Shown: positions 1 through 64,000 of the stretch, in pieces | Numbering within the stretch: position 1 is the first letter of the stretch | Layout of the letters: every line of letters begins with the position of its first letter | NCBI RefSeq assembly: GCF_024300825.1 | Contig: NZ_CP101323.1 | Coordinates: forward strand, 1,922,001-1,986,000 | DNA: 64,000 nucleotides | Reading direction: 5' to 3' | Source: Natronomonas gomsonensis | Lineage (GTDB): Archaea; Halobacteriota; Halobacteria; Halobacteriales; Haloarculaceae | Notes under the pieces: model-generated | Database searches by the model: none | What the model was told of the DNA's origin: nothing | The model's input: only the letters and a program-made list of their open reading frames with translations | Position numbers and translations under genes: made by a program

Positions 1-1820
1 CGGATGTCGAGGTCTTTGAACCCCTCGAAGCTAATGCGCTCTTCGTTGACTGGTTCCAGTTCCATACCGGTGGTGTCGTCGTCCTCGGACTCGTCGCTTT
101 CGGTCTCTGATTCGTCTTCGGCGGCCTCGATGCTCTCCCGTAACTGCTCGTTGAGTTCCTCGACGCGGTCGTCTTCGAGTCCCTCAAACAGTTCCTCGGG
201 TTCGCCGAACTCGGCAGGCGGCGCCGCGAGTGCCTCGCCCAACTCGGCGTCGTGGACGCTGCCCGACTCGCCGAGTTGACCCCACAGCGCCTCGGCCTTC
301 CCCGGCAACACCGGCTCCATGAGGACGGCGATGGCCTTCGACAACTGGACGCAATCGCGGATGACCTGCGCCGCCTGCTCGGGGTCGTCGTCGGTGAGTT
401 TCCACGGTTCGTGCTGTTGGATGTACTCGTTGCCGAACTTCGCCAACTCGACGGGGACGCGGCCGAGTCCACGGACGCGGTAGTCGTTGATGGCCGCCCG
501 GAAGTCGGCCATTGCCTCCTCGATGCGGTCTTCGACCTCCCCGCTGACCTCGGTGTCGGGGGTGCCGTCGTAGTTCCGCTCGGCGAACAACAGCGACCGG
601 TAGGCGAAGTTCCCGAGGGTCCCGACGAGTTCGCTGTTGACGCGTTCTGCGAGGCCGTCCCACGAGAAGTCCACGTCGGCGACGAACTCGCTGCCCGTGA
701 TGATGTGGTACCGGTACAAATCGGGGTGCAGTCCCGCCTCGATGTAGTCGTCGGCCCACACCGCGCGGTTCCGGGAGGTCGAAAAGCCCTTGCCGTCGAG
801 GTTGACGAACCCACAGGCCATCACGGCCCGCGGTTCGTTGTAGCCCGCGCCACGCAGCATCGCCGGCCAGAAGACGGTGTGGTGTTGGATGATGTCGTGG
901 CCGATGATGTGGACGATTTCGCCACCGTCGGGAACGTCGTCGGTGCCGTGGTTCTTCCAGACGGCCTCCCAGTCGTACTCGTCGGCGCCGACCCGCTCTG
1001 TGTACTGCTTCGTCGAGGAGACGTATTCGATGGGCGCGTCGACCCAGACGTACAACACCAACTCTTCCTCGCCGTCCTCGCCGGGATAATCTATCCCCCA
1101 CTCCATGTCCCGTGTGATACAGAGGTCCTGCAGTTCGCCCTCTATCCACTCCCGCGGCTGATTTTGGGCGTTTTCGGTGCCCTCCAGTCGGTCGAGGAAG
1201 CCCTTGAGGTACTCCTGGAAATCGGAGAGTCGGAGGAACTTGTGGGGCCGTGTGCGGTACTCGGCGGGGTTGCCCGTAATCGTCGAGACGGGGTCTTCGA
1301 TTTCGCCGGGTTCGAGGTGGCGTTGACAGCCCTCGTCGCACTCGTCGCCGCGGGCGTGTTCGCCACAGTATGGGCAGGTTCCCTCGACGAAGCGGTCCGG
1401 GAGCGGTTGGTCGGCCTCGCTGTCCCAGGCCACCTCGATTTCCTTCTCGACGACGTGGTCGTCGTCTATCCACGACCGAACGAACTCCCGTGTCGTCTCC
1501 GTGTTCGTCTCGTCGTGAGTGTGGCCGTAGTTGTCGAACTCGACGTTGAACTTCGGGAACGTCGCCTCGTACTGCTCGTGGTACTCCAAGGCGAACTCTT
1601 CGGGTGAGACGCCCTCCTTTGCGGCGTTGACGGCGATGGGCGTGCCGTGCATGTCCGACCCGCAGACGAACGCCACGTCCTGTCCGACCGACTCCAGCGC
1701 CCGCGAGAGCGCGTCGCCGCTGACGTACGTCCGCAGGTGGCCGACGTGGAGGTCGCCGTTGGCGTACGGCAACCCGCAGGTGACCACCGCGGGGGTCTCG
1801 GTGGGGAACTCCTCGTGCAT
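1..1820 (-). CDS. metG: Methionyl-tRNA synthetase, C-terminus beyond window edge
   Basis: Charges tRNA-Met with methionine in the cytoplasm. The reading frame stays open from ATG at 1820 to the window edge (about 606 codons). Residues near the N-terminus (GLPYANGDLHVGHLR) form the class I HIGH-type signature. A cysteine-rich zinc knuckle (CPYCGE...CDEGC) follows around residue 145, and GKGFSTSRN is the KMSKS-type loop. An acidic Glu/Asp/Ser linker then leads into ISFEGFKDLDI, which looks like the start of a Trbp111/CsaA-type tRNA-binding OB fold, so the protein is cut inside that last domain. It lies 37 bases downstream of the BNR gene on the same strand. The start is chosen because MHEEFPTE leads straight into the Rossmann fold. 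Confidence 0.95.
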   Translation of the reverse strand, partial: MHEEFPTETPAVVTCGLPYANGDLHVGHLRTYVSGDALSRALESVGQDVAFVCGSDMHGTPIAVNAAKEGVSPEEFALEYHEQYEATFPKFNVEFDNYGHTHDETNTETTREFVRSWIDDDHVVEKEIEVAWDSEADQPLPDRFVEGTCPYCGEHARGDECDEGCQRHLEPGEIEDPVSTITGNPAEYRTRPHKFLRLSDFQEYLKGFLDRLEGTENAQNQPREWIEGELQDLCITRDMEWGIDYPGEDGEEELVLYVWVDAPIEYVSSTKQYTERVGADEYDWEAVWKNHGTDDVPDGGEIVHIIGHDIIQHHTVFWPAMLRGAGYNEPRAVMACGFVNLDGKGFSTSRNRAVWADDYIEAGLHPDLYRYHIITGSEFVADVDFSWDGLAERVNSELVGTLGNFAYRSLLFAERNYDGTPDTEVSGEVEDRIEEAMADFRAAINDYRVRGLGRVPVELAKFGNEYIQQHEPWKLTDDDPEQAAQVIRDCVQLSKAIAVLMEPVLPGKAEALWGQLGESGSVHDAELGEALAAPPAEFGEPEELFEGLEDDRVEELNEQLRESIEAAEDESETESDESEDDDTTGMELEPVNEERISFEGFKDLDI

Positions 1821-1857
1821 ACAGGAGTTCCCGTCCGTCAGGGGTAAAACAGTCCCG

Positions 1858-2796
1858 TTATTCGGCTTCGCCGTCGGGGTCGGCGACGGCCGTCATCGAG
1901 GCGATTCCCGAGGAGACGCTCCCCACGCCGAACCACCCCTCGGGGTCCCGTCGGAGTATCGACCCCGCCGTCGTTCCGGCGTAGACCCGCCCGTCCACGG
2001 CGGTAAACGAGAGGACGAACTCGCCGGGACCGCCGGCGTACTCCACCGGCTTGAGGGTGCCGCCGTCAGCCGCCTCGAACAACGCCGCATCGGTGCCGCG
2101 GGGGCCGTCCCACGTGTTCGGTGGTCCACCAGTCGCCGCGGCGTACAGTCGCCCATCGTGGGCGAACGCCTCCCGGAAGTACCGACGGTCGAGGCCCGAA
2201 TCCAGTCGCATCCACGTCCGACCCGCGTCGTCGGTGCGATAGAGGCCGTCGCCGGTCGAGGCGACCCACTGGTCGTCGACGACGAGGACGTGGTGGACAT
2301 CCTCGTGGACGCCCTCACGGCGCTCGCTCCACGTCTCGCCGCCATCCTCGCTGCAGTGGATGCCGCCGACTTCGATGCCGGCGACGAGGCGGTCCTCGCC
2401 GGCGGCACGGAGCGCCCGGACATGGGCCTCGTTTCGGTGCCGCGGGGTATGCCACGATTCCCGGGAAGGGAGCGCTTGGAGCCCCTCGCATTCGGTCCAC
2501 GTCTCGCCGGCGTCAGTAGAGCGATAGAGGTGGGCGGGGTGCGTTCCGACGAAGAGACGCTCGCCAACGGGGTGTTCCAGCACCGAGTACACCTCCGGCC
2601 GAGGCGTCTCGATTCGCGTCCACGACCGTCCGGCGTCGAGCGAGCGGTACAACCCGCCCCGCGTCGCGGCGTAGGTTCGGGGACCGAAACGACGAACCCG
2701 GAGCACCCGGTCGCAGTCGAGTACGCGAACCGCCTCTTCGAGGGCCTCAACCGTTCCACGGAAGACCCCCGTCCGTGTCCCGAAAAGCAGGTTCAT
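1858..2796 (-). CDS. BNR/sialidase-type beta-propeller protein
   Basis: 312 residues made of repeated units with the BNR/Asp-box pattern: LYRSLDAGRSW, LYRSTDAGETW, HCSEDGGETW, LYRTDDAGRTW, spaced about 40-60 residues. These are the S-x-D-x-G-x-x-W turns of sialidase, Vps10 and photosystem-assembly propellers. No signal peptide or membrane segment is visible, so it is probably cytoplasmic. Haloarchaeal genomes carry many such proteins of unknown role. The substrate cannot be inferred, and no catalytic residues of true sialidases were recognised. It may be co-transcribed with metG. Confidence 0.85.
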   Translation of the reverse strand: MNLLFGTRTGVFRGTVEALEEAVRVLDCDRVLRVRRFGPRTYAATRGGLYRSLDAGRSWTRIETPRPEVYSVLEHPVGERLFVGTHPAHLYRSTDAGETWTECEGLQALPSRESWHTPRHRNEAHVRALRAAGEDRLVAGIEVGGIHCSEDGGETWSERREGVHEDVHHVLVVDDQWVASTGDGLYRTDDAGRTWMRLDSGLDRRYFREAFAHDGRLYAAATGGPPNTWDGPRGTDAALFEAADGGTLKPVEYAGGPGEFVLSFTAVDGRVYAGTTAGSILRRDPEGWFGVGSVSSGIASMTAVADPDGEAE

Positions 2797-2870
2797 GCGT
2801 GGCTCCTGTACGTGGAGGGTCTTGACCGTTCTCCCGCACCAAACTGTCGGACGTACCTACTCGGCCCGTC

Positions 2871-3923
2871 TCAGGCGAGTCGGTCGAGGTCGGCGAGGAA
2901 CTCCTGTAACATCGGTCGGGTGACGTGAGGCATACAGACGACGCGGGCCTCGTCGGCTTCGGTTCGGGAGATTCGCCAGCCACGCTCCCGGAGGTCGGCG
3001 ACGAGGTCGTGTGGTAGGTCCATCGCGACGATGGGCAACACGGGCGAGACGACATCGAAGCCCCGGGACCGGACTTCGGCCGCCAGCCAGTCGGCGTTCG
3101 TCTGGGACTGTCGGTACTGTCGCTCGTAGCCCTCACGCCACAACTCCTCCATGACGGCGACGGCGCTTGCGACGCCCGCACCGCTTCGGGTGCCCGTCAG
3201 CGTCACCTGCGAGGTGGATTCGAGATACGGCGTGTCGATGGCGAGTTCGTCCAACAGTTCGGGCCCGCGAGCCAACAGCCCGCCGGCTGGGACGGCCGCC
3301 TGCCCCATCTTGTGGGGGTCGATGGTCATCGTGTCGATGTCGGCGTCGGAGAAGTCCCAGGCGTGGGCGGTAAACGGCAGGACGAACCCGCCCCAGGCGG
3401 CGTCGACGTGACACAGCGCGTCAGCGTCGTTGGCCATATCGGACAGCGCCGGAATCGGGTCGACGCGGCCGTACTCTGTGGTGCCGGCGACGCCGACCAC
3501 GAGGGCAGTGTCGTCGTCTATCAACTCGGCGACGCCGTCGAGGTTGGCGCGGTAGTCCTCCAGTGGCGCCGTCCGCAACTCGACGCCGAGGATGTCGGCC
3601 GCTTTCCGGAACGAGAAGTGTGCGGAGGCGGGCGCGACGAAGTTCGGGTCACGAGTGTCCGCCCGGTTGCGTGCGATGCGGACTGCCTGAATGTTGGCCT
3701 CGGTGCCGCCTGAGGCGATGTAGCCGGCGGCGTCATCCAATCCGGCGACCTGCCCCAGCAGGTCGACTGCCTCCCGCTCCATCTTGGCGACCGTCTCGTA
3801 GGTGCCGGGGTCGCCCGGATTCGTCGCGAGGAACCGCTCGGCGGCATCGCGCGCTGTCGGGTGGGGCTCGGTACACATCGACGACAGCACACGGCTGAAA
3901 TCCTGCGGTTCGGCCCGCTGCAT
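2871..3923 (-). CDS. mfnA: Tyrosine/L-aspartate decarboxylase (MfnA-type, PLP)
   Basis: PLP-dependent group II decarboxylase. In archaea, MfnA-type enzymes make tyramine for methanofuran or beta-alanine from aspartate for coenzyme A; the latter is likely here because haloarchaea lack methanofuran. The Schiff-base lysine is in TIDPHKMG (about K205), and the HVDAAWGGF segment supplies the PLP-contacting Asp. I start at ATG 3923 (MQRAEPQDF). An upstream ATG at 4025 would add a basic, low-complexity stretch, and a TATA-like gataaagg element lies 22-31 bases before 3923, fitting a leaderless transcript. 350 residues is the normal length. Confidence 0.92.
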
Positions 3924-3944
3924 ATCTACGTTCAGTCGTGCTGT

Positions 3945-3954
3945 GCCTTTATCG
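3945..3954 (-). promoter_or_regulatory. TATA-like element of mfnA
   Basis: The minus strand reads cgataaaggc, 22-31 bases upstream of ATG 3923. In haloarchaea a TATA box about 26 bases before the start codon indicates a leaderless transcript. This is the main reason for preferring the shorter mfnA start. Confidence 0.4.
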
Positions 3955-3978
3955 ATTGTGTTGTGCTTACGTGGGCGT

Positions 3979-4731
3979 TTATGAGGAGCCTTCGAGGGAT
4001 TCGACCCACGCCGGTCGCTCGACATCGGGGCCCTCGCTGGCGGTCAACTCGAAGGTGAACTGGTAGTCGGCGGATTCACCGTCGAGGTCGTAAGTCACGT
4101 CGACCGACAGCGAGCGAATCCGGCCGTCGCCGTCGACGACGAGTTCCGACTCGTAGTTCCGGACGTTCGTGGCGTTGGGCGGGAACGCGGCCTCGGATTC
4201 GGGCTGGTCGGTCGCCGAAAGGGTCGTCAGCGTCGTGCCGTTGGACGCCGTGGTGTCGACGACCTCGTACGGCGCCGAGAGGTGCGGTTCGAGTAGCGGC
4301 TGCCCCGCCAGCGATTCGGAGGCAGTCGGTTCACCGCGGCGATACTGTGGGTCTCGGCCGCCGGCTTCGATGCGCTGGTACTCGACCGTTTCGTTGCCCC
4401 AGACGATGAACCGGGAGTTCGCACGACCGTTGTTGACGAGTTGATACCGGTACTCCGTGACGTTGGCCTCGACAGTCGTTCGCTGACGCCGTTCGCTGGT
4501 GAACGTCTCACCGTCGACGGTTCCACTCTGGGTGAGGTTCACCTCGTGGCTGTAGCCCGACGCGGTGACCGCTTCGACGTGGGCGTCCAGAAGCATCGTC
4601 GAGTTGGTCAACTGTTCGTCCTCGACGCCCGGTGGCGCTTCCGAGGCAGAGGGGGAGGCTCCCGGAAGCGCCGAACAGCCGGCGAGCGACAGGAGGAGAC
4701 ACAGCGCAATCGCCGCGTAGGCCCGTTTCAT
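3979..4731 (-). CDS. Secreted lipoprotein, haloarchaeal DUF7537-like
   Basis: 250 residues. The N-terminus [19 protein letters not shown] is a signal peptide with lipobox LAGC (Cys19), followed by a Ser/Pro/Glu-rich linker. The remainder is a beta-rich domain with pairs such as [24 protein letters not shown], like the outer-surface lipoproteins common in Halobacteria whose fold recalls LolA/LppX-type lipid-binding proteins. That comparison is inference; the function is unknown. The C-terminal domain ends in SLEGSS. It is on the same strand as mfnA and 55 bases upstream of it. Confidence 0.8.
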
Positions 4732-4818
4732 GACAATCAGTCTGTACCCGCCGCGTAAAAAGTGCGTGATGACGAGACGAAAACGGGACGAAAGGAGTTC
4801 GCAGAACCGCAGGCGCGG

Positions 4819-7071
4819 TCAGCGAACCGAGTCCAACAGCAGTTTCTGTTCGACGCGTTTGACTTCGTGTTGGACATCGCGGACGGCGTCGATGTTCGCC
4901 GAAATCGAGGAGACGCCTTCGTTGACGAGGAACCGCGCCATCTCGGGTTTCGACCCGGCCTGTCCGCAGATGGACGTGTTGACGTCGTGTTCGCGGCAGG
5001 TCTCGATGGTGGTGCCGATGAGTTTCAACACGGCGGGATGGAGTTCGTCGAAGCGGTCGGCGACGTGTTCGTTGTTGCGGTCCACAGCAAGCGTGTACTG
5101 GGTGAGGTCGTTCGTCCCGAAGGAGGCGAAGTCGATGCCCGCCTCGGCCATCGCTTCGACGCCCAGCGCCGAGGCCGGCGTCTCTATCATCACGCCCCAG
5201 TTTCGCTTTTCGGGGTCGATGCCGGCCTCTCCCATGAGGTTCCGGGCCCGAATGACGTCCTCGGCGTCGTTGACGAGCGGGAACATGATTTCGACGTTGT
5301 CGTAGCCCATGTCGAAGAGTCGGCGGAACGCTTCGAGTTCGTGGGCGAAGACGTCGGGGCGGTCGAGACTCCGGCGGATGCCCCGATAGCCCAACATCGG
5401 GTTGTGTTCGTGGGGTTCGTCGTCGCCGCCTTCGAGTTGGCGGAACTCGTCGGTCGGGGCGTCCAGCGTCCGAACGCGGACGGGTCGGGGGTAGAACTCG
5501 TCGGCGACGCCGCGGACGCCCTCGACGATTTCCTCGACGTAGGCGTCGACGCCGTGGTCGTCGATGTAGCGTTCGGGCGTCTTGTTCGTCGAGAGAATCA
5601 TGTGCTCCATGCGGAGCAGGCCGACGCCGTCGGCGCCGGTCGCGGCGGCGCGTTCGGCGGCTTCCGGAATCGAGACGTTGACCTTCACTTCCGTCGCCGT
5701 CATCGGCTTGACCGGGTTCTGGGGTCTGACATCGTCGAGGGCATCCGTCTCCTCTTCGGGTTCGGTTGCGCCCTCGGTGACGGTTCCCTTGTCGCCGTCC
5801 AACGTGACGACCTGTCCGTCGCCGAGGAGTTCGGTGGCGTCGCCGCTCCCGACGACCGCAGGTGCGCCGAGTTCGCGAGCGACGATGGCGGCGTGGCTGG
5901 TCATGCCGCCCTCGTCGGTGATGATGCCGCTTGCGCGTTTCATCGCCGGCACCATGTCGGGCGTCGTCATCTCTGTGACGATGATGTCACCCTCGCCGAC
6001 CTTGTCGAGTTGGTCGAGTTTGCGAACGATGCGAACCGGGCCGGAGGCGATGCCCGGTGAGGCACCGAGGCCCTTCACGAGCACGTCGCCGCCGTTGCCG
6101 TCGGCGGCCGCACTCTCTGCGGCGCCCTCGGAGATGGTCGTGATGGGGCGGGACTGCAACATGTACACTTCGCCGTCGATAATCGCCCACTCGATGTCCT
6201 GTGGTTCGTCGTAGTGGTCTTCGGCACGTTCGCCGATGTCGACGAGTTTCTCGATTTCCGACTTATCGAGCACCTGCGCTTTGCGACGGTCGTCTTCGAC
6301 GTCCTGCTCGATGGTCTTGCCGGTCTCGGGGTCTTTGACCATCTCGATTTTCTTGTCGGCGACGGTCGTCTCCAGAACCTCGCCGGTGTCGCGGTCGACG
6401 ACGTAGTTGTCGGGGGAAACCGACCCCGAGACGACAGCCTCGCCGAGGCCCCACGCCGCCTCGATGATGATTTTCGGCTCGCCGGTCGAGGGGTGGGAGG
6501 TGAACAGCACGCCGGACTTCTCGGCGTCGACCATCTGCTGGACGACGACCGCGATGTCGACGACATCGTGGTCGAACCCCTGTTCGTTGCGGTAGTAAAT
6601 CGCACGCTGGGTGAAAAGCGAGGCCCAACAGCGCTTCACGCGGTCGACGAGGTCCTCGCGGGTGATGTTGAGGAACGTCTCTTGTTGCCCGGCGAAGGAG
6701 GCGTCCGGGAGGTCCTCGGCGGTCGCCGACGACCGGACCGCGACGAAGGATTCGCCCTCCTCGAGGTCGTCGTAGGCCGCGAGGATGCCGTCACGGACTT
6801 CGTCGGGGAGTTTCGTCTCGAGGATGAGTTCCTTGGCTTTCGCCTCCGCTTCGGCGAGTGCGGTCGAGTCCTCGGAATCGACGTCGACGGCCTCAAACAG
6901 CTCCTCGTCGATGCCGGTCTCCTCGATGAACGTTCGGTATGTCCCTGCGGTAACTACGAAACCGGGCGGAACGGGCAGCCCCGCGGCGGTCATCTCGCCG
7001 AGCGAGGCGCCCTTGCCGCCGACCGACCCGAGGTCGTCGGACCCGATTTCGTCCAGCCAGAGTACAGCCAT
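4819..7071 (-). CDS. ppsA: Phosphoenolpyruvate synthase
   Basis: Converts pyruvate, ATP and water to PEP, AMP and Pi for gluconeogenesis; in haloarchaea it works opposite the pyruvate kinase that also lies in this window (50764). 750 residues in the standard order. An ATP-grasp PPDK_N domain (1 to about 330) includes AVRSSATAEDLPDASFAGQQ. The swivelling phosphohistidine domain has GGMTSHAAIVAREL (His393). The C-terminal TIM barrel carries the LLRMEHM segment and the active-site Cys loop NTSICGQAGS. Length and domain order are complete. Confidence 0.96.
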   Translation of the reverse strand: MAVLWLDEIGSDDLGSVGGKGASLGEMTAAGLPVPPGFVVTAGTYRTFIEETGIDEELFEAVDVDSEDSTALAEAEAKAKELILETKLPDEVRDGILAAYDDLEEGESFVAVRSSATAEDLPDASFAGQQETFLNITREDLVDRVKRCWASLFTQRAIYYRNEQGFDHDVVDIAVVVQQMVDAEKSGVLFTSHPSTGEPKIIIEAAWGLGEAVVSGSVSPDNYVVDRDTGEVLETTVADKKIEMVKDPETGKTIEQDVEDDRRKAQVLDKSEIEKLVDIGERAEDHYDEPQDIEWAIIDGEVYMLQSRPITTISEGAAESAAADGNGGDVLVKGLGASPGIASGPVRIVRKLDQLDKVGEGDIIVTEMTTPDMVPAMKRASGIITDEGGMTSHAAIVARELGAPAVVGSGDATELLGDGQVVTLDGDKGTVTEGATEPEEETDALDDVRPQNPVKPMTATEVKVNVSIPEAAERAAATGADGVGLLRMEHMILSTNKTPERYIDDHGVDAYVEEIVEGVRGVADEFYPRPVRVRTLDAPTDEFRQLEGGDDEPHEHNPMLGYRGIRRSLDRPDVFAHELEAFRRLFDMGYDNVEIMFPLVNDAEDVIRARNLMGEAGIDPEKRNWGVMIETPASALGVEAMAEAGIDFASFGTNDLTQYTLAVDRNNEHVADRFDELHPAVLKLIGTTIETCREHDVNTSICGQAGSKPEMARFLVNEGVSSISANIDAVRDVQHEVKRVEQKLLLDSVR

Positions 7072-7203
7072 CTTGTATCCGAGAGAACCGCCGAGTCGCT
7101 AAAGAAGGTTCCGAAGCGAATCTCGGCGACAAGGATTGTCGGGACCGATAGCCGAGAGATGCCGGCATTCGACCGCCGAACCGCCGCAATCGGGCCGTTT
7201 CGG

Positions 7204-7704
7204 TCAGTCGCTCTCTTCGAGTTCGTGGTCGCCGACGACGAGGTTTGCGCCGCCGGTCCAGACGACCTGCACGCGGCGGCCAACCTCGATTCCGCCGGCG
7301 TCTTCGGGCGCCGATGCCGCGGCCGCCACCTCGCCGTCGGCGGTGTAGACGGCCGCGCTGTCGCCCTCGACGATGGTGTCGCCGTCGCCGGAGAACGCCG
7401 ACCCGTCGGCGATGGCCTCGCCGTCGATGCGCAACTCGACGTTCTCGCGGGTGAGTTCGTCGGGGCCGTCGCTGGTCGCGGTCACGACCCGGCTTTCGTC
7501 CTGTGCCATCGCGAAACTCACCGTCGGCGAGTTACCGACTTCCTCGGGGTCGATGCCGTCGTCGCCGTTGCCGTCGCTTTCGTTGCCGTCGTCGCCGTTG
7601 CCGAAGGGGGCGGAACAGCCCGCGAGCGCCGTCGTCGCGACCAGTGCTGCGCCGCCGAGATACGTTCGTCTGTCGATACCGTCGTGTGGTGGTGTCTCGT
7701 CCAT
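7204..7704 (-). CDS. Twin-arginine lipoprotein with type IV pilin-like beta domain
   Basis: 166 residues from ATG 7704. The N-terminal IDRRTYLGGAALVATTALAGC has twin arginines and a lipobox ending at Cys, so it is probably a Tat-exported lipoprotein. An Asn/Asp/Gly linker follows. The domain beginning SPTVSFAMAQDESRVVTATS and ending in GRRVQVVWTGGANLVVGDHELEE closely resembles the C-terminal part of haloarchaeal DUF1628 pilins (…V-x-V-x-W-T-x-G…), although it lacks a prepilin leader. An alternative start at 7773 adds a Pro-rich stretch and is less likely. Role unknown. Confidence 0.75.
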   Translation of the reverse strand: MDETPPHDGIDRRTYLGGAALVATTALAGCSAPFGNGDDGNESDGNGDDGIDPEEVGNSPTVSFAMAQDESRVVTATSDGPDELTRENVELRIDGEAIADGSAFSGDGDTIVEGDSAAVYTADGEVAAAASAPEDAGGIEVGRRVQVVWTGGANLVVGDHELEESD

Positions 7705-7812
7705 TGGAGGGTCGGGAGGGTCGGTTGGCGGGCGGTTCGTGCTTCGGGGACCGAAGCTATCGACACGTGCCACGGCGTCGATAAAACTCTTTTCAAGCCG
7801 TGTCGGCAGCTC

Positions 7813-8712
7813 TCACGCCTCGATGATGTCGTCGGCCTCGAACTCCGGTACGACGACCGACCCATCGAGTGCCGTCACCGCTCGTCCGCCGACCGAGACG
7901 GGATCGGCTCTCGCCCGCACCCGAACAGTGCCGGGTCGGTCAATGAAATGTCCCTGTTCGAAGGTCATCTCCTCGGGTAACTCGCCGTCGAAGGCGCGAA
8001 CCTCACGGAGGTACGCGCCGACAGCGCCCGAGGCGGTTCCAGTGACGGGGTCTTCGTCGACGCCCGCCGCGGGCGCGAACATCCGTCCGTGGAGCGTCGA
8101 ATCGGCGTCGAGAGCGTCGAACGTGAACGCGTAGACGCCGGTCACGCCCAACTCGTCGGTCAACTCGGCGACGGCACTCATATCGGGGTCGAGGTTCGAG
8201 ACCCCCTCGAGGAAGTTCACGGGCACGACGAGGAACGGAAGACCCGTTGTGGCCGTCGCCAACGGTAAGTCGGCGCCGATGTCTTCGAGCGTCGCGGGGT
8301 CGGCACCGAGGGCATCGGCGACTCGCTGGTAGTCGAGGTCGACCCGTTCCACGTCGGCGGTGTCCTGTGTCATCCACACCGTTCCGTCCTCGATGTCGAT
8401 GTCGAGGACGCCGACGTTCGTCTCCAGCGTGGCCTCGTCGCCGAGTTCGCCCTCCTCGGCGAGAAAGCCGTGACTCGCTATCGTCGCGTGGCCACAGAGG
8501 TCGACCTCCTGTGTCGGCGTGAAGTATCTGACCTTGCGGTCGGCATCGTCGCTCGGCAGCAGGAAGGCGGTCTCGGAGGCCCCGAGTTCGTTCGCCATCG
8601 CCTGCATCTGCTCGCCGTCGAGTCCCTCGGCATCGGGAACGACGCCGGCGGCGTTGCCCGAAAGCGGTTCGCTGGTGAAGGCGTCGACCAAGAGCGCACG
8701 TCGCGTGTCCAT
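7813..8712 (-). CDS. PhzF-family isomerase/epimerase
   Basis: 299 residues. It starts with the family signature DAFTSEPLSGNAAGVVPDA and continues with the diaminopimelate-epimerase-like fold (SETAFLLPS, VDLCGHATIASHG, DPVTGTASGAVGAYL). The catalytic Glu of the family is in the S-E-T-A-F segment. PhzF proteins isomerise or close rings of small acids. No phenazine genes are nearby, so the substrate is unknown. It is separated from the pilin-like lipoprotein by 108 bases and is probably monocistronic. Confidence 0.9.
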   Translation of the reverse strand: MDTRRALLVDAFTSEPLSGNAAGVVPDAEGLDGEQMQAMANELGASETAFLLPSDDADRKVRYFTPTQEVDLCGHATIASHGFLAEEGELGDEATLETNVGVLDIDIEDGTVWMTQDTADVERVDLDYQRVADALGADPATLEDIGADLPLATATTGLPFLVVPVNFLEGVSNLDPDMSAVAELTDELGVTGVYAFTFDALDADSTLHGRMFAPAAGVDEDPVTGTASGAVGAYLREVRAFDGELPEEMTFEQGHFIDRPGTVRVRARADPVSVGGRAVTALDGSVVVPEFEADDIIEA

Positions 8713-8773
8713 ACACCCGCCACGGAGCGCGGGTTTGTTAAGTGAAGTGGCAGAGTGTCATCCGCACACATAC

Positions 8774-9250
8774 CTACCAGAACGACTCGTGAACGGCGCG
8801 GCCGGCCTCGTTTGCGACGCCACCGACGACCGGGCAGTCGAGTATCTCCGAGGCGCGTGTCGCGGGTTCGCCGCCGGCGAATTCGACGACTTCGTCGGCG
8901 CCGACGCTGTAGACGACCCGGCCGAACCCGGCGTACCGCATCCCGCCGCTACACATCGGGCAGGGTTCGGTGCTCGTGTACATGACTGCCTCGGCCCGAG
9001 TGTCGGCGTCGAGTTCTCGAAGCGCCCGGTAGGCGAGGTGGAGTTCCGGGTGCCGGCGAACGTCGTCTTCGGTGAGGACGCGGTTGGACTCGCGCATGAC
9101 GATGTCGTCGTCGACGACGAGCACCGAACCGAAGGGTCGGTCGCCGCGGTCGACCGCCTCGTGGGCGAGGTCGATGGCCTCGGCCATGTGGTTCTCGTGG
9201 TCGAAGCGCTCGAAGTCGGGCATGGCCGGGGTCTCGGTCGGCCGGGACAT
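8774..9250 (-). CDS. Nucleoside deaminase (CDA-fold, guanine/adenosine/cytosine type)
   Basis: Zinc-dependent deaminase of the cytidine deaminase superfamily. The catalytic H-x-E is in RRHPELHLAYRAL, and the two zinc cysteines are in TSTEPCPMCSGGM, the ordering typical of tRNA-adenosine, guanine and cytosine deaminases. From ATG 9250 it is 158 residues; ATG 9223 (MPDFERF) is an alternative start. It is divergent from the salvage run at 9310, which fits a role in base or nucleoside salvage. The C-terminal GRAVHESFW is typical of the guanine-deaminase-like branch. Confidence 0.88.
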   Translation of the reverse strand: MSRPTETPAMPDFERFDHENHMAEAIDLAHEAVDRGDRPFGSVLVVDDDIVMRESNRVLTEDDVRRHPELHLAYRALRELDADTRAEAVMYTSTEPCPMCSGGMRYAGFGRVVYSVGADEVVEFAGGEPATRASEILDCPVVGGVANEAGRAVHESFW

Positions 9251-9309
9251 AGACGTTCGCCCCGCGGCGGACGGACAGATTAACGACACCGGCGTACCTC
9301 CCACCCGGT

Positions 9310-10002
9310 ATGAGTGACCTCCCGGACGAGTTCAAGTGTACGATTACCAACTGGGAGTACATCTACGGGCTGTGCCGCGGTGTCTCGAATCAGGTGAAAG
9401 ACGCCGAGTTCGAACCGGACGTCGTCGTCGCACTCGCGCGGGGCGGCTGGTTCGCCGGCCGCTGTATCTGTGACTTCCTCGGCATGGACGACTTGACGAG
9501 CCTGAAGATGGAACACTACGTCGGCACCGGCGAGAAGGCGGAGGAACCGACCGTTCGCTACCCGATGCCGGAGGGCAGCGTCGAGGGCAAGAACGTCCTC
9601 GTCATCGACGACATCGCCGACACCGGCGGCTCAATCGAGCGGGCCCACGAGTACGTCACCGACCGCGGTGCCTCGGAAGTCCGAACCGCGACGCTGCAGT
9701 TGCTCCAGACCAGCGAGTTCGAACCCCAGTTCGTCGGCGAGCGCCTAGAGGAGTGGACGTGGGTCGTCTATCCGTGGAACTTCATCGAGGACATGATAGA
9801 CCTCATCGGCGGCGTCATGGAGAAAGCCGACGCCGACACGTTCACCCGGGGAGACATCCGACACTACCTCGCGGAGTATCACCGCGTCGAGCGCATCGGC
9901 ATGGAAATCGCCCAACCGAACCGCCTCGACGAGGTTCTCGAAGAGATGGTCCGCCGGGACGCCGCCGAACGGGTCGGCGAGGACCGCTGGCGACTGGCCT
10001 GA
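9310..10002 (+). CDS. Phosphoribosyltransferase (purine salvage type)
   Basis: 230 residues with a type I PRTase core. VLVIDDIADTGGS is the PRPP-binding loop, and VVVALARGGWFAGRCICDFLG is the beta-alpha unit at the N-terminus. About 75 C-terminal residues (DADTFTRGDIRHYLAEYHRVERI…) form an extra helical domain that looks like a small winged-helix unit. Probably a hypoxanthine/xanthine-type enzyme; the exact base cannot be read from the sequence. Its stop codon is one base from the GTG of the next gene, so they form an operon. Confidence 0.88.
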   Translation: MSDLPDEFKCTITNWEYIYGLCRGVSNQVKDAEFEPDVVVALARGGWFAGRCICDFLGMDDLTSLKMEHYVGTGEKAEEPTVRYPMPEGSVEGKNVLVIDDIADTGGSIERAHEYVTDRGASEVRTATLQLLQTSEFEPQFVGERLEEWTWVVYPWNFIEDMIDLIGGVMEKADADTFTRGDIRHYLAEYHRVERIGMEIAQPNRLDEVLEEMVRRDAAERVGEDRWRLA

Positions 10003-10003
10003 C

Positions 10004-10597
10004 GTGTCCGACTCGCTGGAAGCCCTCGTCGAGGCCTACGCCCTGAAAGACGAGACCCGAACCGGCTGGCAACTCCGCGGCATCGAGGCCCCCGAGTCGG
10101 TCGCGGCCCACACGTGGGGCGTCGCGCTGCTCGTCGCCCGCTTCTGTCCGCCCGAGGTGGACCGCGAGCGGGCGCTGACAATGGCCGCCGTCCACGACGT
10201 GGCCGAAGCCGAAACCGGCGACATCGCCACCCGCGCCGAGGCCGGTGCCCAATCCGTCGACGCCGAGGAGAAGGAGCGCCGTGAACGCGAGGCGATGGCC
10301 GGCCCGCTCGCGGCGCTCGGCGAGGAGATACACGAAACCTGGGAGGAGTACGAGGCCCGGGACACCGCCGAAGCCCGGTTCGTCAAGGACATGGACATCC
10401 TCGACACCTGTCTGCAGGCACTCGTTTACGAACGAAACCAGCGTTACGACCCCGACGCCGACAATCCTCACTTCGAGGAGTTCGACGACCTCGACGAGTT
10501 CTTCGCCACCGGCGAACCACGGCTGTCGACGGCTCGCGGCCGTGAACTGTTCGAGTCGGTTCGCGAGCGCTACGAGACCACAAAGCGGAACCGATGA
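10004..10597 (+). CDS. HD-domain 5'-nucleotidase (YfbR-like)
   Basis: 197 residues from GTG 10004. Metal-binding residues are visible in order: AAHTWGVALLV (His), AAVHDVAEAETGD (HD), and a late Asp in VKDMDILDTCLQAL. This is the arrangement of YfbR/HDDC2 phosphohydrolases, which dephosphorylate (deoxy)nucleoside monophosphates. Tight coupling to the upstream PRTase and proximity to MTA phosphorylase support a nucleotide salvage role. Confidence 0.87.
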   Translation: MSDSLEALVEAYALKDETRTGWQLRGIEAPESVAAHTWGVALLVARFCPPEVDRERALTMAAVHDVAEAETGDIATRAEAGAQSVDAEEKERREREAMAGPLAALGEEIHETWEEYEARDTAEARFVKDMDILDTCLQALVYERNQRYDPDADNPHFEEFDDLDEFFATGEPRLSTARGRELFESVRERYETTKRNR

Positions 10598-10712
10598 GCG
10601 TGGATGCGCCCTCGACGAGATACCGGCACGTGAGTATCGCTCGGAGGCGTCCCCCGGTCGGAAGCCAGCGGCGGGACATACACCGAAGTACCACCCGCTC
10701 GAAACGCCGTCC

Positions 10713-11558
10713 ATGCTCGGCATCATCGGTGGCAGCGGCATCTACGAGTCGCTCGGCTTCGAGAACACCTACGAAGAGCGCGCCAAGACGCCGTTCGGGC
10801 CACCCAGCGCGCCGCTGGAGGTGGGCGAGGTCGACGGGCAGGAGGTCGCCTTCCTCCCGCGACACGGCCGGAACCACCAGTACGACCCGACGAACGTCCC
10901 GTATCGGGCGAACATCCACGCGCTGAAGCAGGCCGGCGTCGACCACGTCGTCGCCACGAACGCCGTCGGCAGCCTCCGGGAGTCGCTTTCCCCGCGGACG
11001 CTCGTCGTCCCCGATCAACTGTTCGACCGGACCCGCGACCGACCGCGGTCGTTCTTCGGCGACGGCGTCGTCGCCCACGTCTCGATGGCCGATCCGTACT
11101 GTCCGCACCTCTCCGAAGCGCTAGTCGAGGCGTCGGACGCCACCGACGCGGAGGTCGAAGACGGCGGCACCTACGTCTGTATCGAGGGACCGCAGTTCTC
11201 CACGCGGGCCGAAAGCGAGTTCTACCGCGAACGCGGCTTCGACCTCATCGGAATGACGACCGTGCCGGAGGCCCACCTCGCACGCGAAGCCGAACTGTGT
11301 TACGCCGCCGTCACCGGCATCACCGACTACGACGTGTGGCACGACGAAGAGGAGGTCTCACTGGAGACGGTACTCGGTCACGCTGCGGCCAACGAGGAGT
11401 CGATGAGCGACCTCTTGGACGCCGTCGTCGGGGCGGTCGACAGCGACTGTGACTGCGACTGTCGGTCGGCGCTGGACGGCGCTATCAACACCCCGGCCGA
11501 GGCTATCGGCCACGAAAACCGCGAGCAACTGAAACTCCTTCTCGGCGATTATCGCTGA
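10713..11558 (+). CDS. mtnP: S-methyl-5'-thioadenosine phosphorylase
   Basis: 281 residues from ATG 10713 (MLGIIGGSGIYESLG, the phosphate-binding loop). Further family motifs are VAFLPRHGRNHQYDPTNVPYRANI, TNAVGSLRE, CIEGPQFSTRAES and GMTTVPEAHLAREAELCYA. It phosphorolyses 5'-methylthioadenosine to adenine and methylthioribose-1-phosphate, recycling the by-product of polyamine and SAM chemistry. Near the C-terminus SDCDCDCRSAL has three alternating cysteines; archaeal MTAP II enzymes are known to use C-terminal CxC disulfides for stability. A longer upstream frame exists but lacks family similarity. Confidence 0.93.
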   Translation: MLGIIGGSGIYESLGFENTYEERAKTPFGPPSAPLEVGEVDGQEVAFLPRHGRNHQYDPTNVPYRANIHALKQAGVDHVVATNAVGSLRESLSPRTLVVPDQLFDRTRDRPRSFFGDGVVAHVSMADPYCPHLSEALVEASDATDAEVEDGGTYVCIEGPQFSTRAESEFYRERGFDLIGMTTVPEAHLAREAELCYAAVTGITDYDVWHDEEEVSLETVLGHAAANEESMSDLLDAVVGAVDSDCDCDCRSALDGAINTPAEAIGHENREQLKLLLGDYR

Positions 11559-11659
11559 CGGCCATCCTCACGGACGTACGTCAGCGCCGTCACGACGTCG
11601 TCGGGGTCGACCCGACCGCGAGTCTCCTCCAGTCGTTCTCTGATTCGGGTTGGTGTCAT
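11549..11659 (-). CDS. Putative 36-residue protein
   Basis: ATG 11659 to TAA 11549 encodes MTPTRIRERLEETRGRV followed by DPDDVVTALTYVREDGRQR. It overlaps the 3' end of mtnP tail to tail by 10 bases. The sequence is helical, charged and haloarchaeal in codon use, and an AT-rich tttatgtg element about 30 bases upstream could serve as a TATA box. No family was recognised. It could be a small regulatory or structural protein, or chance. Confidence 0.45.
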   Translation of the reverse strand: MTPTRIRERLEETRGRVDPDDVVTALTYVREDGRQR

Positions 11660-11738
11660 GTGTGATATTCTCTACCACATTCCAACACATAAACGTACCG
11701 GCAAACGTTGCAGGGGTTTTTCGAAAGGGGTTCGGTTG

Positions 11739-12824
11739 TCAGTCGTCGGCGGGAGCGGCCTCTTCGGCGGGAACGGCGGCGGGGTCCTGCACCCACAAAT
11801 CGCCGAACAGTTCGTCCTGCTGGAGACGAACCTGCCCGCGGTGGGCGAGAAACAGCAATCCGAGGAACGTGTTGACCTGGGAGCCGCCGGCCTCCCGGAC
11901 TTCCGCGAACAGCACCTCCTCGCGTCCCTGGTCGTAGTGGCCCTGTAGTTCGACGTACACATCGTTGATGATGTCCTCCATGTGTTCGTCGTGGGCCGTC
12001 CCGGTCACGTCGTCGGCCGTCGGTTCGTCGTCCATCCGAAGGTCGTCAGCGCCGTGGTAATCCAGCGTCTGAGTCCCGCGCGAAAAGCCCGACGGCGACT
12101 CGGAGGTGTCGTACGTTCTCGACTCCTTCCACCACGTCTCCCGTTCGTGCTCCCGGAGGTCACGCACCAACTCGTCGAGCGTTTGGGGCATCCCTCGGGC
12201 CCGCTTCCGCTCGATGCGGCGGTCCATCTCGGCTTCCAACTGCTCGAAGGGGTCGACGGCGGGTCCGCCCTCCTCCGGAGGGGCCGTCTCCCAGGGCTCT
12301 TCGTCCCACTCGTCTTCGGGTTCGTCGTCGGTCCACATCGCGTCGCTTTTCATCCGCAACAGCACCGACGCGTAGAACAGCGCCCGCCCGCCGGTTCGTA
12401 AATCCGCCTCGTCGAGGCGGTCGAGGAACTTGTCGGTCACCGTCACCACGTCGATGTCCCACGGGTCGATTTCGCCGTCGTCGGCCAACTGGACGAGCAA
12501 CTCGACGGGTTCGACCTCGTCGTCGTCGGCTTCCCGCGGGTCCGAGACGTCGAACTCCGAGAGCACCGATTCGTCGTCTTCGGGTTCGTCGGTGGCTTCC
12601 GCGTCACCGTTCGCTTCGACGCCGTCTGCCTCCCGCTTTCGCTTCTCCTCGTCGTGGCCCGCGATGTTCAGCGGAATCTCCTCGGCCGCGCCGCCGTCGG
12701 TTCGCGTTTCCCGAGAATCTCTCTCTGGTCGATTCTCGCTATCTCGCGGGTCGCTTCGCTTGCGACTCCGTTCGTCGCCGCTCGATTTCTCCGAGGACTC
12801 CCTGCGGTCGTCCTCGCTAGTCAT
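11739..12824 (-). CDS. scpA: Segregation and condensation protein A
   Basis: Kleisin partner of SMC. The first 110 residues are a highly acidic low-complexity tail. The kleisin core starts at about residue 105 (VEPVELLVQLADDGEIDPWDIDVVTVTDKFL), the classic ScpA N-terminal helix pair that binds the SMC neck. FYASVLLRMKSDAMW follows, and the C-terminal winged helix (VLFAEVREAGGSQVNTFLGLLFLAHRGQVRLQQ) binds the SMC head. The start overlaps the smc stop by 8 bases, so the two are translationally linked. No ScpB gene is seen in the window. Confidence 0.93.
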   Translation of the reverse strand: MTSEDDRRESSEKSSGDERSRKRSDPRDSENRPERDSRETRTDGGAAEEIPLNIAGHDEEKRKREADGVEANGDAEATDEPEDDESVLSEFDVSDPREADDDEVEPVELLVQLADDGEIDPWDIDVVTVTDKFLDRLDEADLRTGGRALFYASVLLRMKSDAMWTDDEPEDEWDEEPWETAPPEEGGPAVDPFEQLEAEMDRRIERKRARGMPQTLDELVRDLREHERETWWKESRTYDTSESPSGFSRGTQTLDYHGADDLRMDDEPTADDVTGTAHDEHMEDIINDVYVELQGHYDQGREEVLFAEVREAGGSQVNTFLGLLFLAHRGQVRLQQDELFGDLWVQDPAAVPAEEAAPADD

Positions 12825-15800
12825 CCGCCGGCACCTCCCCCGACGACAGGTCGATACCCGTCACCGCCGAGACGTTCTCGTCTTGCATCATCACGCCGAT
12901 TGCGCGCTCCGAGCGCTCCAGAAGCGCAGACCTGTGAGAGACGACGACGAACTGGGCGTCGCCCGCCAACTCCTCGACCATCTCGCCGACCATTTCGGCG
13001 TTGGCGGCATCGAGGAACGCGTCGACCTCGTCGAGCGCGTAGAACGGCGCGGGATTGTACCGCTGGATGGCGAAGATGAACGCCAGCGCAGTCAGCGATT
13101 TCTCGCCGCCCGACATCGCATCGAGCCGTTGGACCGGCTTGTCGCCCGGTTGGGCCTTCATCGTCAGTCCGCCCTCGAAGGGGTCCTCGGGGTCCTTCAA
13201 GACGAGTTCCCCGGACCCGCTGGAGAGTCGGGCGAAGATGTCCTCGAACTGCTCGTTGATGCCCTCGTAGGCCTCCATGAACGTCTCTTTCTTGCGCGCT
13301 TCGTAGGCGTCGATGCGCTCGCGGATGCCGTCGGCCTCCTCGACGAGGGTGTCGCGTTTCTCCTCCAAATCGTCGAGTTCCTCGGCCACGCGGTCGTACT
13401 CGTCGATGGCCTTCATGTTCACCGGCTCTAACGCCGTCATCTCGGCTTCGAGACGTGCGATTTCGGAGGTAACCGTCTCGTGGTCCGGAATCTCTTCGGG
13501 GTCGTACTCGCCGACTTGCGAACTCAACTCGTCGATTTCCCACTCGAGGCGCTCGAGTTTCTCCTCTATGTCCGCCAGTTTCGACTCGACGCGGGAGACC
13601 CGCTCTTTCTGTTCGTCACGGGCAGCCTTCGCGTCGGCGAGTTCGCCCTTCAGTTCCTCGCGTTCGCCCTTCAACTCCGAGAGTTCGTCTTCCAGTTCCG
13701 CGACGGCCTCCTCCTTTGCTTCGAGTTTCTCCTCCTCGTCGGCGATAGCCTCCTCCAACTCGACGACGCGGTCTTCGGCCTCTGCCTTCCGATTCTGGGA
13801 CGTCTCGATGTCGTCGTGGAGTTCCTCGATTGCCTCCTCGGCGTACTGCTTTTCGAGTTCGAGTTCGTTGAGGTCGCCGTCGAGATCGTCCATCCGGTCT
13901 TCGAGGTCGGAAATCTCCTCGCGGATTTCCTCCGCTTTGCTCGTCAACTCCGGGATGTCGGAGTCGGCGAGTTCCTGCTCTAACTCCTCTATTTCGGCCT
14001 CCAACCCTTCGATTTCCTCGTTTTTCGCCTCGATGTCGTCCTCGACGGCCGCCATCTCGGATTTCACGTCCTCGCGTTCGTCCTCGATGTCGGCGAGTTC
14101 GTCTTCGAGCCGCTCGATTTTCGACTCGACTGACTGCCGTTCGCTTTCGACTGACTCGATGTCGTTTTCGATGTCACGGACCGTCTCCGCGGCGTCGGAT
14201 TGGCGGTCGCGGGCGCCGTCGAGTCGTTCCTCCACGTCGCGAATGTCTTCACGAATCGACTGCTTTTCGTCCTCCAGTTGGGTGATACGTTCGGCGACCC
14301 GTTCGAGTTGGCCCTTTCCGCTCTTCGTAAAGGAGTACCGGGAGCCGGATTTCGACCCACCGGTCATCGCACCCGACTTCTCGACGAGGTCGCCGTCCAG
14401 CGTGACGAGTCGGAAATCGCCCATCAAATCGCGGGCGGTCTCCATGTCCTCGACGACGAGGGTGTCGCCGACGACGTAGGAGAACACCTCCGAATACGCC
14501 GAATCGAAGTCGATGAGGTTGTACGCGAAGTCGATGACGCCCGGCAGGTCGGGCGCCGACGGCAGCGACCGACTGTGCATCTCCGTCATCGGCAGGAACG
14601 TCGCTCGGCCGGCGTTTCTGGATTTGAGATGTTCGATACAGCGCTGGCCGATGCCGTCGTCGTCGACGACGACGTTCGCCAACCGCCCGCCAGCAGCGGT
14701 CTCACACGCCGTCGCGTACTCGGCGGAGACGCCGCCCAACTGCCCGACGGTGCCGTGGACGCCGTTCATCTCGGCGTTCAGAATCGTCGTCACCGCCCGT
14801 CCATACGAGGTGTCGCCGCTCTCGCCGGCGCGAGCCTCCAGTTCGGCGTACTCCTGCTGTTTCGCCGAAAGGTCGTCCTCGACGGATTCGAGGTCTTCCT
14901 GTAAGCCGCGCTTCTCCTCGCGGAGGTCCTCGACGACTTCCGTGATGGTTCCGCGGTTGGCTTCGGCTTTCTCCAGTTCGTTTTCGAGGTCCGAGAGTTC
15001 GGCGTCCAGCTCCGGGAGTCGGTCCTCGGCGGCCTCGATTTCCTCGCGCTTCTCGCGTTCCTCCTTCGAGCGCCGTCTGGATTCGTCGAGAAGGCGGTCC
15101 TGTTCTCGCTGGAGGTCGTTGCGCTCGTCTTTGGCCTCCTGTATCGCCTCGCGTTTGGCCTCCAAGGCGTCGCGAACCTCCTCGTACTCGGTGTCGACGG
15201 CCTCGATTTCGGCCTCGACGGCTTCGAGTTCGGACTCCTTCTCCTGTACGTCGGCCTTCAGCGAGGACTTCTCGACCTTCTTGTTTCGGATGTCGGCTTC
15301 GAGGTCCTCGATTTTCTCCTGTTTGCGGTCGACTTGGACGAACGCCTGTCGCCGCTTGGCTTCGCTGTCCTCGATACGCTCTTCTGCGGCCTCGACTTTG
15401 TCTTCGAGTCGCGCAACCTCGCCCTTTATCTCCTCGATTTCTCGCTTGATGGCGAGCTGTTCGTCCTCGCCTTTCCGTTCGATTTCGGCGTTGAGGTCCG
15501 CGAGGTCCTCCTCGAGGCGAGTGACTTTCCCCTGCCGTTCGTCGAGTTCGCGCTGGAGGTCTTCCAGTTCGGCCGCTTTCTCCTCGCGTTTCTCGGTCGC
15601 GGCTTCGAACTCCTCGCGTTTGTCCTCGAGTTCCGCGGCCTTCTGATACCCTTCGTACTCGGCTTTCTCGTCTTTGAGGTCCTTGTATTCGAGCGCCGTC
15701 TCCCGTTCGTCTTCGAGTTGGTCCAGCCGCGTCTCCTTTTCCTCGATGCGGAGTTCCGCCTCGTCGACGCGCTCTTGGACCGTCTCCAGTTCCTCGAAGG

Positions 15801-16395
15801 CGTCGGCCTTCTTGGCGTCGAACTCCGCGACGCCGGCGATTTCGTCGATGATTTCCCGACGGTTGCCGGCCGTCATCGTGATGATTTCGGTCACGTCCCC
15901 CTGCATCACGACGTTGTACCCTTCGGGGGTCACGCCCGCCTGTGCGAGCAAATCGCGGATGTCGGAGAGGTTCACCGACCGACCGTTGAGGTAGTAATAG
16001 GAGTAGTAGGTGTCCTCGTCGGTCTGTTTGACCCGTCGGCGAATCGAAATCTCCTCGACATCGCCGACCTTCTCCGAGCCGGCGGCGGAGACGACCTGGT
16101 CTCGGGAGAGCGTGCCGTCGGCGTTGTCGAGGATGACCTCGACGGCGGCCTCGCGCTCCCCGGCGAAGCCGTCGTCGGCGTCATCGTGACCCGGATTGTA
16201 GATGAGGTCTGTGAGTTTGTCCGCGCGGATGCCCGACGTGCGGGCCAATCCGAGCGCGAACAGAATCGAGTCGATGATGTTGGACTTTCCGGAGCCGTTC
16301 GGACCGCTAATCGTGGTGAAGTCCTCGTAAAACGGGATTCGCGTCTTACGGCCGAAGCTCTTGAAGTTGTCAAGGACGAGCTCTTTGATGTGCAT
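12817..16395 (-). CDS. smc: Chromosome segregation ATPase SMC
   Basis: 1192 residues. Walker A is GPNGSGKSN (31-39). The first coiled coil runs from about 170 to 500. The hinge, about 525-690, includes YGRAVTTILNAEMNGVHGTVGQLGG. The second coiled coil runs to about 1030, followed by the ABC signature SGGEKSL near 1091 and Walker B FYALDEVDAFLD near 1118. The Q-loop VVMQGDVTEII is at about 155. It condenses and resolves chromosomal DNA with ScpA, encoded immediately downstream. Full length for an archaeal SMC. Confidence 0.97.
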   Translation of the reverse strand: MHIKELVLDNFKSFGRKTRIPFYEDFTTISGPNGSGKSNIIDSILFALGLARTSGIRADKLTDLIYNPGHDDADDGFAGEREAAVEVILDNADGTLSRDQVVSAAGSEKVGDVEEISIRRRVKQTDEDTYYSYYYLNGRSVNLSDIRDLLAQAGVTPEGYNVVMQGDVTEIITMTAGNRREIIDEIAGVAEFDAKKADAFEELETVQERVDEAELRIEEKETRLDQLEDERETALEYKDLKDEKAEYEGYQKAAELEDKREEFEAATEKREEKAAELEDLQRELDERQGKVTRLEEDLADLNAEIERKGEDEQLAIKREIEEIKGEVARLEDKVEAAEERIEDSEAKRRQAFVQVDRKQEKIEDLEADIRNKKVEKSSLKADVQEKESELEAVEAEIEAVDTEYEEVRDALEAKREAIQEAKDERNDLQREQDRLLDESRRRSKEEREKREEIEAAEDRLPELDAELSDLENELEKAEANRGTITEVVEDLREEKRGLQEDLESVEDDLSAKQQEYAELEARAGESGDTSYGRAVTTILNAEMNGVHGTVGQLGGVSAEYATACETAAGGRLANVVVDDDGIGQRCIEHLKSRNAGRATFLPMTEMHSRSLPSAPDLPGVIDFAYNLIDFDSAYSEVFSYVVGDTLVVEDMETARDLMGDFRLVTLDGDLVEKSGAMTGGSKSGSRYSFTKSGKGQLERVAERITQLEDEKQSIREDIRDVEERLDGARDRQSDAAETVRDIENDIESVESERQSVESKIERLEDELADIEDEREDVKSEMAAVEDDIEAKNEEIEGLEAEIEELEQELADSDIPELTSKAEEIREEISDLEDRMDDLDGDLNELELEKQYAEEAIEELHDDIETSQNRKAEAEDRVVELEEAIADEEEKLEAKEEAVAELEDELSELKGEREELKGELADAKAARDEQKERVSRVESKLADIEEKLERLEWEIDELSSQVGEYDPEEIPDHETVTSEIARLEAEMTALEPVNMKAIDEYDRVAEELDDLEEKRDTLVEEADGIRERIDAYEARKKETFMEAYEGINEQFEDIFARLSSGSGELVLKDPEDPFEGGLTMKAQPGDKPVQRLDAMSGGEKSLTALAFIFAIQRYNPAPFYALDEVDAFLDAANAEMVGEMVEELAGDAQFVVVSHRSALLERSERAIGVMMQDENVSAVTGIDLSSGEVPADD

Positions 16396-16419
16396 GGGGG
16401 CGCTCGTGGCGTCCCCGAA

Positions 16420-16728
16420 TCAGGCGACGATGATGTCGTCGCCGGACTCGGAGTCCGCGTTGTCCTCCTCCTCGGCCTCCTCGCTTGTAACCTCGTCGGC
16501 CGACGCTTCCCCGTCGTCAGCCGATTCCTCGGTCTCCTGCTCGGGCGTCTGCTCCTGTGCTTCGGCACGGGTCATCCGACCCTCGAGCACGTCGTTTTCG
16601 ATGTTGACTTCGCTCTCGACGGCGTGGAGTCGCTCTTTGGTTTCGACCAACTCGTCGGTTAGCCCGTCGATGGTCGCTTCCAAATCACGCACCTTGGCCT
16701 CGAGTTCCTCCACTCGGTTCCCGGACAT
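16420..16728 (-). CDS. Small acidic coiled-coil protein upstream of smc
   Basis: 102 residues. Residues 1-50 form a heptad coiled coil (VEELEAKVRDLEATIDGLTDELVETKERL, shown only in part here as positions 6-34). The rest is a disordered Glu/Asp/Ser tail ending GDDIIVA. It matches the haloarchaeal small proteins found beside smc (DUF7518-like; family name from memory). It lies 24 bases upstream of smc on the same strand, so it probably shares the transcript and may act with condensin. No enzymatic motif. Confidence 0.8.
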   Translation of the reverse strand: MSGNRVEELEAKVRDLEATIDGLTDELVETKERLHAVESEVNIENDVLEGRMTRAEAQEQTPEQETEESADDGEASADEVTSEEAEEEDNADSESGDDIIVA

Positions 16729-16750
16729 ACCTCCATTGGGCGCCCCCGGA

Positions 16751-16760
16751 CGTATAAAGG
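16751..16760 (-). promoter_or_regulatory. TATA box of the coiled-coil–smc–scpA operon
   Basis: The minus strand reads cctttatacg, 23-32 bases upstream of ATG 16728. This is a good haloarchaeal TATA box placed for leaderless transcription. It lies in the 149-base divergent region shared with gatB. Confidence 0.55.
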
Positions 16761-16877
16761 TGCGTCAGACATTGACAACAGTTCTGATACGTCGCGCGGG
16801 CGGCCCACCTCCGCTCGGTAGTCTGCTTCCCGCATCCGTTCGTTAGCCTAATGCATCCCCGCGAGTACGTACACCCA

Positions 16878-18371
16878 ATGACCGCACAGACCGCCGAGCA
16901 ACGCCAACTCACGGCCGTCATCGGCCTTGAGGTTCACGTCCAACTCGAGACGGACACGAAGATTTTCTGTGGCTGTTCGACCGACGCCGCCGCCGACGAG
17001 GAGCCGAACACCCGGACCTGTCCCGTCTGTCTGGGACTGCCGGGGACGCTACCGGTGCTCAACGAGGGGGCCGTCGAGGCCGCCGTGAAGGTGGGGAAAG
17101 CACTCGATTCGGACATCCCCGAGGAGACCCGGTTCCACCGGAAGAACTACTACTACCCCGACTTGCCCAAGAACTTCCAGATAACGCAGTACGACGCGCC
17201 GGTGTGTGACGGCGGCGAACTCGAATTCTCCGTCGAAGGCGAGCGCCGGAGCGTCCGCATCGAACGCGCCCACCTCGAGGAGGACCCCGGAAGTCTCCAA
17301 CACGCCGGCGGGTCCATCGACACCGCCGAGTACACGCTCGTCGACTACAACCGCGCCGGGACGCCGCTGATGGAAATCGTCACCGCTCCCGACTTCCGCG
17401 GTGCCGAGGAGGCCCGGGCGTTCCTCGCGAAACTCACCGAGGTACTGGAGTATCTCGGCGTCTTCGACGCCACCCGGGACGGCAGTCTCCGCGTCGACGC
17501 CAACCTCTCTATCGTCGACGCGAGTGAGGTGGACGACGACGGCGCGATTTCGACCGACGTACTCGAATCGGCCAACCGCACCGAAGTCAAGAACATCTCC
17601 AGTCACAAGGGCGCCGAGAAGGCACTCGCCTACGAGGAGACCCGCCAGAAGAACGCCATCCAGCGCGGCCGCGAAATTCAACAGGAGACGCGTCACTGGG
17701 ACGAATCCCGAGGCATCACCGTCTCGATGCGCTCGAAGGAAGAGGAGAAGGATTACCGCTACTTCCAGGAGGCTGATTTGCCGCCGCTCCGCGTCTCCGA
17801 CTGGAAGGCGAAAATCGACATTCCTGAACTCCCGGACGCTCGCCGCGAGCGGTTCCAAACGGAGTACGGCCTCGATTCGGAGTCGGCCTCGAAACTCACC
17901 TCCACGAAACAGGTCGCGGACTTCTATGAGCGCATCGCCGAGACGTTCGACGCCGGACTGGCGGCGACGTGGGTCGCCGACAACCTCCTCGGCGAGTTGA
18001 ACTACCGCGACATGTCGATTACCGACATCGAGGGGCGTCTCGACGAGTTCGCGCGTCTCGTCGAGTTGGTCGGCGACGACGAAATCACGACGAAAAACGC
18101 CGAGGAAATCGTCCTCCGCCGGATGCTCGACGACGAACTCACGCCGGACGACATCGTCGAGGAGGAAGGCCTCGGAAAGACCGACGAAGGCGCCGTCGAG
18201 TCCGCTGTCGAGTCGGCCATCGAGGACAACCCCGACGCCGTCGAGGACTACCACGCCGGCGAGGACGGCGCGCTCAACTTCCTCGTCGGGCAGGTGATGC
18301 AGGAGACGGGCGGCAGCGCCGACCCCGGGACCGTCAACGAACTGCTTCGGGAGGCACTCGCTGAAAGCTGA
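16878..18371 (+). CDS. gatB: Asp-tRNA(Asn)/Glu-tRNA(Gln) amidotransferase subunit B
   Basis: 497 residues from ATG 16878 (MTAQTAEQRQLTAVIGLEVHVQL); an ATG at 16851 would add nine residues. Family signatures include TRTCPVCLGLPGTLPVLN (Cys-containing zinc region with CGC upstream), RKNYYYPDLPKNFQITQYD, LEEDPGSLQHAGG and DYNRAGTPLMEIVT. The C-terminal YqeY-like tRNA-tail domain ends NFLVGQVMQETGGSADPGTVNELL. It kinases and amidates mischarged tRNA together with GatA and GatC, which are not in the window. Its stop overlaps the ATG of the next gene (tgATGa). Confidence 0.97.
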   Translation: MTAQTAEQRQLTAVIGLEVHVQLETDTKIFCGCSTDAAADEEPNTRTCPVCLGLPGTLPVLNEGAVEAAVKVGKALDSDIPEETRFHRKNYYYPDLPKNFQITQYDAPVCDGGELEFSVEGERRSVRIERAHLEEDPGSLQHAGGSIDTAEYTLVDYNRAGTPLMEIVTAPDFRGAEEARAFLAKLTEVLEYLGVFDATRDGSLRVDANLSIVDASEVDDDGAISTDVLESANRTEVKNISSHKGAEKALAYEETRQKNAIQRGREIQQETRHWDESRGITVSMRSKEEEKDYRYFQEADLPPLRVSDWKAKIDIPELPDARRERFQTEYGLDSESASKLTSTKQVADFYERIAETFDAGLAATWVADNLLGELNYRDMSITDIEGRLDEFARLVELVGDDEITTKNAEEIVLRRMLDDELTPDDIVEEEGLGKTDEGAVESAVESAIEDNPDAVEDYHAGEDGALNFLVGQVMQETGGSADPGTVNELLREALAES

Positions 18372-18943
18372 TGAACCCCGGTCAACGCGTCGACCCGGTT
18401 GCGGTTCGCTCGACGGCTGTCTCGGTGGCCAGCGACTACGCCTCGGCTGGCAGCGACTTCTCGTATCACCAGGCGGCGGCGATTCACCACCACGTCAACG
18501 AGACCATCAGTTACGTCCCCGACCCGCGTTCGCGGAACTACATCGCCCCGCCCGATGAGACGCTTGAGACGGGCGCCGGCGACTGCGACTGTCAGGCCGT
18601 CCTCGTCGCCTCGCTTTTGGAAGCCATCGGCGCGACGACGCGGCTGGCGACCGTCGAAGCGCCCGACGGGAGCCGACACATGCTCCCGGAGGTGTACCTC
18701 GCCGACGAGGGCGAAGACACCTCGATAATCGCCGACGACCTCGGGGACTTCTACGGCAGTCAGGGCTATTCGACGGGTTGGTTCAACTATGAGACGGATT
18801 CCAGTGGGATGGTGTGGTACCCCGCCGACACCGCGATGGGGTCCTACATCGGCGACCTCTCGGCGCTGTCGGATGCCGGCTACGTCGGCGATTACACCGA
18901 CGGGTCGTGGTCGTGGTACTCCGTCGAGTACCACCACTACTGA
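18371..18943 (+). CDS. Transglutaminase-like (papain-fold) protein
   Basis: 190 residues. The core AAAIHHHVNETISYVPD leads to GAGDCDCQAVLVASLLEAIG, where the Cys of GDCDCQA sits at the transglutaminase nucleophile position. RHMLPEVYL supplies the His and WYPADTAMG a candidate Asp, so a Cys-His-Asp triad is plausible. There is no signal peptide, suggesting a cytoplasmic protease or amidase-like role. It starts inside the gatB stop codon and is therefore co-translated with it. Function in this setting is unknown. Confidence 0.78.
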   Translation: MNPGQRVDPVAVRSTAVSVASDYASAGSDFSYHQAAAIHHHVNETISYVPDPRSRNYIAPPDETLETGAGDCDCQAVLVASLLEAIGATTRLATVEAPDGSRHMLPEVYLADEGEDTSIIADDLGDFYGSQGYSTGWFNYETDSSGMVWYPADTAMGSYIGDLSALSDAGYVGDYTDGSWSWYSVEYHHY

Positions 18944-18996
18944 CGAGGGGGTCGAGCGGTGTTGCTGGCTCGGACACCGGTTGGAAGACGGCTCCG

Positions 18997-19011
18997 CCCC
19001 TACTGGTTGGG
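18997..19011 (+). promoter_or_regulatory. bop-type UAS upstream of halorhodopsin
   Basis: CCCCTACTGGTTGGG matches the Halobacterium bop UAS consensus ACCcnACTAGTTnGG (recalled from the literature) at 11 of 13 fixed positions. It ends 33 bases before the hop ATG, close to the UAS placement in bop. This suggests activation by a Bat-type regulator. Confidence 0.5.
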
Positions 19012-19044
19012 TACTGGCTTGAACACACCTCGTGACGTAGTGTT

Positions 19045-19902
19045 ATGTCGATGTTCGAGACAATGCTCACCGAGGGGGTCGTACTGGCGGAGGCGCTCGC
19101 GCCGCTTCAGAGCTCCCAGGCCGAACTGCTCGGCCGGATACGGAACGACACGTTGCTGAGTGCGTCGCTGTGGGTGAACGTCGCGTTGGCCGGGCTGTCC
19201 GTCCTGTTGTTCGTGTACATGGGTCGGAACGTCCGCTCTCCGCGAGCGAAACTCATCTGGGGTGCGACGCTTTTGATACCGCTGGTATCGATTTCGAGCT
19301 ATCTGGGGCTGCTCTCGGGGCTCACGGTCGGACTCATCGAGATGCCACCCGGGCACGCCCTCGAAGGGGAGGCTGTCCTCAGTCAGTGGGGTCGGTATCT
19401 GACGTGGGCGCTGTCGACGCCGTTGATTCTGCTCGCGTTGGGGTTGCTCGCCGACGTGGACATCGGCGACCTGTTCGTCGTCATCGCCGCCGATATCGCG
19501 ATGTGTCTAACCGGTCTCGCGGCAGCGCTGACCACGTCGTCGTACGCCTTCCGGTGGGCGTTCTATCTCATCAGCTGTAGCTTCTTCGTCGTCGTCCTCT
19601 ATGCCCTGCTGGCGGAGTGGCCGGTGGACGCCGAACGCGCGGGCACCGCCGAGGTGTTCGGTACGCTCCGGACGCTGACGGTCGTCCTCTGGCTGGGCTA
19701 TCCGATAATCTGGGCCGTCGGCGTCGAAGGGTTCGCACTCGTACAATCCGTCGGCGTCACGTCGTGGGGATACTCGGCGCTCGACGTGCTCGCGAAGTAC
19801 GTCTTCGCGTACATCCTCCTGCGGTGGGTCCTCGATAATCAAGACACTGTCGAGCGGGCAAACACCGGTGCGGTGAGAGCGGAAACTCCGGCCGACGACT
19901 GA
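19045..19902 (+). CDS. hop: Halorhodopsin, light-driven inward chloride pump
   Basis: 285 residues, seven transmembrane helices. RYLTWALSTPLILLALGLL in helix C has Thr120, Ser124 and Ala131 at the positions of bacteriorhodopsin Asp85/Thr89/Asp96; the T-S-A motif defines chloride pumps. Retinal Schiff-base Lys251 lies in SALDVLAKYVFAYILL. The family segment MPPGHALEGEA (B-C loop) and terminal TPADD are conserved with Natronomonas and Halobacterium halorhodopsin. A bop-like UAS lies just upstream. ATG 19051 is an alternative start. Confidence 0.96.
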   Translation: MSMFETMLTEGVVLAEALAPLQSSQAELLGRIRNDTLLSASLWVNVALAGLSVLLFVYMGRNVRSPRAKLIWGATLLIPLVSISSYLGLLSGLTVGLIEMPPGHALEGEAVLSQWGRYLTWALSTPLILLALGLLADVDIGDLFVVIAADIAMCLTGLAAALTTSSYAFRWAFYLISCSFFVVVLYALLAEWPVDAERAGTAEVFGTLRTLTVVLWLGYPIIWAVGVEGFALVQSVGVTSWGYSALDVLAKYVFAYILLRWVLDNQDTVERANTGAVRAETPADD

Positions 19903-19927
19903 CGACGCTTCGGCGTCGGGTGGACGC

Positions 19928-20530
19928 TCAGTCGCTTTCGGCGCTTTCGGCGCTGTCGACGCTTTCGGTCATTCCTGCGATGGGGTTGTCGGGGTCCTCG
20001 ACACGCGGGTCGAGTGCCAACAGCACACCCAACAGCACCGTGGCGACGATTTCGAGCGTCTTCGAGACGACGGCAAGCGTCACCTGTCCGGGTTGGTCTG
20101 TGCCCGTGAAAATACCGACGAGCGGGTCGACGTAATGGGTCGCGACGACTTCGCCGAGGCCCTCGTGGCTGTGGTCGGTCGCCGTCACCTCGCCGGCGCC
20201 GGAGAGGCCGTGTTCGAGGACGGAGTGCCACGCCAGCCACCCGACGACGAAGACGACCATCACGCCGATACCGAGGACGTACGCCCGGCGGTAGTCGATG
20301 GCGCCGGCGGCCGTCGCGAGGATGCCGGCGAGCATGGCCACCCCGGCAAGCGTGAACAGCCACGGTTCGGGTTGGGACAGCGCCTGCTCGCCCGCGAAGT
20401 ACTGTCCCAGCAGGCCGGCCCGTCCGAGGCGTGCCAACTCGGCGATGCCGACAACGAGGTGGATGACCGCGACGGCGCCGACGACCTGCAGCGTCCCGAA
20501 GCGGAGTTTTCGCGCGGTGGACTCCTCCAT
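19928..20530 (-). CDS. Four-to-five-helix membrane protein, unknown function
   Basis: 200 residues. Hydrophobic helices are seen at about 12-32, 55-78, 83-101 and 148-170, with an acidic Ser/Asp/Glu tail (PIAGMTESVDSAESAESD). A loop around residues 112-125 (EVTATDHSHEGLGEV) contains two histidines that could bind metal. It is convergent with hop, 25 bases from its stop. I do not recognise the family. A link to hop is only positional. Confidence 0.75.
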   Translation of the reverse strand: MEESTARKLRFGTLQVVGAVAVIHLVVGIAELARLGRAGLLGQYFAGEQALSQPEPWLFTLAGVAMLAGILATAAGAIDYRRAYVLGIGVMVVFVVGWLAWHSVLEHGLSGAGEVTATDHSHEGLGEVVATHYVDPLVGIFTGTDQPGQVTLAVVSKTLEIVATVLLGVLLALDPRVEDPDNPIAGMTESVDSAESAESD

Positions 20531-20719
20531 GTGGGGCCGTCGGGACTACGGGAGCAAGAGGGTGCCGGTCCGGAAAGCGACCCACTTCGTTGACTCCACC
20601 CGCGTGCGTGAGGCACGCGACACGTACGCGCTCATACGACCGCAGGCGCCTCCTAACGCGGTTTTATGGCTGTTACGACGAAAGGTTGAAACCCCGAGTC
20701 GGCGTACCCCGACGTACTC

Positions 20720-23224
20720 GTGGAACTCATCGTCACCGAAAAGGACAACGCCGCACGGCGTATCGCCGACATTCTCTCCGACGGCGGTGCGTCCGCCGAG
20801 CGCCGAAACGGCGTCAACGTCTACCGCTGGGGGGACAAGCGCTGTGTCGGCCTCTCGGGACACGTCGTCGGGGTCGACTTCCCCGCCGAGTACGCCGACT
20901 GGCGGGACGTCCAACCCGCGGAGTTGGTCGACGCCGACGTGGTCAAGACGCCGACACAGGAGAACATCGTCCGGACGCTACAGTCGCTGGCCGCCGAGTG
21001 CGACGAAGCGGTCATCGCCACCGACTACGACCGCGAGGGCGAACTCATCGGCAAGGAGGCCTACGAACTCATCGAGGAGGTCGCCGACGTGCCCATCTCC
21101 CGGGTCCGGTTCTCCTCGATTACCGAAAACGAGGTGAAAAGCGCCTTCGCCGACCCCGACGACCTCGATTTCGACCTCGCGGCCGCGGGGGAGGCCCGAC
21201 AGGTCGTCGACCTGCTGTGGGGGGCCGCACTCACTCGATTCCTCTCGCTTTCGGCCAAGCAGTTGGGCGAGGACTTCATCTCGGTGGGCCGGGTGCAGTC
21301 GCCGACGCTGAAACTCATCGTCGACCGCGAACGCGAGATTCAGGCGTTCGACCCCGACGACTACTGGGAACTGTTCGCCGACCTCCTGAAGAGCGAGGAG
21401 CGCTTCGAGGCCCAGTACTTCTACAAGGAGGACGGCACCGAAAACGAGCGCGTCTGGGACGAAAGCGACGCCGAGGCGGCCTTCGAGCAACTGCAGGGGG
21501 CGCGGGAAGCCATCGTCGAGTCGGTCAACCGCCGCCGCCGCAGCGACGACCCGCCGGAGCCGTTCAACACCACTCAGTACATCCGTGCCGCCGGCTCTAT
21601 CGGGCTGTCGGCACAGAAAGCGATGAGCGTCGCCGAAGAACTGTACACCGCCGGCTACATCACCTATCCCCGAACGGACAACACCGTCTACCCCGACGAC
21701 CTCGACCCCTCTGACCTCCTAGAGTCGTTCGTCGGCCACCATCCCTTCTCGGAGGACGCCCAGTCGCTGCTCGATGCCGGCGACATCGAACCGACGGCGG
21801 GCGACGAGGAGACCACCGACCACCCACCAATCCATCCGACCGGAGAGATTCCCGGGAAGCAGGACCTCTCCGACGACGAGTGGGACGTGTACGAACTCGT
21901 CGTCCGGCGGTTCTTCGCCACCGTTGCCGACGCCGCCGAGTGGGAACACCTCAAGGTCGTCGCCGACGCCAACGGCTGTCTGCTGAAGGCCAACGGCAAG
22001 CGCCTCGTCGAGGCCGGCTACCACGAGGTGTACCCCTACGGCTCGACGAGCGAGAACTACGTCCCAGACGTAGAGGAGGGCGAAGTCCTCGACATCGAAG
22101 ACGCTCGCATCGAGGCCAAACAGACCCAACCGCCCCGCCGTCGCGGCCAGTCGCGGCTCATCGAGACGATGGAGGACCTCGGCTTGGGGACGAAAGCCAC
22201 CCGCCACAACACCCTCCAGAAACTGTACGACCGCGGGTACATCGAAGGCGACCCGCCGCGGCCGACCAAACTTGCGATGGCCGTCGTCGAGGCCGCCGAG
22301 GAGTTCGCCGACCGCATCGTCGACGAGGAGATGACCGCCCAACTCGAAGCCGACATGCGGGCCATCGCCGAGGGCGAGAAGGATTACGACGAGGTGACCG
22401 CCGAATCCCGCGAGATGCTGGCGACGATTTTCGAGGAACTCCACGACTCCCGGGAGGAAATCGGCGAACACCTCCGGGAGTCGATGAAGGCCGACCGGAC
22501 GCTCGGGCCGTGTCCGGAGTGCGGTGAAGACCTCCTGGTTCGGCGGTCCCGTCGGGGGTCGTACTTCGTCGGCTGTGACGGCTTCCCGGAGTGTCGCTAC
22601 ACCCTCCCGCTGCCGAGCCAGGGCGAACCGACCGTCCTCGACGAACGCTGTGAGGAACACGACCTCCGTCACGTGAAGATGCTCGCCGGTCGCAACACGT
22701 TCGTCCACGGCTGTCCGCGGTGTAAGGCCGAGGAAGCCGACGAAGCCGACGACGAGATAATCGGTCCGTGTCCCGAGTGTGGCGAGGAACACGGCGGCGA
22801 ACTCGCCATCAAGCAACTCCGCTCGGGGTCGCGACTCGTCGGTTGCACCCGATATCCGGAGTGTGAGTACTCGTTGCCGCTGCCCCGGCGTGGCGACATC
22901 GTCGTCACCGACGAACAGTGTGAGGAACACGGCCTGCCGCATCTCCACATCGTCGACGGCGAGGACGACGACGACCCCTGGGAGTTGGGCTGTCCCATCT
23001 GCAATTACGAGGAGTACCAACAGCGACAGGCGGTGTCGGCCGTCGAGGACCTCGACGGAATCGGCGAGAAGACCGCCGCAAAACTCGCCGAAGCCGGCAT
23101 CGAATCACTTGACGACCTCCGGGATGCCGACGCCGAGGCCGTCGCGGGAGAGGTACAGGGCGTCTCAGCCGACCGGGTCCGGGAGTGGCAGGCCCAGGCC
23201 AACGCCGGCGTCGCGGCGGACTGA
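20720..23224 (+). CDS. topA: DNA topoisomerase I (type IA)
   Basis: 834 residues from GTG 20720. The Toprim domain starts MELIVTEKDNAARRIA and has the acidic TDYDREGELIG motif. The catalytic tyrosine is Y316 in GYITYPRTDN. The C-terminal third has four cysteine modules: CPECGEDLL…GCDGFPEC, CEEH…GCPRC, CPECGEEHG…GCTRYPEC and CEEHG…GCPIC. A helix-hairpin-helix (DLDGIGEKTAAKLAEAGIES) ends the protein. It relaxes negative supercoils. The upstream 189 bases hold an AT-rich tttatggctg stretch but no other gene. Confidence 0.96.
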   Translation: MELIVTEKDNAARRIADILSDGGASAERRNGVNVYRWGDKRCVGLSGHVVGVDFPAEYADWRDVQPAELVDADVVKTPTQENIVRTLQSLAAECDEAVIATDYDREGELIGKEAYELIEEVADVPISRVRFSSITENEVKSAFADPDDLDFDLAAAGEARQVVDLLWGAALTRFLSLSAKQLGEDFISVGRVQSPTLKLIVDREREIQAFDPDDYWELFADLLKSEERFEAQYFYKEDGTENERVWDESDAEAAFEQLQGAREAIVESVNRRRRSDDPPEPFNTTQYIRAAGSIGLSAQKAMSVAEELYTAGYITYPRTDNTVYPDDLDPSDLLESFVGHHPFSEDAQSLLDAGDIEPTAGDEETTDHPPIHPTGEIPGKQDLSDDEWDVYELVVRRFFATVADAAEWEHLKVVADANGCLLKANGKRLVEAGYHEVYPYGSTSENYVPDVEEGEVLDIEDARIEAKQTQPPRRRGQSRLIETMEDLGLGTKATRHNTLQKLYDRGYIEGDPPRPTKLAMAVVEAAEEFADRIVDEEMTAQLEADMRAIAEGEKDYDEVTAESREMLATIFEELHDSREEIGEHLRESMKADRTLGPCPECGEDLLVRRSRRGSYFVGCDGFPECRYTLPLPSQGEPTVLDERCEEHDLRHVKMLAGRNTFVHGCPRCKAEEADEADDEIIGPCPECGEEHGGELAIKQLRSGSRLVGCTRYPECEYSLPLPRRGDIVVTDEQCEEHGLPHLHIVDGEDDDDPWELGCPICNYEEYQQRQAVSAVEDLDGIGEKTAAKLAEAGIESLDDLRDADAEAVAGEVQGVSADRVREWQAQANAGVAAD

Positions 23225-23286
23225 GCGGACGGTTTCGTCGTCGAGACCACCACACCATTATGTCGCTTGCGCCCCAAATATCTCAA

Positions 23287-23634
23287 ATGGCAGACACCAA
23301 AGAGGGTCGGGAGAAACAGGCCGCAGACGAAGAACGGCGACAGCGGGAGCGTGAAATCGAGGAAGCACAAACGCGAAGCGAGGAGTTGGAGCCGCCGAGG
23401 GAAGGCGAGGAACCACCTCGTGAGTGTCACCGCCGCGGCTGTGAGGAATCACCGTCGTTCGTCGTCCGGGAGCGCTACCAGGAGGATACTGGTCACGGTG
23501 CCGTCGTGGCGACGGCGTATCTCTGTCGTGACCACACCGAAGAAGAGGGCCCGACGAACCTCGAAAACGCCTACTCGGGGTACGTGTTCCGGGTCGACCC
23601 GGTCGAGACGGCCTCGGATGCGGACATGGGGTGA
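23287..23634 (+). CDS. Conserved haloarchaeal small protein with Cys/His pairs
   Basis: 115 residues from ATG 23287. The N-terminal half is a charged helix (KEGREKQAADEERRQRERE). The C-terminal half has CHRRGCEESPSF, VVATAYLCRDHTEEEG and NAYSGYVFRVDP. The C-x4-C and C-x2-H groups look like a zinc-binding treble-clef or ribbon. Function unknown. An upstream ATG at 23260 in the same frame would add nine residues, but the shorter start follows an AT-rich atatctcaa element. Confidence 0.7.
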   Translation: MADTKEGREKQAADEERRQREREIEEAQTRSEELEPPREGEEPPRECHRRGCEESPSFVVRERYQEDTGHGAVVATAYLCRDHTEEEGPTNLENAYSGYVFRVDPVETASDADMG

Positions 23635-23681
23635 CCGCTGAGCCGTCGAGAGCAGTATTGTCGAGTAATTCCGGATAGGCG

Positions 23682-24035
23682 TCAGTCAAGCCCGAGGTTC
23701 ACTTTGAGCGCCTCATCGATGGCCGCCATCGTTGAGGTATCGAGACGGCCGACAACGGAGAGAATGCGTCTTTCTATCGAAACGACACGTAGCTGGTCGA
23801 GGCGGACTGAAGAGTCCTTCTCGAAGGGTGAATCTGCCGCTTCGACCTAGACCTCGAATGGATAGCCGCTGTATGTCCCTGTTGCCGGGGCTACGATGGT
23901 GGTACTCGCGTTCTTGTTACCGATGCCGTTTTGGACGACCACCGCAGGCCGCGTCTTCTTCATTTCATGTCCTTCGGTAGGGTCGAGATGGACGATGACA
24001 ACGTCTCCACGGCGAATCGAGACCTCGTCACTCAT
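23682..24035 (-). pseudogene. MazF/PemK-type toxin with in-frame amber stop
   Basis: ATG 24035 encodes MSDEVSIRRGDVVIVHLDP and continues through TRPAVVVQNGIGNKNASTTIVAP, the MazF/PemK beta-barrel core. A TAG at 23847-23849 follows YSGYPFEV. The same frame then continues without interruption as VEAADSPFEKDSSVRLDQL and further to TGA at 23682, which is the normal MazF C-terminus. One substitution (GAG or CAG to TAG would do it) therefore splits a 117-residue toxin after 62 residues. Its start overlaps the antitoxin stop (ATGA). Confidence 0.85.
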
Positions 24036-24268
24036 CGCTCGAGGTCGTCCCACGCCTCTGCCGACGCATCGTCCCACTCGTCGGCAAGGGAGCTCGCGCT
24101 GTTGGATGCATCGCGGTACGCAGCGGCCAGTTCATCGTCGTCGGGGGCTTCAGACTCGACCTCGACGATGGCGACCGTGACGCGCTTGTTCGCGTACTCG
24201 GTGCCGAGATAAATCCGCCCTCAGTCGTCAGTCTCGTTCGTTTGCAGGTCGGTCGCGTCCAGTTTCAT
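24032..24268 (-). pseudogene. Antitoxin partner with in-frame opal stop
   Basis: ATG 24268 encodes MKLDATDLQTNETDD, then TGA at 24221-24223, then in the same frame GRIYLGTEYANKRVTVAIVE and an acidic C-terminus ending EAWDDLER at 24032. The post-stop part is the haloarchaeal AbrB-like antitoxin core (x-R-I-Y-L-G-x-E-Y-A), so the stop probably replaced CGA arginine. It overlaps the toxin start by 3 bases, the usual antitoxin-toxin order. Both genes of the pair are therefore dead unless read through. Confidence 0.82.
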
Positions 24269-24293
24269 TGTGGTGCCCACCATTACCCAACCA

Positions 24294-24335
24294 TACACAA
24301 TTCCCATGTATTGGGACTTCCACACAATATTAATA
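24294..24335 (+). promoter_or_regulatory. Sulfur locus A promoter: TACACAA and CACAATAT half-sites plus TATA
   Basis: TACACAA (24294-24300) is identical to one arm of the dyad at 49544-49562, and CACAATAT (24323-24330) runs into the TATA-like aatattaata (24326-24335), 31-40 bases before the tusA-like ATG 24366. An operator overlapping TATA would give repression. Confidence 0.4.
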
Positions 24336-24365
24336 TGAGTTCTCCACGAACGTTCACCTGTACTC

Positions 24366-24608
24366 ATGACAGAGACAGATATTCAGCCGACGGAGACGGT
24401 CGACGCTCGGGGGTCGGCCTGCCCCGGTCCGTTGATGGACCTTATCGGCAAGATTAGAGCGGTCGAATCGGGCGAGGTCGTGCGCCTTTTAAGCGATAAC
24501 GAGCAGTCGCTGACCGATGTCGAAGAGTGGACGAACGAGGCCGGAAACGAGCTGCTAGCGGTCGAGGAGGAAGACGACCACTACGCGTTCTACGTGGAGA
24601 AAGCATGA
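24366..24608 (+). CDS. TusA/SirA-like sulfur carrier protein (locus A)
   Basis: 80 residues with the family C-P-x-P motif (SACPGPLMDLI, Cys19), whose cysteine carries a persulfide in TusA proteins. The beta-alpha-beta-alpha-beta-beta pattern and the terminal DDHYAFYVEKA are typical. Its stop overlaps the start of the SQR-like gene by 4 bases, so sulfane sulfur may be passed between them. A second paralogue lies in locus B (45568). Sulfur relay to tRNA thiolation is less likely given this operon. Confidence 0.9.
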   Translation: MTETDIQPTETVDARGSACPGPLMDLIGKIRAVESGEVVRLLSDNEQSLTDVEEWTNEAGNELLAVEEEDDHYAFYVEKA

Positions 24609-25747
24609 CCGACCATATCGTCATCCTCGGTGGCGGGACCGGTGGGGCCGTGTTGGCGAACGACCTCGCCGACCGGCTGGACGCCGAACTCGAAGCCGAC
24701 GAGGTCAGAGTCACACTCGTCAACGACGGCCCCGACCACGTCTACAAGCCAGTGTGGCTGTACGTCCCGTTCGGTGAGCGCGAGCCAGCCGACGGCCGTC
24801 GGCCGCTGGACGAACTCGTCGACGACCGAATCGACCTCCGCATCGACCGCGTTACGGACATCGACACGGACAGCCAGCGGCTCCGGATGCGCGATAAAAC
24901 CTCGCTCAGTTACGATCATCTCGTGCTCGCGACCGGGTCGACGCTCGCACCCGAGGAGATACCCGGCTTGGACGAGGGCGGCCACGACTACTACAGCGAA
25001 TCCGGGGCGGAGACGCTGCGCGAGGAGTTGCTCTCGTTCACCGAGGGCCACCTCGTGTTGAGCGTCATCGGGACGCCGCACATGTGTCCGGCGGCACCGC
25101 TCGAGTTCGTGTTCATGGCCGACGACTGGTTCCGAAAGCGCGGCCTCCGGGAGGACGTCGAGATCACCTACACCTACCCGATTCAGCGCGTCCACGGCAA
25201 TCCCCACATCGCCGAATGGGCCCGGCCGCTCATGGACGACCGCGACATCAACGTCGAGACGTTCTTCAACGCCGAGTCAGTCGACGCCGAGGCCAACCGG
25301 CTTACCTCGATGGAGGGAACCGACATCGACTACGACCTGCTGGTCGGTATCCCGCCGCACCGCGGCGTCGACCTCGTCGAGGACGCGGGCCTCGGCGACG
25401 ACGGCTGGGTCGAGGTCGACCAACACACCCTCGAAGCCGAGAACGCCGAGAACGTCTACGCAATCGGTGACACCGCCGACACGGGTGCCCCGAACGCCGG
25501 CAGCGTGGCCCACTATCAGGCCGGCGTCGTCGGCCGCCGACTCGCCAGTGCGGTTCGCGGCCGCCCGGCGACGGCGACCTACGAAGGGAAGACGCTGTGT
25601 TTCGTCGAGACGGGCATGGATTCGGCGTCGTTCGTGGAGTTCGACTACGAAAACCCGCCGTCGCCGGTGCCGCCCTCGGAGAAAATCCACTGGGCGAAGT
25701 TGGCGTACAACGAGTCCTACTGGCTCACCGCACGGGGGTTACTCTGA
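24605..25747 (+). CDS. Sulfide:quinone oxidoreductase-like flavoprotein
   Basis: 380 residues from ATG 24605. The FAD-binding GGGTGGAVLANDLAD motif is at residues 9-23, LATGSTLAPEEIPG at 108-121, and VYAIGDTAD at 284-292. SQR redox cysteines match Cys161 in GTPHMCPAAPLE and Cys332 in GKTLCFVETG; the first cysteine of classic SQR is absent. The C-terminal KIHWAKLAYNESYWLTARG resembles the membrane-anchoring tail of SQR. It is coupled to TusA-like and DUF1641 genes. Likely oxidises sulfide or persulfide to quinone; NADH dehydrogenase-like activity is an alternative. Confidence 0.86.
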   Translation: MTDHIVILGGGTGGAVLANDLADRLDAELEADEVRVTLVNDGPDHVYKPVWLYVPFGEREPADGRRPLDELVDDRIDLRIDRVTDIDTDSQRLRMRDKTSLSYDHLVLATGSTLAPEEIPGLDEGGHDYYSESGAETLREELLSFTEGHLVLSVIGTPHMCPAAPLEFVFMADDWFRKRGLREDVEITYTYPIQRVHGNPHIAEWARPLMDDRDINVETFFNAESVDAEANRLTSMEGTDIDYDLLVGIPPHRGVDLVEDAGLGDDGWVEVDQHTLEAENAENVYAIGDTADTGAPNAGSVAHYQAGVVGRRLASAVRGRPATATYEGKTLCFVETGMDSASFVEFDYENPPSPVPPSEKIHWAKLAYNESYWLTARGLL

Positions 25748-25749
25748 GG

Positions 25750-26376
25750 ATGTCCGGCGAAGCACCCGAGAGTCAGACGGAACTGGAAGCGGCTATCGAG
25801 GAAAACCCGGAAGCGGTCGCGGAGTTCGTCCGCCGACTGGACGCCGTCAACGAACTGCTGGACGTGGTCGCACTCGGCGAAAGCGCGCTCACCGACGAGA
25901 TGGCTCGCGACCTCGCCGACACGACGTCGACGCTCGCGGAGTCGGCAGACGGCCTCGCGACCGACGAGACGGTCGGGTTGGCCGAAAGCGTCGGCCAGAA
26001 CGGCGCGGAACTGCAGGAAACGCTCGAAACCCTCGTGAGCCTTCAGGAGACGGGCGCCCTAGACGAGTTGGTCGAACTCGCGAGCGTGGCGTCGCTTTTG
26101 ACGGCGGCGCTCGACGACGAGATGGTTCGGTCGCTGGCCGCGACCGGCTCCTCGCTCGGGGAGCTCGCCCAGACGGCCGCCGACGAAGAGACCCACGACG
26201 GACTGGAGACGGTCCTTCAGAGCGTCGGCGACGCCGAACGGCAACCGGACGAACGCATCGGTGCGCTCGGGCTGGTGAAAGCCGCACGGGACCCCGACGT
26301 CCAGTACGGCCTCGGCTACGTACTTTCGATTGCCCGAGCCATCGGACAGAACAGACGGCCAGCAGACGACGCCTGA
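25750..26376 (+). CDS. DUF1641 protein
   Basis: 208 residues, almost wholly helical, with repeated amphipathic units such as DELVELASVASLLTAALDDEMV. The characteristic final segment GLVKAARDPDVQYGLGYVLSIARAIGQ matches DUF1641, which in archaea and bacteria is found next to SQR-like flavoproteins and formate dehydrogenases. It starts two bases after the SQR-like stop. Probably an accessory subunit that binds the flavoprotein at the membrane (inference). Confidence 0.85.
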   Translation: MSGEAPESQTELEAAIEENPEAVAEFVRRLDAVNELLDVVALGESALTDEMARDLADTTSTLAESADGLATDETVGLAESVGQNGAELQETLETLVSLQETGALDELVELASVASLLTAALDDEMVRSLAATGSSLGELAQTAADEETHDGLETVLQSVGDAERQPDERIGALGLVKAARDPDVQYGLGYVLSIARAIGQNRRPADDA

Positions 26377-26384
26377 CTCGGCAC

Positions 26385-26828
26385 TCAGGCCTCGGTCGGA
26401 TTTTTCATCGGGTCCTCGAACACCCGCCCCGAGAGGGAATCGACGACGAACCGGTAGAACGCCATCGAGAGGTCATCGACCGGCGTGTCGGGAATTACGT
26501 TCATCGTCGGGACGGTCGCGTTCTCGGCAAGTGCGGCCGCCGCGGCGTCGTGTTCTGACGCCGGGACGGCTTCGATTCGCCCGCGTGCCTGGACGCTTTC
26601 GGCGGGGTCGGTGGTGAACACCGTGAACGTCGCAACGTCGGTCGTATCGAGAAACGCCATCTTCCGACTGTCGTCCTCGTGGGCGAACTGGAAGTACAGA
26701 TACGTCCCGTCGTATCCGAACGACTCCGGAATCGCATAGGTCTCGGCACCGTCGGTCAGCGAGAGCACCCCGGCGCCCTCGGCTCTGAGCAACTCGTCGA
26801 TAGCCGACCGGTTCATCTTCTCTGTCAT
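26385..26828 (-). CDS. Pyridoxamine 5'-phosphate oxidase-fold protein
   Basis: 147 residues with a split-barrel flavin fold: GVLSLTDGAETYAIPESFGYDG, LYFQFAHEDDSRKMAFLDTT, and VQARGRIEAVP. This is the short haloarchaeal PPOX group, which is usually FMN- or F420-binding and of unknown substrate. It is convergent with locus A (8 bases from the DUF1641 stop). Residue-level proof of cofactor choice is not visible. Confidence 0.82.
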   Translation of the reverse strand: MTEKMNRSAIDELLRAEGAGVLSLTDGAETYAIPESFGYDGTYLYFQFAHEDDSRKMAFLDTTDVATFTVFTTDPAESVQARGRIEAVPASEHDAAAAALAENATVPTMNVIPDTPVDDLSMAFYRFVVDSLSGRVFEDPMKNPTEA

Positions 26829-26911
26829 TCAACGTTTCTTGACGTGTGCAGCGTTTATATCTCTCGAAGTCCGTGACTGCGGACGGTTGGGAACGATATC
26901 GCGCCGGAAAG

Positions 26912-27064
26912 TTATGCGGCCGAATCGCCGTCTCGAATCGGCGTGATGGTGACCGCCCACACGGCGTCGCAGCCGCCACATTCGACGGACGTGGCTCTCG
27001 ATACGTTCCCATCGGCATACTCCGACGCCCGATTGCCACAGCCACATTCGATGGTTACCTCCAT
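26912..27064 (-). CDS. Small zinc-ribbon protein
   Basis: 50 residues from ATG 27064: MEVTIECGCGNRASEYAD, then SVECGGCDAVWAVTITPI. The C-x-C and C-x2-C pairs suggest one zinc ribbon. Such single-ribbon proteins are common in haloarchaea and have unknown function. It is located 83 bases upstream of the PPOX gene on the same strand. Confidence 0.6.
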   Translation of the reverse strand: MEVTIECGCGNRASEYADGNVSRATSVECGGCDAVWAVTITPIRDGDSAA

Positions 27065-27111
27065 ACCGAGTGATTTACCCGATACCCGAAATACGCCATC
27101 TCTAGATACTG

Positions 27112-27561
27112 CTAGTCGCCGTTGCCGTCGGTCCGTGCGCCACCGGTCTCCTGCCAGCCGCCCGAATCGACGACTTCGAAGAGTTTGCGCCAGTTCTCGT
27201 CGTCCTGGGCTTCTGGCAGTGCATCTCGCAGTTGTCGGAAGTCTGATTCCGGGACCTGCGAGTGGACGAGGTCGATGACGACCCGAGCGTGGTGGGCGGC
27301 ATCCGCCCGGTCGGTCTTCTCGATGTCGCTGACGCGGTCCAGAAACTCCGACCAGTCGAATCGCTGGCCGTGGTCCTGCACCGCGCCGGTCATGTACCAC
27401 TTCACTTCCATCGGAAGCGACGCCGCGAGGTCGGCGGCGTTGCCCTCGGGAAGTCGCTGGCCCAGCGTCATCAGCGTCGCCCGAGTCGCCCGAACCGCCT
27501 CGCCGGTGCCGGGTAGTTCGAGTCGGTGCTGTATCTCGCCGGTGAATTCGTCGAAATTCAT
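27112..27561 (-). CDS. DUF2267 protein
   Basis: 149 residues from ATG 27561 (MNFDEFTGEIQHRLEL). The DUF2267 pattern is clear: VRATRATLMTLGQRLPEGNAADLAASLPMEVKWYM, seen in two segments at about 29-63, then WSEFLDRVSDIEKTDRADAAHHARVVIDLV. Helical, soluble. Proteins of this family cluster with stress and CBS-domain genes, and here it is divergent from a CBS protein. Biochemical role unknown. Confidence 0.85.
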   Translation of the reverse strand: MNFDEFTGEIQHRLELPGTGEAVRATRATLMTLGQRLPEGNAADLAASLPMEVKWYMTGAVQDHGQRFDWSEFLDRVSDIEKTDRADAAHHARVVIDLVHSQVPESDFRQLRDALPEAQDDENWRKLFEVVDSGGWQETGGARTDGNGD

Positions 27562-27706
27562 ACGTTTGGATATCATCACGCGACCATATCAAACTGGGTA
27601 ACACATCCCATGAGATGAGAACGGACCTGCTGTTCGGCGCTTCGAGCGTCCCGATTGACCGGTCGTCGCCGTGCGGCGGCCCCCGAGTGCCCTCACACTG
27701 GTCGGT

Positions 27707-27716
27707 GGGTTAATCG
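27707..27716 (+). promoter_or_regulatory. TATA-like element of the CBS gene
   Basis: gggttaatcg lies 24-33 bases upstream of ATG 27740, fitting a leaderless start and supporting that ATG over the upstream one at 27671. Confidence 0.4.
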
Positions 27717-27739
27717 TGGCTCTCTACGACGATACACGT

Positions 27740-28195
27740 ATGGAGATTACCGACCTCATCCAAGAGGACATCGTGACAGTCAATCTCGACGACAGCCTCA
27801 TCGATGTCGCCGAAGTGTTTCTCGAAGAGCAAGTCGGGAGTGCCGTCGTCGTAGACGCAAGCGACGAAGTCATCGGCATCGTCACCGACCGAGACCTGGT
27901 CATCTACGGACAGAACTTCATCGAGGAACTCGACCGAACGGCAGTGAACGAGGTCCTGGCGATGTCGGTGTTTTCGGTCGAACCCACGGTGAGCGTACTG
28001 GAGTTGACCGAACGGATGCGCGAGGCGGGCGTCCGGCGAGTGCCGGTCATGGAAGACGGCGAGCTACTGGGCATCGTGACCCTCGACGACATCATCGTTC
28101 ACCTCGCCGACGAGTTGGAGAGCCAGGAACTGGAAAACCTCGCTGCAGTCATCGAGTCGGAGTCGCCCACACGCGACGCCGACGGCACCGAGTAG
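27740..28195 (+). CDS. CBS-pair (Bateman) signalling protein
   Basis: 151 residues containing two CBS motifs, about 1-60 and 70-135 (GSAVVVDASDEVIGIVTDRDL and RRVPVMEDGELLGIVTLDDI, each ending in the D/E-D-I/L of the nucleotide pocket). Stand-alone Bateman modules bind adenine nucleotides or SAM and regulate partners. The upstream ATG at 27671 is rejected because it lies before the TATA-like element. It sits in a group with a PRTase and a second, larger CBS protein. Confidence 0.88.
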   Translation: MEITDLIQEDIVTVNLDDSLIDVAEVFLEEQVGSAVVVDASDEVIGIVTDRDLVIYGQNFIEELDRTAVNEVLAMSVFSVEPTVSVLELTERMREAGVRRVPVMEDGELLGIVTLDDIIVHLADELESQELENLAAVIESESPTRDADGTE

Positions 28196-28273
28196 TAGCC
28201 ACTCGAACTCGGCGGTGCTGTTCCTACTCGGTGGGAATCACCACAGAAGGGAGGTCGATACGGCCCCCATGAA

Positions 28274-28930
28274 ATGACAATGTCAGACCATCGCCGATTC
28301 AGAGACCGCACCGACGCGGGCGAGCAGCTCGGGGAGGCGCTCCAAGAGCGAGACATCGACGTGGAGTTGGTTCTCGCCATCCCGCGAGGTGGCCTGCCGC
28401 TCGGGCGGGCGGTCACCGATGCGCTCGGCGTCCCGCTCGACATCGCCGTCGCATCGAAAATCGGTGCGCCCGGCAACCCCGAGTACGCCATTGGCGCCGT
28501 CGCGAGCGACGGGACAGTCTGGCGCAACGAGGGGGCCATCGGCGACACCCGCGCCGACGAGGCGTATTTCGAGCGGGAGCGCGAACGTGAGGCCGCAAAC
28601 GCCCGCGAGAAGGCCAACCGCTACCGGCGTGGCCGGCCGGCACACGACCCGGCCGGCAAGACCGTCGCCGTCGTCGACGACGGCGTGGCGACGGGAGCGA
28701 CCGTCAGAGCCACTCTCGCGATGCTCCGCGAGGCCGGCGTCGACCGTATCGTGTTGGCGGTGCCGGTCGGCCCCCCGGACACCGTTCGCGAGTTGTCCGA
28801 GATGGCCGACGAAGTCGTCTGTCTGGAGACGCCGAGTCAGTTCGGCGGCGTCGGCCAGTTCTACGATCGGTTCGACCAAGTCACCGACGAAGAGGCGATG
28901 GCGTACCTCTCCGACGACGGAGACACATAA
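28274..28930 (+). CDS. Phosphoribosyltransferase-domain protein
   Basis: 218 residues (ATG 28280 is an alternative start). The PRPP loop is VAVVDDGVATGAT, with the upstream ELVLAIPRGGLPLGRAVTDALG beta-alpha-beta unit. The long insertion DEAYFERERERE…NRYRRGRP is typical of the family often annotated as predicted PRTases beside erythromycin esterase or dienelactone hydrolase genes. Base specificity is unknown; it may be a phosphate-binding sensor rather than a salvage enzyme. Confidence 0.84.
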   Translation: MTMSDHRRFRDRTDAGEQLGEALQERDIDVELVLAIPRGGLPLGRAVTDALGVPLDIAVASKIGAPGNPEYAIGAVASDGTVWRNEGAIGDTRADEAYFEREREREAANAREKANRYRRGRPAHDPAGKTVAVVDDGVATGATVRATLAMLREAGVDRIVLAVPVGPPDTVRELSEMADEVVCLETPSQFGGVGQFYDRFDQVTDEEAMAYLSDDGDT

Positions 28931-28936
28931 AAAACC

Positions 28937-28970
28937 CCGACGGTGAGTGCCAGATTTCGAGAACCGTCGG
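28937..28970. repeat. Inverted repeat CCGACGGT/ACCGTCGG after the PRTase gene
   Basis: An 8-base perfect inverted repeat with an 18-base loop, starting 7 bases after the PRTase stop, preceded by a run of six A (tA6 reading as poly-U on the other strand). It could end the PRTase transcript or protect its 3' end. Confidence 0.35.
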
Positions 28971-29070
28971 CGGTTACTTCTGCTTCGGCAGTGAAGTACG
29001 AAGTGCCGACAGTACAGTTCCGGCCAGCGGTACAGCGCGACAGAACAGAAGCGGACGGACACCGACACCC

Positions 29071-30291
29071 ATGGATATCACTACTATCGTATCGGAAGAG
29101 TACGTGCAGTTCCCCCCGGAAACACCCGTCTCGAAGCTCGCTGGGGCGTTCGAGGACCCCTCGGTCACGGGGGTCGTCGTCTACGGCGACACCTTCGAGG
29201 GGGTCGTGACGCGGCGCCAACTCGCGGGGTCACACCACCAGCCAAACGAGAAGCTCGCCTCGCTGGTCTGGCACGTCCCGCGGCTCACCCCCGACGAGGA
29301 CGTCCGGAAAGTCGCCCAACTCATGATAGACGCCGACTCGCAGTTCCTCCCCGTCTTCGAGGGCGAGGAGTTGGTCGGCGTCGTCACCGCCGACGACGTA
29401 CTCGAAGCGGTCCTGCCGTACCTCGATGCGGCGACCGTCGCCGAGGCCGCGAGTACCGACCTCGTCACCGTCGACCCTGCGTCGAGTTTCGGCGAGGCGC
29501 TCCACGTCTTCCGGGAGCACCGCATCGCCCACCTCCCGGTCGTCGAAGACGACACCGCGGTCGGCATCCTGAGTCTCTACGACGTGACCGACCTCACGGT
29601 CCGGTCCGGAGACCAGAGCCAGGGCGGCGACGGCGGCGGTACCGACTCCTTCGGTGGCGACATCTCCGCCAGTTCCGGCCGCACCCACGGCGGCTTCGGC
29701 GCCCGCGAGGGGGAACTCGAGCGGGTGTTGGACCTGCCGGTCCGGGATATGATGGTGTCGCCGGTGCGGACGATTTCGCCCGAGGAAACCCTCGACGTGG
29801 CCGTCGAGCGGATGTTCGACATCGGCGGGTCGTCGCTCGTCGTCACCGACGACGGCGCCCCGCACGGCATCGTCACGAAGACCGACGTGCTCGATTCACT
29901 CACGTGGGAGGCCGGCGGCAACCGAGCGGTGCAGGTGTACGGCGTCGACCTAGTCGGCGACACGAGTTACGACGACATCGTCGCGATGGTCGAGAACTTC
30001 GACGAGAAGGACGGCGGGATGCGCGTGTTGGACGCGAAGGTCCACCTCCACGAACACGACGAGAAACTCCGCGGGACGCCGCTGCTGTTGGCCCGGATTC
30101 GCCTGCACACCGACAGGGGCCTCTACATCGCCTCCGGTGAGGGCTACGGTGCGAGCCACGCGCTCAACGAGGCGCGTGACGCCCTCGAACGCCAGATTCG
30201 CGACCGGAAGACGAAGGGCAAAAGCAAGAAGCACCCGGACGAGGCGTTCTGGGAGAAACGCTTCGGCTGGATGCTCGAAGCCGAACCCTGA
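29071..30291 (+). CDS. Four-CBS protein with C-terminal HPF/S30AE-like domain
   Basis: 406 residues. Two Bateman modules contain four CBS motifs (about 1-60, 65-120, 125-180 and 225-285), separated by a Gly/Ser/Asp linker (SQGGDGGGTDSFGGD). Residues about 305-385 have the beta-beta-beta-alpha pattern of hibernation-promoting factor: GGMRVLDAKVHLHEHDEKL, LLLARIRLHTDRGLYIASGE, then the basic helix ARDALERQIRDRKTKGKSKK. It may couple the adenylate state of the cell to ribosome hibernation. The CBS assignment is certain; the HPF-like assignment is from pattern. Confidence 0.85.
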   Translation: MDITTIVSEEYVQFPPETPVSKLAGAFEDPSVTGVVVYGDTFEGVVTRRQLAGSHHQPNEKLASLVWHVPRLTPDEDVRKVAQLMIDADSQFLPVFEGEELVGVVTADDVLEAVLPYLDAATVAEAASTDLVTVDPASSFGEALHVFREHRIAHLPVVEDDTAVGILSLYDVTDLTVRSGDQSQGGDGGGTDSFGGDISASSGRTHGGFGAREGELERVLDLPVRDMMVSPVRTISPEETLDVAVERMFDIGGSSLVVTDDGAPHGIVTKTDVLDSLTWEAGGNRAVQVYGVDLVGDTSYDDIVAMVENFDEKDGGMRVLDAKVHLHEHDEKLRGTPLLLARIRLHTDRGLYIASGEGYGASHALNEARDALERQIRDRKTKGKSKKHPDEAFWEKRFGWMLEAEP

Positions 30292-30324
30292 GCGACGGGG
30301 CGGCCGTGAACCTCGAAGCCTGCC

Positions 30325-30447
30325 TCACAGCAAGGTTCCGAGGTTCATGATGAAGAGCACGTAGAGGAGCAGCAGTATCGTTCCCTCCGACCGCGTTATT
30401 TCTCGGTCCTGCGTGATGAAGAAGTAGAGCACGGTCACCAGAACCTT
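30325..30447 (-). pseudogene. C-terminal remnant of a Na+/Ca2+ antiporter (CaCA family)
   Basis: The minus strand encodes VLVTVLYFFITQDREITRS followed by EGTILLLLYVLFIMNLGTLL and TGA at 30325. The x-R-E-I-T-R-x-E-G-x-x-L-L-x-L-Y-x-x-F pattern is the last helix pair of calcium/sodium antiporters. The frame is cut at about 30447 by the right end of the IS element, and the roughly 300 upstream codons are not found on the far side (32250-32820), so most of the gene is gone. Confidence 0.75.
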
Positions 30448-30640
30448 GACCTCCTCCCGCGCCTGAAGACGCGGGAATCCCGCCACGGGATTTCAGGCCG
30501 GGCGTGGCCCTCTGGTTTCAAGACGCATACGTTCCAAGCGTCTCTTGCTGGACTTCAGCATCGGCTTGGCTGTCTTGTGGGGCGGTCAAACGCCCCCCAT
30601 CCTCAGCCGAGTCATCGCCATCCGTGTGTTCTCTTGAATG
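30447..30640 (-). ncRNA. Probable omega (guide) RNA of TnpB
   Basis: TnpB nucleases use an RNA derived from the 3' end of tnpB and the right end of the element; haloarchaeal sense-overlapping transcripts from tnpB 3' ends have been described. Here the tnpB 3' end, a GC hairpin at 30456-30475 and the element boundary are contiguous. The guide would be the roughly 16-20 bases beyond the boundary, starting aaggttctggtgaccgtgct on the minus strand (from 30447), inside the antiporter remnant. The 5' limit of the RNA is a guess. Confidence 0.4.
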
Positions 30641-31756
30641 GCTCTCTCCACTGAGGTAGCGGTCTGCGATGTTTATCGCGCCGTTCACGTCCGCTTGGTA
30701 CTCGCCAATCCAGCAAGCGTCGTTCGTACACGTGAACGTCGCCTGTCGCGGGCGGTATCCTACCTCACCGCACGCGTGGCATTGTTTCGACGTGTTACGT
30801 GGGTTCACCGTCTTGACGGGGATGCCCTTCTCGACGGCTTTGTAGCGTATCTGTGCATGGAGTTTGGCGAACCCCCATCCGTGCAGACGCCGATTCATAT
30901 ACTCGCCGTAGTCCATCGACTCACGGATGTACGTCAGGTCTTCCAGAACCAGCACGGGATTCTCGATGGACTCGGCGTACTCCACGACTTCGCGGGTGAC
31001 ACTATGGAACACGTCGTCTATCTGGCTCCACACGTCGTCCCCGAACGACTCAGCGATACGCTCACTTCCGCGTGTCTGAAGTCGCCTCGTGGTGGTGAAG
31101 TAGGTCTTGCGGAGCCGACGGATGGTCTTCCCCTCGTCGGCCCACAGTTCGGGGCGGGTAGGGGAACCGTGGCCGTCGCGGTGACACACCGTGACGAGCG
31201 ACGCTTCCCCAATATCGACACCGATGGGCGTCCGTTCTTCTCTGGACACCTTAGAAGCCCTCTCCACGTCGCGGGTGGCAGTGATGTGGAGGAACCACGT
31301 TCCGTCCTGCTCGAACAGCCGACTTTCGCCCATTTCTGCGTCACCAGCGTTCAACGCTTCCAACCAGTCCCGTTGTTCGGGGTTTGGCTGTGCTGGTATC
31401 CAGAGGTGGTAGTCCTCGTGGTGCGGGATTTTGACGTACCACTCGATTGCGTTCTCGGGCTTATGGTCGAGCCGTAGCCCCTCGTTGGTGAAGCGTACCG
31501 GGTGGTCGTCGTGAAGTTCGCCCGCGTTGTACGTCGTCGTAAGTTGTGGGACGTACTGCTTGAGCGCGTTTTTCGCGTACCCGCTCAGGTCGTAGTTGAC
31601 CACCACATCGTTCGCTTCGGCTTGCGTGGTACATCGGGCGTCGAAGGCGTCGTGAAGAGCATGCTGGTACGCCTCTCGCGTCTCTCGGAGTTTCCGCCGT
31701 TTGTGCGCGTTCGGGGCGACCAGTTTCAGTTCCAGCGTCTTCGTGAGTTCGGTCAC
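30518..31756 (-). CDS. tnpB: TnpB, RNA-guided endonuclease (IS1341-type)
   Basis: 412 residues from GTG 31756, which overlaps the tnpA stop; the 31846 start lies inside tnpA and is rejected. The N-terminal OrfB_IS605 region is followed by RuvC-I Asp181 (IGVDIGEASLV), RuvC-II Glu272 (VLVLEDLTYIRES), a zinc finger with Cys326, Cys329, Cys343 and Cys348, and RuvC-III Asp356 (GEYQADVNGAINIADRY). All three RuvC carboxylates are present, so nuclease activity is expected. An acidic low-complexity tail follows. Confidence 0.93.
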   Translation of the reverse strand: MTELTKTLELKLVAPNAHKRRKLRETREAYQHALHDAFDARCTTQAEANDVVVNYDLSGYAKNALKQYVPQLTTTYNAGELHDDHPVRFTNEGLRLDHKPENAIEWYVKIPHHEDYHLWIPAQPNPEQRDWLEALNAGDAEMGESRLFEQDGTWFLHITATRDVERASKVSREERTPIGVDIGEASLVTVCHRDGHGSPTRPELWADEGKTIRRLRKTYFTTTRRLQTRGSERIAESFGDDVWSQIDDVFHSVTREVVEYAESIENPVLVLEDLTYIRESMDYGEYMNRRLHGWGFAKLHAQIRYKAVEKGIPVKTVNPRNTSKQCHACGEVGYRPRQATFTCTNDACWIGEYQADVNGAINIADRYLSGESHSREHTDGDDSAEDGGRLTAPQDSQADAEVQQETLGTYAS

Positions 31757-32142
31757 GAATTGTCCTCCTCGTGGCGCTGAATGTAGTTCATGACCGTTTC
31801 GCTGGATACGTGGCCCGCCGTTCCTGCGTAGTAGCCTCTCGCCCATCCGATTTTCTCGCCGTTGTGGTTGGCGTATCGGTGGTTGTACTTCCGCGAGGAG
31901 ATCCCCTTGAACCAGTTGGCGAGTAGCGACGGCGCGTGCTTCGGTGGGCTACTGACGAACAGGTGGATGTGGTCGGGTTGTACGGTCAGGTCGAGTATTT
32001 CGAGGCCCTTGTCGTCGGCAATTTCGTGGAGAATGGTTCGCACACGGTCTGCGACCTCGCCTTTGAGCACCGAGTTACGGTACTTCGGCAACCACACTAT
32101 GTGGTAGTTGAGGTTGTAGGTCGCGTGCCGTGTGGTCTTCAT
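31753..32142 (-). CDS. tnpA: IS200/IS605 Y1 transposase
   Basis: 129 residues from ATG 32142 (MKTTRHATYNLNYHIVWLPKY, recorded here in part). The HUH motif is PDHIHLFV (His58 and His60), and the catalytic tyrosine is Tyr120 in SSETVMNYIQRH. The length is normal and no frameshift is seen, so the transposase appears intact. A palindromic TATA-like gtattaatac lies 27-36 bases upstream of the start. A GTG at 32151 could add three residues. Confidence 0.92.
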   Translation of the reverse strand: MKTTRHATYNLNYHIVWLPKYRNSVLKGEVADRVRTILHEIADDKGLEILDLTVQPDHIHLFVSSPPKHAPSLLANWFKGISSRKYNHRYANHNGEKIGWARGYYAGTAGHVSSETVMNYIQRHEEDNS

Positions 32143-32168
32143 CCGTGTCACACACTATGGATCAAGAT

Positions 32169-32178
32169 GTATTAATAC
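32169..32178 (-). promoter_or_regulatory. TATA-like palindrome of tnpA
   Basis: gtattaatac, a perfect 10-base palindrome, lies 27-36 bases upstream of the tnpA ATG in otherwise GC-rich DNA. Placement fits a haloarchaeal TATA box. Confidence 0.4.
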
Positions 32179-32253
32179 TGGTGGTGAACCTGTGGGAAAC
32201 CCAGCCGTAGCGTCGTCGATGGGAATGTACGCTATTGTCCGCTTGACCCCCGC

Positions 32254-32277
32254 CTAAAGACGGAGGTATGCGCTCGT
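32254..32277. repeat. Degenerate IS end: CTTGAC plus GCCTAAAGAC hairpin
   Basis: cttgacccccgcctaaagac followed by ggagg resembles the right end at 30444-30475 (cttgacctcc…gcctgaagacgcggg) in the same orientation. It may be the left-over end of another copy, or the junction with the tnpB fragment that begins next to it. Confidence 0.4.
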
Positions 32278-32280
32278 AAC

Positions 32281-32721
32281 TCTATCATCGTCGTGGGCGA
32301 TCTCGGCGGGATTCGCAAGGACAACGACAAAGGGCGGTACGTTAACGACAAGACCCACAAGATGCCGTTTGCCCGCCTGCTGAACTACATCGAGTACAAG
32401 GCCCACGACGCGGGTATCGACGTGCAGTTGGTCGAAGAATACGACACGTCGAAAACGTGCAACCGTTGTGCCTGCGAGGGCGTCCGAGAGACGCAGGGGC
32501 GCTTTGAGTGTCCCGAGTGTGGGCTGGACGACAACGCCGACAAGAACGGTGCGCTGAACATCGGCAAACGAGCCTTGGGCAAGTTCTCGAAACCGCTGTC
32601 CGAGGCGGGGGCTGGACTGGCACAGCCCGAAACGCAGGTCATCGTCCCACGCGACGACGAACCTGCGAACCTCTCCGTTTCCGTGGGTTCAACCCCCGGT
32701 AGGGGAACCCCACGGCGTTAG
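32281..32721 (+). pseudogene. Decapitated tnpB fragment (C-terminal third)
   Basis: The frame enters with NSIIVVGDLGGIRKDNDKG and keeps the RuvC-II region, a zinc finger (CNRCACEGVRETQGRFECPEC) and RuvC-III DDNADKNGALNIGKRAL, ending at TAG 32721 inside its own right-end hairpin. Everything before RuvC-II, including the RuvC-I Asp, is missing. At the RuvC-II position it has Gly (VVGDL) where the intact copy has Glu (VLEDL). It is a different family member from the minus-strand tnpB (low identity), so two insertions met here. Confidence 0.85.
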
Positions 32722-32737
32722 CCGTGGGAGGATGTCA
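32708..32737 (+). repeat. Right-end hairpin of the tnpB fragment
   Basis: ccccacggc-gtta-gccgtggg (32708-32728) followed by aggatgtca. Read on the opposite strand it starts TGACATCCTCCC-stem-loop-stem, the same layout as TTGAC…CTCCTCCC-stem-loop-stem at 30444-30475. It therefore marks the plus-oriented right end. Confidence 0.6.
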
Positions 32738-32819
32738 GGACGTGGAAACGGGGCTGTGTACCGACTGCGCTGCGGAATATCGGGACGCGTCGTCGGGCGA
32801 GTGAGGCAGTACGCCGCGA

Positions 32820-33614
32820 CTACTCGGCGGGGACACCGATTTGGGCTCCGTCGACGTATCGACAGTTGACGGCGACCCCGAGCATGAGCAGCAGCGAAGC
32901 GATGTAGAGGCTGGTCAACAACAGGAGAACCCCGCTCAGCGTGCCGTAAATCGCATACTGAGACGCCTGTCGGACGTACACCTGAACGATGACGTGGAGG
33001 ACGGTCCACCCCGACGCGGCGAAGACGGCACCCGGGAGCGCCGACTGCAGTCCCGACACCACATCCGAAGGGACGTAGTACATCGGCAGGAACACCACCG
33101 TGAGCGCGCCGAGCAACACGCCAGCGGCGACACCGTCGAAGAGGACGCTGTCGGCGAACGCAAGCGAAATGGCGCTCGTCGTCACGAGGACGAGTCCCGA
33201 AGCGGCGAGCGACCCGATGACGACCACGCCGTCGCGGAGTCGAGTCGGTCGGCGTCGGCCGCTGGAGGCCGACCTCTCGATTCGCCCCAGTACCGTCAAG
33301 AACGCCACTGCGGCGTTGGCACTCGTCCAACCGAGTACGGTGACCGAAAGCACCGACGCACCGGTCCGACCCGACACCGACGCGAGTGCGTCGGCGAACA
33401 ACTCCCGCGCCGCAGGGGTCAGATACAGCGTCATCGACTCCTCGACGCCCGCAGTGAACCGGGGGCCGAACGCCGCAAGCCCCAACAACAGCAGGGGAAC
33501 GAGCGAGACGAAGGTGTAGTACGCCAGCGCGGCAGCCGGATACTTCACGTCGTGTTCGTACGCCACTCTGAGGAGTGCAACGACATCCCGAACACCCCGA
33601 GCCGAGAGCTCCAT
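32820..33614 (-). CDS. YihY/BrkB-family membrane protein
   Basis: 264 residues from ATG 33614 (MELSARGVRDVVALLRV); the 33680 start adds an unlikely hydrophilic stretch. Signature YPAAALAYYTFVSLVPLLLLGLAAFG follows about residue 25, with six predicted membrane helices and the LTSLYIASLLLMLGVAVN ending of the family. Once mis-annotated as ribonuclease BN, these are putative transporters or envelope proteins. It is divergent from the P-type ATPase, with 150 bases between the starts. Confidence 0.87.
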   Translation of the reverse strand: MELSARGVRDVVALLRVAYEHDVKYPAAALAYYTFVSLVPLLLLGLAAFGPRFTAGVEESMTLYLTPAARELFADALASVSGRTGASVLSVTVLGWTSANAAVAFLTVLGRIERSASSGRRRPTRLRDGVVVIGSLAASGLVLVTTSAISLAFADSVLFDGVAAGVLLGALTVVFLPMYYVPSDVVSGLQSALPGAVFAASGWTVLHVIVQVYVRQASQYAIYGTLSGVLLLLTSLYIASLLLMLGVAVNCRYVDGAQIGVPAE

Positions 33615-33764
33615 ATTGGGTATCCAACGTTCGGACCCAAAACTCGTTGCCCTCGATTGGGCGTCGAACTCGGCGAGCAACCCCCGTACTGACCGCGGTC
33701 GGTCGTCCGTGGACGCCCGCCAAGAGGCACAATACCATTACCCACGCCGTCAAACGGTACACCC

Positions 33765-36326
33765 GTGTCCGATAGCCCTCACAGCCAGCCGGCCGAGGAG
33801 GTTCTCTCCGCCCACGACACCAGCGCCGAGGGACTCTCGGAGGCGGCGGCGACGGAGCGACTCGAAACGCACGGCCCCAACGACGTGGTCGAGGCGAGCG
33901 CTCGTACGTGGCTGAAAATCCTCCTCGAACAGTTCGACAGCGTTCTCATCTGGGTGCTCCTGGCCGCCGCCGCGCTGTCTATCGTCGCCGGTCACGCCGT
34001 CGACGCCGTCCTCATCGCCGTTATCGTCGTCGCAAACGGACTCTTCGGGTTCGTCCAAGACTACCGTGCCGAACAGAGCCTCGACGCGCTCCGTGAGTTG
34101 ACCGCACCGACGGCGAACGTCCGACGGGGCAGCGAAACAATCGAGGTCACCGCGACGGAGCTCGTCCCCGGTGACGTCGTGGAGTTGTCCAGTGGCGACG
34201 TGGTGCCGGCGGACGGTCGGCTCCTCGAGGAGACGGACCTCGAAATCGACGAGGCGGCGCTGACGGGCGAAAGCGCCCCTGTCTCGAAGGACCCCGACCC
34301 CGTCGCGGCCGACGCGTCGCTGGCCGACCGGACAGGGATGGTGTACAAGGGCACGAACGTCACCCGCGGCAGCGGCGTCGCGGTGCTCACCGGGACCGGA
34401 ATGGACACCGAGGTGGGTGCCATCGCTCGCGAGTTGGCGGCGACCGAAGAGACCGAAACCCCCCTACAGAAGGAACTCGACGAACTGGGGCGGTACCTCG
34501 GCATCGGCGTGGTCGTGTTGGCCCTGTTGGTCGTTCCGCTGTTGTTGTTCCGGGGAACCGAGCCAGTGCAAGCCGGGCTGACGGCGATTTCGCTGGCCGT
34601 CGCCGCCGTCCCCGAGGGATTGCCGGCCGTCGTGACCCTGACGCTCGCCCTCGGCGTCCGGAAGATGGCCGACGAGAACGCGCTGGTCCGGAGCCTCCCG
34701 GCGGTCGAAGCCCTCGGTTCCGTCGACGTCATCTGTACCGACAAAACCGGAACGCTCACCGAGGGGCGAATGACCGCGAGTCGAGTGTGGACGAACGACT
34801 CGGTCGTCGAACTCGACGACGAGACGGGACGTGACTGCTCGTCCGACCAAGTCGAACTGCTGTTGCGGGCCGGCGCGCTCTGTAACGACGCCACCACGGA
34901 GGACGGCGACCCCACCGAGAAGGCGCTTGTCGTCGCCGCCGAGGAGTACGGCTTCGGCGTCGAGACGCTTCGGGAAGAAAACCCCCGAACCGACGAGATT
35001 CCGTTCTCCTCGGAGCGCAAGTGGATGGGAACCGTCCACGGCGACTGCGGCTACGTCAAGGGTGCCCCGGAGGTCGTCCTCTCGAAGTCGACCCGCATCC
35101 ACACGGCCGACGGCCCGGCCGAACTCACCGACGAGGCCGCCGAGGACGTCCGCGAGCAGGTGAAAACGTTCGCCGACGACGCCCTCCGGGTTCTGGCGGT
35201 CGCCTACGCCGAAGACCCCGACGACATGGACTCGGAGCTGGTGTTCGTCGGCTTGGTCGGCCTCATCGACCCGCCGCGCGAGGAGGTCGCCGAGGCGATT
35301 GCGGCGACCGAACGCGCCGGCATCGGCGTGAAGATGATAACCGGCGATAACGTCCGGACGGCAGCCGCCATCGCGGGCTCCCTCGGGATGGGACGGACGG
35401 TCACCGAGGGCAAGGAAATCGAGGCGATGAGCGACGACGAACTCCGCGAGCGCGTCGAGACCGCCGACGTGTTCGCCCGCACCTCGCCGGAACACAAGGT
35501 CCGCATCCTGCGTGCGCTCAAGGACAACGGCCACGTCGTCGCGATGACGGGCGACGGCGTCAACGACGCCCCGGCGCTGAAAAGCGCCGACATCGGCATC
35601 GCGATGGGGGTTCGCGGCACCGACGTCGCCAAACACGCAAGCGACGTGGTGTTGCTCGACGACAACTACGCGACCATCGAGCGGGCCGTCGAGCGCGGGC
35701 GAGCCATCTTCGACAACGTCTGGAAGTTCGTCGCCTACCTGCTCAGCGCGAACGTCGCCGAAGTCGCGCTCGTCTTTCTCGCCTCGCTGTTCGGCTATCT
35801 CGTCTTGCCTGCGGTGCAGTTGCTGTGGATTAACCTCCTCACCGACGGGTTGCCGGCGCTGGCACTCGGCGCCGACCCCCAAAGCGGCGACGTGATGGAG
35901 CGCCCGCCGCGGGAGTCCGACCGCGGCATCGTCGACCACCGGATGCTCGGCCTGATAGGCGGCACCGGCGCGGTGTCGACCGCCGTCATGCTCGGATTGC
36001 TGTTCTACACCCTCGGCGGAGCCGCCGCTATCACGCCGTATGCGATGACGATGGTGTTCACCGGGTTCGTCGCCCTCGAATTCGAGAAACTGTACGTCAT
36101 CCGATGGCTGCGGGAGACGCCGACGTTCTCGAACCCGTGGCTCGCGGTCGCCGTCGTCTCGTCGCTGGTGCTCCAGTTGGCGGTGCTGTACACGCCGCTC
36201 AACCAATACTTCGGGACCGTCCCGCTCGGCGTCGCCGATTGGGGCGTCATCGGTGTCGTCCTCGCGGCCGCCCTGCCCGCCTACCTAGCGGTGGTCGTAC
36301 TGCTCAAGCGCACGACGCCGGCTTGA
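33765..36326 (+). CDS. P2-type cation-transporting ATPase (Ca2+ or related)
   Basis: 853 residues from GTG 33765. The N-terminal cation_ATPase_N domain is followed by the actuator loop [15 protein letters not shown]4 motif [19 protein letters not shown], phosphorylation site [11 protein letters not shown] (Asp326), nucleotide-binding VKGAPEVVL, and hinge [23 protein letters not shown]4 PEGLP and M6 [13 protein letters not shown] match P2A/PMR1-like calcium pumps, though Na+ or Mn2+ cannot be excluded. Ten membrane helices. It could compensate functionally for the lost antiporter nearby (speculation). Confidence 0.93.
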
Positions 36327-36389
36327 GGCGCGACGCAGGAAACCCGGATTCCGGGATACGCTTTTGGACGGCGAGGTTGTCCTCGAAGT

Positions 36390-36677
36390 ATGCCCGCAGT
36401 TCGCCGGCTCGTCATCGACGTGTTGAAACCCCACGAGCCATCGCTTCTGGAATTCACGACCCAACTCGCCGACATCGAGAGCGTCGAGGGCGTCACATCG
36501 TCGCTCATCGAACTCGACCAGGAGGTCCAGAACATCAAACTGACCTTCGAGGGCGAGGACGTGTCCTTCGAGACAATCGAAGAGCACATCGAAACTCTCG
36601 GTGGGACGGTCCACTCCATCGACCAGGTTGCCTGCGGGGAGTACATCGTCACGGACCGCCGGACGTTACAGGACTGA
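36390..36677 (+). CDS. DUF211 protein
   Basis: 95 residues; MPAVRRLVIDVLKPHEPSLLEF and the ACGEYIV ending identify DUF211, a small ferredoxin-like archaeal fold. Proteins of this family bind metal ions or small ligands in structural work, but no function is established. It lies one base upstream of the GTG of the next membrane protein, so the two form a pair. Confidence 0.88.
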   Translation: MPAVRRLVIDVLKPHEPSLLEFTTQLADIESVEGVTSSLIELDQEVQNIKLTFEGEDVSFETIEEHIETLGGTVHSIDQVACGEYIVTDRRTLQD

Positions 36678-36678
36678 C

Positions 36679-37260
36679 GTGACTCCGATTCGTCGACGCC
36701 TCCGGCGACTCCTCGGACGGGAGGGCGTTCTCTCCATCGCCCGGCGGTACTTCGTCTCCAACGGGTTCGACGGGACGCTCACCAGCATCGGCGTCATCGT
36801 CGGCGCCGTCCTCTCGGGCGTCCCCAGCGGTGCAACGGTCATCAAAATCGGGCTTGGGGCGGCAGTCGGCCTCGGAACGTCGGCAGTGTGGAGCGTCTGG
36901 GAAATCGAACGCGCCGAAACCAAGGCCGAACTCAGACGCATCGAGCGGGCGATGCTCGTCGACCTCGACGACACCCAAATCGAGCGCGAACAGCGCGGTG
37001 CCCGCCTGTTGCACGCAACGATGAGCGGCCTCGGACCGCTCATCGGCATCCTCATCCCCCTCACCCCGTTTCTCTTCGAGGGAACGCTTTTCACGATGGT
37101 CGAAGCCGCGCTCATCGCAGTCGCCCTCGGAATCGGCATCTTGGGCATCTTCGGTGCGTACATGGGCTCTATGTCCGGCCAGCGCTGGTACGTCGCCGCG
37201 GCCCGGATGGCGCTTGCCGGGTTGGTCGTCGCGATAATCAACGTGTTTTTGCCGGGATGA
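36679..37260 (+). CDS. VIT1/CCC1-like membrane protein
   Basis: 193 residues from GTG 36679. FVSNGFDGTLTSIGVIVGAVLSG is the first helix of the VIT/CCC1-like family, with a cytoplasmic helical segment (ERAETKAELRRIERAML) and two to three further helices (LGPLIGILIPLTPFLF, ALIAVALGIGILGIFGAYMG). VIT proteins move Fe2+ or Mn2+, and the coupled DUF211 gene could supply a metal-binding partner. Transport specificity is inferred only. Confidence 0.85.
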   Translation: MTPIRRRLRRLLGREGVLSIARRYFVSNGFDGTLTSIGVIVGAVLSGVPSGATVIKIGLGAAVGLGTSAVWSVWEIERAETKAELRRIERAMLVDLDDTQIEREQRGARLLHATMSGLGPLIGILIPLTPFLFEGTLFTMVEAALIAVALGIGILGIFGAYMGSMSGQRWYVAAARMALAGLVVAIINVFLPG

Positions 37261-37300
37261 GCGGTCGCTCGTAACCGACCGAATGCACGCCTTGCCGGTC

Positions 37301-37310
37301 AAGATTTATT
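37301..37310 (+). promoter_or_regulatory. TATA-like element of the APC permease
   Basis: aagatttatt lies 24-33 bases before GTG 37334 and decides that start over the ATG at 37283. Confidence 0.45.
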
Positions 37311-37333
37311 GTCACCCCTCTGGAACGAGGGTC

Positions 37334-38656
37334 GTGGCAGCAAGCAACACTCCGCAGTCGGACGCCGATATCGGCCTGTTGGACGCCGTCGCCATCGAGG
37401 TCGGCCTCATCATCGGCGGCGCGCTGTTCGCGCTGGTCGGCGTCGGCGTCGACATCGCCGGAACGGGCGTCGTGGTGTCGTTCGGCGTCGCGATAACCAT
37501 CGCCGTCCTCGGGTTAGTTCCGACGGCAATGCTCGGTGCGTCGTTTCCGACGACGTGTGGACACTATCGGTATCCCGCCCGGTTCGTCTCGCCGGCGCTG
37601 GCGTTTCTGGCGGCGTGGGGCCTCGGCATCAGCATGTTCGCCGGTGGGTTGCCGCTGTACGCGCTGACCGCCGGCGAGTACCTGACGGCGCTGATTCCGT
37701 TTTCGGCGACTGCGAGCGGCATCGGGCTGTTGACGCTGTTTTTCGTGTTGAACCTCTTCGGGATTCGACTCGCAGCGAAAGTCCAACTGCTGATGTTCGT
37801 GGGGTTGGTCGTCGCGTTGGGTGCGTTCGTTGCCTTCGGCGCGCCGACCGTCGAGGCGGCGAACCTCACCTCGCCGTTCGCCAGTGGGCCGGTCGGGATT
37901 CTCGCCGCCGCGGGCGTGCTGTACTTCACCTGTCTGGGCGCGAACTTCGTCATCGACATCGGTGGCGACCTCCGGGATGCGACGGTGACGATTCCGCGGT
38001 CGTTCCTCCTCTCGATTCCGCTGGTCTTCCTGCTGTACGTCTCCGTCGCCGCCGTCGCCGTCGGGTCGCTGGGCGTCGAAGCGATGGCGGGACAGACCCT
38101 CGAAATCGCCGCCGAGCGGTTCCTCTCGCCGGCGTTCCAGACGGTGTTCATCATCTGTGGGGCGCTGTTCGCCGTCGCGACCAGCCTGAACGCGACGTTC
38201 ATCCTGATTCCGAAGTACGCCGGAGCCCTCGCCGACGACGGCGTGTTCCCGGCCGCACTCGGGGCCACCAACGACCGCTTCGGGACGGCCCACTGGACGC
38301 TGCTTGGAACGTACCTCCTCAGTGCGGCCATCTTGCTGGCGCCGCTCCCATTCGAACAGTTGGGGACGATGCTGGCCTTCGGCGGCGCGCTCGTCGTGAC
38401 GGTCGTCATGCTTGCGGCCATCAGCGTCCTCCGGGACCCACCCTCGGAGTTCGACCCCGGGGCGTTCCCGGTCTCGACGCGGGTCGTCTACGCGATGGCG
38501 GTGCTTGCGGTGCCGTTGAACCTGCTTCTCATTGCCCTGTTGGCGACCCAATCGACGACGCTGTTTCTCGCGTGGGCGGGACTGGTCGCGCTGGGGGTGC
38601 TGTTCTATCACCTCCGAACCGACGGCATCGAACCGAATGCCGAAGCCGTCGAGTGA
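37334..38656 (+). CDS. APC-superfamily amino acid permease
   Basis: 440 residues from GTG 37334. About twelve hydrophobic helices; helix 1 has the glycine-rich IEVGLIIGGALFALVG that begins APC transporters (substrate-binding G-x-G region), and GDLRDATVTIPRSFLLSIPLVFLLY is the TM6-7 loop. It transports amino acids or amines, most likely by cation symport; the substrate is not readable. The gene is monocistronic or faces the small membrane protein at 38675. Confidence 0.9.
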   Translation: MAASNTPQSDADIGLLDAVAIEVGLIIGGALFALVGVGVDIAGTGVVVSFGVAITIAVLGLVPTAMLGASFPTTCGHYRYPARFVSPALAFLAAWGLGISMFAGGLPLYALTAGEYLTALIPFSATASGIGLLTLFFVLNLFGIRLAAKVQLLMFVGLVVALGAFVAFGAPTVEAANLTSPFASGPVGILAAAGVLYFTCLGANFVIDIGGDLRDATVTIPRSFLLSIPLVFLLYVSVAAVAVGSLGVEAMAGQTLEIAAERFLSPAFQTVFIICGALFAVATSLNATFILIPKYAGALADDGVFPAALGATNDRFGTAHWTLLGTYLLSAAILLAPLPFEQLGTMLAFGGALVVTVVMLAAISVLRDPPSEFDPGAFPVSTRVVYAMAVLAVPLNLLLIALLATQSTTLFLAWAGLVALGVLFYHLRTDGIEPNAEAVE

Positions 38657-38674
38657 CGCCCGGCCCGTCAGCAC

Positions 38675-39019
38675 TCAGTCGTCGTCCGCCGGGACGACCT
38701 CCGCGTCGGCTCTGGAGTACCCCGGCGGCGTCGCCGAGTCGCCCTCCCGTTCGGCTCTCGTGACGGCCCGCGCCGCGTAGTAGGTCAACACGAGCAACAC
38801 GACCGCGGGAACGACGATGAGCGACATCTGGACGAAGACCACGAGCACGTCGCTCGGATACGACCCGTAGGTAACGAACAGGGCCACGAAAAACAGGAGA
38901 ATCCCGAGCGGAATCGCGTTAACCAGTACGTCGAGGAACACCTCGCGGTCGAAGAGTCCGTCGCGTTTCGACATATCCGGGCGGTCGCCGCCCTCGGGAC
39001 TATCGATTATGCCGAACAT
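38675..39019 (-). CDS. Two-helix membrane protein (DUF6684-like)
   Basis: 114 residues. FDREVFLDVLVNAIPLGILLFFVALF and VQMSLIVVPAVVLLVLTYYAARAV are two membrane helices with a short loop and an acidic C-tail ending VPADDD. The pattern matches the small haloarchaeal proteins found beside cytochrome oxidase genes (DUF6684; from memory). ATG 38974 (MSKRDGLF) is an alternative start; the longer start is kept because an AT-rich ctaatagatg lies about 38 bases upstream of it. Confidence 0.7.
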   Translation of the reverse strand: MFGIIDSPEGGDRPDMSKRDGLFDREVFLDVLVNAIPLGILLFFVALFVTYGSYPSDVLVVFVQMSLIVVPAVVLLVLTYYAARAVTRAEREGDSATPPGYSRADAEVVPADDD

Positions 39020-39100
39020 GTTCCCGTGGGGAGCCGTCCGACGTGACCGCTACATCTATTAGGAGATGGCTGACACATCACCGACGGAGCAACACAGACA

Positions 39101-40204
39101 ATGACAATCGAGCGAACGGGCGTCGTCGGTGCGGGACTGATGGGCCGCGACATCGCCGGACTGCTGGCGAACGCCGGCTATGCGGTCACGCTGGTCGACG
39201 TCGACGCCGACGTGTTGGCCGAGGCACGAGCGTATCACGAGGAGACGCTGGAGGCCGAACTCCGCGCCGGCGGCATCGAGGTGTCGGACCGGCCGGCCGA
39301 GCGAATCGCCTACGACACGGATATCGAGGCGCTGTCGGACGCCGAGTTCGTCGTCGAAGCCGTCCCCGAGCGGCTCGGCCTCAAACGCGGCATCGTCGCC
39401 GACCTCGAAAGCGTCCTCGACGGCGAGGCGATTATCGGAACGAACACTTCCTCGCTGACGCCCGGCGACATCGCCGCCGAGATGGCCCACCCAGAACGGG
39501 TCGTTCTGTTTCACTTCGCGAACCCCGCACTTCGCCGCGACATCGTCGAGATATCCGGCGACGAGGCGACCGACCGCGCCCTCGACATCGCCCACGAGGC
39601 CGCCGGAGCCATCGACCGCGAGCCGATTCGACTCGGCCGGGAGTACCGCGCCAACGGCCTCTCGCGGCTGTCTGCGAGCATCAAATGCGCCGCGACGTGG
39701 GAACTGCTGGAGGCCGACCCCGCGGCCATCGACACCGCCGCGAGAAACGTCGGCTTCGACCGCGGGCCACTGGAACTCATCGACCTCATCGGTCTCGACG
39801 TCCACCTCGCGACCGTCGACAATCTCTCGGAGGTGTACGGCGACCGCTACGCCCCGCCGCCGGAGGTCCGCGACCGGATGGAGGAGTTGGTCGCCTCCGA
39901 CCGCCTCGGAAAGAAATCCGGCGCGGGCTTCTTCGAGTGGGACGGCGAGGCGTGTCTGATGGCCGACCCCGAAGAGCCACACGACATCCAGCCGATTCTG
40001 GCCGCGTTGGTCAACGAAGGCCACCGCCTCGTCGACGACGGCATCGCCGACGAGGCGACGGTCGACGAGATTCTCAAACGCGGCGGCGACAGCGAAATCG
40101 GCCCCTTCGACCTCGAGGAGATGTTCGGTACCGATGCGCTTCGGGAAACGCTCGAAGAACGCCACGAGGAGACGGGCGCGGCCGTCTACGACGCCGTCTT
40201 CTGA
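39101..40204 (+). CDS. 3-hydroxyacyl-CoA dehydrogenase
   Basis: 367 residues. The NAD-binding GVVGAGLMGRDIAGLLANAG is at 7-26, TNTSSLTPGDIAAEM provides the catalytic loop, and HFANPALRRDIVEI replaces the usual H-F-x-N-P catalytic histidine loop (the His is kept in LFHFANP). The C-terminal helical domain GPLELIDLIGLDVHLATVDNL is complete, and AGFFEW follows. Oxidises 3-hydroxyacyl-CoA in fatty acid or polyhydroxybutyrate metabolism. No enoyl-CoA hydratase domain is fused. Confidence 0.92.
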   Translation: MTIERTGVVGAGLMGRDIAGLLANAGYAVTLVDVDADVLAEARAYHEETLEAELRAGGIEVSDRPAERIAYDTDIEALSDAEFVVEAVPERLGLKRGIVADLESVLDGEAIIGTNTSSLTPGDIAAEMAHPERVVLFHFANPALRRDIVEISGDEATDRALDIAHEAAGAIDREPIRLGREYRANGLSRLSASIKCAATWELLEADPAAIDTAARNVGFDRGPLELIDLIGLDVHLATVDNLSEVYGDRYAPPPEVRDRMEELVASDRLGKKSGAGFFEWDGEACLMADPEEPHDIQPILAALVNEGHRLVDDGIADEATVDEILKRGGDSEIGPFDLEEMFGTDALRETLEERHEETGAAVYDAVF

Positions 40205-40228
40205 GGGGTCATCGGGGCGTCTCGGCGG

Positions 40229-40741
40229 TCAGTTCAGCGTCCAGAACTCGTAGTTCAGGTACGTCGCAAACGAGACCCACGCGAGGTACGGAACGAGCAG
40301 CAGCGCCGCCCGGCGGTCGACGCGGGCGAAGGCCCACATCATCGCCACGATGAGCGCCCACAGCGCGACGATGACGGCAAGCCCGAGGCCGATTTCGCGC
40401 ATTCCGAAGAAGACGGCCGACCACCCGAGGTTGAACGCGAAGTGGACGACGAAGACGCCGACGGCCAGCCGGACATCTCTCGGCGCCGAATCCGCCTGCC
40501 GCCACACCAGCCACAGGGCGGCGCCGATGAGTGCGAACAGGGCGGTCCAGACGGGGCCGAACACCCAGTTCGGCGGGGCCAACGCTGGCTGTTGGAGCGA
40601 GTCGTACCACGCGCCGAGGCCCTGTGCGGTGAAGACGGCACCGGAGGCACCGACCACCTCGACGGCCACGACGGCCACGACGAGCGCGAGGAGGGGGCGT
40701 TCGACGGCCAGTTCTCGGAACACCGAGCGGAGGGAGGTCAT
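40229..40741 (-). CDS. tspO: TspO/MBR tryptophan-rich sensory protein
   Basis: 170 residues with five helices. WYDSLQQPALAPPNWVFGPVWTALFALIG is the family signature (positions about 45-73), FNLGWSAVFFGMREIGLGLA and YLAWVSFATYLNYEFWTLN complete the fold. TspO binds porphyrins and modulates tetrapyrrole and carotenoid-related gene expression in bacteria, which is relevant in an organism with retinal pumps. It is convergent with the hydroxyacyl-CoA dehydrogenase. Confidence 0.92.
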   Translation of the reverse strand: MTSLRSVFRELAVERPLLALVVAVVAVEVVGASGAVFTAQGLGAWYDSLQQPALAPPNWVFGPVWTALFALIGAALWLVWRQADSAPRDVRLAVGVFVVHFAFNLGWSAVFFGMREIGLGLAVIVALWALIVAMMWAFARVDRRAALLLVPYLAWVSFATYLNYEFWTLN

Positions 40742-40782
40742 GTGGGGGATTCGGTGTGACGGAAAATATACCCACAGCCTCG

Positions 40783-42432
40783 CTACACCAGTATCGGCGG
40801 AACCGCAAAGGGATCTACCTGCACGTCAAGTAGCGTCGGTTCGTCGCTCTCGATGGCGTCGGGGAGCGTTTCGGTGAGTTCGTCGGGCGTCTCGACGGTT
40901 TCGCCGCGGCAGCCGAAGCCGCGGGCGATGGCGGCGTAGTCGACGCCCTCGTGGAAGTCCGTCGAGAGCTGGAAGTTGTCGGTGCCGATTTGGCTGGCCT
41001 TCGAGGAGCCGAGCCCGTCGTTGTTCAAGATGACAACGGTCAGTGGCAGGTCCTCGCGAGCGGCCGTCTCGAGGTCAGCGATGTGGTAGCCGATGCCACC
41101 GTCGCCGGAGAGGGCGACGACGGGTGTGTCGGGACGGGCGAGTTGGACGCCGATTGCCTGCGGGAGACAGACGTTGATACCGTCGCTGCCGCGGGCCTGT
41201 AGGTATCCGAGGCCGTGCTGTTCGACCTCGTAGAACGCCCCCGAGAAGAACCCCGAGTAGCTGGTGGCGCTGACGAGGATTCCCTCGGCCGGAATCGACT
41301 CGTTCAGTTCGTCGACGACGCGGGCGGGTGCGACCGGTTCGGCGTCGCTCCGGAGGTCGCTCTCGTGGGAGGCCCGCCACTCGGTGCGGTCGGCGTCCAG
41401 CGACTCGATGCGGTCGGCGCGGTCGGCGTAGTCGTCGGGAGCGACACAGTCGTTCAGCGCCCGAAGCGTCGTCCGAACGTCGGCCTGTATCGCCACGTCT
41501 GCGGCGTAGTTCTTCCCCAGCCACGCCCGGTCCAAATCGACGTGGACGATTTCGGCCTCGTCGGAAATCAGCGACCACCCGACGGTGGTGAGGTCGCTGA
41601 ACCGCGTCCCCAATCCGACGACGAGGTCGGCGGCTTCGAGGGCGTCGTTTGCGGTCGCACAGAACCCCCACCGTCCCACCACACCGAGCGCATAGGGTTC
41701 GGTCTCGTCGACGGCGCCCTTGCCGTTTATCGACGTGACGACGGGCGTGTTCGTCCGTTCGGCGAACTCGGCCAGCGCCTCGCTGGCGTCGGCACGGACC
41801 ACGCCCTCCCCGGCGAGGACGACCGGCGCCTCGGCGGCTTCGAGACGGTCCAGCGTCGCCGCGACCCGTTCGGGGTTCGGCGCGGGACGGTCGGCCGGAT
41901 ACGACGCGTCGACTGCGGCCGGCGAGTAGTCGATTTCTTCCTCGAACACGTCACCGGGGAGGTTGACGTGGGCGGGTTTCGGCACGCCGGTGGTCATCTG
42001 CCGGAGCGACGACTCGACGGCTTCGACGGCGCGGTCGCCGGATTCGGCGTCGAAGGTCACCTCGGCGTGCGGGCCGAGTATCGCCTCGTTGTCGCCGTCC
42101 TGTATCACCTCGCGGCCGCGGATGTCGCGTTCGTTGTCGCCGGTGAGTGCGAGGACGGGACTGGAGGCGCCGTCGGCCTCACAGAGGCCCGCGCTCATGT
42201 AGGCGGCGCCAGGGCCGCCGACGCCGTCGACGACGCCGACCGTCCGGTTGGCCCGGGCGTACCCGTCGGCCATCAGCGCCGCGCTCGCCTCGCTACGGCC
42301 CAAGACGTGTCGCAGCGAGGAGTCCGCGAGACTCGAATAGTAGGGGTCCATCTGCTCGCAGGGGAAGCCGAACACCGTGTCGACGCCGCCCGCTTCGAAC
42401 AATTCCACGATTTCGTCTGTTGTGCCTGTCAT
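40783..42432 (-). CDS. Thiamine diphosphate-dependent enzyme (acetolactate synthase-like)
   Basis: 549 residues with three domains: Pyr domain with catalytic Glu in GRSEASAALMADGYARA, a central Rossmann domain (VVLAGEGVVRADASEA…VVGLGTRFSD), and the PP domain with ALSGDGGIGYHIADLE…VVILNNDGLG, the GDG-x-NN ThDP motif. This group includes acetolactate synthase, sulfopyruvate/benzoylformate decarboxylases and oxalyl-CoA lyase. There is no small regulatory subunit (IlvN) next to it, so biosynthetic ALS is not certain. It is 108 bases downstream of an SDR gene on the same strand. Confidence 0.88.
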   Translation of the reverse strand: MTGTTDEIVELFEAGGVDTVFGFPCEQMDPYYSSLADSSLRHVLGRSEASAALMADGYARANRTVGVVDGVGGPGAAYMSAGLCEADGASSPVLALTGDNERDIRGREVIQDGDNEAILGPHAEVTFDAESGDRAVEAVESSLRQMTTGVPKPAHVNLPGDVFEEEIDYSPAAVDASYPADRPAPNPERVAATLDRLEAAEAPVVLAGEGVVRADASEALAEFAERTNTPVVTSINGKGAVDETEPYALGVVGRWGFCATANDALEAADLVVGLGTRFSDLTTVGWSLISDEAEIVHVDLDRAWLGKNYAADVAIQADVRTTLRALNDCVAPDDYADRADRIESLDADRTEWRASHESDLRSDAEPVAPARVVDELNESIPAEGILVSATSYSGFFSGAFYEVEQHGLGYLQARGSDGINVCLPQAIGVQLARPDTPVVALSGDGGIGYHIADLETAAREDLPLTVVILNNDGLGSSKASQIGTDNFQLSTDFHEGVDYAAIARGFGCRGETVETPDELTETLPDAIESDEPTLLDVQVDPFAVPPILV

Positions 42433-42540
42433 CGTCCTCCCGACCCGAAAGAGTCGGAAAGACCGTTACGGCCGGCGGTGAAAAGTGTACTCCCGTTAAT
42501 CGACGGTCAACGAGGGGGTCGGCCGACTCGCCGACGCCGT

Positions 42541-43416
42541 TCACTCGTAGGTGGTGGTGTAGCCGCCGTCGAGCAGCAGGTCGCCGCCGTTGAGGTGTCT
42601 GGCGTGCGAGGAGAAGCCGAACACGAAGAGGTTCGCCACCTCGATGGGCATCATCAACTCCTTCGTCCGGGCCTGCCCGAGCATCACGTCCTCGATGACT
42701 TCCTCCTCGGAGATGCCCCGTTCCTCGGCAGTGTCGGCTATCTGGTTGGCCATCAGCGGCGTCAACACGTAGCCGACGCTAACCGAAAAGCCCCGCAGCG
42801 TGCCCTCGCCCTCGGCGGCGATGGAGCGCGTGAGCCCGTTGAGCCCGTGTTTCGCGGTGATGTAGGTCGCCTTATCGCGAGTCGCATACTGGCCGTGGAC
42901 CGACGACATGTTGGCGATTGCGCCGACGCCGTCGTCGGTTTCTCTGATGTGCGGCATGACGTGTTTCGACAGCAGGAACGGCGCCCGCAACATCACGTCC
43001 ATCATGCGGTCGTACTCCTCGGTCGGGAACTCGGGGATGGAGGCGATGTGTTGCATCCCGGCGATGTTGGCGAGATACCTGATGGTTCCCTCCTCGCTCG
43101 CGGCGTCGACGGCAGCCTCGATATCGTCGCTATCGGTCAAATCGCACTGAGTGGCGACCATCCGGCCGTCGGCGTCGAGGGATTCGACCGTCTCGATGGT
43201 TCCGTCGAGGCCGTCTTCGTCGACGTCGAGGCCGACGACCGTCAGGCCGTTGACCGCGAGTGCGATGGCTGTCGCCCGGCCGATGCCCGATGCGGCGCCG
43301 GTCACGAGGGCGACGGTGTCGCTCGAAAAGCGGTCGTCGTCGAGTTTGAGTACCCGGTCTTCGGTAATCGGTGGGGGCGAGAGCTGGTCGTCGTCGGGAG
43401 ACGATTCTGAAGCCAT
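42541..43416 (-). CDS. SDR oxidoreductase (3-hydroxybutyrate dehydrogenase-like)
   Basis: 291 residues. The N-terminal 30 residues are hydrophilic and unique. The Rossmann motif is ALVTGAASGIGRATAIAL; the catalytic Ser-Tyr-Lys is in MSSVHGQYATRDKATYITAKHG. GYVLTPLMANQI resembles the D-3-hydroxybutyrate dehydrogenase loop (P-x-V-x-x-Q). Likely NAD-dependent and possibly paired with the following ThDP enzyme, which would suggest a short keto-acid pathway (inference). Confidence 0.88.
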   Translation of the reverse strand: MASESSPDDDQLSPPPITEDRVLKLDDDRFSSDTVALVTGAASGIGRATAIALAVNGLTVVGLDVDEDGLDGTIETVESLDADGRMVATQCDLTDSDDIEAAVDAASEEGTIRYLANIAGMQHIASIPEFPTEEYDRMMDVMLRAPFLLSKHVMPHIRETDDGVGAIANMSSVHGQYATRDKATYITAKHGLNGLTRSIAAEGEGTLRGFSVSVGYVLTPLMANQIADTAEERGISEEEVIEDVMLGQARTKELMMPIEVANLFVFGFSSHARHLNGGDLLLDGGYTTTYE

Positions 43417-43550
43417 ACCACGACATCGTCAACGAAGCGGTATGGATTCCAAGGTTTACATTCGAACCGTCACCGGACCGCGGAGCAACCACACGAGTAG
43501 ATGAGCTCTGAGTCAGCAGAACTCAAGTGAAACCTGGGAGATTACCAGCC

Positions 43551-44915
43551 ATGGCGTCTGACTCGTTTACGTTTGCTGCTACGGGAGACGCAATTCTCGC
43601 TAACTCAGTATCTACTCTCGAAAGTGAGAGAGATGGATTTGGCGCCCTTCTCGACGTTCTCCGTGCCGCCGATGCTGCGGTGACGCAGGTCGAACCAGTC
43701 TTGGTGACCGAAGGTACACCCCACGCCTCGCTCCGACAGGAAACCGACCAGTACCAGTATCTCGCACCGTTTCCGGGAGCCATCATGGGTTCCGACCCCT
43801 CTATTCTCGACGAACTGGTCAACATGGGAGTGAACCTATTCACGGCAGCCTCGAATCACGCCCTCGATTTCGGAGCGACGGGGGTTCGGAGCACGCTCTC
43901 TGCGATGCATACGCGAGACGTACCCTTCGCAGGTATCGGGCGAGACTTGACAGAGGCACGGTCTCCAGCGTATTTGGACACGGAAGCGGGGCGCGTGGGG
44001 CTCCTCAATGCGACGACAAGTGTTCCCCCTGGTGGAGAGGCGGGCGTTTCCACGTCTAGGTTCGATGGCGAGTGTGGAGTCAATCCGCTCCACGTGGAGT
44101 GGACGTATCGGATGCTGCCCGAGCATCTTGACCAACTTCAGACGATTGCTGACCGGACCGGAATCGACCAAATCAAAGGAGAGTGGCTTCGGCGCGAAAA
44201 CCCCGACTGGCGAACGGACGACGCGTACTACTTCATGCAGATGCGGTGTGCTCCGGCAACGGAGCAACAGCCACCCGGCATATATCACTCCGTTCACGAG
44301 CGAGACCGTGAGGCACTCCTCGGTGGAATCGGTGATGCGGATGCCGCCGCCGATTGGGTAATTGTAGCTCTGCACGTCCACCAGGCTAGAGATGGGAACC
44401 GCAACACGAGTGAAACGCCCAAATTCCTCCAGCGAGTCGCCCACGAGTGTGTCGAGACAGGTGCCGATGCAGTCGTCGTGACGGGACCACACGCCCTCCG
44501 TGGAGTCGAACTCCACCAAGAGCGGCCGATTTTCTATTCGCTCGGGAACTTCTTCTTTCAAGAGGAGGCGATCCATCGGATCCCGGAATCCATCGACCAA
44601 CCCGTCGAATCCACCGTACCAAATGTTCGTGGGTCGTCTGCTGGCCAAGAGACGGCTTCGACGGTCGCCCACGACGCGGACAACTGGATGTCGTTCGTCC
44701 CACGGTGTGAGTTTGCAGCGAATGGGACCCTTACTGACGTAACGCTCTATCCGTGTACCCTACAGCCACGTGCGCCCGTTCCACAGCGCGGAACGCCGAC
44801 TCTCGCCACCGGCCAAGCGGCACGCGATATTCTCAGAACCGTCGCTGAGCGCTCTGCGGCGTTCGGTACGACCATTCGTATCGAAGATGAGACCGGTACG
44901 ATTACTCTCGCGTGA
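43551..44915 (+). CDS. CapA-family (PGA_cap) metallophosphatase-like protein
   Basis: 454 residues. FAATGDAILANSVS starts the calcineurin-like fold; TAASNHALDFGATGVRSTL has the Asn-His pair, WVIVALHVHQARDGN gives H-x-H, and VVVTGPHALRGVELHQERPIFYSLGNFFF completes it. In bacteria CapA makes poly-gamma-glutamate; in archaea the role is unclear. No capsule genes adjoin. Codon use is visibly less GC-rich than in neighbouring genes (many codons ending in A or T), so it may have been acquired. ATG 43527 would add eight residues. Confidence 0.85.
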   Translation: MASDSFTFAATGDAILANSVSTLESERDGFGALLDVLRAADAAVTQVEPVLVTEGTPHASLRQETDQYQYLAPFPGAIMGSDPSILDELVNMGVNLFTAASNHALDFGATGVRSTLSAMHTRDVPFAGIGRDLTEARSPAYLDTEAGRVGLLNATTSVPPGGEAGVSTSRFDGECGVNPLHVEWTYRMLPEHLDQLQTIADRTGIDQIKGEWLRRENPDWRTDDAYYFMQMRCAPATEQQPPGIYHSVHERDREALLGGIGDADAAADWVIVALHVHQARDGNRNTSETPKFLQRVAHECVETGADAVVVTGPHALRGVELHQERPIFYSLGNFFFQEEAIHRIPESIDQPVESTVPNVRGSSAGQETASTVAHDADNWMSFVPRCEFAANGTLTDVTLYPCTLQPRAPVPQRGTPTLATGQAARDILRTVAERSAAFGTTIRIEDETGTITLA

Positions 44916-44984
44916 GTCTCTCGTTCGACTTCCTAAACTGATTCGCTGTCTAGGGTAGAACTCGTTCAGATACCGGGGACGTCG

Positions 44985-45566
44985 TTAGACCAGCAGTTGG
45001 ATGTCCGACTCCGCCATGTGCTGGAGAGCGGTGGCGGCGCCGACGCCGACGGTCACGTCGTCGTAGAAGTCGTCCTCGTCGTACTCCATCAGTTCGATGG
45101 TCATCTGACAGGCCTGCAGTTCGACGCCCTGGTCTATCGAGAGCTCGATGAGCTCTTCGATGGTGGCGGTGCCGTTGTCGGAGATGCGCTTTTCCATCAT
45201 CTTCGTCGCCATGCTGTCCATCCCCGGGAGCGCCGCGAGGGCGTTCGGCATCGGCATGCTCGGGTTGCCGACAGCGGAGAGTTTCAGGTCCTTGGACTTC
45301 TCCTCGTGGAGGATGTCCAGTCCCCAGAACGTGTGGAAGACGACGACGTCCCAGCCGAAGGCGGCGGCCGTCGACGCGAGGATGAGCGGCGGGTACGCCA
45401 TGTCGAAGGTCCCCTGCGTGGCGACGATGGTCATCTTCTTGGTGTCGTCTGCGGTGTCGGTTTCCAGCGTGGCGACTTTGTCCTCCAGTTCCTCGATGCG
45501 GGCCTGGAGCTCCGCTTCGGTCAACGGCTCGCTGTCGGCCGACGACGCGGGCGTGTCAGTACTCAT
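44985..45566 (-). CDS. DsrE2-like sulfur-relay protein (locus B)
   Basis: 193 residues from ATG 45566. A coiled coil (EAELQARIEELEDKVATLET, about 17-36) precedes the DsrE fold (KKMTIVATQGTFDMAYPPLI). FHTFWGLDILHEEKSKDLK and NPSMPMPNALAALPGMDSMATKMM are DsrE2 signatures, and the only cysteine, Cys153 in LQACQMTIEL, is at the conserved persulfide position. Bacterial DsrE2 has membrane helices at the N-terminus; here they are replaced by a coiled coil. It lies one base after the TusA stop, so both are co-expressed. Confidence 0.9.
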   Translation of the reverse strand: MSTDTPASSADSEPLTEAELQARIEELEDKVATLETDTADDTKKMTIVATQGTFDMAYPPLILASTAAAFGWDVVVFHTFWGLDILHEEKSKDLKLSAVGNPSMPMPNALAALPGMDSMATKMMEKRISDNGTATIEELIELSIDQGVELQACQMTIELMEYDEDDFYDDVTVGVGAATALQHMAESDIQLLV

Positions 45567-45567
45567 T

Positions 45568-45813
45568 TTACGCGGTCTTCTCGACGTAGTGTTTGTACAC
45601 GTCGCCGTCCTCGACCTGTTCGAGGAGTTCGACGCCGTCGGTTCCTGTTGCCCAGCCATCGAGGTCGCTCATGCTGCCGGAGTCGGTCGCCAGCACTTCC
45701 AGCACCTCGCCCTCGGCGAGGTCGTCGATAGCTTGCTTCGTCTTCACGACCGGCATGGGACACGATGCACCTTTCACGTCGAGCGTCTGTGAGATGTCGA
45801 ATTCTGCACTCAT
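45568..45813 (-). CDS. TusA-family sulfur carrier protein (locus B)
   Basis: 81 residues. KGASCPMPVVKTKQAIDDL has the C-P-x-P motif (Cys18), and DVYKHYVEKTA is the family C-terminus. It is the first gene of a minus-strand pair with dsrE2. In bacteria TusA and DsrE2 exchange sulfane sulfur, so the order is functionally consistent. It is divergent from the rhodanese-MBL gene through a 245-base AT-rich region. Confidence 0.93.
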   Translation of the reverse strand: MSAEFDISQTLDVKGASCPMPVVKTKQAIDDLAEGEVLEVLATDSGSMSDLDGWATGTDGVELLEQVEDGDVYKHYVEKTA

Positions 45814-46058
45814 TGTTGTTTCTTCACTCCGTGTTCTGTATTGGAGCTATCGCACAATATAGGAGCCAGGGATAAAAGAATATCGTTTCTTGCACTATCC
45901 TCAAACAACCGTCCGCCACACAGCTACTCGATTAATCATCGCATATGCGCGCTTACGCACCTATTTCCGATGTGATTTCGGAGTCCACCCAGCTACTGTA
46001 TTGTGCCATATATGAACTACTATGCAAACTCTTTAGTACGTCCACCCAGTAAGGAAGC
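45814..46058. promoter_or_regulatory. Divergent promoter region of sulfur locus B
   Basis: A 245-base AT-rich intergenic stretch. It contains GCACAATAT (45852-45860) near the tusA side and TATTGTGC (45999-46006), the exact reverse complement of GCACAATA, near the rhodanese-MBL side, next to a TATA-like catatatgaa. Arms of the same operator type occur at 24294 and 49544. No ORF of note is seen in it. Confidence 0.5.
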
Positions 46059-47261
46059 ATGTACGACATGAACGCCGAAGACTTCCCGACCCCGGACGAA
46101 CCGGTCGACTCGATTACCCCCGAAACGCTGAAGGGGCGAATCGACTCCGGCGAGGACATCACTATCCTCGACGCTCGCATGGAAGCCGATTACGACGAAT
46201 GGCACATCGACGACGACAACGTCACCACCATCAACGTCCCCTACTTCGAGTTCCTCGATGAGGAAATCGACGAGGACATCCTCGAAGCGATTCCCGATGA
46301 CCGCGAAGTGACCGTCCTCTGTGCGAAGGGCGGCGCAAGCGAGTTCGTCGCGGGCACTCTCGCCGAACGCGGCTACGAGGTCAACCACCTCGAAGACGGC
46401 ATGAACGGCTGGGCTCGCATCTACGAGGCCGTCGAAGTCACCGACTACGACGGCGCCGGCACGCTCCTGCAGTACCAGCGGCCCTCCTCGGGCTGTCTCG
46501 GGTACTTCCTCTACGACGACGGCGAAGCCGCCGTCATCGACCCGCTGCGTGCCTTCACCGACCGCTACCTCGAAGACGCCGACGAACTGGGCGTCGACCT
46601 GCAGTACGCCTTCGACACCCACATCCACGCCGACCACATCTCCGGACTGCGCGACCTCGACGCCGAGGGCGTCGAAGGCGTCATCCCGGAGGCCGCGGTC
46701 GCACGGGGCGTCACCTACGCCGACGAACTGACGACCACCGAAGACGGCGACACCTTCGAAGTCGGCGACGCCACCATCGAGACCGTCTTCACACCCGGCC
46801 ACACGACGGGCATGACCTCGTATCTCGTCGACGACTCGCTTCTGGCCACCGGCGACGGCCTCTTCATCGAGAGCGTCGCCCGCCCCGACCTCGAAGAGGG
46901 CGACGACGGCGCGCCCGAAGCCGCACGCATGCTGTACGAGTCGCTTCAAGAGCGCGTCCTCACCCTGCCCGACGACACGCTAATCGGTGGCGCTCACTTC
47001 AGCGACGCCGCCGAACCGGCCGACGACGGCACCTACACTGCCCCCGTCGGCGACCTCGTCGAGGAGATGGATGCGCTCACCATGGACGAAGACGACTTCG
47101 TCGAACTCATCCTCTCGGATATGCCGCCGCGTCCGGCCAACTACGAGGACATCATCGCGACGAACCTCGGACAGAACACCGTCGACGACGAGGAAGCGTT
47201 CACCCTCGAACTCGGGCCGAACAACTGCGCCGCGAGCCAGGAATCCCTCGCGGGTGACTAA
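46059..47261 (+). CDS. Rhodanese–metallo-beta-lactamase fusion (persulfide dioxygenase/sulfurtransferase type)
   Basis: 400 residues. Residues 15-125 are a rhodanese domain with active loop LCAKGGASEF (Cys88). Residues 135-350 are an MBL hydrolase with THIHADHISG (His188, His190, Asp192, His193), a later FTPGHTTGM and a GDGLF acidic site, as in ETHE1-like persulfide dioxygenases. The order, rhodanese first, is opposite to the common PRF fusion. It likely oxidises or transfers persulfide sulfur fed by TusA/DsrE2. ATG 46068 is an alternative start. Confidence 0.9.
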   Translation: MYDMNAEDFPTPDEPVDSITPETLKGRIDSGEDITILDARMEADYDEWHIDDDNVTTINVPYFEFLDEEIDEDILEAIPDDREVTVLCAKGGASEFVAGTLAERGYEVNHLEDGMNGWARIYEAVEVTDYDGAGTLLQYQRPSSGCLGYFLYDDGEAAVIDPLRAFTDRYLEDADELGVDLQYAFDTHIHADHISGLRDLDAEGVEGVIPEAAVARGVTYADELTTTEDGDTFEVGDATIETVFTPGHTTGMTSYLVDDSLLATGDGLFIESVARPDLEEGDDGAPEAARMLYESLQERVLTLPDDTLIGGAHFSDAAEPADDGTYTAPVGDLVEEMDALTMDEDDFVELILSDMPPRPANYEDIIATNLGQNTVDDEEAFTLELGPNNCAASQESLAGD

Positions 47262-47269
47262 CACCGCCG

Positions 47270-47827
47270 ATGGTGACTGACCTACTCGTACTCCAATCGG
47301 CCGCCGAGCTGTTCCCCAACGGGGTCAGTCGCTACGCCGTCGGTGGGCTGCTGGTCGGTCTCGGAGCGGTCGTAATTTATCTCGGGACGGGCATTCCAGC
47401 CGGTGCGAGCACGTTCCTCGAATCGACGCTCTCGTACGTCTCGGACCAATCGCGGTTCCAGCAGTACGTCGCCTCCCGGGATTGGCGCGTCGTGTTCACG
47501 GTCGGTATCATCCTCGGAGCGGCGCTGTTCGCGGCGACGGTCCAATCCGGCGTCATCACGACGTCGCTGTACGAGCCCGGTACCACCGGCCAACTGTATG
47601 AAGTCGCCGGCGTGACACTGTGGTTGACCGACGTACAGCCCTGGCGGCTGTTCTTCGGTGGCATCCTGGTCGGCATCGGTACCCGAGTCGGCAAAGGGTG
47701 TACGTCCGGCCACGGCGTCTGCGGCGTCGGTTCGGCGTCGAAGACGTCCATCGTCGGCGTGGTGACGTTCATCTTAGTCGCCATCGGGACGGCACAACTC
47801 GTCGCGGCGCTGGGGGTGAGCCCGTAA
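47270..47827 (+). CDS. YeeE/YedE-family membrane protein, first half-unit
   Basis: 185 residues with four to five helices. TRVGKGCTSGHGVCGVG (Cys144 and Cys151) is the conserved G-x-G-C-T-S-G-H-G motif of YeeE/TsuA, where cysteines line the thiosulfate path. The stop overlaps the next start (taATG), so both half-size proteins are made together and probably form one transporter. It starts eight bases after the rhodanese-MBL gene. Likely imports thiosulfate or another sulfur species. Confidence 0.9.
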   Translation: MVTDLLVLQSAAELFPNGVSRYAVGGLLVGLGAVVIYLGTGIPAGASTFLESTLSYVSDQSRFQQYVASRDWRVVFTVGIILGAALFAATVQSGVITTSLYEPGTTGQLYEVAGVTLWLTDVQPWRLFFGGILVGIGTRVGKGCTSGHGVCGVGSASKTSIVGVVTFILVAIGTAQLVAALGVSP

Positions 47828-48285
47828 TGGCGGACCGACATCCGCTGTTCAAGCCGCTGATACTCGTCGGCGGCCTGATATTCGGGTTCGGGCTCGGCTT
47901 CAGCCACATGGCGCGACCGGAGGTCGTGTTGAACTTCCTCCAGTTCGAGGACCTCGGACTGGTGTTCGTCATGTTCGGCGCGGCCATCGTCAGCGGCATC
48001 GCCTTCGCGGTGATGCCACGAATCCGGGACACTGCACCGCTGACCGGTGACCGCTACGAGCGACGCCTGAAGCCCTTCGACAAGAACGTCGTCATCGGCG
48101 GCGCCATCTTCGGCGTCGGCTGGGGGCTGTCAGGTATCTGTCCCGGTGCCGCCTACGCCAGCCTCGGCGTCGGCAACGTGACCATTCTGTGGGCGCTGGC
48201 CGGCATGTTCGTCGGCGCGTACGCACAGGGCGTCTGGCGGAGTCGAACGACTGACGCCGCCGCTACGGCCCCGGCCGACGACTGA
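47827..48285 (+). CDS. YeeE/YedE-family membrane protein, second half-unit (DUF6691-like)
   Basis: 152 residues with about four helices. FGVGWGLSGICPGAAYA (Cys105) is the second-half cysteine motif of YeeE/YedE. Together with the preceding 185-residue protein it reconstitutes a full-length YeeE-like channel. Its ATG overlaps the upstream stop, implying translational coupling and equal stoichiometry. Confidence 0.9.
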   Translation: MADRHPLFKPLILVGGLIFGFGLGFSHMARPEVVLNFLQFEDLGLVFVMFGAAIVSGIAFAVMPRIRDTAPLTGDRYERRLKPFDKNVVIGGAIFGVGWGLSGICPGAAYASLGVGNVTILWALAGMFVGAYAQGVWRSRTTDAAATAPADD

Positions 48286-48315
48286 CACCCCGTTTCGGAT
48301 TCGTTTCTACACTAC

Positions 48316-49500
48316 ATGGAATCCTCCATCATTATCCTCTTCGTCGTCGCCGGCTTCGCGAGTCTGTTCATGGCGTGGGTCATCGGCGCCGGCTCCAGCG
48401 GTGCGACCCCCTTCGCGCCGGCGGTCGGCGCGAACGTCATCACGACGATGCGAGCCGCGTTCGTCGTCGGCATCTTCGGCTTCGCCGGCGCCGTGACACA
48501 GGGAGCGAACGTCTCCGAGGCCGTCGGTCGCGGCCTCATCGGCGGCATCACCCTGCCCGCGACGGCCGTCATCGTCGTGTTGTTCATCGGTGCCGGACTG
48601 ATGGCCATCGGTATCAAGACTGGCTACCCCATCGCGACGGCCTTTACCGTCACGGGGTCGGTCATCGGCGTCGGCTTCGCCCTTGGCGGGACGCCGGTGT
48701 GGCCGAAATACCAGCAAATCGGCGCCGTCTGGCTGCTGACACCCTTCGTCGGCGGCGGGATGGCCTACGGTATCGCGAGCGTACTCCCTAGGTCGGACGT
48801 GCCCGAGCGCCTGAGCGTCGCGATGCTCGCGGGCGGTGTCGGTGCCGTCCTCGCCAACGTCGAGTTCGTGCTGCTCGGCCCCGACGGAACGCCCGGGTCG
48901 TTGGTCGGTGCCGGACAGCGACTCTCGGGAATCGACCACTGGACCGCACCAATCGTGTTGTCGGTTGCCGTCGCAGTCGCCGTCGCCACGCTCGTTTACG
49001 CCGACATCCGGCGGGACGAGGCGGGCGGACTCAGACGTGTGCTGTTGGCGTTCGGGTCGCTCGTGGCCTTCTCGGCGGGTGGCAGTCAGGTCGGCCTCGC
49101 GGTCGGTCCCCTGTTGCCGCTGCTCGACGACGTGGGGATGATTTCGCCGTTCGTCGTGTTGGTCGGCGGCGGCGCCGGCATCCTCGTCGGCTCGTGGACC
49201 GGTGCGCCGCGGATGATTAAATCGCTCGCACAGGACTACTCCTCGCTGGGGCCGCGACGCTCCATCGCCGCGCTCGTCCCGTCGTTTCTTATCGCCCAAC
49301 TCGCCGTGCTGTTGGGCGTCCCCATCTCGTTCAACGAAATCGTCGTGAGCGCGATAATCGGCAGCGGCGCGGCGGTCGGCGGGTGGGGCAGCGTCAGCGC
49401 TCGGAAAATCCTCCTGACGGTCGGCGCGTGGGTCGCCTCCTTCGGTATCGCCTTCGTCGCAGGCTACGGGGCGATGGCCGCGATAGCGCTTCTGGGGTGA
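48316..49500 (+). CDS. PiT-family anion permease (sulfate or phosphate)
   Basis: 394 residues, about ten helices in two inverted halves. ANVITTMRAAFVVGIFGFAGA and NEIVVSAIIGSGAAVGGWGSVS are the two PiT repeats. PiT-family members carry phosphate, but CysP-type members carry sulfate or thiosulfate, and the position 30 bases after the YeeE genes favours a sulfur anion. No second phosphate gene is near. Substrate remains an inference. Confidence 0.87.
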   Translation: MESSIIILFVVAGFASLFMAWVIGAGSSGATPFAPAVGANVITTMRAAFVVGIFGFAGAVTQGANVSEAVGRGLIGGITLPATAVIVVLFIGAGLMAIGIKTGYPIATAFTVTGSVIGVGFALGGTPVWPKYQQIGAVWLLTPFVGGGMAYGIASVLPRSDVPERLSVAMLAGGVGAVLANVEFVLLGPDGTPGSLVGAGQRLSGIDHWTAPIVLSVAVAVAVATLVYADIRRDEAGGLRRVLLAFGSLVAFSAGGSQVGLAVGPLLPLLDDVGMISPFVVLVGGGAGILVGSWTGAPRMIKSLAQDYSSLGPRRSIAALVPSFLIAQLAVLLGVPISFNEIVVSAIIGSGAAVGGWGSVSARKILLTVGAWVASFGIAFVAGYGAMAAIALLG

Positions 49501-49543
49501 CCCACTTCGGAAAACGCCCGCTTGCGACCCATCGAGCACAGGA

Positions 49544-49562
49544 TTGTGTAATATCTACACAA
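49544..49562. promoter_or_regulatory. Perfect dyad TTGTGTA-N5-TACACAA upstream of the regulator
   Basis: Seven-base inverted arms with spacer atatc, lying directly before the TATA-like tcttttaac (49564-49572) of the HTH gene. This is the typical place for an activator or autoregulatory operator. The TACACAA arm recurs exactly at 24294-24300. Confidence 0.6.
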
Positions 49563-49601
49563 GTCTTTTAACTACGTAGTGCCTACCGACTGACGATACA
49601 A

Positions 49602-50006
49602 ATGCCAGATTCGATGTCCGAACAACTCCAGCAGGACATGGAGTGTGAAGGACTCCTCGAGTGTTTCCACGGTCTCAAACAGCTCGACAGGGAGTGCTTT
49701 CAGGCACTCGTCGACGCCGCGGAACCGCTCACAGTGGACGAAATCGCCGAAGCGGTCGACCGCGAACGTTCGACCGCCTACCGCTCGGTTCAGCGACTGC
49801 TCCAGACCGGTTTCATCCAGAAAGAGCAAGTCAACTACGACCAGGGCGGCTACTACCACGTCTACTTCCCGACGGACTCCGAGAAGATTACCGACGACAT
49901 GCAGCGAATGTTGAACGACTGGTACGCGAAGATGGGCCAACTCATCCAGGAGTTCGAGAACAAATACGAGGAAGGCGAGATGGCCGTGCCGTCGGCCGAA
50001 AGCTAA
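49602..50006 (+). CDS. TrmB/MarR-like winged-helix regulator with N-terminal cysteines (locus B)
   Basis: 134 residues (ATG 49614 is an alternative start). The N-terminus CEGLLECFHGLKQLDRECF holds Cys15, Cys21 and Cys32. A winged HTH follows (PLTVDEIAEAVDRERSTAYRSVQRLLQTGFI), then a C-terminal helix (EKITDDMQRMLNDWYAKMGQ) for dimerisation. The cysteines could sense persulfide or redox state. It lies beside sulfur transport genes and behind a palindromic operator, so it probably regulates them. No sugar-binding domain of TrmB is present. Confidence 0.85.
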   Translation: MPDSMSEQLQQDMECEGLLECFHGLKQLDRECFQALVDAAEPLTVDEIAEAVDRERSTAYRSVQRLLQTGFIQKEQVNYDQGGYYHVYFPTDSEKITDDMQRMLNDWYAKMGQLIQEFENKYEEGEMAVPSAES

Positions 50007-50059
50007 CGCCGAAGGCGTCGTCGGAGCCGTGGAACGCGAGGGGGCGGGGAGAACTCACC

Positions 50060-50263
50060 CTACTCCGCATACAGCAGTGTCCGTCCACACTCCGGGCAGA
50101 CGTACGGAACGGGCGTCAGAATCTCGTCGGCGCGAAAACTCCCGAGAAAGCCCTCGTCTGACCCTTCCGAGACAATAGATAGGTCCCCGAGTGCGTCCGT
50201 TCCCTGTAGTTCCATCTGTTCGAGCGGTTCCGCACAGTCCGGGCATTGCTTTTCCGTCGACAT
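50060..50263 (-). CDS. Small zinc-ribbon protein
   Basis: 67 residues: QCPDCAEPLEQ at the start and YVCPECGRTLLYAE at the end give two C-x2-C knuckles forming one ribbon, with a variable central loop. Found across haloarchaea as an uncharacterised protein. It is convergent with the HTH regulator and divergent from thioredoxin. Confidence 0.8.
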   Translation of the reverse strand: MSTEKQCPDCAEPLEQMELQGTDALGDLSIVSEGSDEGFLGSFRADEILTPVPYVCPECGRTLLYAE

Positions 50264-50332
50264 CTACCCTGGGCCACGCTCGGAAGGGAAATGAGCCTCG
50301 CGAAAACAGTATTGTCTGCTTTGTCCAAAACT

Positions 50333-50340
50333 CTTAATTA
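50333..50340 (+). promoter_or_regulatory. TATA-like element of thioredoxin
   Basis: cttaatta lies 21-28 bases before ATG 50361 (24-31 before ATG 50364) in a locally AT-rich segment. This favours the second ATG as the leaderless start. Confidence 0.4.
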
Positions 50341-50360
50341 CTGCCGACTCATACAGGGGA

Positions 50361-50720
50361 GTGATGACAACCGAAACGACGTCCGACGCCGGGTCGGCCG
50401 CGCCGACGGACCCCGTCCACATCGGAAACACGAACGAGCTGAACGACCTCGTAGCCGAGCAGGACGTGGTCCTGACGGACTTCTACGCCGACTGGTGTGG
50501 TCCCTGTCAGATGCTCGAACCCGTCGTCGAAACGCTCGCCGCCGAGACCGACGCCGCGGTCGCGAAAGTCGACGTTGACGCGAACCAGCAGTTGGCGGCC
50601 GCCTACGGCGTCCGTGGCGTCCCCACGCTCGTCCTCTTTGCCGACGGCGAGCAGGTCGAGGAAATCGTCGGCGTCCAGGGCGAAGACCAACTCCGCTCGC
50701 TCATCGAATCATACGCCTAA
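50361..50720 (+). CDS. trxA: Thioredoxin
   Basis: 119 residues. FYADWCGPCQMLEPVVETLA has the redox CGPC (Cys46 and Cys49), GVRGVPTLVLFADGEQV holds the cis-proline. A hydrophilic 20-residue N-terminal extension precedes the fold. ATG 50364 may be the true start. Reduces disulfides and persulfides in the cytoplasm; its place at the edge of locus B suits release of sulfane sulfur from TusA or DsrE2. Confidence 0.94.
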   Translation: MMTTETTSDAGSAAPTDPVHIGNTNELNDLVAEQDVVLTDFYADWCGPCQMLEPVVETLAAETDAAVAKVDVDANQQLAAAYGVRGVPTLVLFADGEQVEEIVGVQGEDQLRSLIESYA

Positions 50721-50763
50721 ACCGGCGCCGCACTTTTTCTCCCCTCGAACCGACGAGTGAGGC

Positions 50764-52539
50764 ATGCGGAACGCCAAAATCGTCTGTACGCTCGGCCCGG
50801 CGTCGAGCGACCGGGCGACGATTCGGGACCTCGCTGACGCCGGAATGTCGGTCGCGCGGTTGAACGCCAGCCACGGCACCACCGCCGAGCGCGCCACGCG
50901 AATCGAGCGGGTGCAATCGGTGGCCGCCGACCGCGAGGACCCGCTTGCGACGATGCTCGACCTCCGCGGCCCGGAAGTCCGGACCGCCGGCATCGACGAC
51001 CCCATCGAAATAGCGACGGGGTCGGAACTCCGGTTCGCCGAGGGGACGACGGCCACGACGGAGACCGTCGGTCTCAACCACTCCATCGCCGCCGTCGGTT
51101 TGGGTGATACAGTACTCCTCGACGACGGCCGCATCGAGGCGACGGTGACCGGAATCGACGGCGAAACCGTCGTCACGACCGTCGATTCGGGCGGGCGACT
51201 CGGCGCGAACAAGAGCGTCATCGCGCCGGGCGTCGACTTCGGGCTCGACATCGTCCGGAAGGCCGACCGCAGGGAAATCGAGGTGGCCGCCGAACACGAG
51301 GTCGACTTCGTCGCCGCCTCCTTCGTCCGCGACGCCGACGACGTGTACACCGTCGTCGACGCCGTAGACGACGCCGGATGCGGTGACATCGACGTCGTCG
51401 CGAAAATCGAACGGGCGGTCACCGTCGAGAACGTCGAGGAGGTCGTCGACGCCGCCGACGGCGTGATGGTCGCCCGCGGTGACCTCGGCGTGGAGTGTCC
51501 ACTGGAAGCCGTCCCCCTCATCCAGAAGCGAATCGTCCGCCGGTGTATGGAGGCGGGCGTTCCGGTCATCACCGCCACCGAGATGCTCGATTCGATGGTT
51601 CACGCCTCGCGGCCAACGCGAGCGGAGGCCTCCGACGTCGCCAACGCGGTGTTGGACGGCACCGACGCCGTGATGCTGTCGGCGGAGACCGCAATCGGTG
51701 ACCACCCCGTCGAGGTCGTGGAGACGATGGCACGCATCGTCCCGGAAATCGAGGCCAGCGAGGAGTACGACGAGAGCCGCGAGCAGCGGATTCCGACGGC
51801 CAGAGCCGGCTCTCGGACCGAGGCGCTGGCGCGGTCGGCGCGGTATCTCGCCGCCGACGTCGACGCCTCGGCCATCGTCGCCGTCTCCGAATCCGGCTAC
51901 ACCGTCCGTCGCATCGCCAAGTTCCGACCCGGCGTCCCCATCATCGCGACGACGCCCAACGAGCGCGTCCGCCGACAGCTCGCGGTCTCCTGCGGTGTCG
52001 ACCCACACTCGGCCCCACCCGCCGCCGATATCGACGAAGTGCTCGAACGCGCCGTCGACACCGCCCTCGACTCCGGCCTCGCCGAGAGCGGCGACACCAT
52101 CGTCGTCCTCTCGGGGATGATGTCGGAGATGCGCGGGACGAACGCGACGAACACCCTGAAGGTCCACACCGTCACTGAGCCGGTGGCGACGGGGAAGTCA
52201 ATCGTTAGCGGCCGGGCGGCCGGCCCCGTCGTCCGACTCTCCGACGGCGACCTCGCGGGGATTCCGGCCGACGGCGTCCTCGTCTTACCGGCCGGCTTCG
52301 ACGCCGAGTTCACCGGCGACGTAGACCGGGTCGCCGCCATCGTCGCCACCGACCCCGAGATGACCGGCTATCCGGCCATCGTCGCCCGCGAACTCGGCGT
52401 TCCGATGGTGGCAATCGATTCGGCATCGGAGCGACTGAAGGGAGGCAGAACCGTCACCGTCGACGGCGAACGCGGCGTCGTCTACGACGGCGACGTGATG
52501 GGAGAAACGGAGACCCAGTCGGGGTCCCCCCGCGACTAA
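50764..52539 (+). CDS. pyk: Pyruvate kinase
   Basis: 591 residues. MRNAKIVCTLGPASS, MSVARLNASHGT, DLRGPEVRT, VVAKIERAVTVENVEEVVD and the signature ITATEMLDSMVHASRPTRAEASDVANAVLDGTDAV (here in segments, about 263-300) are complete. After the C-terminal allosteric domain, residues about 475-580 form an extra PEP-utiliser-like swivelling domain (GRAAGPVVRLSDGD…) found in bacterial and haloarchaeal enzymes. It makes ATP and pyruvate from PEP, opposite ppsA at 4819. Confidence 0.96.
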   Translation: MRNAKIVCTLGPASSDRATIRDLADAGMSVARLNASHGTTAERATRIERVQSVAADREDPLATMLDLRGPEVRTAGIDDPIEIATGSELRFAEGTTATTETVGLNHSIAAVGLGDTVLLDDGRIEATVTGIDGETVVTTVDSGGRLGANKSVIAPGVDFGLDIVRKADRREIEVAAEHEVDFVAASFVRDADDVYTVVDAVDDAGCGDIDVVAKIERAVTVENVEEVVDAADGVMVARGDLGVECPLEAVPLIQKRIVRRCMEAGVPVITATEMLDSMVHASRPTRAEASDVANAVLDGTDAVMLSAETAIGDHPVEVVETMARIVPEIEASEEYDESREQRIPTARAGSRTEALARSARYLAADVDASAIVAVSESGYTVRRIAKFRPGVPIIATTPNERVRRQLAVSCGVDPHSAPPAADIDEVLERAVDTALDSGLAESGDTIVVLSGMMSEMRGTNATNTLKVHTVTEPVATGKSIVSGRAAGPVVRLSDGDLAGIPADGVLVLPAGFDAEFTGDVDRVAAIVATDPEMTGYPAIVARELGVPMVAIDSASERLKGGRTVTVDGERGVVYDGDVMGETETQSGSPRD

Positions 52540-52571
52540 AACCGTGAGCATCCTCCTTGCTGTGACCGCTC

Positions 52572-53189
52572 TCAGACGACCCGGAACACCCGAACCGTAT
52601 CCCGTTTCCCACCCTCGCGCAGTAACTGTGCGAGGCCCAACTCCGAGAACACCGCCTTCCAGTCGCGGTGATACAGCGGAAAGTCGTCGTTGACGTAACT
52701 CACCGTCGAACCGTCCCGGCCGCGTTTCGGACTGTTCCCCTCGTTTTCGGCCGTGATGAGCAGGTCGTCGGTGACCCGCATGAGTTCCTCGAACACCCAC
52801 TCATCGTCCGGGTGGACGTGCTGGAGGGTCTCCACCGAGTAAATCACGTCGAAGGCGCCGTCGGCCATCTCTGGGACGATATCCTCGATTGCGCCGGTGT
52901 GGAAGGTGCCACTCTCGGCGAGGGCCGGGTAGTGCTCGACCATGATGTCGAACGATTCGTCGTTGAGGTCGATGCCGGTGAGGTTCTCGTAGCCGGCCTG
53001 CCGGAGGTGTTCAAGGTGGCGGCCGGAACTGCAGCCGATTTCCAAGACGGCGGCGTTCTCGGAAACGTAGTGCTCGAACACCTCACGGAGCGTTTCGCTG
53101 ACCTCGTTGGGGCCGATTTGTGCGTAGTACTCGGGTGAGAATTCCCCGGAGCGCTCGGCCCAGTTTCGGTGGTTGTCGTCCGGGTCCAT
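52572..53189 (-). CDS. Class I SAM-dependent methyltransferase
   Basis: 205 residues. Motif I is VLEIGCSSGRHLEHLRQAG (about 49-67), motif II GIDLNDESF, and motif IV AFDVIYSVETLQHV. This is the generic methyltransferase_11/25 fold. The N-terminal NWAERSGEFSPEYYAQIGP is typical of small-molecule methyltransferases. The substrate is not evident, and pyk is convergent with it. Confidence 0.87.
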   Translation of the reverse strand: MDPDDNHRNWAERSGEFSPEYYAQIGPNEVSETLREVFEHYVSENAAVLEIGCSSGRHLEHLRQAGYENLTGIDLNDESFDIMVEHYPALAESGTFHTGAIEDIVPEMADGAFDVIYSVETLQHVHPDDEWVFEELMRVTDDLLITAENEGNSPKRGRDGSTVSYVNDDFPLYHRDWKAVFSELGLAQLLREGGKRDTVRVFRVV

Positions 53190-53290
53190 AGCGGCACGAG
53201 GTGTTCCACGGCTAAAGCCCCCGTGACACGCGGTCGAGAGTCAAAAACCGTGACAAACAGTTATGCCACTGGAGGAGAAACTCCGGGCCG

Positions 53291-54001
53291 ATGATAGACG
53301 TCACCATGGAGATGGAGCAGTACGACTGCCCCTTCATCGACACGACCGCGGACCACGAGGTGGCGTTCTCGACGATGCACTGGCAACTCGACGCGGCCCA
53401 AGAGGAGTTAGAGACCCGGCTGCTCGTCGACGGGGCCGACCGCGGCGCACTCGACAACGGCCTGGCGGCGCTGCGGGAGCACGACAACATGAACGAGTAC
53501 CAACTGTTCACCCGGAAGGGCGACAGCGCAGTCATCCGGACGGTCATCGAACAGACCGACGCGATGTCGGTCATCCACGACCGCGGCGGCTACATCACGG
53601 GGCCGTTCCGCATCCGCGACGGCCACGAACTGTGGCAGGTCGGCTTCGACGACGGCGGCACCGCCGACGAGACGCTGTACGCACTCGACACCAACAACGA
53701 CTTCGAGGTCGAACAGCGACGGGACCTCGAACTCGACCGACTGTTCGACGTGCTGGGCAACATCGAACCGGCCGGCGAACTGCTCGACGCCTGCCGGTCG
53801 CTTTCGGACGTCGAAGCCGAAACCATCCAGCGGGCCGCCGAGTCGGGCTACTTCGAGACGCCAAGGGATGCCACGCTGTCGACGCTGGCCGATGAGTTCG
53901 ACGTCTCGACGACCGCGGTCTCGAAGAACATGCGCCGCGGCGAGAAGAAACTCGTCCGCAGCCTCGTCGAGGCGATGGAACACATCGACGGAAAACCCTG
54001 A
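53291..54001 (+). CDS. HTH_10 (Bat-type) transcriptional regulator, stand-alone
   Basis: 236 residues. The N-terminal 150 residues form a mixed alpha/beta sensor of the bacterio-opsin-activator type (FRIRDGHELWQVGFDDG). The C-terminal HTH_10 is AAESGYFETPRDATLSTLADEFDVS (about 176-200), then TTAVSKNMRRGEKKLVRSLVE. It lacks the PAS and GAF modules of Bat. In other haloarchaea, related proteins control nearby metabolic genes such as the esterase downstream. A second HTH_10 protein ends the window. Confidence 0.88.
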   Translation: MIDVTMEMEQYDCPFIDTTADHEVAFSTMHWQLDAAQEELETRLLVDGADRGALDNGLAALREHDNMNEYQLFTRKGDSAVIRTVIEQTDAMSVIHDRGGYITGPFRIRDGHELWQVGFDDGGTADETLYALDTNNDFEVEQRRDLELDRLFDVLGNIEPAGELLDACRSLSDVEAETIQRAAESGYFETPRDATLSTLADEFDVSTTAVSKNMRRGEKKLVRSLVEAMEHIDGKP

Positions 54002-54062
54002 GCGAACGGCAGTTCACATGCCAACCCCCCGTTTTTGATACTCCCGTCTCCTATGGGTGGGT

Positions 54063-54143
54063 ATGTCACAGCTTCAGGACACGCTGACAGGTCTCTCGCC
54101 CGCCCGCTACGACGGTAGCACGGTTACAGGGGTGTCGCGATGA
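54063..54143 (+). CDS. 26-residue ORF overlapping the esterase start
   Basis: ATG 54063 encodes MSQLQDTLTGLSPARYDGST then VTGVSR and TGA; the stop overlaps the ATG of the esterase (cgATGA). A tttttgata stretch about 25-35 bases upstream resembles a TATA box, so the transcript would begin at this ORF and the esterase would be translated by coupling. Could be a leader peptide or chance. Confidence 0.4.
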   Translation: MSQLQDTLTGLSPARYDGSTVTGVSR

Positions 54144-55096
54144 CCGACCGAGCGGCGGAGTTGGACCCGCAGGTAGCCGAACTGCTCGCCGGGTTCGAGG
54201 CGGGCGTCTCGCCGCCGACAGAGACGCTGTCGGTGGCGACCGGGCGGGCGTTGCTGGACGAACTGTTCACCGTCGAGGAGACCGAACCGGTCGACGCCGT
54301 CACCGACCTCGAACTCCGAGGGCCCGAGGAGCCGGTTCCGGTCCGCATCTACGAACCGAAACCCGACACCTCGGGAGCGAGGCCGGTGTTGGTGTTCTTC
54401 CACGGCGGCGGCTGGAGTCGCGGGTCGCTGGACGCCTACGACGGTCTGTGCCGGCTGTTCGCCAACCGCGCTGACTGTATCGTCGTTTCCGTCGACTACC
54501 GCCGGGCGCCGGAACACCCCTTCCCAGCAGGGTTCGAGGACTGTTATGCCGCCACGGAGTGGGCTGCAGAACACGCCGAATCCCTCGGTGGCGACCCCGA
54601 CCGGGTGGCCGTCGGTGGCGACAGCGCCGGCGGCAACCTCACTGCGGCGGTGACGCTGGCCGCCCGGGACCGCGACGGCCCCGACCTCACCCACCAACTG
54701 CTCGTCTACCCCGCCGTCAACCCCCCGTCGGTCCGCTGGTTCGACTCCTACGACGAGAACGCGTCGGGCTACTTCCTCGAAATGAGTGGCGTCGAGGCGT
54801 ATCTCGAACAGTACCTCACCCGCGAGGCGGATGTCGGCAACGACTACGCCTTCCCGCTCCGTGCGCGTGACCTCTCGGGGCTGCCGCCGGCGACGGTCGT
54901 CACCGCCGGATTCGACGTGCTGCGCGACGAGGGGACCGCCTACGCCACCCGACTGGAAACCGCCGACGTCCCTGTCGAACACCACCACTACCCCGCCCAG
55001 ATTCACGGCTTTCTCAGCCTGTATGAACACATCGACGAGGGACGGCAGGCCATCGACGACGTGACGGCAGCGCTCGAAACCGCTTTCGAGGGCTGA
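54140..55096 (+). CDS. Alpha/beta hydrolase (HSL-type esterase)
   Basis: 318 residues. The oxyanion-hole motif is VFFHGGGWSRGS (88-92 HGGGW), the nucleophile Ser162 is in VGGDSAGGNLTAA, Asp is in TAGFDVLRDEG and His in YPAQIHGFLSL. This is the hormone-sensitive lipase family IV arrangement of cytoplasmic esterases. It follows a 26-residue ORF and precedes the branched-chain transporter genes. Physiological ester unknown. Confidence 0.93.
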   Translation: MTDRAAELDPQVAELLAGFEAGVSPPTETLSVATGRALLDELFTVEETEPVDAVTDLELRGPEEPVPVRIYEPKPDTSGARPVLVFFHGGGWSRGSLDAYDGLCRLFANRADCIVVSVDYRRAPEHPFPAGFEDCYAATEWAAEHAESLGGDPDRVAVGGDSAGGNLTAAVTLAARDRDGPDLTHQLLVYPAVNPPSVRWFDSYDENASGYFLEMSGVEAYLEQYLTREADVGNDYAFPLRARDLSGLPPATVVTAGFDVLRDEGTAYATRLETADVPVEHHHYPAQIHGFLSLYEHIDEGRQAIDDVTAALETAFEG

Positions 55097-55179
55097 GAGC
55101 CCCCGAGTCCGTTCAGCGGGGCGACGGTTGACATGTTAACCTCCCACCTTTTGCCGATATATACCTGTACATTGCTACT

Positions 55180-56555
55180 ATGGCACGTGACCAGACACGG
55201 CGGGAGTGGCTCAAGAGCGCTGCGGCGGCCGGAACGCTCGGAACAGCTGCGCTGGCGGGGTGTACCGGCAACGGTGATGGTAACGGCAACGGCAATGGAA
55301 ACGGCAACGCCGGAGGCGGCGGAACGGTCAAAATCGGCGTCATGCAACCGCTGACGGGCGACGTACAGTACTACGGCCAGCAGTCGCTGTGGGGATTTCT
55401 CTCGGGGCTGGCGTACAAACACGACCAGGACCCACTCGACGTCTCCTCGGCGGGTACCCAGACCATCGAAGCCGGCGACGTGACCTACGAGTTGATAATC
55501 GAGAACTCGGAGTTCAGCCCCGACCAGGCCCAGACGGTCGCGACCTCCTCGTCCAGGACGAGGAGGTCGACCTCCTGTTCGGGACCGCCTCCTCCGACGC
55601 CGCCCGGCGGGTCATCGAGACCGTCGTCCTGCAGGCGAACGTCCCCTTCGTGGCCGGACCGGCCGCCGCGGCCGACGTGACGAGCGACAGCGAACTGTGT
55701 AGCGAACTCGTGTTCCGCGCCAGCGAGAACACCGCGATGGACGCCCTCTCCGGCGGCCGCTACGTCGCCCAGGAGACCGACGTCGAGCGGGTGTTCATCA
55801 TGGCCGCCGACTACTCCTTCGGCCGTGCGGTCGCACGCAACTACGCGAATGTCCTCGAAAACGAGGGCGTCGAGGTCGTCGATCAGCGGTTCGTCCCCCG
55901 CGGCCACGACGAGTTCGCCGGCCTCTATCAGAACGCCGTCGACGCCGGCGCCGACGCCGTCGTCGGCGGGTTCACCGTCGTCACGCTGCCGAACTTCCTC
56001 GACGAGGGGCTCTCGGGCGACTACGGCCTCCGGATGTTCGGCGGCTTCGCGACCCAGATTTCGACGAACGCCATCGGCGGCGTCGCCCAGCGCGTCCTCG
56101 GCGAACCGCTGACCGAAGAGAAGATTCGGGACGCCCAACTCGGGCCGTTCACGACACGGTACCACTGGAACCAGTACGACAACCCCATCAACGACGCCTT
56201 CGTCGACAGCTACACCTCGGCGTACGGCGTCGTTCCGGACCTCTTCACCGCCGGCACGTTCACCGCGGCGTCCTCAATCGTCCAGGCCGTCGAGGAAAGC
56301 GGGTCGACCAACGGTGCGGACATCGCCGAGGCGATGCGCGGGATGACCGTCACCGACACGCCGAAAGGCGAGGGCGGCTACACCTACCAGGAGTACAACA
56401 ACCAGGCCCGTTCGGAGATGACCGTCGCCTACCCGGTGCCGAACACCGAGGACAACTGGGACGCGCCCATCATGCCCGGCGAACCGCTGGCACGCATTCC
56501 GGCCTCCGAGACGACGCTGAAGCCCGACGACCCCGACATGGGGTGCTCGCTGTAA
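55180..56555 (+). pseudogene. Branched-chain amino acid-type ABC binding protein, frameshifted
   Basis: The N-terminal frame (55180-) encodes a Tat lipoprotein leader (RREWLK…LAGC, Cys28), a Gly/Asn-rich linker and the LivJ-like core (VKIGVMQPLTGDVQYYG…FSPDQAQTVAT). It then runs into nonsense near 55545 and stops at 55680. The continuation is two frame positions over: DLLVQDEEVDLLFGTASSDA through to PDMGCSL at 56555. Loss of one GACC from a GACCGACC repeat at 55541-55546 would produce exactly this shift, as would a one-base deletion. The transporter partners downstream are intact. Confidence 0.85.
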
Positions 56556-56558
56556 TCG

Positions 56559-57374
56559 ATGGTGCTGCGAACGACCGACCTCACCAAGCGCTTCGGCGGC
56601 GTCACCGCCGTCGACGGCGTCGAGTTCGAACTCGGCGCGGAGTGCTGCTCGCTCATCGGCCCCAACGGCGCCGGGAAGACGACGTTCTTCAACCTCCTGA
56701 CCGGCGTGTTGGAGCCGACGGAAGGCACCGTCGAGTACCGCGGCGGCGACGGCGACGGGTGGACCGACATCACCGACCACGCGCCACACGAGACGGCGCT
56801 GTCGGGTATCCACCGCTCCTACCAGATAACGAATATCTTCGCCACCTCGACGGTGCTGGAGAACGTCCGCATCGCCGCCCAGGCAGCCGGTGGCACCGAC
56901 TCCTTCCGGGCGTGGCGCAACGTCGACGCCTTCCCCGAGTACGAACGGGAGGCCGACCACATCCTCGAACGCGTCGGGCTCGCCGACGAGCGTGAGACGG
57001 TCGCCGAGACGCTGAGCCACGGCGAGAAGCGTAACCTCGAACTCGCCATCGCCCTGGCGGGCGACCCGGACGTGTTGCTGCTCGACGAACCGACCGCGGG
57101 CGTCTCCAGCGACGGCATCGACGAACTCACCGACCTCATCGACGACATCGCCGCCGACCACGCGGTGTTGCTCGTCGAACACAACATGGACGTGGTGATG
57201 GAGGTCTCCGACCGCATCGCCGTACTCAATCAGGGGTCGCTCATCGCCGACGACGACCCCGAGGCCATCCGAGACAGCCAACGCGTCCAGGACGCCTACC
57301 TCGGCGGCTACGAACCGGATTCCGCGGCCGCGAGCGACGACGCCGACGACGCCACGGGAGGTGGCCTCGCGTGA
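56559..57374 (+). CDS. livG: ABC transporter ATPase LivG-like
   Basis: 271 residues. Walker A is GPNGAGKTTFF, the Q-loop region SGIHRSYQITNIF, signature LSHGEKRNLELAIALAGDP, Walker B VLLLDEPTAGVS and H-loop VEHNMD. The C-terminal YLGGYEPD tail is typical of LivG. Powers uptake of branched-chain amino acids or related amides with LivF. It begins three bases after the frameshifted binding protein gene. Confidence 0.93.
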   Translation: MVLRTTDLTKRFGGVTAVDGVEFELGAECCSLIGPNGAGKTTFFNLLTGVLEPTEGTVEYRGGDGDGWTDITDHAPHETALSGIHRSYQITNIFATSTVLENVRIAAQAAGGTDSFRAWRNVDAFPEYEREADHILERVGLADERETVAETLSHGEKRNLELAIALAGDPDVLLLDEPTAGVSSDGIDELTDLIDDIAADHAVLLVEHNMDVVMEVSDRIAVLNQGSLIADDDPEAIRDSQRVQDAYLGGYEPDSAAASDDADDATGGGLA

Positions 57375-58069
57375 GCCTGCTCGAAGTCGACGACATCCAC
57401 AGCTACTACGGCGAGAGCCACATCCTACAGGGCATCTCGCTGGAGGTCGAACCCGGGGAGTGTGTGGCGTTAATCGGTCGCAACGGCGTCGGCAAGACGA
57501 CGACGCTTCGGTCGATTCTGCAGTTGACGCCGCCACGAGAAGGGACGGTCCACTATCGTGGCGAGGACGTGACCGGCCGGCCGACCCACGAAGTCGCCCG
57601 CATGGGCGTCGGGTGGGTCCCCGAGGAGCGCCGGATGTTCTCGCATCTGACCGTCGACGAGAACATCCGCATCGCGACGCCGCCCGGAAACTCCGTCGAA
57701 GCGGCCTTCGAGCGGGCCTACTCCGCGTTTCCGGAACTCGAATCGCATCGCGGACGGGAGGCGGGGGACCTCTCGGGCGGCCAACAGCAGATGGTCGCCA
57801 TCGCCCGCGGACTGGTCGGCGACAACGACCTGCTGCTCGTCGACGAACCGAGCGAGGGACTCGCCCCGCAAATCGTCGCGGCGGTCGCCGAGGCGCTGAA
57901 GACCGTCGCCGAGGAGTCGACGGTACTGCTCGTCGAGCAGAACTTCCCGCTGGCGATGGACGTCGCCGACCGCTTCTACCTGCTCGACCACGGCACGGTC
58001 GTCGAGTCGGGGTCGACCGAGAACGTCACGCGCGACGACGAGATGATACGGAGGTACCTCTCGGCATGA
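57371..58069 (+). CDS. livF: ABC transporter ATPase LivF-like
   Basis: 232 residues from GTG 57371, overlapping the livG stop (GTGA). Walker A is GRNGVGKTTTL, signature LSGGQQQMVAIARGL, Walker B LLLVDEPSEGLAP, H-loop LLVEQNF. The WVPEERRMFSHLTVDEN segment is characteristic of LivF. Coupled translationally to livG and to livH (overlap with ATG 58066). Confidence 0.94.
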   Translation: MSLLEVDDIHSYYGESHILQGISLEVEPGECVALIGRNGVGKTTTLRSILQLTPPREGTVHYRGEDVTGRPTHEVARMGVGWVPEERRMFSHLTVDENIRIATPPGNSVEAAFERAYSAFPELESHRGREAGDLSGGQQQMVAIARGLVGDNDLLLVDEPSEGLAPQIVAAVAEALKTVAEESTVLLVEQNFPLAMDVADRFYLLDHGTVVESGSTENVTRDDEMIRRYLSA

Positions 58070-59058
58070 CCGGCTTCGAACTCACCGCAACGGCGCTTCC
58101 GCTGTTTGCCCCCGTCGAAATCACGCTCGACGCGCTGTCGAAGGCCGCCCTCTACATCGTCATCGCCAGCGGCCTCAGCCTCATCTTCGGGCTGATGGGT
58201 GTGCTCAACTTCGCCCACGGGTCGCTGACGATGCTCGGGGCGTATCTCGGCGGCGCCGTGATGGTCGCTCTGGTGTCGAGTGCGACGGGGCAGGGGATGC
58301 GCCTACTGTTGTTCTTCGTCGCGGTCGCGGTCGTCTTCGCGGCGCTGACGGCCTTCGGCGCCGGCGTCGAACGAGTTCTCATCCGGCCCATTTACGACCG
58401 CGAGCCGCTGTTCCAGATTCTGTTGACGTTCGGGCTGGTGTTGGTCCTCGACGAGGCGGCCACCATCGTCGTCCAGTTGGCCGGCTTACAACCCCAAACC
58501 GAGTGGCAGGACGCCATCGGGACCGCCCCGGAGTTCCTCGCTGCTCGCTACGACATCATCGGAGCGAGCACCCGCGGGCTGTACCTCTTCGAGGCGCTCG
58601 TCGGCCTGCTCGTCGTCACGGCGATATTCCTGTTTCTTACCCGGACGCGCTATGGGCTGTACATCCGCGCCGGCAGCGAGGACCCCGAAATGACACAGGC
58701 GCTCGGCATCGACATCCGGCAGGCCTTCACCGTCGTCTTCGGCGTCGGGTCGGGACTCGCCGGATTGGCCGGCGTGATGCTCATGTGGGACCCCCGTTTC
58801 GGTGCGAGCGTCCCCCTCGGTGTCGAGACGCTGCTCGTCGGCTTCATCGTCGTCATCATCGGCGGCCTCGGCTCGTTCAAGGGCACCGTCGTCGCCGGCG
58901 TCCTCGTCGGCTTCGTCGACGCGGTGATGTCGTGGCTGTTCATCAACTACATCGACTTCCCCGGCCTGCCGGAGTTGGTGATGTTCCTCGTGTTGGTGAC
59001 CGTGTTGGTCGCCCGTCCACAGGGACTGTTCGGCGTCTCGGAGGTGGGGGGCCATTAG
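58066..59058 (+). CDS. livH: Branched-chain amino acid permease LivH-like
   Basis: 330 residues from ATG 58066, overlapping the livF stop by 4 bases. Eight to nine helices; SGLSLIFGLMGVLNFAHGSLTMLGAY and GIDIRQAFTVVFGVGSGLAGLAGV are family hallmarks, and GSFKGTVVAGVLVGFVDAV ends the core. The stop (TAG 59056) lies where the next gene should start. Confidence 0.93.
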   Translation: MTGFELTATALPLFAPVEITLDALSKAALYIVIASGLSLIFGLMGVLNFAHGSLTMLGAYLGGAVMVALVSSATGQGMRLLLFFVAVAVVFAALTAFGAGVERVLIRPIYDREPLFQILLTFGLVLVLDEAATIVVQLAGLQPQTEWQDAIGTAPEFLAARYDIIGASTRGLYLFEALVGLLVVTAIFLFLTRTRYGLYIRAGSEDPEMTQALGIDIRQAFTVVFGVGSGLAGLAGVMLMWDPRFGASVPLGVETLLVGFIVVIIGGLGSFKGTVVAGVLVGFVDAVMSWLFINYIDFPGLPELVMFLVLVTVLVARPQGLFGVSEVGGH

Positions 59059-60379
59059 CGACCCCGCTCCTGCCGACGGCGGCGACGGCCCCGTCGAGAG
59101 CGCCGACACGGAGGTCGGCTACGGCGAACTGCTGCGGCAGTACCTCGCGACCCACACCGCCCACATCGCCGTCGTCGGCGTGTTGGTGCTGTACCCGTTC
59201 ATCTACGGCTTCCTGACGAGCATCTCGCTGTCGCTTCTCGGCGTGTCGCTGGGCGAGTTGTTCACCGTCTTCCTGCCGCGCGTTCGGACGATGGTCGTCG
59301 TCCTCTACGTCGGCCTCTTCGCGATGAGCTTCGACTTCGTCAGCGGCTACACCGGCTATCTCTCCTTCGGCCACGCGATGTTCTACGGCATCGGCGCGTA
59401 CTTCGTCGTCCTCGTCGGGACGGGGAAGATACCCGGCTTGCCGGCCGAGACGCCGTTTATGCTCATCATCGTCCTCGCGGGCCTGTTGGCGTTCCTCGCG
59501 GCGCTCGCCGTCGGCGCGGTGTCGTTCCGACTCACCGGCGTCTACTTCGCGATGGTGACGCTCGGCTTCGCGGAGGTCGCCCACGTGTTCATCCGCAACT
59601 GGAGTTACGTCGGCTCGAACCCCCGGGACGGCGTCGGCGTCGTCGGCCGCGACGGCTTCGCGGTCGGCATCCCCGGCATCGACGCGCTGCAGTTCCGTCT
59701 CGGCCGCCTCGCCGGCGATAGCTTCGAGAACGTCCTCGGGACCGGCATCGACCTCGGAGCCGCCGAGGTGTCCTTCTACGCCGTCGGCGCGGTCGTTCTT
59801 GTCTGTTACTTCGCGATGCAGCGTATCATCCACTCGCCGTTCGGCCGGGTGATGGTCGCCATCCGCGAGAACGAGGAACGCGCCGAGGCCGTCGGCTACA
59901 ACACCTTCTGGTACAAACTCGGCGCCTTCGGCATCAGCGGCTTCTTCGCCGCCATCGGCGGCGCGCTGTTCGCCGGCTACCGGCGCTCGGTCGCCCCCGA
60001 GAACACCTTCGACCTCTTCGTCACCGCCGACGCCTTGCTTGCGGCCATCATCGGCGGCTTCGGCACCCTCGCCGGGGCGCTGTACGGCCACCTGTTCCAC
60101 GAGTTCCTGCAGGGCATCTTCACGACGGAGTCGAGCGGACTGGCCCGGTTCCTCCGGGATACGCTCTCGGAGGGTATCCTGTCGGCCGGCGTCGGCGACT
60201 TCACCGTTCTGGAGTTCATCAACGTCTTCATCGACGGCCGCGCGGAGCTGTATCTCGGCGTCGTCTTCGTCGCGTTCGTCCTGTTCGTCCCCCGTGGCAT
60301 CCTCGGCTCGCTACGTGACCGCCTCGGCGGCCCCCTCGCCGAGACGATTCCCGAACGGCTCCGACGCTACCGGCGATAG
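59054..60379 (+). CDS. livM: Branched-chain amino acid permease LivM-like, start non-canonical
   Basis: Open frame continues upstream of GTG 59180 to ATT 59054 with good haloarchaeal codon use: an acidic SDPAPADGGDGPVESADTEV stretch, then GYGELLRQYLATHTAHI, the expected N-terminal helix. No ATG, GTG or TTG exists between 59054 and 59180. ATT at 59054 overlaps the livH TAG (cATTAG), mimicking the coupled starts of the other liv genes. Core features are SFDFVSGYTGYLSFGHAMFYGIG, VYFAMVTLGFAEVAHV and AIRENEERAEAVGYNT. Coordinates start at the proposed ATT; GTG 59180 is the conservative choice. Confidence 0.8.
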   Translation: MSDPAPADGGDGPVESADTEVGYGELLRQYLATHTAHIAVVGVLVLYPFIYGFLTSISLSLLGVSLGELFTVFLPRVRTMVVVLYVGLFAMSFDFVSGYTGYLSFGHAMFYGIGAYFVVLVGTGKIPGLPAETPFMLIIVLAGLLAFLAALAVGAVSFRLTGVYFAMVTLGFAEVAHVFIRNWSYVGSNPRDGVGVVGRDGFAVGIPGIDALQFRLGRLAGDSFENVLGTGIDLGAAEVSFYAVGAVVLVCYFAMQRIIHSPFGRVMVAIRENEERAEAVGYNTFWYKLGAFGISGFFAAIGGALFAGYRRSVAPENTFDLFVTADALLAAIIGGFGTLAGALYGHLFHEFLQGIFTTESSGLARFLRDTLSEGILSAGVGDFTVLEFINVFIDGRAELYLGVVFVAFVLFVPRGILGSLRDRLGGPLAETIPERLRRYRR

Positions 60380-60429
60380 CGCCCGCCGGGGGCACCCGGC
60401 CCGACTTTTTGGAAATAGTTGCCAAATTA

Positions 60430-60444
60430 ACCATACTTGTTTGG
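60430..60444 (+). promoter_or_regulatory. bop upstream activator sequence
   Basis: ACCATACTTGTTTGG matches ACCcnACTAGTTnGG at 11 of 13 fixed positions and retains both outer ACC and GG. It ends 42 bases before the bop ATG. In Halobacterium this site is the target of Bat-mediated induction under low oxygen and light. Confidence 0.65.
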
Positions 60445-60486
60445 TACACTCTTCAACACCCACCGATGCGTAGTTAAACACGGATT

Positions 60487-61239
60487 ATGGCAGACCCAGG
60501 CAGCGAAGCACTATGGCTGTGGATAGGCACGGCAGGAATGTTCCTCGGCATGCTGTACTTCATCGCCCGCGGCTGGGGTGAGGAGAACAGACGCCGACAG
60601 GAGTTCTACATCGTGACGATATTCATCACCGCCATCGCCTTCGTCAACTACCTGATGATGGCGCTGGGCTTCGGGTTGACGACAGTGACCGTCGCCGGCG
60701 AGGAGTTGCCCATCTACTGGGCGCGATACACCGACTGGCTGTTCACGACGCCGTTGCTCCTCATCGACCTCGGACTGCTTGCCGGGGCGAACCGCAACCA
60801 GATTGCCACGCTCGTGGGTCTCGACGCGCTGATGATCGGCACGGGCGCGGTGGCGACGCTGTCGACGACCGGCGTGTTGCTCAGCCCCGTCGGTGACCGC
60901 CTCATCTGGTGGGGCGTCTCCACCGGCTTCCTGTTGGTGTTGCTGTACTTCCTGTTCGGAACGCTGACCGAGGAGGCAAACCGCCTCTCGGAGGACGCCC
61001 AATCGACGTTCAACATCCTCCGGAACCTCATCGTCGTCGTCTGGCTGGTGTATCCGGTGTGGTGGATACTCGGCACCGAAGGCCTCGGCACCATCGGCCT
61101 CTACAGCGAGACGGCCGGCTTCATGGTGTTGGACCTCGTCGCGAAGGTCGGCTTCGGTATCATCCTGCTGTCGAGCCGTGAGGTGCTCGACGCCGCGGGC
61201 GACCTCGCCGGTTCGACGGCCCAACCCGCCGACGACTGA
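60487..61239 (+). CDS. bop: Bacteriorhodopsin, light-driven proton pump
   Basis: 250 residues, seven helices. [19 protein letters not shown] has Asp83, Thr87 and Asp94 (the D-T-D proton-pump motif; acceptor and donor aspartates). Asp113 corresponds to bR Asp115, Glu198 (GTEG) and Glu208 (SETA) to the proton-release pair, and Lys220 in [12 protein letters not shown] binds retinal. Leucine at the position that tunes absorption predicts green light. It leads the retinal cassette and is preceded by a bop-type UAS. Confidence 0.97.
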
Positions 61240-61357
61240 CACGGAACGGTAGCGACGACGAATCCCGGGACCGGCCCGGCATCACCACCGATTCGATGAC
61301 GAGGACCAACCGACGAACCGACGCGACCGACAGGCGAGCATACGGAGCGGTGCGACC

Positions 61358-62152
61358 ATGAGCGCCCCCACCTACGCGCAGTTCCACTTCGCGTTCCTCC
61401 TGCCGGTCGTGGCGGTGCTGTTGGCCGCGGCGACGGTGACCCGCACGCGGACGACCCGGCCGACGGTGTGGTCGGTCGGCCGACCGGTCTACTGGAGCGG
61501 CGTCGCCGTCGTCACCCTCGTCGCCGTCATCTACACGACGCCGTGGGACAACTACCTCATCGCCCGCGGCGTCTGGGGCTACGGCGAGGGCCAGACGTTC
61601 GTCCACCTCGGCCTCGCGCCGCTCGGAGAGTACGCGTTCTTCCTCCTCCAGCCGATTCTCACCGCGCTGTGGCTCGGCCAGTTGACGCTCCGTCGCGGCT
61701 GGCCCGAAGCCGACGCACTCGGACGCGAAGACGGGGAGCGGTGGCTTACTCTCAGCCGTTTCGAGCGTACACCGCGAGTGCTCGGTGGCGTCGCTGCCGT
61801 CGCCGTCGGCCTCGTGGGAGCCGTGTTGCTCACGACCGCCGGGACGTTCTATCTCGGCGCCATCCTCGCGTGGGCGGCGCCCGTCCTGTTCATCCAGTGG
61901 GTCGTCGGCCTCCCGCAGTTGCTGTATCAGCGCCGCACCGTCGCCCTCGGCGTCGCCGTGCCGACGGTGTATCTCTGGATAATCGACCGCATCGCGCTGG
62001 CGACCGGCATCTGGCACATCTCGCCGACCTATACGACCGGCATCGCGCTCTTCGGCCTGCCAATCGAGGAGGCGCTGTTCTTCCTCGTGACGAACCTCTT
62101 CGTCGTCCAAGGGCTGGTCCTGTTCCGGTGGGTGGTCGACCGATGGGCGTGA
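61358..62152 (+). CDS. crtY: Lycopene cyclase, fused CrtYcd type
   Basis: 264 residues with two homologous three- to four-helix units. TPWDNYLIARGVWGYG in the first unit and GIALFGLPIEEALFFLVTNLFVVQG (about 230-254) in the second are the two lycopene cyclase motifs that are separate CrtYc/CrtYd chains in some bacteria. It makes beta-carotene, the retinal precursor. It is in the same orientation as bop and overlaps the start of brp by 10 bases. Confidence 0.93.
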   Translation: MSAPTYAQFHFAFLLPVVAVLLAAATVTRTRTTRPTVWSVGRPVYWSGVAVVTLVAVIYTTPWDNYLIARGVWGYGEGQTFVHLGLAPLGEYAFFLLQPILTALWLGQLTLRRGWPEADALGREDGERWLTLSRFERTPRVLGGVAAVAVGLVGAVLLTTAGTFYLGAILAWAAPVLFIQWVVGLPQLLYQRRTVALGVAVPTVYLWIIDRIALATGIWHISPTYTTGIALFGLPIEEALFFLVTNLFVVQGLVLFRWVVDRWA

Positions 62153-63171
62153 CCGTCGACCAACCGACGCCAGCGTTTCGTGCGATGTACGACCGCCTCG
62201 CCACTCGCCCGGCGTGGACGATTTGTGCCCTGTTCGTCGTGGGCGCGACGGTCGGACGGCTGCTCGGCGTCACGGTCGGCCCCACCCTCAGATACCTCCC
62301 GCTGGCGGCGAGCGTCGTCCTCTTCGGACTCCCCCACGGCGCGGTCGACTACCTCGTTCCGGCGCGAATCGACGACGACCGCTCGCTGCCGTCATCGATG
62401 GTCGTCGTCGGTGTTCTCTATGCGGTTGTCGGCGGCGCCTACGCGGTGCTGTGGCTCCTCGAACCGCTGGTCGCCGCGGCGTCGTTCATCGCGATAACGT
62501 GGTTCCACTGGGGGCAGGGCGACGTGCACGCGCTGGTCGTCTTCGTCGACGCCGACCACCTCGACTCGACGGGGCTTCGGGCGGCGACCGGGTTCGTCCG
62601 CGGCGGCCTCCCGATGTTCGTTCCGCTGTTGGCGTTTCCCGACAGATACCGAACCGTCGTCGACGCGTGGGTCGGACTGTTCGGCTCCGACCTCTCGACG
62701 GCGTGGCTGTTCGCCGAGACGACACGCCTCGTCGGCGGAAGCGTCTTCCTCGCGGTCACCGTCGGCGTGTTGCTCGTCGGCTACCGTCGCGGAAGCGGCC
62801 GCAGTTGGCGGGTCGACGCCGGCGAGACGGCGCTGCTGTGGCTGTTCTTCCTGACGGTGCCGCCGCTGGTCGCCATCGGCGTCTACTTTTGCGTCTGGCA
62901 TGCCCTCCGACACGTCATCAGAGTTGTCGCTGTCGACGGCGACTCGGCTGTCGACACCCGAAAACTCCTCGGGCGGTTCGCCCGGGAGGCCACCCCGCTG
63001 ACCGCGCTGGCGCTCGTCTTCCTCGTCGGCTTCGCGGTATTCGTCCCCGTCACGCCCACCTCGCCGGCGTCGGTCGCCGCAGTGTATCTCGTCTTCATCG
63101 CCGTTCTCACCCTTCCGCACGTCGCCGTCGTGACGTGGATGGACCGCCGGGAAGGCGTCTGGTGGACGTAG
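62143..63171 (+). CDS. brp: Brp/Blh-family beta-carotene 15,15'-dioxygenase
   Basis: 342 residues from ATG 62143, inside the end of crtY. Nine or so helices with the Fe-binding histidine motifs: LPHGAVDYLVP, ITWFHWGQGDVHAL and VWHALRHVIRVV. Cleaves beta-carotene into two retinal molecules for bop and hop. It is convergent with the Bat-like regulator, with 2 bases between stop codons. Confidence 0.94.
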   Translation: MGVTVDQPTPAFRAMYDRLATRPAWTICALFVVGATVGRLLGVTVGPTLRYLPLAASVVLFGLPHGAVDYLVPARIDDDRSLPSSMVVVGVLYAVVGGAYAVLWLLEPLVAAASFIAITWFHWGQGDVHALVVFVDADHLDSTGLRAATGFVRGGLPMFVPLLAFPDRYRTVVDAWVGLFGSDLSTAWLFAETTRLVGGSVFLAVTVGVLLVGYRRGSGRSWRVDAGETALLWLFFLTVPPLVAIGVYFCVWHALRHVIRVVAVDGDSAVDTRKLLGRFAREATPLTALALVFLVGFAVFVPVTPTSPASVAAVYLVFIAVLTLPHVAVVTWMDRREGVWWT

Positions 63172-63173
63172 AA

Positions 63174-64000
63174 CTACCGCTCGAAAAAGGCCTCGATGAG
63201 TTTCCGCTCGGCCGCCCGGAGGTGCTGGTGGTACGTCGCCCGTCCGATACCCATCGATTCCGCGAGCGTATCTCCCGTGACCGGACGGTCCCACTCGTAG
63301 AAGCCGCTGACGTGGGCTTTCTGCAGCGCCGTCAACTGCCGTTCGGTCAGTCGGTCCTCCACGTCGGCGACGAACGCCTGTCGCGTCGACGGCGGCCGCT
63401 CCCGCTCGCGTTGGGCGACGATGTCAGTCTCCGGGTACCGCTCCGAGAGGAGGTCGGCGATGGCCCGGACGTCGCCCTCGCTCGGCAGTTCGAGTTCGAT
63501 GGTGGCGACGCCGTCGACGACGCCGATTTCGCAGATTCGCACGCCACGTTCGGCCAGCGTCGCCGGCAGGGAGTCGTTGGTGACGGCGAACTCGAACAGC
63601 GTCTCCCCGCCGTGTTCGTGTATCACCTCCGCCGACGCGATGTGTGGGTATCGCTCGACGGTATCGAGGATGGCCGCCGCGTCGCCGTCCGACCGGAAGA
63701 ACATCAGCACGGAGCCGTCCTCGCGGTACACCGAACCGTTGTAGGTGAGCGAACAGCCGGTCCGTTCCGAGAGGTCGACGAAGAACAGCCCCTCGTCGGT
63801 GGTTTCGACGTCGAGTTGTCGGACGCTGTCGGTCGCGAGCATGCGGCCGCGCTCCAAGGCGTTCAGCGCCGTCGCCGCCGCCCGACCGATGGCTTCGAGG
63901 ACGACCCGTTCGTGTTCGTTCAGCGCCGCCTCCTCCGTCGTGTACAGCGACAGGACGCCGTAGGTCGTCTCGCCGTAGACGAGCGGGACGGCGGCGATGC
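63174..64000 (-). CDS. bat: Bat-like bacterio-opsin activator, N-terminus beyond window
   Basis: The frame is open to the window edge (about 275 residues visible). It begins within a GAF domain (AAVPLVYGETTYGVLSLYTTE, then EHERVVLEAIGRAAATALNAL), continues with the bacterio-opsin-activator domain (SLTYNGSVYREDGSVLMFF…) and ends with HTH_10 (DRLTERQLTALQKAHVSGFYEW and SMGIGRATYHQHLRAAERKL). This matches H. salinarum Bat (PAS-GAF-HTH). Placed beside brp as in Halobacterium; likely binds the UAS before bop and hop. Symbol given by context. Confidence 0.88.
   Translation of the reverse strand, partial: IAAVPLVYGETTYGVLSLYTTEEAALNEHERVVLEAIGRAAATALNALERGRMLATDSVRQLDVETTDEGLFFVDLSERTGCSLTYNGSVYREDGSVLMFFRSDGDAAAILDTVERYPHIASAEVIHEHGGETLFEFAVTNDSLPATLAERGVRICEIGVVDGVATIELELPSEGDVRAIADLLSERYPETDIVAQRERERPPSTRQAFVADVEDRLTERQLTALQKAHVSGFYEWDRPVTGDTLAESMGIGRATYHQHLRAAERKLIEAFFER

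Follow-up and report, generated by a model that had tools for sequence, protein, structure and literature searches.

The question raised by this locus is whether a compact group of sulfur-related genes in Natronomonas gomsonensis forms one functional unit and whether such a unit would serve to acquire sulfur or to dispose of it. The window, i.e., the whole stretch analyzed here, comprises 64,000 nt of the forward strand (GCF_024300825.1, NZ_CP101323.1, positions 1,922,001-1,986,000). A reading made from the sequence only had described nine genes at 44985-50720 under one regulator and proposed an uncharacterised system for sulfur acquisition or detoxification. All nine genes are present as open frames where that reading placed them, and Pfam backs eight of the nine identities, the ninth being a small CxxC protein (Table 1).

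The gene order, which that reading had proposed to compare across Halobacteria, is kept. Five core genes, with DsrE2-TusA diverging from rhodanese-MBL-PmpA-PmpB, retain order and orientation in 62 of 62 full-length named haloarchaeal loci, and PmpA is encoded in 178 of 194 Halobacteria genomes (about 92%). Both figures place the cluster far beyond chance. The view that these genes constitute a single sulfane-sulfur module, syntenic across Halobacteria, is supported. The nine-gene set has to be reduced, as the CxxC mini-protein is found in just 2 of the 62 loci and is excluded from the module; likewise, no connection to the cluster was seen for the PGA_cap gene at 43527-44915. Neighbours of the cluster in other genomes are TauE (43/62 loci), sulfide:quinone reductase (SQR) and DUF1641 (24/62), CoA-disulfide reductase (18/62), a class V aminotransferase resembling cysteine desulfurases (17/62), and thioredoxin reductase (15/62). 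In Halobacterium salinarum, cydAB adjoins the cluster.

Table 1. Sulfur genes of the window and the repeats in their promoters (positions in the window).
Feature	Position	Strand	Match or location
Exact operator-like repeat TATTGGGACTTCCACACAATA	24309-24329	.	upstream of TusA2-SQR
TusA2, second TusA, CPGP motif	24366-24608	+	
Putative SQR, type III-like, invariant C161 and C332	24605-25747	+	NF049943
DUF1641 protein, SQR partner	25750-26376	+	
DsrE2-type sulfur carrier, 193 aa, C153 in ACQMT	44985-45566	-	PF13686 (DrsE_2), E=2.2e-50
TusA sulfurtransferase, 81 aa, CPxP motif, C18	45568-45813	-	PF01206, E=9e-21
Exact repeat TATTGGAGCTATCGCACAATA (TATTG-N11-CAATA), operator-like	45839-45859	.	TusA-DsrE2 promoter; exact in 81/85 loci
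Weaker repeat copy TATTGTGCCATATATGAACTA, 2 mismatches	45999-46019	.	upstream of rhodanese-MBL
Rhodanese (N-terminal) and ETHE1/CstB-like metallo-beta-lactamase (MBL) fold protein	46059-47261	+	PF00581 then PF00753
PmpA-like membrane protein, YeeE C-terminal half	47270-47827	+	PF04143 profile positions 175-306
PmpB-like membrane protein, YeeE N-terminal half	47827-48285	+	PF20398 (DUF6691), PF04143 positions 15-103
PiT-superfamily permease	48316-49500	+	PF01384
GATTGTGTAATATCTACACAA, palindrome TTGTGTA-N5-TACACAA	49542-49562	.	immediately 5' of the regulator's TATA-like box
TrmB/Sta1-type winged-helix regulator, 134 aa	49602-50006	+	PF01978
CxxC...CxxC mini-protein, 67 aa	50060-50263	-	no Pfam match
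Repeat TATTGTCTGCTTTGTCCAAAA, 1 mismatch	50310-50330	.	upstream of thioredoxin
Thioredoxin, WCGPC	50364-50720	+	PF00085; TIGR01068 above cut-off

What had been called a split YeeE is, judged by its sequence, the known PmpA/PmpB (YedE1E2) pair, with adjacent short genes matching both halves of YeeE, to which PmpA and PmpB correspond (PMC11582611). PmpA carries an invariant GCTSGHGVCG motif containing C144 and C151; these two cysteines and C105 of PmpB are invariant in haloarchaea and bacteria alike, and haloarchaeal and bacterial pairs align with 30-38% identity. A profile search with PmpA and PmpB against PDB sequences gave no match. YedE1E2 has been reported as a bacterial transporter importing zero-valent sulfur (PMC10812762), and PmpAB of Hyphomicrobium is reported to be unrelated to thiosulfate oxidation (PMC11582611). 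All predicted sulfur-relay cysteines of the module are conserved, and those named previously for the carriers were correct, C18 of TusA being conserved in 100% (85 loci) and C153 of DsrE2 in 99% (84 loci); DsrE2 does not reach its NCBIfam equivalog cut-off.

In the rhodanese-MBL protein, Pfam places the rhodanese domain at residues 20-119 and the MBL domain at residues 149-312. Invariant cysteines are C88, C146, and C390, an ELGPNxCAA motif at the C-terminus is invariant as well, and the MBL ligand motifs THxHADH, TPGH, and GD are conserved together with H313. The best fold matches of its model are ETHE1, CstB, and PRF. With THxHADH, TPGH, GD, and the late His on an ETHE1 fold, the protein has the hallmarks of the ETHE1 type and is predicted to be a persulfide dioxygenase of this kind. 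The NCBIfam equivalog cut-off for Blh is not reached, and the PRF/CstB architecture, in which the MBL domain is followed by a C-terminal rhodanese, is absent from the protein according to Pfam.

Alignment of the PiT permease to TmPiT (6L85) reveals that both GAND motifs are lost, IGAND being replaced by IGAGSSGA and GANDVAN by GGSQVGL, and these replacements are nearly invariant across loci. With both motifs gone, the protein, which is present in 46 of the 62 loci, seems unlikely to carry phosphate; its substrate is perhaps a sulfur oxyanion, and it shows a weak match to the sulfate permease CysP.

The window holds a further sulfur operon that the sequence-only reading had missed, TusA2-SQR-DUF1641 (24366-26376), about 20 kb from the cluster. 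The closest model for its predicted SQR is the type III SQR model NF049943, with a score (339.9 bits) below the equivalog cut-off of 525 set for the selenoprotein subtype. SQR occurs in just 103 of 194 genomes (E<=1e-60) as compared to 178 for PmpA; TusA2-SQR is thus ruled out as an obligate sulfur source and sulfide is not the sole input, as SQR is optional. Both sets of genes share the inverted repeat TATTG-N11-CAATA in their promoters. Allowing up to two mismatches, the repeat is found in orthologous promoters of thioredoxin (25/25), TusA2-SQR (22/26), and rhodanese-MBL (61/76, modal position -60), and in just 17 of 44 for the regulator gene, the weakest fit. Elsewhere in the genomes it also precedes TauE (27/27) and CoA-disulfide reductase. 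The repeat sits 5' of promoter-proximal genes and almost never 5' of operon-internal ones. Genome-wide, exact sites number 555 versus 77 in the reversed control, a 7-fold excess. Support for the repeat comes from these exact counts and from cross-genome conservation, not from the count in the window alone, where ATTG-N11-CAAT with one mismatch gives 3 matches and no excess over an expected mean of 4.1. No tie to sulfur was found for two exact sites in G000, one at 99657, ahead of a PAS/histidine-kinase-like gene, and one at 2814562, which is intergenic and has a universal-stress-like gene on its right side. The repeat supports common control of the sulfur units, and because the cluster and the presumed sulfide-oxidising operon have this putative DNA control site in common, they look like one coordinated sulfur-defence system.

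That the cluster is under one regulator, as had been suggested, is plausible. In the TrmB-type protein, C15 and C21 are invariant and C32 is conserved in 89%. The regulator is encoded in every sampled PmpA-bearing genome and is missing from 5 of the 16 genomes without PmpA (Fisher p=2e-6, uncorrected for phylogeny). As several genomes without PmpA keep it, the regulator has other roles, too; its gene is located within 9 kb of the cluster in only 37 of the 62 loci. Sites are rarer in genomes lacking PmpA (1.25 versus 3.0). We tentatively suggest, giving it slightly less than an even chance, that this cysteine-pair TrmB-family protein is an archaeal sulfane-sulfur sensor which runs a class-wide regulon via TATTG-N11-CAATA, comprising PmpAB import, a TusA/DsrE2 relay, the persulfide dioxygenase with its leading rhodanese domain, SQR, TauE, CoA-disulfide reductase, and thioredoxin, and that archaea have in this way solved independently a task that falls to CstR, BigR, and SqrR in bacteria. 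The repeat might instead be a core-promoter element or the site of another factor, with the local TrmB-type protein not binding it. The weakest match being that in the regulator's own promoter would agree with this, as would the fact that half-sites in several promoters reach into the A-rich BRE/TATA region. However, in the TusA promoter the repeat does not coincide with the TATA-like box but follows downstream of it, the excess over the reversed control is 7-fold, and site numbers are lower in genomes that have no regulator (0.8 versus 2.9, p=0.01, n=5). This explanation seems rather unlikely.

Structurally, the regulator groups with the OxsR-group proteins MM_1094/3r0a and AbfR2/6cmv (PMC9426492), and it could be a second OxsR-type sensor, for hypochlorite or disulfide stress, heading a general oxidative and thiol-stress regulon in which the sulfur genes provide protective persulfides. 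OxsR targets also include a CoA-disulfide reductase homologue and thioredoxins, and YedE1E2 lowers reactive oxygen species via GSSH (PMC10812762). In contrast, the DNA motif of OxsR is described as rich in CG, its key sensing cysteine is a single one (C24) where two (C15 and C21) are invariant here, and the promoters bearing TATTG-N11-CAATA mostly serve sulfane-sulfur genes; we consider such a regulon improbable.

For the cluster as a whole, we favor with moderate confidence a haloarchaeal module for import and disposal of sulfane sulfur. Its fluxes, substrates, and direction of transport are our reading of gene content, synteny, cysteines, and metal-site motifs. PmpA and PmpB together would form one YeeE-like channel through which sulfane sulfur or thiosulfate moves inward along the conserved cysteines, and TusA, then DsrE2, would take it over in the form of protein persulfides. 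From there, the rhodanese domain encoded at 46059 may hand sulfur to a small thiol, in haloarchaea probably gamma-glutamylcysteine or CoA, whose persulfide would be converted with O2 to sulfite by the ETHE1-like iron domain. Thioredoxin and CoA-disulfide reductase would regenerate thiols, a sulfur oxyanion such as sulfite may be moved by PiT in the cluster or by TauE encoded elsewhere, and TusA2-SQR-DUF1641, where present, would supply sulfur from sulfide. The two-cysteine regulator encoded in the cluster would sense sulfane sulfur and control these units through the repeat.

Between the two functions originally left side by side, disposal or oxidation fits better than acquisition, since the genes that recur with the module encode SQR, the predicted persulfide dioxygenase of the ETHE1 type, CoA-disulfide reductase, thioredoxin, and TauE, a homologue of sulfite exporters, and are not those of assimilation. 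For acquisition, PmpAB and PiT would import thiosulfate, and TusA/DsrE2 would feed biosynthesis of cysteine, tRNA thiolation, or molybdopterin, similarly to thiosulfate uptake for assimilation by YeeE/TsuA and its TusA-like partner TsuB in E. coli (PMC11582611). The CysP match of PiT and the nearby class V aminotransferase are in line with such a role, which the partner genes nevertheless make unlikely. Energy-yielding oxidation, with sulfide or thiosulfate as extra electron donor via SQR and the quinone pool, has a similarly low probability. In its favor, SQR-DUF1641 bears the shared motif and H. salinarum has cydAB next to the cluster; against it, about half of the genomes lack SQR and no sox, sHdr, or dsrAB was seen among annotated neighbours.

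If import and disposal is the true function, sulfane-sulfur handling would be a basic haloarchaeal trait with its own type of regulator and operator, and genes annotated just as "MBL fold," "YeeE/YedE," "inorganic phosphate transporter," or "helix-turn-helix" would find a joint explanation. The presence of PmpA in about 92% of the sampled Halobacteria genomes contrasts with a 2024 survey giving archaeal YeeE for Saccharolobus and Sulfolobus (Sulfolobales) and some Thermoplasmatota only (PMC11582611). The motif also supplies targets that could be studied directly, in tractable hosts, by EMSA, ChIP, and reporter assays.

In the open-access literature, no description of the module in haloarchaea was found and it is apparently undescribed there. 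Calling the system uncharacterised in a strict sense is not supported, as the PmpA/PmpB pair and bacterial counterpart operons are known (PMC10812762; PMC9918477). BigR-type operons (ArsR regulator, PmpA, PmpB, MBL dioxygenase, and TauE) contain PmpA/PmpB in the same gene order (PMC10812762) and have the GCTSGHGxCG and CP motifs, the MBL dioxygenase, and TauE in common with the haloarchaeal genes. In haloarchaea, however, the regulator is of the TrmB type and not ArsR, the MBL protein bears an N-terminal rhodanese, DsrE2-TusA forms a divergent operon, PiT lies beside PmpB, and the shared repeat is known from haloarchaea, which the repeat search covered. Firmicutes YrkD/CstR clusters (yrkE-yrkJ, ydfQ, and sqr-pdo; cstA and cstB) likewise place DsrE, TusA, rhodanese, PDO, thioredoxin, SQR, and TauE under the control of a regulator that senses sulfane sulfur (PMC9918477), although PmpAB is not reported in them, their regulator is CstR-type, and the domain order of the rhodanese-PDO fusion differs. 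PRF/CstB and Blh also join an ETHE1-type catalytic domain to a sulfurtransferase domain; in PRF/CstB the rhodanese is C-terminal, whereas the haloarchaeal protein has it at the N-terminus and carries the invariant ELGPNxCAA motif in its C-terminal part. OxsR of Haloferax volcanii (HVO_2970) is, like the regulator described here, a single winged-helix TrmB-family protein with an N-terminal cysteine (PMC9426492), a likeness drawn by structural group, while the cluster regulator differs in its two invariant cysteines, its DNA motif, and its sulfur gene neighbourhood. The module is a haloarchaeal variant of sulfur systems known in bacteria.

Each of the nine open reading frames that the sequence-only reading had assigned to 44985-50720 is present, and Pfam supports DsrE2, TusA, rhodanese plus metallo-beta-lactamase (MBL), two YeeE halves, a PiT-superfamily permease, a TrmB-type winged helix, and thioredoxin. 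The proposed nine-gene module is reduced to these eight identified genes, since the CxxC mini-protein (67 aa, CxxC...CxxC), encoded between the regulator and thioredoxin genes and without a Pfam match, recurs in just 2/62 other loci, both from Natronomonas, and was therefore rejected as a cluster member and considered a local neighbor.

Features discussed in the text (window coordinates unless prefixed; G000:C1, contig C1 of the window genome)
Feature	Position	Strand
TusA2	24366-24608	+
SQR (type III-like sulfide:quinone reductase)	24605-25747	+
DUF1641	25750-26376	+
PGA_cap-family protein	43527-44915	
DsrE2	44985-45566	-
TusA	45568-45813	-
Rhodanese-MBL	46059-47261	+
PmpA	47270-47827	+
PmpB	47827-48285	+
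PiT	48316-49500	+
TrmB-type regulator	49602-50006	+
CxxC mini-protein	50060-50263	-
Thioredoxin	50364-50720	+
Second regulator copy	G000:C1:2800103-2800474	
Exact motif, universal-stress-like gene on its right	G000:C1:2814562	
Exact motif preceding PAS/histidine-kinase-like gene	G000:C1:99657	

The window is part of its genome's main contig, and its PmpA is 98-99% identical to those of its nearest named relatives, N. gomsonensis YCN60 and Natronomonas sp. CBA1123. PmpA occurs in 178 of 194 sampled Halobacteria genomes, and plasmids of Halobacterium salinarum, Haloarcula hispanica, and Natrialba magadii carry the same cluster, annotated with generic names. When window genes were mapped onto 80 named PmpA-encoding loci (62 of them full-length), the neighborhood proved to be kept, with the divergent core, DsrE2-TusA facing rhodanese-MBL-PmpA-PmpB, complete and unchanged in order in 62/62 full-length loci. 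PiT follows next in 46 of them, and within 9 kb TauE is found in 43, the regulator in 37, and SQR with DUF1641 in 24. A HalOD1-domain mini-protein lies just beyond DsrE2 in 23/62 loci (L046, L055, L073, L125, and others). Halosegnis rubeus possesses a second, diverged whole core about 6 kb from the first (L062, 15046-18500), comprising regulator, PmpB, PmpA, rhodanese-MBL, TusA, and DsrE2. The PGA_cap gene beside the window cluster, which also matches the MslH lasso-peptide epimerase model far under its cut-off, shows no apparent connection to it.

Cysteines expected to carry sulfur are kept throughout, i.e., DsrE2 C153 (99%) and TusA C18, both named previously, rhodanese C88, PmpA C144 and C151, and PmpB C105. 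Of the two half-YeeE units, as they had been recognized, the C-terminal one corresponds to PmpA and the N-terminal one to PmpB (PMC11582611), and the pair shares GCTSGHGxCG and CP motifs with plasmid-borne bacterial pairs. Compared with the phosphate transporter TmPiT, the closest relative of known structure, PiT lacks both GAND motifs, and the replacing residues are nearly invariant among loci; a sulfur oxyanion is a possible substrate, because PiT weakly matches the CysP sulfate permease model. Rhodanese-MBL retains the ETHE1 motifs THxHADH, TPGH, GD, and a late His. For its structure, predicted from 24 relatives (mean pLDDT 81), the best fold matches include human ETHE1, the CstB-type protein 3r2u of Staphylococcus aureus, and PRF of Burkholderia, although, unlike in PRF and CstB, the rhodanese domain is N-terminal. 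The protein ends in ELGPNxCAA, poorly ordered in the model and invariant even in approximately 40% identical paralogues (L046, L057, L102, L117).

At the Haloarcula hispanica locus, TusA, an FAD oxidoreductase (best model, type III SQR), and DUF1641 directly adjoin DsrE2. The single close copy of this oxidoreductase in the window genome (82% identity) lies inside the window, between a second TusA upstream and DUF1641 downstream. Two of its cysteines are invariant, and its score with the type III SQR model is 339.9 bits, against a cut-off of 525 set for a selenoprotein subtype. The genome also encodes two TauE-family proteins and a CoA-disulfide reductase, and behind the reductase gene lies a rhodanese-MBL paralogue.

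The regulator (134 aa) belongs to the small TrmB/Sta1/Lrs14 group, as does OxsR of Haloferax volcanii, which acts via C24 (PMC9426492); among solved structures, MM_1094 (3r0a) and AbfR2 (6cmv) are closest to the window's regulator in both sequence and fold. Two of its cysteines, C15 and C21, are invariant, and a third, C32, is kept in 89%. A strong relative (best E < 1e-45) exists in 178/178 PmpA-bearing genomes, and in five of the 16 genomes lacking PmpA the best match reaches only E ~1e-9 (Fisher p=2e-6 over 194 genomes, uncorrected for shared ancestry). The window genome encodes a second copy, 82% identical.

Two conserved blocks emerge when the window's divergent intergenic region is aligned with 76 further ones (77 in all), and the TusA-side block contains TATTG-N11-CAATA, with ATTG-N11-CAAT exact in 74/77. 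Counting mismatches within 150 bp upstream of every gene, the motif is exact before TusA in 81/85 and occurs with at most two mismatches before thioredoxin (25/25), TusA2-SQR (22/26), rhodanese-MBL (61/76), and the regulator (17/44, most of the remainder having three mismatches). In the same scan it is almost absent before operon-internal genes (PmpA 0/62, SQR 0/27, PiT 1/59); shuffled sequences yield 0.4-8%. It also occurs, with at most two mismatches, ahead of the small gene preceding TauE in 27/27, and lies around -51 of the CoA-disulfide reductase gene in 16/40. Only four exact sites exist in the window genome, two lying in the TusA-DsrE2 and TusA2-SQR promoters, and single-mismatch sites precede thioredoxin, TauE, and CoA-disulfide reductase. 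The genes at the other two exact sites are possible additional regulon members. Over 194 genomes, 555 exact sites compare with 77 for the reversed pattern, and genomes with PmpA average 3.0 sites versus 1.25 without. As the window alone shows no enrichment with one mismatch allowed, the case for the motif rests on conservation across genomes. The TrmB-type protein presumably binds it.

Upon the observed gene anatomy, conservation, and motif, a scheme can be built whose chemistry, transport direction, substrates, and regulator binding we infer from protein families. PmpAB would most likely import sulfane sulfur or thiosulfate, TusA and DsrE2 would carry the sulfur as persulfide, the rhodanese domain would load a small thiol with it, and the iron domain of rhodanese-MBL would oxidize the persulfide to sulfite. 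TauE or PiT may move a sulfur oxyanion, and thioredoxin and CoA-disulfide reductase may restore thiols. SQR would contribute sulfide-derived sulfur where present and, as it is found in 103/194 genomes, sulfide would be one input and not the sole one. The regulator would sense sulfane sulfur and control all units.

The system had been termed uncharacterized, but its kind is already known from bacteria: operons exist with an ArsR-type regulator, PmpA, PmpB, MBL, and TauE; YedE1E2, homologous to PmpA/PmpB, is a reported zero-valent sulfur transporter co-occurring with PDO, SQR, and TauE genes (PMC10812762); and in Bacillus licheniformis a YrkD-controlled cluster of DsrE, TusA, rhodanese, PDO, TauE, thioredoxin, and SQR protects against sulfane sulfur (PMC9918477). 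The haloarchaeal form, which offers a testable regulon, is nevertheless distinct from these in its regulator family, dioxygenase domain order, divergent DsrE2-TusA operon, PiT, and shared repeat.
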